From a virus, in the IMG/VR virus record IMGVR_UViG_3300046007_000402, positions 1 through 20,260 of that record: DNA of 20,260 nucleotides. One strand, given 5' to 3'. The notes beneath the pieces were generated by a model. It was not told the DNA's origin and searched no databases. It saw only the letters and a list, made by a program, of their open reading frames with translations. Below are positions 1 through 20,260 of this stretch, in pieces (within the stretch, counting starts at the first letter, position 1; each line of letters begins with the position of its first letter). Position numbers and translations under genes: made by a program.

Positions 1-229
1 CAGAGTTGCTCACCCCAGCCAAAACTTTTTGTGTTCTCTCGTAGTGCCAAGTTGGGGCCGTGCTCATAATAAGAGCGGATAACTCATCGCCAACCGGGTA
101 TGTGTTGTCATCTTTAATAGGCAGGTCTAATGCAAACTCTTGTGAATATTGACCATTTGCAGAGTAATACTCTATAGAGATCTGACCAAAGGCTGCGTTA
201 AAATTTCTAATTTTGTACTGTAGAGACAT
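1..229 (-). CDS. Tail-fibre-region conserved protein (3' end beyond window)
   Basis: This open frame starts at an ATG (227-229) and runs off the left edge without a stop, giving 76 complete codons. AGGA lies 7 bases upstream of the ATG, a good ribosome binding site, and the start is only 10 bases after the stop of the glycine-rich tail protein. The visible part begins MSLQYKIRNFNAAFGQI, has alternating polar and aromatic residues (EYYSANGQYSQEF), and contains an APTWHYER segment. No domain is recognised with certainty. From memory, similar N-termini occur in conserved proteins at the end of tail-fibre operons of uncultured phages, so a fibre-associated or fibre-assembly role is possible. That role is inference from position. 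Confidence 0.75.
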   Translation of the reverse strand, partial: MSLQYKIRNFNAAFGQISIEYYSANGQYSQEFALDLPIKDDNTYPVGDELSALIMSTAPTWHYERTQKVLAGVSNS

Positions 230-239
230 TTTAAATTCC

Positions 240-980
240 TTATGAAATTCCACCGTTTCTGGTGCCAGTATTTATGTAGGTAATAAATGGATTGCCGCTT
301 ATCGCATAGCCGCCTGCACCGCCACCACCACCACTACCAAATAATGGGGCATTAGAACCCGGACTTCCAGAACTTCCACTACTCCCGTAGGTTCCACCAG
401 CACCCCCAGCACCCCCTAAATTTCCCGCAGGACTCGTAGACCCCGGATTACCGGGAGTAGGTGCAGTTAATGAAGTAGCGCCAATACCGGGGCCACCAGA
501 ACCCCCCGGAGCGGGAAACCAATTGCCGGAATCCGGATCAAATCCCACAGCAGCACCGCCTCCGCCGCCACCGCCGCCACCACCAGCGATTCTGTTTAAA
601 TTATTTACGGTGACAGCACGTTGGGTTAAAAACGCCCCACCAGCAGCACCGCCAGCACTTCCGGGATTTGCAAATCCAGTACCAGCAGAACCACCGTTAC
701 CACCGTTACCCCCACGCCCAAGAATTACACCGTTGTTAACTACAGTAATAGTATCTGCAGGGTTAAATGCGGACGGTACTGTAAATGCGGCTGTTCCAGT
801 AGACGAACTATAAACAATTGCTGCGGGGCCAATTGTTACCGTGATTTCAGAGTTTCCTGCAACATAGGTTGGGCCACGGTTTGCATAAACGTCATAGTTT
901 GCTGTATTGGATGTAATGGAAAGATTAATAACTGTCTTCCCAGCACTGCCGCCAACAAACATTAACTGAATACCACTCAT
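240..980 (-). CDS. Glycine-rich tail-tip/adhesin-like protein
   Basis: This 246-aa protein has a beta-type N-terminal half (about residues 1-85, with DTITVVNNGVILGRGGNGG as the transition) and a very glycine-rich C-terminal half. That half has GGxGG clusters, a run of ten Gly near residues 131-140, and Gly/Ser/Pro spacers. Phage receptor-binding proteins such as T4-type gp38 tips use bundled polyglycine-II helices, and this composition fits such a tip. The homology is inferred, not shown. The start is the ATG at 978-980, which overlaps the stop of the preceding fibre gene as ATGA. An upstream in-frame start at 1004 would lie inside that gene. It sits near the end of the fibre operon, where host-range tips are usually encoded. 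Confidence 0.78.
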   Translation of the reverse strand: MSGIQLMFVGGSAGKTVINLSITSNTANYDVYANRGPTYVAGNSEITVTIGPAAIVYSSSTGTAAFTVPSAFNPADTITVVNNGVILGRGGNGGNGGSAGTGFANPGSAGGAAGGAFLTQRAVTVNNLNRIAGGGGGGGGGGAAVGFDPDSGNWFPAPGGSGGPGIGATSLTAPTPGNPGSTSPAGNLGGAGGAGGTYGSSGSSGSPGSNAPLFGSGGGGGAGGYAISGNPFITYINTGTRNGGIS

Positions 981-1468
981 GTGACGTTTCCTGTAACAAA
1001 GCAAACAGTGCTAGAAATAAAAAGTACAGTTGCTACACCCCGTGTTGCTAGAGTCATGGAAGTCTTAACCGTATTAGTTCCTGCAATATATGCAGTTGGT
1101 GCAGAGCAGGTAATTGTCACGTTGCCTGTGGTGTTATTAACCAAACTGATTGCATCGCCTGCGGCAAAAGTGCTTGTGGGGATAGTAATTGATCCGCCAG
1201 AACCTAATTCTACGTACTCACCAACGTCTGACGTAGTTAAAGTATATGAACCAGTTTGTGTCCCAACGGGAGGAATGTTTAGATACCCTAGCGTTGCATT
1301 TTGAGCGCCGGGCATAGTCAGAGTTATATTGCTTGCCAATGCAGCCGGGGCGGTCAACTCGACATAGTTAGTGCCGTTGTCCGTATCTTCTGCAAGACGT
1401 ACACGCCCCTGCGTGGTAGACGTTCCACCTAACGCTATAAGGCCATTACCATCAATATCTATTGCCAT
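977..1468 (-). CDS. Tail fibre / appendage structural protein
   Basis: This 163-aa protein begins MAIDIDGNG and contains QGRVRLAEDTDNGTNYVELTA, a segment I recall from phage fibre proteins of many metagenomic phages. The rest is Thr/Ser/Ala/Val-rich with short predicted beta strands (GSYTLTTSDVGEYVELGSGG, then ITIP and AGDAISLVNNTTGNVTI). No enzymatic motif is seen. AAGGAG sits 6 bases before the ATG. The stop overlaps the start of the glycine-rich protein by 4 bases (ATGA), so the two are probably translated together and belong to one fibre. It lies just downstream of the 253-aa fibre gene. A structural fibre role is well supported by context; the exact position in the fibre is unknown. Confidence 0.75.
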   Translation of the reverse strand: MAIDIDGNGLIALGGTSTTQGRVRLAEDTDNGTNYVELTAPAALASNITLTMPGAQNATLGYLNIPPVGTQTGSYTLTTSDVGEYVELGSGGSITIPTSTFAAGDAISLVNNTTGNVTITCSAPTAYIAGTNTVKTSMTLATRGVATVLFISSTVCFVTGNVT

Positions 1469-1478
1469 GTTCTGCTCC

Positions 1479-2240
1479 TTACAGGATTAACCAACGCTGA
1501 CCAGACGAGACCGTAATAGTCACGCCAGATGCAACAGTTATTGGGCCAACGCTCAAACCATTCTCACCACTAGCGATTGTGTAACTCTGGGAGGCCGTGG
1601 TCTCATTAATAGTGATCGCACCACCAGCCTGACCGCCACCACCGATACTTCCCCAAGCACCAGCCGCATACCCTTCAAACTGGGCAAGAGATGAGTTGTA
1701 CCGGAACATACCGTTTGATGGGGTACCGCTTCTCTCTCCAGTAGTTCCTGCTGGCACCTTGATCTGACCCGTGCCTGTGAAGGTTCCGTCGCCGGTAGAG
1801 GTAAACGAACTGAATGTGGGGGCTACGAAATAATCCGAAGCCATGCTGATGTTTGTGCCGTCGTTATATACAAACGCTGTCTTGCCGTTCGGGACGGTTA
1901 CTGAGTTACCAGCAACAATCACTCGGATTGACTGACCGCCCGTGGTGTTGTTCTGTACTAGATACGGCTTCTCAATCGCAGGAACAATCAGGTCTCGGGT
2001 GACGGTTAGTGACACCCCCGAGATGACATTCAGTACAAAGTTACGGGCCACCTGAGTAGCGTTGGTATCCGTAAGAGTCAGGGTTAGATTGGCATCCGAG
2101 GTAAAGTTTGCCGTAGCCCTACCGACAATCGCTTCCTCAAGGGCTGTGCCAAGGTTTGCGTTGGTAACAGTGCCCCAAGTACCGGAGTTATCTCCGGTTC
2201 CCATTAACTGAATCTTAAGGTCTGAATATGTACTTGCCAT
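1479..2240 (-). CDS. Tail fibre protein
   Basis: This 253-aa protein starts MASTYSDLKIQLMGTGDNSG and has the pattern TWGTVTNANLGTALEEAI (about residues 21-38), an N-terminal signature I recognise from many phage tail-fibre proteins. Beta-rich segments follow (LTVTRDLIVPAIEKPYLVQN; TAFVYNDGTNISMASDYF). A second fibre-type element, GTPSNGMFRYNSSLAQFEGY, lies at about residues 172-191; it resembles repeats near the C-termini of fibres. A glycine stretch (GGGGQAGG) separates the last beta domain. GGAG lies 6 bases before the ATG. No chaperone-type autoproteolytic motif was seen. The fibre assignment is strong; receptor and oligomeric state are unknown. Confidence 0.82.
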   Translation of the reverse strand: MASTYSDLKIQLMGTGDNSGTWGTVTNANLGTALEEAIVGRATANFTSDANLTLTLTDTNATQVARNFVLNVISGVSLTVTRDLIVPAIEKPYLVQNNTTGGQSIRVIVAGNSVTVPNGKTAFVYNDGTNISMASDYFVAPTFSSFTSTGDGTFTGTGQIKVPAGTTGERSGTPSNGMFRYNSSLAQFEGYAAGAWGSIGGGGQAGGAITINETTASQSYTIASGENGLSVGPITVASGVTITVSSGQRWLIL

Positions 2241-2249
2241 TTGTTACTC

Positions 2250-3431
2250 CTATGCCGCTATCGGCATCCAATTTGGTGTTTGAACATCGTTAACCTGTTG
2301 CCAATTCGGGTTCTGATTGGGGTTGATTTTACTCCAGATCAGAACTTTTCCTACACGTCCTTGCGCCTGAACTCCAGTTACAGGCACCGATATTGGGATG
2401 CTTGCTACTGCTGTTCCTAATGTTACTGTTGCCTGAAGACCGGTAACAAGAATGTTGTTAATAGTCTTTGTTGTTACCTGACCAACCGCCCCTACACCCT
2501 CTACACCCGTCGGGAAAGCATTTACTCCGCCTTCCGCTTCTTCCTGCCCTAACAGACCTGTACCTTCAACACCTGTCAGGTAAACATTAGCCGCTATGGA
2601 GAAAGTAACTGTTCCGGTTTCTCCTGTACCTTCGACCCCGGTGACGTAGTATCCAACCGTAGCCCGAACCGTACCAACTGCGCCTGTGCCTACAACCCCC
2701 GTCGGGAATACGTTAGCCTCAATATTCTCGTCGGTCTGACCTAACTGCCCAGTGCCTACAACACCTACTGCGTAAACATTTACTTCTCGACTCTCATCAA
2801 CAGTGCCAACCTGTCCGGTGGCTGTTAACCCAAATACAGGGACGTTAGCCGCAGCCCTTGCTACTACAGTCCCAACAAACCCATCACCATGAACGCCGGT
2901 TAAAACAACATTAGCGTCGGTTTCTACATCTTCCTGCCCTAACTGCCCGGTACCTTGCACTCCGGTAACATAATAGCCAGTGCTTTGTGCTACCTGTCCA
3001 ACTGCTCCACTGCCTTGAACGCCTGTTACAGGAACGTTTGCCGCAGCGGAAACTAAAGCCTGTCCAAGATCTACCGTATGCTGGAACCCAGCAGGCTCAA
3101 CATCAGCCCCGGCAGCGACTCCAACAGGGTCTAACTCAGCGTGAGCCTCTACTCCACTGAGATAAACATTGACCCTACCTACAACCGTGGCAGTGCCAGT
3201 CTCACCAGTCCCTTCTACCCCTACTACAGAAACATTCGCAATCTGATTAAATGTAACTGTTCCAACTTGCCCTGTAGCCTCTAAACCGGTTACAGGTACA
3301 GACTTACCAATCGTTACTGCTACATTGCCTACCTGCCCGGACGCAACAACGCTAGCGAGTAAGACGTTGACATTAACCTGACCAACGCCCCACTCACCAT
3401 GTCCCCACCTACCTTCGCCCCAAGCAGGCAT
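2250..3431 (-). CDS. Tandem-repeat structural protein (15 degenerate ~20-23 aa repeats), probable fibre
   Basis: This 393-aa protein has three parts. A short Trp/Gly N-terminus (WGEGRWGHGEWGVG) is followed by about fifteen degenerate repeats over residues 18-366. The C-terminus carries two PNW motifs (QNPNWQQV, QTPNWMPI). The repeat core is N-V-(Y/P/F)-x-T-G-V-(E/Q)-G-T-G-x-x-G-(T/Q)-V followed by a variable 5-8 residue linker. Such regular Val/Gly repeats suggest a beta-solenoid or a chain of small beta units forming a shaft. The fourth repeat is expanded and broken by a Pro-rich insertion. DNA of the repeats has diverged at synonymous positions, so this is an old array. The gene sits between two fibre-type genes. 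No enzymatic residues are visible. A fibre or decoration-strand role is inferred. Confidence 0.78.
   Translation of the reverse strand: MPAWGEGRWGHGEWGVGQVNVNVLLASVVASGQVGNVAVTIGKSVPVTGLEATGQVGTVTFNQIANVSVVGVEGTGETGTATVVGRVNVYLSGVEAHAELDPVGVAAGADVEPAGFQHTVDLGQALVSAAANVPVTGVQGSGAVGQVAQSTGYYVTGVQGTGQLGQEDVETDANVVLTGVHGDGFVGTVVARAAANVPVFGLTATGQVGTVDESREVNVYAVGVVGTGQLGQTDENIEANVFPTGVVGTGAVGTVRATVGYYVTGVEGTGETGTVTFSIAANVYLTGVEGTGLLGQEEAEGGVNAFPTGVEGVGAVGQVTTKTINNILVTGLQATVTLGTAVASIPISVPVTGVQAQGRVGKVLIWSKINPNQNPNWQQVNDVQTPNWMPIAA
2333..3380 (-). repeat. Coding tandem repeat, ~15 units of 60-69 bases
   Basis: The repeats encode the consensus NVxxTGVEGTGxxGxV inside the fibre-like gene. Units are 20-23 codons long, apart from one expanded unit at about residues 84-127 of the protein. 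Copies agree at protein level but differ widely in codons, so slippage-driven copy-number change is less likely than in a perfect DNA repeat. Confidence 0.8.
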
Positions 3432-3440
3432 CTAAGACTC

Positions 3441-3929
3441 TTAGGCGATGCGGATAATCGCATTTGATGCATCATTGGTTGGGAAGATGATGGTGAAGTC
3501 ACCGTCCGAAGCCGTTTTATCTGCACCAAAGTCCAACACACAGACCGATGCATTGGTCAGCGTGGTATTAGCATTGCTGTTTGCCGAAGGAGTGCTGTTA
3601 TAAATCAGCGCACCACGAGCCGTGAAGTTGGCGTTCGTGAAGGTCTCATCGGAAAAGTCAGTAAAGCCTGTACCCGTGTTGGCGTTAATGTTAGTCGTAC
3701 CTACACCTGTGTTGGTCAGTGCTTGCCCACCAGCCGTATAGTTAGTACCGGAAGTACCAACTTCGTTAGAAGCGGTGTAAGAAGTCGTGTTTGCATCCAG
3801 AGTTGCCGAGGATGTATACAGAGCGAGTTTAAACGTGTCTGCACCAGCATCGGCGGACGGACGGAAATCGTGAACCCCAAGCAAAAGTTCTGCTTTAAAC
3901 GAGGTCGTCATTGCTTGCGTGATAGCCAT
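3441..3929 (-). CDS. Conserved phage structural protein (beta-rich, fibre or base)
   Basis: This 162-aa protein starts MAITQAMTTSFKAELLLGVHD, an N-terminus I recall from a widespread family next to fibre genes. It continues with DTFKLALYTSSATLDANT and a long Thr/Asn/Gly-rich beta region (SGTNYTAGGQALTNTGVG). The C-terminus has DGDFTIIFPTND. No catalytic motif, signal peptide or membrane segment is seen. AGGAG lies 7 bases before the ATG, giving a strong ribosome site. It is the first gene of the fibre module and follows the small conserved gene at 3941-4237. A GTTTAAAC site lies inside the DTFKL codons. I infer a structural protein at the base of the fibre or on the tail. Confidence 0.7.
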   Translation of the reverse strand: MAITQAMTTSFKAELLLGVHDFRPSADAGADTFKLALYTSSATLDANTTSYTASNEVGTSGTNYTAGGQALTNTGVGTTNINANTGTGFTDFSDETFTNANFTARGALIYNSTPSANSNANTTLTNASVCVLDFGADKTASDGDFTIIFPTNDASNAIIRIA

Positions 3930-3940
3930 ATTAGGCTCCT

Positions 3941-4237
3941 TTATTCATCTAAAAGTTTAATAAACTCAGGATGTCCTGCTTTCCTGAACTTGATAGCCAG
4001 CGTCGTGTGGTGCGACTTAATGGCCTCTTTCATGTAAAACACCAAAACCTGACGGATTTGATTTCTAAACGCCTCTGCCTGATCCCGAATGGCAGGGTGC
4101 GTCTGCGAACCTACAGAAATAATCTTGTCTAGCGCCCGTTCTGCAACTTCCTCTGGGGTAAACCCTCGGCCTTGCGTTGTAAGAACCTTGACGTTTGCGC
4201 CACCCAAAAGGAAGGCTACTTCGCTCATAGTGCTCAT
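3941..4237 (-). CDS. Conserved phage hypothetical protein, helical
   Basis: This 98-aa protein is mostly helical and has the segment VLTTQGRGFTPEEVAERALD (about residues 18-37), then KIISVGSQTHPAIRDQAEAF, and ends HPEFIKLLDE. I recall this pattern as a conserved phage family without assigned function. Its ATG overlaps the stop of the adaptor gene by 4 bases (ATGA), so it is probably translated with the adaptor. A second ATG three codons on is equally possible. Its place between an adaptor and the fibre module hints at a connector, tail-completion or chaperone role. The sequence does not show which. Confidence 0.7.
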   Translation of the reverse strand: MSTMSEVAFLLGGANVKVLTTQGRGFTPEEVAERALDKIISVGSQTHPAIRDQAEAFRNQIRQVLVFYMKEAIKSHHTTLAIKFRKAGHPEFIKLLDE

Positions 4238-4911
4238 CTAACTGGATACCTCGCTTGTTCAGTTCTGTACATATCTTGACGGTCTTTGCCTTCACCAAGT
4301 TGTTTCAACGTGGCAAGTGCTTCGTTGTAACGAGCAATGTAATTGTCGTTAACATCTTTTTCGCCTTTCATAAAGGCATATGCTTCAAGTAATGAACCAT
4401 AAAGAAGAGCAGAATCACAGTTAGTTCCAAGCCAAGTTGTACCAGAGGTAACAATCGAGGGTGGATAGGCGTAGTAATGCAACTCCATACCATAGTCTGC
4501 GTCTGGAGTTGGCCCTAAAATAAACGTATTCTCATCAAAAATAGCGTAATGAGTGGGGGCACCTATGGCAGTAGGACTTGGAAAAGACTCACGAATGTAT
4601 TCCACGTCCTTGTTCAACAGGTATTCTTGAGACCCATTGGCATCAATCCGGGCTAAGGAAAACGTAGCAAGCCAATCTGTAGGTGTAGTCAAGAACCGAT
4701 TATTAGCCGTACAGTTACCTGTCACATTCTCCCTTGAGACCGGGAGTTGAACGCTGTTATAGATTCGCTGTTCAGCCTGACGAATAAACGTATCAATCTG
4801 ATCTTTGGTAAGAAAAGATGTCGTTGTAGCCGTCGTTGTGTTGACTACCGTATCCGGAAAGTCATTTTCACAATACGCCTGAATGGTCTGGAACAGCGTT
4901 GAGTAATTCAC
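4234..4911 (-). CDS. Head-tail adaptor / connector-like protein
   Basis: This 225-aa protein begins MNYSTLFQTIQAYCENDFPD, followed by FIRQAEQRIYNSVQLPVSRE (about residues 43-62). Later come LTTPTDWLATFSL, GAPTHYAIFDEN, LGPTPDADYGMELHYY, and a C-terminal helical region ending DRQDMYRTEQARYP. This arrangement matches short-tailed-phage adaptor proteins that bind below the portal (SU10-type adaptor; related to P22 gp4 and T7 gp11-like tail proteins), as I remember those families. Start is GTG at 4909-4911, preceded by GGGGTAAG. The gene begins 3 bases after the stop of a small basic gene and overlaps the next gene by ATGA. Adaptor identity is likely; the exact family is uncertain. Confidence 0.72.
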   Translation of the reverse strand: MNYSTLFQTIQAYCENDFPDTVVNTTTATTTSFLTKDQIDTFIRQAEQRIYNSVQLPVSRENVTGNCTANNRFLTTPTDWLATFSLARIDANGSQEYLLNKDVEYIRESFPSPTAIGAPTHYAIFDENTFILGPTPDADYGMELHYYAYPPSIVTSGTTWLGTNCDSALLYGSLLEAYAFMKGEKDVNDNYIARYNEALATLKQLGEGKDRQDMYRTEQARYPVR

Positions 4912-4914
4912 AAC

Positions 4915-5181
4915 TTACCCCATTTTTCCGCTAATTTTGCGGCCTTTAGTTGCAGCGCCATAACCACGCATTTCACCAACCCCATAAGGATTAATTGGTG
5001 CATAGTTTCCTTTGCTAACCCAGCCACTAGAAATATTCATCTTGTCCATTTGTTCTGCGCCAGTTTTATAAACTGAATAAGTTTGAACATTGGTTGTCTT
5101 GCCACTCATGGTGTGAGGCTCGGCATAAACTTCAGCACTACCAACTTCCTTTCCCATCATTTTTGCGCTGTATTTAGCCAT
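4915..5181 (-). CDS. Small conserved basic phage protein
   Basis: This 88-aa protein has a Lys-rich N-terminus (MAKYSAKMMGKEVG), a central Thr/Tyr-rich part (VQTYSVYKTG), and a C-terminus of MRGYGAATKGRKISGKMG. The Gly/Lys/Arg ending RGxGAATKG is a pattern I recall from small phage proteins near connector genes. The function is unknown. Its ATG shares bases with the stop of the previous gene (TAATG), so it is translationally coupled to the 60-aa gene upstream. No metal, nucleotide or membrane motifs are seen. It may be a minor virion or assembly protein, by position only. Confidence 0.65.
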   Translation of the reverse strand: MAKYSAKMMGKEVGSAEVYAEPHTMSGKTTNVQTYSVYKTGAEQMDKMNISSGWVSKGNYAPINPYGVGEMRGYGAATKGRKISGKMG

Positions 5182-5363
5182 TATCGGCCCCTTCCAGAGT
5201 TTTTGTATGTGAAGGATGATACCTTTTGATTGGCTACCTTGGCTAGGCCACGACCAAGTTGCTTCATTTGGAGATTGGTTTTACCGCCCTTGGCAAACTT
5301 AGTTAATGGCTTGCCGGGGTGCATTGACTTCTCATGTTTGTGAACTGCCTTCTTTGCGTCCAT
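5181..5363 (-). CDS. Small conserved basic phage protein (KHEKSMHPGKP type)
   Basis: This 60-aa protein begins MDAKKAVHKHEKSMHPGKPL and continues KFAKGGKTNLQMKQLGRGLA. It is very basic (Lys/Arg/His) and probably helical after the GG turn. I recall this HKHEKxMHPGKPxTK pattern from small phage genes of unknown function. The AKGGKT segment resembles the K-x-GG-x-V/T turn found in the small-protein cluster at 6.9-8.9 kb. The stop overlaps the next start (TAATG). It lies between the zinc-ribbon gene and the 88-aa gene. Nucleic-acid or capsid-interior contact is possible for such a basic peptide, but this is inference. Confidence 0.65.
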   Translation of the reverse strand: MDAKKAVHKHEKSMHPGKPLTKFAKGGKTNLQMKQLGRGLAKVANQKVSSFTYKNSGRGR

Positions 5364-5371
5364 AATTACTC

Positions 5372-5794
5372 CTATGTAATTGAAATTGTTACTGTTCCTA
5401 ATTGACCGCCAATTAATAAATTATTGGGAGTTAATCCATAAGTATTTCCTAAACCCACAGGGTTCCAACCCCATTGAATCTGCCTACTACCACCAGACGG
5501 AGTCCCGTCACTACTAACAGAAGGAGTGTTGGTAGCCAATAACTGCAATCCCGTCAAACCACCCTGCAAATAACTGTTGTCCTTCCTTGGGTTCCTTAAA
5601 GCCTGTGGGTCATCTACTGGATACATACCCAACTGCAACTGGGGCTGATCCGGTTCCCAACAAGAAGGGCAAACTAATATGTTCACATTCTTGGTCTTAA
5701 TGACCAAGCCCTTCAACTGCTTTAACTTAAACTGGAACCCACAGCGATCACACATGGCAATCGCATTTTTTCCAGACGCAAATCTATTTCCCAT
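5372..5794 (-). CDS. Zinc-ribbon phage protein
   Basis: The 140-aa product carries a four-cysteine zinc-ribbon at its N-terminus: C15-x2-C18 (MCDRCGFQF) and C42-x2-C45 (VCPSCWEP). The middle has PVDDPQALRNPR, which I recall as a conserved follow-up of this phage zinc-ribbon family. The C-terminal half is low-complexity Gly/Asn/Thr-rich with short strands (GGQLGTVTISIT) and looks structural. Start ATG shares TAATG with the stop of the adaptor gene upstream. A zinc site in a structural operon suggests a virion connector component or an assembly factor; the ligand is inferred from spacing. The residues are intact and no frameshift is seen. Confidence 0.75.
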   Translation of the reverse strand: MGNRFASGKNAIAMCDRCGFQFKLKQLKGLVIKTKNVNILVCPSCWEPDQPQLQLGMYPVDDPQALRNPRKDNSYLQGGLTGLQLLATNTPSVSSDGTPSGGSRQIQWGWNPVGLGNTYGLTPNNLLIGGQLGTVTISIT

Positions 5795-6543
5795 TACTCA
5801 ATAAACATTCTTCTAGGAACAAAACGAACAGCCGCTTTATCCCTGTCTTCTTCAGAAGCGAATCTCCACTGTTCGTCATATTGTTCTTTTAACACAGCAA
5901 CCCTATCTGGGGCCACCTTAATTGCCAAGTAATACGCCAACCCGGCAATCATGCAATTTAGGAACCTAAAGGGAATATCCTGTGTCGTAATGCCATTCCC
6001 GGCATCTTGAATCCTTCGCATACGCCAGTACACGAACGTGTAGTAAGGGGAAGAAATCGATCCCTGATCTGGGGCAGGCCATACATAAATCTTGGGATGA
6101 TCCACCCCAGTAGTAGTATTTGTGCCGTTTGGTCTGCCGCCGGGAGGATAGGTAGCGCCCGACTGACGGTCTACCCAAACCTGAATAGGACGGCCTGTTG
6201 CCAACTTGTTTGGGATCGTAGCATAGGTAGAAACACTAATACGGGTGATTGTTAGGTCTGCTTGACTTGTACCGGTTCCTGTACGAGTTACGTGCTCAAG
6301 AAGATCAATTGTATCTATCGGGAGTTCGTAAGACACTTGATTGGCTATAAGCGGTATCTCCCCGTTCTCGATAGTCCAAAGGTTGACCCCACGGTTAGAC
6401 CACTCCACGGTGAGCAAGTTTAAACTGCGTCTTGCCGTCCGAAGGTCGTAACCAGTTCTGAGTTCTTTCCCACAGCGTTCAAACGCCTCCTCAACTATAT
6501 TGTTAAGGTCTAGATTAAAGGAACTCGTGCCTGCCGTAGTCAT
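5794..6543 (-). CDS. Tail connector / adaptor-like protein (P22 gp4 or T7 gp11 type)
   Basis: The 249-aa product begins with a helical segment, NLDLNNIVEEAFERCGKELR (about residues 10-29), then DLRTARRSLNLLTVEWSNRG. Beta segments with VSYELPIDTIDLLEH follow. A KIYVWPAPDQG segment and YYTFVYWRMRRIQDAG come later, and helices with YYLAIKVAPDRVAVLKEQYD end it. The order of N-terminal helix bundle, beta barrel and C-terminal helix is that of phage head-tail adaptor and tail-tubular proteins. The ATG overlaps the preceding stop as ATGA. With 4234-4911 it makes two adaptor-type genes, as in podoviruses that have both an adaptor and a nozzle-like protein. The assignment rests on pattern recall, so the precise role is uncertain. 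Confidence 0.72.
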   Translation of the reverse strand: MTTAGTSSFNLDLNNIVEEAFERCGKELRTGYDLRTARRSLNLLTVEWSNRGVNLWTIENGEIPLIANQVSYELPIDTIDLLEHVTRTGTGTSQADLTITRISVSTYATIPNKLATGRPIQVWVDRQSGATYPPGGRPNGTNTTTGVDHPKIYVWPAPDQGSISSPYYTFVYWRMRRIQDAGNGITTQDIPFRFLNCMIAGLAYYLAIKVAPDRVAVLKEQYDEQWRFASEEDRDKAAVRFVPRRMFIE

Positions 6544-6803
6544 TTTACTTTCCTATGCGGAGCAACTTTTTTAGCCACGCTTTTAGGCTGTGGAACAAAC
6601 TGTTTGCCTGCGGCTTTACCGGCTCTCTTGGCTTTCGTGGTCGAGGCGTACTCTTGCGGGGAGAGCGCTTTGATGGCGCTGCTTGGGAGGTATCTTTCCC
6701 CTGTAGCCTGCGATCCTTGCGTAGAAGGTTTGCCACTTTTAGTTCTCCACTTTTGTTGAGTCCACGCCTTCAGACTTTGCTGCGGCTTTTTCAAGTTCGA
6801 CAT
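6540..6803 (-). CDS. Small basic conserved phage protein (KWRTKSGKPS type)
   Basis: This 87-aa very basic protein has LKAWTQQKWRTKSGKPSTQG (residues 11-30), ATGERYLPSSAIKALSPQEY, and a Lys-rich tail (KRAGKAAGKQFVP…KKVAPHRKVK). I recall WxxQKWRTKSGKPS…TGERYLP as a conserved phage small-protein family of unknown function. The N-terminal 65 bases overlap the end of the gene at 6739-6915 in another frame, and the 3' end overlaps the adaptor gene by ATGA. The start has GAGAG about 6 bases upstream. The shadow frame at 6545-6736 lies inside this gene and is not supported. The basic tail could contact DNA; this is inference. Confidence 0.72.
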   Translation of the reverse strand: MSNLKKPQQSLKAWTQQKWRTKSGKPSTQGSQATGERYLPSSAIKALSPQEYASTTKAKRAGKAAGKQFVPQPKSVAKKVAPHRKVK

Positions 6804-6915
6804 TCCGTTCTCTCTGTCTAATCTTTCTAAAGTCTTCGGCGGTGCTAATCAACCATTCAAAAACGTTTCCATCTTGATTGGAATCATAGACAGGGAATTT
6901 AATCCTTGTACCCAC
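6739..6915 (-). CDS. Small acidic/helical protein, overlapping both neighbours
   Basis: This 58-aa frame was read by hand. It starts at GTG (6913-6915), 17 bases inside the end of the preceding gene, and stops at TAA (6739-6741), 65 bases inside the next gene. The product begins MGTRIKFPVYDSNQDGNVFE, continues EWLISTAEDFRKIRQRERN, and ends EGVDSTKVEN. Unlike its Lys-rich neighbours it is mixed-charge and helical, with a clean mix of hydrophobic and charged residues that looks like a real protein. Without it, 6804-6898 would be the only gap in this gapless cluster. No family is recognised. The ribosome site is weak, so it may be translated by coupling. Confidence 0.65.
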   Translation of the reverse strand: MGTRIKFPVYDSNQDGNVFEWLISTAEDFRKIRQRERNVELEKAAAKSEGVDSTKVEN

Positions 6916-7183
6916 CGCCCGCTTTCTTGTACTGAATAGCCATCATTTGAGCCTTACGGGCGCTCCATTGACCCGGAGCACCCCCCTTGTTTCCAGCCTT
7001 AATACGTTCAAATATAGACTTCCGTAGTCCCGGTTTGGTGTAATTACCGGCCTCATTCACTCTAGATACCTTGCCGCCTTCAGCGTACATAGTGACCTGA
7101 TTCGGATCATCCTTACGGGTGATCGTCTTGGCCTTAGGCATCTTAGATGGGTTTATGGCCCCCATTCCACGACTAGGACGCAT
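6899..7183 (-). CDS. Small basic phage protein with a KPGxRxxxFxxIKAGxKGGxPGQWSARKAQ domain
   Basis: The 94-aa product has an N-terminal basic stretch (NPSKMPKAKTITRK), the EGGKVSRV turn, and a C-terminal domain at about residues 48-91. That domain reads TKPGLRKSIFERIKAG, then KGGAPGQWSARKAQMMAIQY and KKAGGGY. I recall this as a compact conserved domain of unknown function found in phages and some large viruses (DUF5872, to be confirmed). The ATG follows the previous stop directly (TAA then ATG). The domain has conserved Trp, Arg and Lys but no acid cluster, so it looks like a nucleic-acid or protein binding module rather than an enzyme. Role in virion unknown. Confidence 0.72.
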   Translation of the reverse strand: MRPSRGMGAINPSKMPKAKTITRKDDPNQVTMYAEGGKVSRVNEAGNYTKPGLRKSIFERIKAGNKGGAPGQWSARKAQMMAIQYKKAGGGYKD

Positions 7184-7597
7184 TTAGCAGGTCTTTCCAC
7201 CTGAACGCATTTTTTTGACTGCGCCGCCACTTTTCATGACGACCCGCTTGGTGTCAGTCCTACCTTTTTTAGCAATACCATCAGCAGACTTGTGCCCAGC
7301 GGCTAATCCACCACCAGCCATTTTCTTAACCTTGCCGCCATACTTCATACCGGCTTCAGCCATCTCATGCTTGATCATGGACTTGGGAGCGCCTTTTTTC
7401 TTCATAAAGGACACTTCCTTTTTCATCATTGCCTTTGGCTCTTTAGTAGCGCCGCCTTCTTTAAACGACCTTCTGGATGATCCACCTCTAAGTGGGTTCC
7501 CTCTAGTAGAAGTAATGGTTGAAGTTGGAGCCGGAGCCGGGGCAGGTGCTACTTTGGGTGACGTTCTGGGACTTGGTCTGAACATTGAGGGTTTCAT
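7184..7597 (-). CDS. Small basic repeat-type phage protein with degenerate ADG motif
   Basis: The 137-aa product is Lys/Gly/Met-rich. Its parts are a Pro/Ala stretch (VAPAPAPAPTST), then EVSFMKKKGAPKSMIKHEMA (a pattern I recall from phage small proteins). Next come KYGGKVKKMAGGG, an internal HKSADGIAKKGRTDTKR, and MKSGGAVKKMRSGGKTC at the end. The internal HKSADGIAKKGRT is a degenerate form of the C-terminal tag of the four genes upstream, and GGKV and GGAV repeat the turn found before those tags. It has a single Cys, which is the last residue. A GGAAGGAAG stretch precedes the ATG. Function is unknown; relation to the tag family is visible in the sequence. Confidence 0.72.
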   Translation of the reverse strand: MKPSMFRPSPRTSPKVAPAPAPAPTSTITSTRGNPLRGGSSRRSFKEGGATKEPKAMMKKEVSFMKKKGAPKSMIKHEMAEAGMKYGGKVKKMAGGGLAAGHKSADGIAKKGRTDTKRVVMKSGGAVKKMRSGGKTC

Positions 7598-7598
7598 T

Positions 7599-7775
7599 TT
7601 AGGACTTCCTTCCTTTAGGTTTAACTTTTACAGCACGTTTGGATGAAACAGAACCACCTTTTTTCTTGGTGAACTCTTTACCTACGGACGTTGGTACGCC
7701 CACCTTCTTTGCAAACTTTGGATTATGAGCCACCGCTTGCATAAACCTTTCTTGCTTGGCTGATACGCTAGGCAC
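7599..7775 (-). CDS. Small conserved basic phage protein (KQERFMQAVAHNPKFA type)
   Basis: This 58-aa frame was found by reading the gap after 7768. It starts at GTG (7773-7775) with GGGG about 8 bases upstream, and overlaps the previous stop by 8 bases (GTGCCTAG). The product is MPSVSAKQERFMQAVAHNPK, then FAKKVGVPTSVGKEF, a KKKGGSV turn, and a basic tail ending KPKGRKS. I recall the N-terminal KQxRFMQAVAHNPKFAKKVG pattern from phage and bacterial small proteins of unknown role. The KGGSV turn recurs in neighbouring genes. The frame ends 1 base before the next ATG, which supports it as a real gene. Confidence 0.75.
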   Translation of the reverse strand: MPSVSAKQERFMQAVAHNPKFAKKVGVPTSVGKEFTKKKGGSVSSKRAVKVKPKGRKS

Positions 7776-8010
7776 GAGTCTTACCCCGGATTGCTATGCC
7801 ATCAGCCCGGGCAGAAGCAGACTTTACTGCACCGCCCTTTTTCATACCGGCAATCGCACTAAAACCAACAGGCTCGCTAGAACCGGTGGCGGTTGAGGTG
7901 CCGTAATTGATGGTATTAGCCATACCGTCTACTTCACCCATAAGTTCGTTTGCGGATTCCGCAATACCGGATAGGCCACCACCTTGAAAACGTTTAACTT
8001 TCTTTTTCAT
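7768..8010 (-). CDS. Tag-family small protein, Ile type, short tail
   Basis: The 80-aa product begins with a Lys-rich stretch (MKKKVKRFQGGG), then a helical region (IAESANELMGEVDGMANTIN) and Gly/Ser/Thr linker. It ends MKKGGAVKSASARADGIAIR and GKTRA. The ending matches the shared tag but lacks the final G(K/R)MV, stopping at RGKTRA, where the stop overlaps the next gene's start. The ATG overlaps the previous stop as ATGA. It belongs to the Ile subtype (RADGIAxRGKT). No enzymatic motif. The variable N-terminal parts of family members suggest that the tag is the functional common element. Function unknown. Confidence 0.75.
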   Translation of the reverse strand: MKKKVKRFQGGGLSGIAESANELMGEVDGMANTINYGTSTATGSSEPVGFSAIAGMKKGGAVKSASARADGIAIRGKTRA

Positions 8011-8195
8011 ACCATTTTCCCTTTAGTCTTGCCTCGAATAGCGCAACCATCAGCGGATTTAACATAGCCACCAGACCTCTTGCCCTCTGGTTTCTCTTCT
8101 TTAGGTTCTTCTTTTGGCTTCTCCTCTTTTGGAGGACGTTGTAATTTAGAAGCCGCAATCGTGCCTAATATCCCAAGAATCTGACTAGCGCTCAC
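8007..8195 (-). CDS. Tag-family small protein, Cys type, with short hydrophobic N-terminus
   Basis: This frame is called from GTG at 8193-8195, 1 base after the preceding stop and with AGGA 9 bases upstream. A longer version from 8279 would overlap that gene by 83 bases and is not preferred. The 62-aa product has a short hydrophobic helix (SASQILGILGTIAASKLQ), a Lys/Glu/Pro-rich linker made of about three PKEE(K/P) units, and the Cys-type tag (KRSGGYVKSADGCAIRGKTK, then GKMV). The hydrophobic segment is about 14 residues, short for a membrane span. The stop overlaps the next start (ATGA). Function unknown; layout is N-terminal anchor, charged spacer, tag. Confidence 0.7.
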   Translation of the reverse strand: MSASQILGILGTIAASKLQRPPKEEKPKEEPKEEKPEGKRSGGYVKSADGCAIRGKTKGKMV

Positions 8196-8196
8196 G

Positions 8197-8607
8197 CTAC
8201 ACCATCCTTCCACGGGTTTTGCCACGAAGAGCAATCCCATCAGCACGTTTAGAAGCAGACGATACTTTGACTTTTCCACCTTTTTTCATCCCACGAGACT
8301 CACGACGTAGTTCTGCCTCTGCGGCAGATTTCTGTCTTTGGTCATAGTTATAACCCGGACGATCATATTTCTTTTGTAAATACTCTTCTTTCATCTTTCC
8401 ACGGGGAGTACCTAAAAGCATATTGATGTCATCAACGGTAGTATCAACACCCCTTCTTAAATCCTCTACGCCTTGACCTAAAAAATCACCAACTCGGCTT
8501 CCAGCCAGTGCTGCACCACGCATAGCACCACGGATTCCACGAGTCATAAAATCCTCATCGGGATCTACCTTAGACTCCTCGATCATCTTTGTGCGCTCTG
8601 ATTTCAT
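8197..8607 (-). CDS. Tag-family small protein, Ile type
   Basis: The 136-aa product has an acidic N-terminus (ESKVDPDEDFMTRGIRG), a Gly/Ala helical part (AMRGAALAGSRVGDFLGQGV), a long charged helical region (EEYLQKKYDRPGYNYDQRQK), and the tag. The tag reads MKKGGKVKVSSASKRADGIA followed by LRGKTRGRMV. It is the longest of the four tagged proteins. It starts 3 bases after the preceding stop; no clear ribosome site, so reinitiation is likely. The ending differs from its neighbours at many synonymous bases, which suggests selection on the peptide rather than recent duplication. No known domain is recognised. Confidence 0.75.
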   Translation of the reverse strand: MKSERTKMIEESKVDPDEDFMTRGIRGAMRGAALAGSRVGDFLGQGVEDLRRGVDTTVDDINMLLGTPRGKMKEEYLQKKYDRPGYNYDQRQKSAAEAELRRESRGMKKGGKVKVSSASKRADGIALRGKTRGRMV

Positions 8608-8610
8608 GAT

Positions 8611-8904
8611 TTACACCATCTTTCCACGAGTTTTTCCACGCTGGGCACAGCCATCAGCAGAGCGAACATAACCACCAGATTTCATACCTTTAGCACGAGC
8701 AGACTTTTTTTCTTCACGCATTAAATCAATATCTGCTTCTTGTAAGGCTTTCAAAGTATTTTCATATGTGTCTCTTTTGCCTTGATATGATGGTGCATAA
8801 GATTGCAGACGCAAATAATCGCTAGTTATTTCACCTTTAGCCGCTTTTTGTGCCGCCTCCTCGTGGCGATCCATGAGCGAATCACGTTGAGTGCTTTTCC
8901 CCAT
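8611..8904 (-). CDS. Tag-family small protein, Cys type
   Basis: The 97-aa product is a charged helical protein (LMDRHEEAAQKAAKGEITSD; LKALQEADIDLMREEKKSAR) ending MKSGGYVRSADGCAQRGKTR plus GKMV. The start is taken as ATG at 8902-8904, 6 bases after AGGGG; a GTG one codon upstream is too close to that site. It is the first tagged gene in the run and follows the membrane/coiled-coil gene by a few bases. The tag is nearly identical to that of 8007-8195 (Cys type). A YQGKRDTYENTLK segment in the middle is unlike its relatives. Function unknown. Confidence 0.75.
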   Translation of the reverse strand: MGKSTQRDSLMDRHEEAAQKAAKGEITSDYLRLQSYAPSYQGKRDTYENTLKALQEADIDLMREEKKSARAKGMKSGGYVRSADGCAQRGKTRGKMV

Positions 8905-8907
8905 CAC

Positions 8908-9141
8908 TTACCCCTTTTGCATAAGGAGATCAATTTTTGCTTCAAGTTTGTTAAAGCGTTGGTCAATGTGTTCAACAAACTTGTCCATTTCTGCTTGAGT
9001 GACGTTATCACGGGCCACCTCTTCTCTGGTTCGGTTAATTAAAATGTTTAAACGCTGTAACTCAGATATCTTTTCATGCCCGATATAGGCTAAGACACCT
9101 ATCAGCGCTGTCAACAACGTATTCCAAAGCATAATTTCCAT
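8908..9141 (-). CDS. Single-pass membrane protein with coiled coil
   Basis: The 77-aa product has one hydrophobic segment near the N-terminus (MLWNTLLTALIGVLAYIG, about residues 4-21), followed by a long amphipathic helix (KISELQRLNILINRTREEVA … HIDQRFNKLEAKIDLLM) with coiled-coil heptads. The start is set at ATG 9139-9141, where TAATG joins it to the previous stop and GGTGG lies 8 bases upstream; other ATG and GTG codons up to 9153 are possible. Size and layout fit small phage holin- or spanin-like proteins or a membrane-anchored accessory factor. No cysteine lipobox is seen. A lysis function cannot be shown because no endolysin is in the window. A GTTTAAAC site lies in RLNI codons. Confidence 0.72.
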   Translation of the reverse strand: MEIMLWNTLLTALIGVLAYIGHEKISELQRLNILINRTREEVARDNVTQAEMDKFVEHIDQRFNKLEAKIDLLMQKG

Positions 9142-9422
9142 TAGCATTTCCACCTTTTCCGAGCCTGCCTTAAACGGCTGTTCGGATCTTTTGCCGCCTT
9201 AGGAAACTTCTTCATTTGACCCAAAGAACGGGCGCAGAATGACTTGCGTCGTGTTGCCCTTTCTCCGGTTGGTTTATCTTCTGTAACCGCAGTCTTGAGT
9301 TTTGACCCCGGGTTGGCACGGCGATATGCCTTGACACCCTTTTCGGTCATCCCTGCTCCCTGCTTGGTCGGGCGAAAATTGCCTGACTTAACAGAGGTTT
9401 TGATCCCCATATCCTTAGCCAT
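9141..9422 (-). CDS. Small basic phage protein ending in KxWKC
   Basis: The 93-aa product is very basic and has TEKGVKAYRRANPGSKLKTA (about residues 26-45), TGERATRRKSFCARSLGQMK, and a C-terminus of DPNSRLRQARKRWKC. I recall this arrangement (GxxxYRRxNPGSxLKxxVT … RRKSFCAR … DPNSRxxxAxxxWKC) from small proteins of cyanophages and other aquatic phages (DUF6321, to be confirmed). The ATG at 9420-9422 abuts the glycosyltransferase stop, which it overlaps by one base. Its final residue is Cys. Two Cys (SFCAR and WKC) could form a metal or disulfide pair; this is inference. Function unknown; probably a minor virion or DNA-contact protein. Confidence 0.74.
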   Translation of the reverse strand: MAKDMGIKTSVKSGNFRPTKQGAGMTEKGVKAYRRANPGSKLKTAVTEDKPTGERATRRKSFCARSLGQMKKFPKAAKDPNSRLRQARKRWKC

Positions 9423-10159
9423 TATGCCGCCTCTTTCTTGGCATCGATAGGTTTTAATAGGGGGTACAGGAAGTCCTCGCCAAAGGAACCCTCATACTCC
9501 ATAACACCCATATGCCCTAATTTAATAGTTGGATCTACCCATGCCGTGAACCCATGCTCATGGGCACGATCACAGAATACATAGTCTTCGCCTACATACC
9601 CATCGGGTGTGCTCTTAAAATCAAAGAACGACTGAAGCATTTTGCCGGTGTTTTGATCCATGTATTTCCACTCAGGATGTGCATCCCGCATGGTCTCAAA
9701 TACACTGCGCTGAATCATAATAAATCCGGTTCCTACCCGCTTGACCTTAACCAGCCCCATCCTGTCCATAATGATGTTGTTGTCTTCGTCTTGATCTAGG
9801 GAGGAGAAATACACCTTTTCTTTCTTACGGGCGACCCCAACCCCGGCAACAATTGGTTTGGTTTGACTCCAAGCCAGCATACGGAAAACATCATCTGCAT
9901 TGAACGTCATATCAGAATCAATCATCAAAAGATGTTCTGCTTGTGATTCTAGAAATTCATTAGCAATGATATTTCTAACCCTCGACACAACCGAGCATCC
10001 TGAGACGTTTGAGATCTGTATTGACACGCCGTGTTGCTGTGCTTTAACGCAAAACTCAGCCAAGGCAATTGCCATCTTGACAGAAACCTTAAAGTCATAG
10101 GCAGGAAGCCCAATGAAGAGTTTCTTGCCAGCGAGGTTATAAGAGGCTTCGTTTTGCAT
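9422..10159 (-). CDS. GT-A fold glycosyltransferase (family 2-like)
   Basis: The 245-aa product has a GT-A nucleotide-sugar fold. It opens with KLFIGLPAYDFKVSVKMAIA (residues 13-32), carries a basic SRVRNIIANEFL segment at 59-70, and has the metal-binding DxD as D81-S82-D83 in MIDSDMTF. Further on are GTGFIMIQRSVF (143-154), GED at 190-192 with the following helix, and a late H216 (IKLGHMG) that often completes the metal site. These place it among inverting GT-A enzymes. No membrane segment or signal is seen. Length fits a single catalytic domain. It lies among structural genes, so it probably modifies virion or cell-surface polysaccharide or protein; the substrate is unknown. GGATAA from the previous gene's end serves as ribosome site. 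Confidence 0.8.
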   Translation of the reverse strand: MQNEASYNLAGKKLFIGLPAYDFKVSVKMAIALAEFCVKAQQHGVSIQISNVSGCSVVSRVRNIIANEFLESQAEHLLMIDSDMTFNADDVFRMLAWSQTKPIVAGVGVARKKEKVYFSSLDQDEDNNIIMDRMGLVKVKRVGTGFIMIQRSVFETMRDAHPEWKYMDQNTGKMLQSFFDFKSTPDGYVGEDYVFCDRAHEHGFTAWVDPTIKLGHMGVMEYEGSFGEDFLYPLLKPIDAKKEAA

Positions 10160-10161
10160 GG

Positions 10162-10647
10162 TTATCCGTAAACTATGGTTGCAGCAACACTTGGCCCTAG
10201 CCCAACATAAATACCATTAGGACAAAGAATCCCCTCTCCCGGTATCTTGATTGGAACGCTTACCGTCTGGTATGTATCAAATTCAGCATAAATACTTGTG
10301 TACATCGTAACCGTTCCACTGGCTACTCCAGATGTGACTGAAGTAACCGTGAACGTGTTAGTTGCTACGTTAGAGACCTCATACATCCCGTCACGCATCG
10401 TGGTACCCGGCGCTATATCTAAAAATACTCTTTGACCGTTAGTTAATCCATTGCCATTAATCGTAACCGTGACCGTTGTTCCGGTGCGGCTCCAAGTTCC
10501 AGACTTTGAAACCGTTGGGTCAGCAACAGCAAAATTGCGTAAAGACACAGTTGCAGGACTCAATATTATATGCTTTAACCGGGTACGGTAATTAACAGCC
10601 GTACCAGATGTCTTGGCAATATAGGATTTAACGTCATATTGTTGCAC
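10162..10647 (-). CDS. Structural beta-rich protein, paralog A
   Basis: The 161-aa product (GTG start, GGA 7 bases upstream) is a paralog of the next gene upstream. Both begin with QYDVKSY, then SGxAVxYRTRLK and LSPxT, and both end PGEGIL…GIYVG. Between them is a small beta-domain with GLTNGQRVFLDIAPG and VSNVATNTFTVTS, a pattern I recall as an inserted Ig-like or surface module in phage proteins. The ends are conserved at protein level while the inner parts diverged. No signal, membrane span or catalytic motif is seen. It precedes the glycosyltransferase. A head or tail surface decoration role is likely by position and composition. Confidence 0.72.
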   Translation of the reverse strand: MQQYDVKSYIAKTSGTAVNYRTRLKHIILSPATVSLRNFAVADPTVSKSGTWSRTGTTVTVTINGNGLTNGQRVFLDIAPGTTMRDGMYEVSNVATNTFTVTSVTSGVASGTVTMYTSIYAEFDTYQTVSVPIKIPGEGILCPNGIYVGLGPSVAATIVYG

Positions 10648-10651
10648 GATA

Positions 10652-11137
10652 TTATCCGTAGAACATTGTAGTTGTTATAGCAACGTTAGGTATACCAACA
10701 TAAATACCGTCTTGAGCAAGAATGCCTTCTCCGGGAATTAGCGTGTAAAACGCTGTTCCATTAGAGCAGTCAAACTCAGCCAAAATCTCTGGATACATCG
10801 TCACATTACCGCTAGTAGTTAAACTTGCTGTCGTTACAGTAAATGTGTTTGTAGCAACGTTTGCAACTGTGTAAGCCTCATCCTGAGCCGTTCCAGAGGT
10901 AAAGTCCAAATAAACTCTATCTCCATTTGCTAACCCATGATTAGCAATGGTAACGGTACAGACAGTAGAACCCGGAATGTTATAAGTTCCAGATAGACTT
11001 AAGTTATTACAAAAAGATGTGTTGTATGTCACTGCGGTAGACGGAGATATAAGAACACCTTTTAGGCGAGTCCTATACCCAACCGCCACACCTGACACTG
11101 TGTTGTGGTATGACTTTACGTCATATTGCATTCCCAT
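10652..11137 (-). CDS. Structural beta-rich protein, paralog B
   Basis: The 161-aa product starts at ATG 11135-11137, 7 bases after GGAG. A TTG-start version from 11170 would add 11 residues inside the preceding gene and is not preferred. It has the QYDVKSY opening, SGVAVGYRTRLKGVLISPST, the HGLANGDRVYLDFTSG beta-module, VANVATNTFTVTT and the IPGEGILAQDGIYVG ending shared with its downstream paralog. Both genes end in tyrosine-glycine codons plus GGATAA, so that the stop region supplies the next ribosome site. The pair probably arose by an old tandem duplication. Structural role is inferred from context and beta composition. Confidence 0.74.
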   Translation of the reverse strand: MGMQYDVKSYHNTVSGVAVGYRTRLKGVLISPSTAVTYNTSFCNNLSLSGTYNIPGSTVCTVTIANHGLANGDRVYLDFTSGTAQDEAYTVANVATNTFTVTTASLTTSGNVTMYPEILAEFDCSNGTAFYTLIPGEGILAQDGIYVGIPNVAITTTMFYG

Positions 11138-11297
11138 TTGGGTTCTCCGTTTCCTGTTCTGGGAGATCAAGGCGGTCTATCAACGCCGTCATGGTGTCGA
11201 TAGCCGCTTGAGAGGCAACGGCTACGTCATGTGCGTGGTTCCGTTGCTCTTCCATTCTCTTAATCTCCGATTGCAAAAACTCTTTCGTTATATGCAT
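11121..11297 (-). CDS. Small helical phage protein
   Basis: This 58-aa frame was read in the gap between two structural genes. The ATG (11295-11297) shares TAATG with the stop of the 194-aa gene, and the stop TGA (11121-11123) lies 17 bases inside the next gene. The product is MHITKEFLQSEIKRMEEQRN, a helix continuing HAHDVAVASQAAIDTMTALI, and a short acidic tail DRLDLPEQETENPNGNAI. It has a heptad-like helical pattern. I recall similar short coiled-coil proteins near phage structural genes. Function unknown; it may bridge or chaperone the neighbouring fibre-like proteins. Confidence 0.72.
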   Translation of the reverse strand: MHITKEFLQSEIKRMEEQRNHAHDVAVASQAAIDTMTALIDRLDLPEQETENPNGNAI

Positions 11298-11881
11298 TAG
11301 GCTTCGATTGCATACAAGAAGTATGCTGTGCCAGCCGAATCAACGAAACGAATTTTTTGGGTAGCCGTAGTAGCCGTACCACCAATTGGCTGAACCATTG
11401 CATCAGGAAGATTGAACAAATTAGAAATCGTGCCTGATCCGCTGTTAGTTACACGGATAAACGAAGCATTTCCGGGCAACGTTGCGCCAGCACCAATATC
11501 AGAATCGACCTGTAGGGCTGAAACAGTACCACCAACCGTTACGCTGGCAGCGGCACCAAGGGTTACACGCAATCCGTTACCTGCACCGGAGATGGAACCG
11601 CCGGTATTAACAGATAAAGAGATGTGAGCGCCGTTAACTGTACCGCCAGTAGCGGCATTAGCACCGGTAACACGTGTTAGAAAACGAGCGGTTTCACCAG
11701 AACCAGTAGTGGTAAAGGTCAAACGGGAGTAATTTAAGCGAACGTCACCGGTTGTATTCGATGCCGTGCCGTAGAAACTGGAGATATTTCCTGCGGAAGT
11801 TTCAACAATTGGTTCGGTAATAGTACCGCCAATAAAACCATTTTGCGACGCTACTGGGCCGCTAAACGTGGTAATAGCCAT
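11297..11881 (-). CDS. Beta-rich phage structural protein
   Basis: The 194-aa product starts MAITTFSGPVASQNGFIGG and is rich in Gly, Thr, Ser and Ala with repeating short strands (TEPIVETSAGNISSFYG; GTVNGAHISLSVNTGGSIS; GLRVTLGAAASVTVGGT). The C-terminus has NLPDAMVQPIGGTATTATQK and ends AYFLYAIEA. This composition suggests a beta-helix or fibre/decoration protein. AAAGG precedes the ATG by 7 bases. It is the first gene after the terminator that closes the capsid unit, so it may start a new transcript. No enzymatic residues are evident. A virion surface role is inferred. Confidence 0.72.
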   Translation of the reverse strand: MAITTFSGPVASQNGFIGGTITEPIVETSAGNISSFYGTASNTTGDVRLNYSRLTFTTTGSGETARFLTRVTGANAATGGTVNGAHISLSVNTGGSISGAGNGLRVTLGAAASVTVGGTVSALQVDSDIGAGATLPGNASFIRVTNSGSGTISNLFNLPDAMVQPIGGTATTATQKIRFVDSAGTAYFLYAIEA

Positions 11882-11990
11882 GATAAACCTTTCGTGTTAT
11901 AGCACATTGCCCATAAGTCTCTATAACGTCTGCTAGGCCAGTCGTATGGGCTAAATAAATCCTAGTACCTAAATATTAAACTGTTTAAAC

Positions 11991-12022
11991 AAAAAAAGGG
12001 GGTTTTTAGGCCCCCTTTTTTT
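11991..12022 (-). terminator. Rho-independent terminator after the capsid gene
   Basis: A perfect 12-bp stem (AAAAAAAGGGGG pairing with CCCCCTTTTTTT) encloses an 8-base loop. Read on the minus strand it lies 1 base after the capsid stop codon and ends in seven T. The arms are symmetrical, so it could also act from the other side. A GTTTAAAC copy abuts it. It is the strongest transcription-stop signal in the window. Confidence 0.88.
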
Positions 12023-12023
12023 A

Positions 12024-12932
12024 TTACGCCCCGGGAGAACCGAAGATACCCAGCGGATCAGAGAATCCGAATGAGTAACGCTCACGAGCCTTGTAACGGA
12101 CGTTACCGGTGTCGAAGTCGCCGTCCATCGATGTAGACATCGGCATACGAACGAAGTGCTTCAGACCGTTAGGAACGTCTGTCGTCAAGAACCATGCGTT
12201 GTTATCCGTCAAGAAGTGGTTAACAGCGTAGCCCTCAGGGATAGAACCATTGTTCTTCAGAGCGTTGATGTCGTTGTCAGCCGTTGCGACACGAAGTTCG
12301 GTCTCAAGCAGGCGGGTTGCAACGAACATCAGGCTGGGAGGAACAATCAACTTACGTGGCTTTGCAGCAATCAGCAGACCACGCTCGTCCGTCCATGCGG
12401 CGATCTGAATGACAGCCGCCTCAAGGGAGGTCTCATTCAGGTCAGCAGGGGTGGAAGGCTCGTTGCTGTTGTAGCCACCAGACACGAGAGGATGCAGAGT
12501 TGAGAACAATTCAACCCCATCACCGCCCGGATAGGCAGAGTTGAAGCCATTGTTCAGAACGTTTGCAGCCTTAACTTGCTTGGTGTAAGCCATAGCACGG
12601 GCCAAAGCCTTGGTGTACCGAGCGCTGAGTGAGTCATAGAGGTTGTCCTCAATTGCCTCTTCAGTCAGGGAAAACCCTAATGCAATGGTTTCGTGCTGAT
12701 AGCGAGCAGTCCATGCCTCTTGAGCGTTGTCATAAGCGATGGCAGAGCCTTCGTTTTTGACCGGCGCAGCGGAGAAGCCAGACAGTTTTGTTTCCTCTTC
12801 AAACGAACGCTCAGAGGTCTCGGTGTCGAAAATCTCTTTATGCTCTTCGCCGTATTTGTTGTACTCAAGACCAAATAGAGCGTTAAGTCCGGGGAGAAGT
12901 TCTTTTAGTAGTTGGGCACGAGAGATAGCCAT
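12024..12932 (-). CDS. Major capsid protein (Mu gpT-like, HK97 fold)
   Basis: The 302-aa product forms the capsid shell. It matches Mu gpT-type major head subunits in layout as I recall them. The N-terminus is LLKELLPGLNALFGLEYNKY (9-28), then TSERSFEEETKLSGFSAAPV (38-57), EAWTARYQHETIALGFSLTE with EEAIEDNLYDSL. Next come RYTKALARAMAYTKQVKAAN, STLHPLVSGG, DERGLLIAAKPRKLIVPPSL, and RVATADNDINALKN. The end is NVRYKARERYSFGFSDPLGI. AGGAAGG precedes the ATG by 9 bases. It follows a cement-like gene, scaffold, co-chaperonin and portal, the usual order. The sequence has no separate protease domain, and no N-terminal delta-like extension of 100 residues is seen. It closes with a strong terminator. 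Confidence 0.92.
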   Translation of the reverse strand: MAISRAQLLKELLPGLNALFGLEYNKYGEEHKEIFDTETSERSFEEETKLSGFSAAPVKNEGSAIAYDNAQEAWTARYQHETIALGFSLTEEAIEDNLYDSLSARYTKALARAMAYTKQVKAANVLNNGFNSAYPGGDGVELFSTLHPLVSGGYNSNEPSTPADLNETSLEAAVIQIAAWTDERGLLIAAKPRKLIVPPSLMFVATRLLETELRVATADNDINALKNNGSIPEGYAVNHFLTDNNAWFLTTDVPNGLKHFVRMPMSTSMDGDFDTGNVRYKARERYSFGFSDPLGIFGSPGA

Positions 12933-12935
12933 TTT

Positions 12936-13544
12936 TTAAGCCCTTCCTGTAGCGTTTTCATACAGAGAAATGCCGAAGTTGAATCGGACAATAACCTCTG
13001 TGTAAGAACCGGCAAAACCGGCGATAGCGGTCTCAGGAACAACGTCCACAACACGGATTGGCAGAGTTGAGTCTGTGTCAGTCACGTTGAGGACAGCATT
13101 CTGAGAGTTTCCATTAGTTGTCGATCCAGCATTCTGAACCAAAGACGTGTTCTTTCCAACAGCGGCTCGGGTCAAGAAACCAATCGTGGTATTTTGTCCA
13201 GAAACGACAGCGACCTTGTATAACTGGTCAGGATCGTCCTGTACGTATGCTTGAATACCAGCAACGTTGATCGCACCGGGGTAATACTGTTTAAACACCG
13301 GCTGAGACGTGTTGGGATCAACATAAGTACATCCAAGGAAAATACCAATTGTGGTGGCAGTAGCCGTGGTCGAGACCTTTGTCGCATTACCGTCTGTGTT
13401 CAACGTTACTACGTCGCCAAAGAAAATGGCGGTAGTTTCGTTTTGCCCAACCGGAATTAGACGGGTCTGACCTGCGTATACCTGACCACCCAGCAGGTTC
13501 ACGGGAACCATGCCATAAGGGGCTGATACAGTAGGATAAGCCAT
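12936..13544 (-). CDS. Putative capsid cement / decoration protein
   Basis: The 202-aa product sits just before the major capsid gene (3 bases apart) and has a beta-rich sequence. It starts AYPTVSAPYGMVPVNLLGGQ (residues 2-21), then FFGDVVTLNTDGNATKVSTT, TIGIFLGCTYVDPN, QYYPGAINVAGIQAYVQDDP, DQLYKVAVVSGQ, and a late EVIVRFNFGISLYENATGR. I recall this family as a conserved structural partner of Mu-type capsids in uncultured phages. AAAGGAG precedes the ATG. Adjacent to the capsid gene it probably binds the outer shell and stabilises it. That role is inferred from position and fold-like composition, not from a named homolog. Confidence 0.75.
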   Translation of the reverse strand: MAYPTVSAPYGMVPVNLLGGQVYAGQTRLIPVGQNETTAIFFGDVVTLNTDGNATKVSTTATATTIGIFLGCTYVDPNTSQPVFKQYYPGAINVAGIQAYVQDDPDQLYKVAVVSGQNTTIGFLTRAAVGKNTSLVQNAGSTTNGNSQNAVLNVTDTDSTLPIRVVDVVPETAIAGFAGSYTEVIVRFNFGISLYENATGRA

Positions 13545-13556
13545 TTAAAACTCCTT

Positions 13557-13991
13557 TTAGTCCCGCCTACCTCTAGTAGTGGTCGATTTACGCTCACTAA
13601 ATAGGGGCATACGAGGATCGTTTTCTTTCATCAGATTGGCATCTACAGCATCCGTCTGAGCATCGGTCTGCTTACGGAACCAATCGTTCCGCTGCCCAAC
13701 CATATCAGTCGGTGTTTTGGAGAGCACCAATCCACCTATTTCGACAAGGCCAGAGGTCTTGCCTGAGTGCTGGAGTTCGGGGTGGTCTTCTCGTCTGATA
13801 GGAACCCATCCCTCTTCCTGCTTTGACACCATATTTCGGTCATCCATTTGGCCCAGAATTGACTTCCGAATCCAACGGTAAGACATACCTTCCTCCCGGT
13901 TAGGGGTTGGAAGCAACGAAGGAGGTGACCAAGTCTTCTTTCGTTCTGTATTTGAGCGTGTCTCTAAATCACGGGGTGTACGATCAGCCAT
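13557..13991 (-). CDS. Conserved phage hypothetical protein in the capsid unit
   Basis: The 144-aa product is hydrophilic and helical. It begins ADRTPRDLETRSNTERKKTW, includes a SPPSLLPTPNREEGMSYRWI segment (residues 22-41), then EGWVPIRREDHPELQHSGKT, VEIGGLVLSKTPTDMVGQRN, and a basic C-terminus KSTTTRGRRD. I recall this as a conserved protein between scaffold and capsid genes of related phages, without known function. The ATG lies within the scaffold stop region (8-base overlap, ATGGCTGA), preceded by AAAGGAG. It may be a head-assembly factor or minor capsid protein. No metal or nucleotide motif is visible. Confidence 0.72.
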   Translation of the reverse strand: MADRTPRDLETRSNTERKKTWSPPSLLPTPNREEGMSYRWIRKSILGQMDDRNMVSKQEEGWVPIRREDHPELQHSGKTSGLVEIGGLVLSKTPTDMVGQRNDWFRKQTDAQTDAVDANLMKENDPRMPLFSERKSTTTRGRRD

Positions 13992-14850
13992 TGCTTATCT
14001 CCTTTGCGACCTGTTCGGCGTATTTCTCTAGAGGAACCCCAAGACGCTTTGCAATTGCGACTTGAGTCTTTGTCAGGGTGATCTTTTTAGATCCCGATGC
14101 GCTTCTAGAGGCAGGAGCAACAACGTTTGAGGCAGGTTTATTTACCCTGAATTTATGCGGGAAGTTCTCCCGAATGCGAGCATCTACTTGCTCGAAGTAT
14201 GCGTCAGATCCTGCGACGTATCCTGACTTGACGAGTTCGTCATGGATACCAAAGGCAGCACCTCTCATTACCGGGTCGCTCTCAAACCATTCGTTTTGAG
14301 AAACCCACTGACGGGTGCGATCATCAGGGACAACCCTCGGTATTTGCTGTTCTACCTCATATCTTTCCGTTTGTAAAGGGGCTGGACGATAATTTTCTAC
14401 CTCCCGCTTTTCTACAACGATTTCAGACATTTTCCTTTGGGCGGCAACCAACTTCTCTGAGTCCCCTGCCTCGTAGGCTTCTTTGTATTCCCGCTCGGCT
14501 TGGGAGAGCATGGCCTCGTTTTTGGCCTTGCTGGTCTCCACCAAATACTTTTCGCCCCGGGCAAGCCGTTCCTGTAACTCTTGATTCTTTTGGGCTATAG
14601 ACTTTGCGTAGGCAATAGCCTCTTGCTGTTCCCGCAAAGCCTGATCTTTGACCCGACGCTCGTCGTGGTAAGCACGGCGCAGATCCTTAATTCTCTTTTG
14701 GACGTTTTCCGAATATTGGGAAATCTCGTCATCGGAGACATCGACTTCACCCTTAGGAGTTTTCCCTCGGTCTTCTACTGGGGTATCGTCAATAATCTCT
14801 ATCTCTGGCGCTTCTACTTCTATTTCCATCTGCTGTTGTTCTTCAGCCAT
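13984..14850 (-). CDS. Scaffolding protein
   Basis: The 288-aa product has an acidic N-terminus (EEQQQMEIEVEAPEIEIIDD). Its long central coiled coil runs about residues 45-155 (VQKRIKDLRRAYHDERRVKD … LQERLARGEKYLVETSKAKN … YKEAYEAGDSEKLVAAQRKM). The C-terminus is basic (SRSASGSKKITLTKTQVAIA … LEKYAEQVAKEISNG). An acidic start, a long helical middle and a basic C-terminal helix are typical of capsid scaffolds, whose C-terminus binds the coat. It lies between the co-chaperonin gene and the capsid gene. TAAGGAG precedes the ATG. No protease motif is seen. The identification rests on layout and position. Confidence 0.85.
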   Translation of the reverse strand: MAEEQQQMEIEVEAPEIEIIDDTPVEDRGKTPKGEVDVSDDEISQYSENVQKRIKDLRRAYHDERRVKDQALREQQEAIAYAKSIAQKNQELQERLARGEKYLVETSKAKNEAMLSQAEREYKEAYEAGDSEKLVAAQRKMSEIVVEKREVENYRPAPLQTERYEVEQQIPRVVPDDRTRQWVSQNEWFESDPVMRGAAFGIHDELVKSGYVAGSDAYFEQVDARIRENFPHKFRVNKPASNVVAPASRSASGSKKITLTKTQVAIAKRLGVPLEKYAEQVAKEISNG

Positions 14851-14860
14851 TTCTTACTCC

Positions 14861-15217
14861 TTAAATGCGGGTAACTACCCGTGGATCGGCAACGACGGCC
14901 TCAACTGTGTCGTCATTGATTAGGCGAAACTCTTGGTCTCCCTCGGGGGTTGAGACCTTAAAACGAGTTCCGGAATATGCCCTCATCATGATGAAGTCCC
15001 CCTCTTGGCACCAAGGCCCGTCTGGGAATTTGTCTTCATCTTTAAAGGCGAGCGACCCCATCTTTACTACCAAACCTATGATGGAAGCCGTTTCCTCCTT
15101 CTTTCTTGAGTCCTCTGGCAGGACAATTTGAGTTCCCTTGAAAGTCTCATCTTTTTTAGGGATGGCAATCAGGATTTTGTAGCCCTTTGGTTCAGGCAGT
15201 TTAAACGTATCAGTCAT
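14861..15217 (-). CDS. groES: GroES-like co-chaperonin
   Basis: The 118-aa product is a Cpn10 (GroES-type) co-chaperonin. KGYKILIAIPKKDETFKGTQ starts the barrel. The mobile-loop part has I31-V32-L33, the same IVL tripeptide that binds GroEL in bacterial GroES. After the loop come ASIIGLVVKMG, then GDFIMMRAYSGTRFKV and EFRLINDDTVEAVV, which fit the closing strands of Cpn10. It is longer than GroES (about 97 residues), with an extra segment around SLAFKDEDKFPDGPWCQ. It overlaps the preceding 56-aa gene by 8 bases. Like T4 gp31 it probably replaces host GroES to fold capsid protein, here encoded close by. A GTTTAAAC site lies in the TFKL codons. Confidence 0.88.
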   Translation of the reverse strand: MTDTFKLPEPKGYKILIAIPKKDETFKGTQIVLPEDSRKKEETASIIGLVVKMGSLAFKDEDKFPDGPWCQEGDFIMMRAYSGTRFKVSTPEGDQEFRLINDDTVEAVVADPRVVTRI

Positions 15218-15380
15218 CTGGCAAATCCTCTAATAGTCTTACGACTCTTTGTAGTCCACGTATCTCCCCTACCGTCTCCTTATAGGTAAGGAAGTCCTCA
15301 ACAGGGTTGAAGGCCAACCGCTCCTTCAACGCCTCTTGTTCTTTCTTAATCTCACTGACCAGATATTCTCTTAGCCCCAA
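15210..15380 (-). CDS. Small charged helical protein between portal and co-chaperonin
   Basis: This 56-aa frame was found by hand. The TTG start (15378-15380) has AGGAG 6 bases upstream and lies within the end of the portal gene (29-base overlap). The stop (15210-15212) overlaps the co-chaperonin start by 8 bases. The product is GLREYLVSEIKKEQEALKER then LAFNPVEDFLTYKETVGEIR, then GLQRVVRLLEDLPDD. It is amphipathic and helical throughout, with no Gly/Pro breaks apart from NPVEDF. No family is recognised by name, though I recall similar short proteins after large portal genes. It may be a head-assembly partner. Confidence 0.8.
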   Translation of the reverse strand: MGLREYLVSEIKKEQEALKERLAFNPVEDFLTYKETVGEIRGLQRVVRLLEDLPDD

Positions 15381-17739
15381 TTCTTTCTCCTATTTTTGCT
15401 CCTTCAATCTCTTCTTTTATTGAAGTCTCTGCTGCCTTGGCTCCAATCTGGGCACCGGCAATCTGTTCTTGAGACTCAATCCGCATACGCTCCCGCTCGT
15501 CCCGAAGCATGATGTCTCTTTCTTTGAGAGTTGCATCGACCTGATCCTTGATTGCCTTGCGCTGAGCATCGGCTTCTTTGATGGCGAGTTCTCTTTGTTG
15601 CATCTGCACAACCGGGTCTTGCTGAAGTGCTTGTGCCTGCTGGGCTTGGGCCTCTGCCTGATCCTTTTGGAGCAGTTTGTCGCTTGCCGCCGCAACCGCA
15701 CGGGAGAGTTCGACCTCGATGTCCTCTGGGAGGTGCTCGTCCTCTGGGGGAAGGGGAACACCAAGCATTTTCTCAATCTCAACCCGGTACTGGAAGGCAA
15801 CGTGCTCGGCAATGTGAGCCATTAATGCCCCCTGTATTGCGCTAGCGTTGGGGCTTTGACCAATAATCTTCTGAATCTTGGGATCTTGGGCGGCATTAGT
15901 ATGAACCCTAATATGTGCCTCGTGATCCTGATAAAGGAAGGCTTTTACTGGCTTTCCGGTCATGACAGCCATGTTTTCCGAGATTGGATCTTCCGGTTTT
16001 TGGTCTTCCTCAATCGGAATAATCTTTTGAACGTTCTTAATTCCCAGAACTTCCAGCATTTGCCGGTGGAGTTGTGGCAGATCGTAGATATTCGGGGCTG
16101 ATGAGGCCAGTTGCAGGGCGGCTTGGTACTGAACAACCCGTTGTGCCATCGTCGAGGCGTTCGGATCGGACACGGGGATGATCTCCACCATGTCGTAATC
16201 CGATTGTTTTGCCCGTTGCGGGGCGTTTTCTACCTCGTAATCATAGATTTCCGGAGTGTAGTCCTTAACAATGCCTGCAATGAGTTTAAACTCGTGCTTC
16301 ATTGCCGAGTGAACCCGGGCCTGAACAGCGCTCATGACCTTTAGGGTGCGCTCAAGGATTGCAAGAGTCGTGCCAACCGGGGCTTGGTTGGACATATCCC
16401 CAACCTTTAGGTCTGCCACGGAGGCAAACTTGCGCCCTTCGGTCACGATTGTGTTCAATAACTCGTACAGGGTACGGCTAGGTTCCTTATAGGGGAGGGG
16501 AACAATCGAATCCTTGATTGTCATACCCGTTACATCGACATCTCGCCACTCGCCCGGAGCGATAGGGGTGTCGTCTCCCTTTACACGTAGGTCTTTGGAC
16601 TTAAACCCTCCGGGTAGGTTTGAAAGAGTACCTGCGTCAACGAGTTGTCGAAGGATAGATGTCGCACTTTTTGCAAAGCCGCCGACCAAGTGAATAAGCC
16701 CAAAGCCGTAGAACCCAAATCCGGGGATGTAGACATAGTGCGTGAAGTGCATCCGCTTCTCACGCAGGGGGTCATCCTCCAGATAGTTCCTTCGGATCGC
16801 CAAAATCTCGCCCGAAGAGTCCATTGTGATTACATAAGGTAGCGCAATCTCATCCGGGTCTTCATATCCGGGTAGATCGTAGTCCAAATGGACTTCATAA
16901 ATCAGGTAGCGGTCATCATCAATGACGTTTACACCGATTTCTTCGTCCTTTTTCTTTTCAATTTCGGTAGTATTTCTATCTGGTGCCGGTAATTCGATGT
17001 CCCGGTAGAACCCAGCAACCTGAAGTTTTCGCAACTGGTTAGGGTTTTTACGCATACGATGCGTAATTCTGGGGGTGGAGAATAAATCAGACGCACCATA
17101 AGGCACAATTACGTCCTCAGCCGGTATAAACACTGCGACTTGACGACCCATCGTCGGGTCAAAGTAGACCTTTTTGAAGGCCGAACCCGAGATTGGCAGG
17201 TTCCATAGCAGTCTTTCATGCTCACTTCTGTACTCAACCATCTTTTCGGTGAGTTCATAGTTCATGTCATCCTGAACCCGGGCGGCTGCTTCTTCCTTAT
17301 CCCGGGTGATTTTTCCGATAATCTTGGTCTTGACCGGCCCAGATGCTGGGAAGGTCTCAAGGATCGTCTCTGCTTGGAACTTGACTACTGATTCTGAGAG
17401 GATTGGGTGGTAGACACCGCAGGCCCCATCCCAAGGCTCAGTCCTTTCCTCGATGTTTAAACCGAGCAGGTCTATGCCCTCTTTGTAGGTTCTTTCCCAC
17501 TCCTTGCGGGAATTGATGTCCGTCTTGATTAAATCTAGGATTTCTTCCGATATGGCCTGAAGGTCTCCCTCGTTCATTTCTTCTGCGAGGTTGGCATCAA
17601 AGCCGGTTTCTTTAATCTCTATCTCGACGGCAGGCTCTTCGCCTTCTTCCTTTTCAATATCGATCTCAATCTCGATGCCCTCTTGCTCAGGGGAGAACTG
17701 TGTCAGTCCCTGCGGCGCTTGGTACAGTGATTTTTCCAT
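15352..17739 (-). CDS. Portal protein
   Basis: The 795-aa product forms the dodecameric entry pore at one capsid vertex. It has an acidic N-terminal arm (EIEIDIEKEEGEEPAVEIEI) and the segment EPWDGACGVYHPILSESVVK (about residues 103-122). QAETILETFPASGPVKTKII follows, a pattern I recognise from large podovirus portals. The middle has FKKVYFDPTMGRQVAVFIPA, then THYVYIPGFGFYGFGLIHLV and NLPGGFKSKDLRVKGDDTPI. The last ~140 residues are Gln/Glu/Lys/Ala-rich coiled coil (QAEAQAQQAQALQQDPVVQM, KERDIMLRDERERMRIESQE). ATG at 17737-17739 has AGGG 8 bases upstream; a TTG two codons earlier is less likely. It directly follows the terminase. The long barrel-like C-terminus suits a P22-type portal. Confidence 0.88.
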   Translation of the reverse strand: MEKSLYQAPQGLTQFSPEQEGIEIEIDIEKEEGEEPAVEIEIKETGFDANLAEEMNEGDLQAISEEILDLIKTDINSRKEWERTYKEGIDLLGLNIEERTEPWDGACGVYHPILSESVVKFQAETILETFPASGPVKTKIIGKITRDKEEAAARVQDDMNYELTEKMVEYRSEHERLLWNLPISGSAFKKVYFDPTMGRQVAVFIPAEDVIVPYGASDLFSTPRITHRMRKNPNQLRKLQVAGFYRDIELPAPDRNTTEIEKKKDEEIGVNVIDDDRYLIYEVHLDYDLPGYEDPDEIALPYVITMDSSGEILAIRRNYLEDDPLREKRMHFTHYVYIPGFGFYGFGLIHLVGGFAKSATSILRQLVDAGTLSNLPGGFKSKDLRVKGDDTPIAPGEWRDVDVTGMTIKDSIVPLPYKEPSRTLYELLNTIVTEGRKFASVADLKVGDMSNQAPVGTTLAILERTLKVMSAVQARVHSAMKHEFKLIAGIVKDYTPEIYDYEVENAPQRAKQSDYDMVEIIPVSDPNASTMAQRVVQYQAALQLASSAPNIYDLPQLHRQMLEVLGIKNVQKIIPIEEDQKPEDPISENMAVMTGKPVKAFLYQDHEAHIRVHTNAAQDPKIQKIIGQSPNASAIQGALMAHIAEHVAFQYRVEIEKMLGVPLPPEDEHLPEDIEVELSRAVAAASDKLLQKDQAEAQAQQAQALQQDPVVQMQQRELAIKEADAQRKAIKDQVDATLKERDIMLRDERERMRIESQEQIAGAQIGAKAAETSIKEEIEGAKIGERIGAKRISGQ

Positions 17740-17751
17740 TATCAAATCCCT

Positions 17752-19248
17752 TTAGTAATATGCCGCTTTTCGGGGCACAAACATCTTGTCTTCCTCATCT
17801 GAGGACAATTGAATAAATCCACCCTGACGAAACCTCAACAAAGCCTGACTTGTACTGTCAACTAGGTCGTCATGGTCTCCGTTCGGAAAGGAAGCCATCT
17901 CCTCAACCAATTCATCAGCCCATTTCTTTTCAGGTCTCCACACCATTCCGGATGCAAAAAGATCTGATATAGCGTTTACACGGGCTATCTTATCCGAGCC
18001 TTTGCTTGGTGTGTACTCCGAGATCGGAATTCCCATCCTTCTTAATTCATAAATCAAAGGTGCCCCTGCTGCCTTTTTCTCAACAATCAGGGTGTCAGGG
18101 TTCCAGTCCTTCCACATTTCGTAGGCTTGCTTTTTGAGTTCGGGGAACTCAAGCCTTTCTTTGTAAGCATCCAAAACAATAATATTTGCAACCTCGACCC
18201 CATCTACCTCTCGGTAGAAAACACCCCAAGTCGTGCAGGCCGAGTAGTCAGACCGGTTGTTTTTCTCAAAAGCGGTATCCCAAGACTGAATGATGTAGTC
18301 CACCTGTGGGGGTCTGTCCCCGTCCCATATCTCCCACATATCCCGCTTGATGATTGCGCCTTCTTCCGAGGTTGGGTTTTGCTGGTACTGGGCTTCCCAT
18401 TTCCCCACCGGAAGTTCAGCCTTGATGGCTTCTAGTTCTTCTTGCTTCCAGAACTCAGGCCACAGGGGTTTGTTGGAGGGCAAGAGTGCAGGGAGTTCTA
18501 TGACTTCCCATTCGTCAAGTTCTTTCTTGGCGGCAGTGCTCAAAATTTGACCAGTTAAGTCCTTCTTAGACCATCGGGTCATCACAATGACAATACTTCC
18601 CCCCGGCTGGAGACGCTGACGAGGGCCTGAGTTGTACCACTCAAAGACCCGCTCATAGACCTGAGGGTTGCCCTGCATGGCTTCTTGCTCTGAATGGGGG
18701 TCATCAATAATCAGGACATCGGCACCTTTACCGGTTACCGCACCGCCTACACCGATAGCGAAGTAGTCGCCTCCTTTGTGCGTATTCCATCGTCCAGCGG
18801 CTTTGGAGTCGGCAGATAACTTGGTTGGGAATATCTCCTGATACTCGGGGGTATTTACTAGGTTTCTTACCTTACGTCCAAAACCTACCGCAAGTTCGGC
18901 AGTGTGTGCCGTCTGGATAATCTTCTTTTCGGGGTATAGACCTAGGAACCATGACGGGAACAGATAGGAAGCAAACTCAGACTTGGTGTGCCGGGGCGGC
19001 ATATTGATGATCAGTCTCTTAAGTTCTCCCCTAGCCACCCGCTCAAATGCTTCTGCCATGATGGTGTGATGTTTTCCGGGGATAAAGGCCGACCACATCT
19101 GCCGCACGAACGGCATGAAGTGCAACTTACACCGCTCCCGCTTATCCACCTGAAGCAGGGTATTGATCTTTTCAACCTCAGGAGAACCCTCGGGTAAGGT
19201 ATCTAACAGGGTCAGATACTTCTTAATTTCGTCCCGGGTAAGAATCAC
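17752..19248 (-). CDS. terL: Terminase large subunit (packaging ATPase-nuclease)
   Basis: The 498-aa product drives DNA into the capsid. The ATPase has a deviant Walker A (M83-PPRHTKS-90), Walker B VLIIDD (178-183, D182/D183), and coupling motif IVMTRW (221-226). The RNase-H-like nuclease has S322-W-D324-TAF, then TLIVEKKAAG with E390, and the last acid pair in GDHDDLVD (457-464). These are the three acidic positions of a phage terminase nuclease. It starts at GTG (19246-19248), overlapping the preceding stop by 4 bases (GTGA), so translation is coupled to the LexA-type gene. All catalytic residues look intact. Confidence 0.95.
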   Translation of the reverse strand: MILTRDEIKKYLTLLDTLPEGSPEVEKINTLLQVDKRERCKLHFMPFVRQMWSAFIPGKHHTIMAEAFERVARGELKRLIINMPPRHTKSEFASYLFPSWFLGLYPEKKIIQTAHTAELAVGFGRKVRNLVNTPEYQEIFPTKLSADSKAAGRWNTHKGGDYFAIGVGGAVTGKGADVLIIDDPHSEQEAMQGNPQVYERVFEWYNSGPRQRLQPGGSIVIVMTRWSKKDLTGQILSTAAKKELDEWEVIELPALLPSNKPLWPEFWKQEELEAIKAELPVGKWEAQYQQNPTSEEGAIIKRDMWEIWDGDRPPQVDYIIQSWDTAFEKNNRSDYSACTTWGVFYREVDGVEVANIIVLDAYKERLEFPELKKQAYEMWKDWNPDTLIVEKKAAGAPLIYELRRMGIPISEYTPSKGSDKIARVNAISDLFASGMVWRPEKKWADELVEEMASFPNGDHDDLVDSTSQALLRFRQGGFIQLSSDEEDKMFVPRKAAYY

Positions 19249-19490
19249 AGGCTAACAGCCTCCTGTACCGAACGATCCATAACCTTCAGTGTTCGTGCTT
19301 GTGTTGGCTTTAACCTTAGGTACCCGTTCTTCCTTAGGTCATGGATGATCCTATGGATGTTTGACCGACTCTTCATATTCAGTCCGGTAGCGATATCCTG
19401 CATGGATGGGGCGTGACCCTTCATATCCCAGTAGGTCTTAATAAACTCCAGAACCAACTTCTGTCTCTCAGTCATTTCGCTTCGCTCCAT
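19245..19490 (-). CDS. LexA-type winged-helix DNA-binding protein
   Basis: The 81-aa product matches the N-terminal DNA-binding domain of LexA (helix-turn-helix of the winged type): MTERQKLVLEFIKTYWDMKG (6-25), then HAPSMQDIATGLNMKSRSNI (26-45), HRIIHDLRKNGYLRLKPTQA (46-65), RTLKVMD. In LexA this is followed by a peptidase domain, which is absent here, so it cannot self-cleave. It sits just upstream of and overlapping the terminase start. ATG at 19488-19490 has AGGGA 7 bases upstream; a second ATG at 19475 is possible. The ribosome site lies inside a short hairpin. Likely a late-gene regulator or terminase-associated DNA binder; the target is unknown. Confidence 0.85.
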   Translation of the reverse strand: MERSEMTERQKLVLEFIKTYWDMKGHAPSMQDIATGLNMKSRSNIHRIIHDLRKNGYLRLKPTQARTLKVMDRSVQEAVSL

Positions 19491-19495
19491 GATAC

Positions 19496-19508
19496 GTCCC
19501 TGCGGGAC
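19496..19508 (-). promoter_or_regulatory. Hairpin covering the ribosome site of the LexA-type gene
   Basis: On the minus strand GTCCC-GCA-GGGAC is a perfect 5-bp stem with a 3-base loop. The right arm contains AGGGA, the ribosome site of the LexA-type gene. It lies between two genes, so formation could reduce translation. A 5-bp GC stem is short and may be chance. Confidence 0.45.
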
Positions 19509-19511
19509 TTC

Positions 19512-19688
19512 TCATTGTTGTTCTCTTCCAGCCATCTCTCTGGATGCCCATGCCTGAATCAATCCAGCCGCTTCCTTGGCTTCTAGTGCCAAGTGATAGA
19601 TCTTCTGTGGGTCATTGGTGCTAGCAGACACCTTCTGTACCTCGTTGGATAAACGGATCAAGTCCGATATGTACTGTCCTAAGTTCAC
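19512..19688 (-). CDS. Small helical protein upstream of terminase
   Basis: The 58-aa product is called from GTG at 19686-19688, which has AGAGG 5 bases upstream. A start at 19739 would lie between the -35 and -10 of a promoter candidate, so it is not preferred. The product is MNLGQYISDLIRLSNEVQKV, then SASTNDPQKIYHLALEAKEA, then AGLIQAWASREMAGREQQ. It is helical and has no recognised family. It is the first gene after the long non-coding stretch and precedes the LexA-type gene by 21 bases. It may be a packaging or regulatory accessory. Confidence 0.68.
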   Translation of the reverse strand: MNLGQYISDLIRLSNEVQKVSASTNDPQKIYHLALEAKEAAGLIQAWASREMAGREQQ

Positions 19689-19728
19689 GCTTACCTCTTT
19701 TGTTTCACGGAATGTTTCACGGCAAGCA

Positions 19729-19758
19729 AGTTTAAACACGAACTTATGTTCCTGTCAA
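19729..19758 (-). promoter_or_regulatory. Sigma70-type promoter candidate
   Basis: A perfect -35 TTGACA (19753-19758) is followed by an 18-base spacer and TAAACT (19729-19734; 4 of 6 to TATAAT). The -10 overlaps a GTTTAAAC octamer. A dyad TGTG-TAAA-CACA lies just upstream of the -35. Transcription would begin about 30-35 bases before the GTG start at 19688. Confidence 0.55.
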
Positions 19759-19952
19759 ATGTGTTTACACACTCTCTAAAATTTATACAAAAATTTATAT
19801 ATACCCCCCGGGGGTGAGACGATAGAAAAAGTTAGGGGGTCGATTCCTAGATGCGAACGTTGTGGTGTCCCTAAATAAATAAACAATGGGGAGGGGTGGT
19901 GGGATGAGAGGATTACAGCGTATGGGCAGGAGGGGGTGGTCAAGCGCTCGCA

Positions 19953-19975
19953 GGGGGGTGCCGGGTGGGTGGGGG
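19953..19975 (+). other. G-quadruplex motif
   Basis: Four G runs on the plus strand (GGGGGG, GGG, GGG, GGGGG) are separated by loops TGCC, T and T. This is a canonical G3+N1-7 pattern with very short loops, which favours a stable parallel quadruplex. More G runs lie upstream (19888-19903). Confidence 0.8.
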
Positions 19976-20018
19976 TCACGGATGGCGCTACAACGTGATG
20001 TGACGCTGTGTAAACGGA

Positions 20019-20069
20019 GTCAGTGATCAACTAACAACGAATGCATCTCGTCATCAATCAATCACTGAC
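20019..20069. repeat. Inverted repeat in the non-coding stretch
   Basis: Arms GTCAGTGAT (20019-20027) and ATCACTGAC (20061-20069) are exact inverted copies 33 bases apart. A second, 6-base pair, TACAAC (19989-19994) and GTTGTA (20073-20078), lies outside it. This could be a protein-binding pair or a cruciform; it lacks the T run of a terminator. Confidence 0.5.
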
Positions 20070-20089
20070 AATGTTGTACGTTGCCTAAC

Positions 20090-20260
20090 CTAGGCACTGC
20101 GTTTCCTTATCGGTGCTACGTTCTCTAGCAGTGTGAGATGCGACTTGAGTTCCTCTTTCAGTTTTTCAGTGTTGATCTCTTCCACTTTGGTCTCTACTTT
20201 GTCAGTGAACATACCGACTGCACGTCCCATCAGTTCCAGTGCTTTCAATTGAGTGCCCTC
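20090..20260 (-). CDS. terS: Terminase small subunit (C-terminal part; start beyond window)
   Basis: The 56 visible codons end at TAG (20090-20092) and run off the right edge. They contain QLKALELMGRAVGMFTDKVE, which matches the C-terminal signature (LKALELLGKxxGMFxDKVE) of Terminase_2-type small subunits as I recall it. The rest is helical (KVEEINTEKLKEELKSHLTL) and ends IRKRSA. The small subunit recognises phage DNA and hands it to the large subunit encoded at 17752-19248. The two are separated by the 350-base stretch and two small genes. The N-terminal DNA-binding domain is not in the window. Confidence 0.82.
   Translation of the reverse strand, partial: EGTQLKALELMGRAVGMFTDKVETKVEEINTEKLKEELKSHLTLLENVAPIRKRSA

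What the first reader, a model, noticed from the sequence alone, without database searches (positions are those of the whole stretch)
7184..8904. A family of unrelated small proteins sharing one C-terminal tag (ADGxAxRGKTRGxMV)
Four consecutive genes end in the same peptide: GG-x-V-(K/R)-S…ADG-(C/I)-A-x-RGKT-(R/K)-G-(K/R)-MV, the last one cut short at RGKTRA. A fifth has a degenerate internal copy (HKSADGIAKKGRT). The N-terminal parts are unrelated: charged helices, a Gly/Ala helix, a hydrophobic segment with K/E linker, a Lys-rich start. The tag codons differ at many synonymous bases, so the peptide itself seems to be under selection. A common C-terminal address on different cargo suggests a targeting signal, for example packaging into the capsid or binding to one partner. 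T4 internal head proteins use an N-terminal address, so a C-terminal one would be a different solution. I recall similar tags in uncultured phages but know of no function.
Basis: partly seen in the sequence, partly recalled or inferred. Interest (0 to 1): 0.78.

Follow-up and report, generated by a model that had tools for sequence, protein, structure and literature searches.

The report
Shared tail tag on phage proteins
Short-tailed phages common in water metagenomes put one conserved peptide of about 25 residues, usually at the very end, on many otherwise unrelated small proteins made between their head and tail genes, which looks like a common docking or packaging label that no public family database describes.

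Summary
The peptide GGxV..S(A)SxRADG[C/I]Ax[R/K]GKT[R/K]G[K/R]MV ends three genes here, ends a fourth in a short form (RGKTRA), and is decayed in a fifth. A profile of it hits 641 ORFs in 400 loci. The proteins in front of it fall into about 159 sequence clusters with no known domain. In a pattern scan of IMG/VR, 119 of 120 matching contigs belong to one Pam1/SU10-adaptor-type podovirus lineage; where both anchors are present, 279 of 304 tags lie between the major capsid gene and the first neck-adaptor gene. Selection is on the peptide: fourfold sites are 38% identical, positions 1-2 of the same codons 98%. New points: the last codons are also shaped as the next gene's ribosome-binding site; the tag usually supplies the protein's only cysteine, in the core or at the end but almost never both; a look-alike tag (RGxGAATKGxKxxGxM) sits once per genome on a neighbouring gene. 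The tag is predicted unstructured. I read it as a docking motif for one shared phage partner, most likely for incorporation into the virion. Partner and virion location are untested. It resembles the T4 capsid targeting sequence in logic only.

The parts
8611..8907 (-). tagged gene 1 (97-98 aa; helical body, flexible tag)
   Evidence: ORF; tag profile E=3.8e-11; AlphaFold helices with pLDDT up to 96, tag about 52
8614..8676 (-). tag of gene 1: GGYVRSADGCAQRGKTRGKMV
   Evidence: sequence and coordinates
8197..8607 (-). tagged gene 2 (136 aa)
   Evidence: tag profile E=1.3e-13; syntenic relative in L106
8200..8280 (-). tag of gene 2: GGKVKVSSASKRADGIALRGKTRGRMV
8007..8195 (-). tagged gene 3 (62 aa from the GTG at 8195)
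   Evidence: tag profile E=3.8e-9; start inferred from the end of gene 2 and its overlapping ribosome-binding site
8010..8072 (-). tag of gene 3: GGYVKSADGCAIRGKTKGKMV
7768..8010 (-). tagged gene 4 (80 aa), short tag form
   Evidence: tag profile E=1.6e-10; relative in L106 also ends RGKTRA
7771..7836 (-). short tag GGAVKSASARADGIAIRGKTRA; its end overlaps the GTG start of 7599-7775
7599..7775 (-). small protein; N-terminal module shared with virion structural proteins of jumbo phages; relatives elsewhere carry the tag
   Evidence: phrog_16759, 22033, 25121; 121Q and Hallingskeid records
7184..7597 (-). gene 5 with a degenerate internal copy
   Evidence: HKSADGIAKKGRT at 7256-7294; intact in the L106 relative
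4915..5181 (-). gene with the look-alike tag MRGYGAATKGRKISGKMG (4918-4971)
5181..5363 (-). small protein whose relatives in other phages carry a tag core 40-45 residues before the C-terminus; this copy lacks it
9141..9422 (-). DUF6321 protein; in L026, L044, L107, L120 and L124 the same domain carries the tag at its end
   Evidence: PF19846 E=1.6e-14
12024..12932 (-). major capsid protein, one flank of the tag array
   Evidence: PF25209, phrog_371
5794..6543 (-). SU10-type neck adaptor, other flank of the array
   Evidence: PF24175 E=1.2e-6
4234..4911 (-). second SU10-type adaptor
   Evidence: PF24175 E=9e-26

Best explanation
The peptide is a short linear docking motif that brings many different late-made small phage proteins to one common phage partner during particle assembly, most likely so that they become part of the virion (inside the head or at the head-neck junction). 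Shown: one conserved peptide on many unrelated bodies, selected at the protein level, nearly always in the head-to-neck gene block, in one phage lineage. Inferred: that all copies bind one partner, that the partner is a virion or prohead protein, and that the bodies differ because they do different or rapidly changing jobs. The single cysteine supplied by most tags may help fix the protein by a disulfide or metal contact (inference). The look-alike tag on the single-copy neighbour gene may use the same or a related docking surface (inference).
For: 641 ORFs with a profile hit, 376 ending exactly at the C-terminus. 486 bodies in 159 clusters, 113 of them singletons. No Pfam, PHROG or PADLOC family recurs widely across 102 carriers. 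Fourfold sites 38% identical against 98% at positions 1-2 of the same codons. dN 0.20 in tag, 0.37 in body. 279 of 304 tags between capsid and adaptor genes, 303 of 304 on their strand. 119 of 120 pattern-scan contigs carry core genes of the same lineage. Neighbouring small proteins that also bear the tag share a module with annotated virion structural proteins. Tag predicted unstructured despite 79 aligned tags, as expected for a docking peptide. The array changes by insertion of whole tagged genes: L106 has relatives of genes 2, 3, 4 and 5 in order plus two extra tagged genes.
Against: No virion proteome or binding data for any carrier. 17 of 134 loci of the lineage that hold both anchor genes have no tag hit, so the motif is not essential to the lineage. 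Motif position is not fixed to the C-terminus. No carrier has a recognisable enzyme domain that would make obvious cargo. About a quarter of tags lack cysteine.
Confidence: 0.5

Rival explanations
1. The tag is a nucleic-acid-binding tail (basic, RG-rich), so tagged proteins coat or condense DNA rather than dock on a protein.
For: Tag and bodies are net basic; bodies average about +0.05 charge per residue and many are Lys/Gly/Ala-rich.
Against: The invariant residues are A-D-G, G and T as much as the basic ones; K and R interchange but ADG and GKT hardly vary. A pure charge tail would not need this.
Confidence: 0.17
2. The tag docks on a host protein (for example a protease, chaperonin or RNA polymerase), and the tagged proteins are late host-modifying or short-lived factors.
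For: Small, fast-changing accessory proteins with no virion evidence; a basic C-terminus ending in a hydrophobic residue loosely recalls one class of ClpX degron (own knowledge, not tested).
Against: Carriers have longer tails, internal positions and an RGKTRA ending, which do not fit a free-end degron. Location is locked inside the head-to-neck block. Hosts differ across the wider lineage.
Confidence: 0.16
3. The conserved stretch is a ribosome-binding and gene-junction element, and the peptide is incidental.
For: The last codons switch to GGA/GGG, AGG/CGG and GTG/GTA just before the next gene's start; 230 of 242 tags have a start codon with an open frame within about 18 bases.
Against: Only the last four codons show this; the 11 codons before them use synonymous codons nearly as freely as the bodies, while the amino acids do not change.
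Confidence: 0.04
4. The tag core GxxxxGKT is a Walker A-like phosphate-binding loop.
For: ADG[C/I]Ax[R/K]GKT fits the GxxxxGK[ST] pattern in 539 of 585 distinct hits.
Against: Lysine is replaced by H, R, F or L in 38 of 585 hits; the look-alike tag lacks the pattern; there is no Walker B or fold, and the tag is predicted unstructured.
Confidence: 0.04
5. The copies spread by recent duplication and recombination and have no function of their own.
For: Tandem arrays of one to six tagged genes; arrays differ between relatives.
Against: Tags within one genome are only 45% identical at fourfold sites, so they are old copies kept by selection; dN is lower than in bodies.
Confidence: 0.04

Closest known systems
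T4 capsid targeting sequence on internal proteins IPI-III and Alt
   Same: One short peptide on different proteins; in T4 it is enough to bring almost any attached protein into the prohead (PMC7697877, PMC5694885).
   Different: T4's is N-terminal, about 10-20 residues, and removed by the prohead protease. This one is mostly C-terminal, about 20-27 residues, on far more bodies, with no known cleavage.
Encapsulin cargo-loading peptides (own knowledge)
   Same: C-terminal peptides that load unrelated proteins into an HK97-fold shell.
   Different: Those sit on folded enzymes; carriers here have no enzyme domain. No sequence link was tested, and binding to the shell is unproven.
Ejection proteins of SU10-type podoviruses
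   Same: Virion proteins in phages with a related neck adaptor; SU10 carries five kinds (PMC9509320).
   Different: No similarity of tagged bodies to any PHROG ejection-protein family, and no common tag is described in the passages read.
DUF6321 and the phrog_16759 module
   Same: Short conserved pieces on small basic phage proteins in the same gene block; some relatives carry the tag.
   Different: Different sequences; DUF6321 also occurs in many cyanophages, where the tag was not found by tblastn.

Membership tests
T4-type capsid targeting sequence | N-terminal position | tested here: not met
   376 profile hits end at the C-terminus
T4-type capsid targeting sequence | cleavage by a prohead protease | not testable with these tools
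   No separate protease was recognised among the window proteins scanned, but families may be missed
T4-type capsid targeting sequence | tagged proteins found in the virion | not testable with these tools
   No proteome of a carrier found in the library
Walker A P-loop | invariant lysine in GxxxxGK[ST] | tested here: not met
   Lysine replaced in 38 of 585 hits
Walker A P-loop | P-loop fold | tested here: not met
   No secondary structure predicted for the tag
Known Pfam, PHROG or PADLOC family | significant match of the carriers through the tag | tested here: not met
   Only DUF6321 and the phrog_16759/22033/25121 module give clear matches, in 1-2 of 102 carriers, and neither is the tag
Pam1/SU10-adaptor-type podovirus (carrier lineage) | related portal, capsid, GroES and adaptor genes in order | tested here: met
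Look-alike tag RGxGAATKGxKxxGxM as the same family | profile similarity in the same register | tested here: inconclusive
   hhalign E=0.004, probability 8.5%, 17 columns in register

The most novel reading that the evidence does not exclude
A C-terminal virion address code of tailed phages: one flexible peptide, often carrying a single cysteine for fixation, loads an open-ended, fast-changing set of small proteins into particles of a lineage widespread in water metagenomes, and a second, related tag marks a single-copy partner for the same docking site.
Probability: 0.27. Interest if true: 0.85.

Novelty: new variant of a known kind. Interest (0 to 1): 0.7.

Why it matters
If it is an address, it would let anyone list the accessory proteins of a large uncultured phage group by their last 25 residues, although these bodies match no family. 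It would also give a portable C-terminal label for loading proteins into a phage particle. The rule that the tag holds one cysteine in one of two places, and the double use of its last codons as a ribosome-binding site, are specific and easily tested.

Tried and rejected
Tag-only and carrier profiles against the PDB gave nothing meaningful. A tblastn search of 50,697 phage records with the tag peptide or gene 1 gave no match, but a profile scan of fetched records found one isolate type with a clear tag, Planktothrix phage Pag-Yong1 (identical protein in MinM2 and Pra-JY27). Genome scan for prophage copies: 5 hits; L124 is a phage contig in a bin, L126 looks like a chimeric contig end, and the other three look like chance matches. 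Partner search by co-occurrence: window genes 6899-7183, 7599-7775 and 6540-6803 go with the tag (108/117 against 2/17 for the first), but the untagged loci are also more distant, so detection bias is likely; and phage HMO-2011 has relatives of 6899-7183 and 6540-6803 with no tag in the stretch read. P-loop and ribosome-site readings rejected for the reasons given. Literature searches found no description of this tag.

Full report
Setting. The window is a 20,260-base virus record. Its genes, nearly all on the - strand, run terminase, portal, a GroES-like gene, probable scaffold and minor head genes, major capsid protein, then small genes, then two SU10-type adaptors and tail genes. The nearest named phages by portal are Pelagibacter HTVC023P/HTVC027P, Planktothrix Pag-Yong1, the metagenome-assembled DSL-LC04 and Roseobacter CRP-901, at about 40-45% identity. 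Their records show a similar order.

Observation. Three consecutive genes end in the peptide, a fourth ends in a short form, and a fifth has a decayed internal copy. The profile scores the first four at 4e-9 to 1e-13; shuffled ORFs give no hits. Gene 3 most likely starts at the GTG at 8195, because the longer ORF reads out of frame through the tag of gene 2.

Breadth. A profile built from 231 distinct tags hits 641 ORFs in 400 loci. In loci fetched by the adaptor gene alone 59 of 76 have a tag, and by the capsid gene 35 of 76, many of these being short pieces. Of the 120 pattern-scan loci, 119 carry core genes of the same lineage. The motif is therefore common but lineage-bound. Bacterial and archaeal genomes gave only five matches, of which one is a phage contig and one a likely chimera.

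Bodies. With the tag removed, 486 bodies fall into 159 clusters at phmmer 1e-4. This is an upper estimate of independent origins, because fast-changing, low-complexity bodies lose detectable homology; one cluster of 227 is a chained group around the phrog_16759 module. Of 102 representatives, none matches an enzyme family convincingly. Bodies are rich in K, A and G with 0.1% cysteine, and 77% are classed as disordered by a charge-hydropathy rule. Gene 1 of the window is instead predicted helical with good confidence, while its tag stays near pLDDT 52.

Selection. Across 242 tags, the invariant A, D, G, G, K and T use synonymous codons in proportions near those of the bodies; fourfold sites agree at 38% and positions 1-2 at 98%. 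In 111 pairs with related bodies, dN is 0.20 in the tag and 0.37 in the body, with dS near saturation in both. The last codons differ: Gly switches from GGT/GGC to GGA/GGG, Arg to CGG/AGG, Val to GTG/GTA, which makes a purine-rich Shine-Dalgarno stretch before the next start codon. For 230 of 242 tags a start codon with an open frame lies within about 18 bases. So the terminal G[KR]MV serves two purposes, and the peptide core is the part to test.

Cysteine. Among 324 full-length tags, cysteine in the core (ADG-C-A) and cysteine as the last residue almost exclude each other: 3 have both, 172 core only, 61 end only, 88 neither (Fisher P about 8e-21). Because related tags inflate such a test, last residues were shuffled within contigs: 3 observed against a mean of 10.0, reached in 2 of 5000 shuffles. 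Most strictly tagged proteins have one cysteine or none (213 and 114 of 372). A single reactive or metal-binding thiol is a reasonable inference, not a result.

Forms. The short form, typically ADG[C/I]AIRGKT[R/K]A, occurs in 21 loci on different bodies. Proteins with the phrog_16759 module carry the core followed by a tail ending in GGxxC. Relatives of window gene 5181-5363 carry it 40-45 residues before the end. The DUF6321 protein of this window lacks the tag, but relatives in L026, L044, L107, L120 and L124 have it appended.

Look-alike tag. Window gene 4915-5181 ends MRGYGAATKGRKISGKMG. A pattern scan found 96 C-terminal examples in the sister set, one per locus, all in loci of the same lineage, with or without the first tag nearby. 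HTVC023P has two related endings. Profile comparison aligns the two tags in register but weakly, so common origin is not shown.

Function. The pattern of one flexible peptide, unrelated bodies, and a fixed place among assembly genes fits a docking motif for one partner in particle assembly. The T4 capsid targeting sequence shows that such a logic exists: a short peptide that sends attached proteins into the head (PMC7697877, PMC5694885). SU10, whose adaptor family is shared with this phage, packs five ejection proteins (PMC9509320). Neither shows that tagged proteins enter these virions. The best named route to a test is Pag-Yong1, which has one clear tagged protein, UMO75986.1, between its minor capsid and portal-adaptor genes.

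Verdict. Observation confirmed, interpretation partly supported, partner and virion location unknown. I rate the docking reading with virion incorporation at 0.5.

Noticed in passing
window 7599-7775: The N-terminal module MPSVSAKQERFMQAVAHNPKFAKKVG is shared with small proteins of phiKZ-like phages and with annotated virion structural proteins of 121Q-like jumbo phages, up to 78% identical over 36 residues.
   Followed up: partly
window 6899-7183 and 6540-6803: Both small basic proteins have clear relatives in Puniceispirillum phage HMO-2011; the first also has relatives in several pelagiphages and roseophages.
   Followed up: partly
window 9141-9422: DUF6321 matches the C-terminal end of much longer PHROG profiles, so it may itself be a transferable C-terminal module in aquatic phages.
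   Followed up: no
window 14861-15217: A GroES-like co-chaperonin gene (PF00166) lies between portal and probable scaffold genes and is conserved in the lineage.
   Followed up: no
L126 positions 1-250: A Patulibacter MAG contig ends in a phage tag fused to a bacterial membrane acyltransferase-like reading frame; it looks like a chimeric contig end.
   Followed up: partly
window 9422-10159: Glycosyltransferase-like gene (phrog_1574 best hit; weaker glycosyltransferase PHROG hits; Pfam Anp1 below its cut-off) inside the small-gene block, detected in only about a fifth of tagged loci.
   Followed up: no
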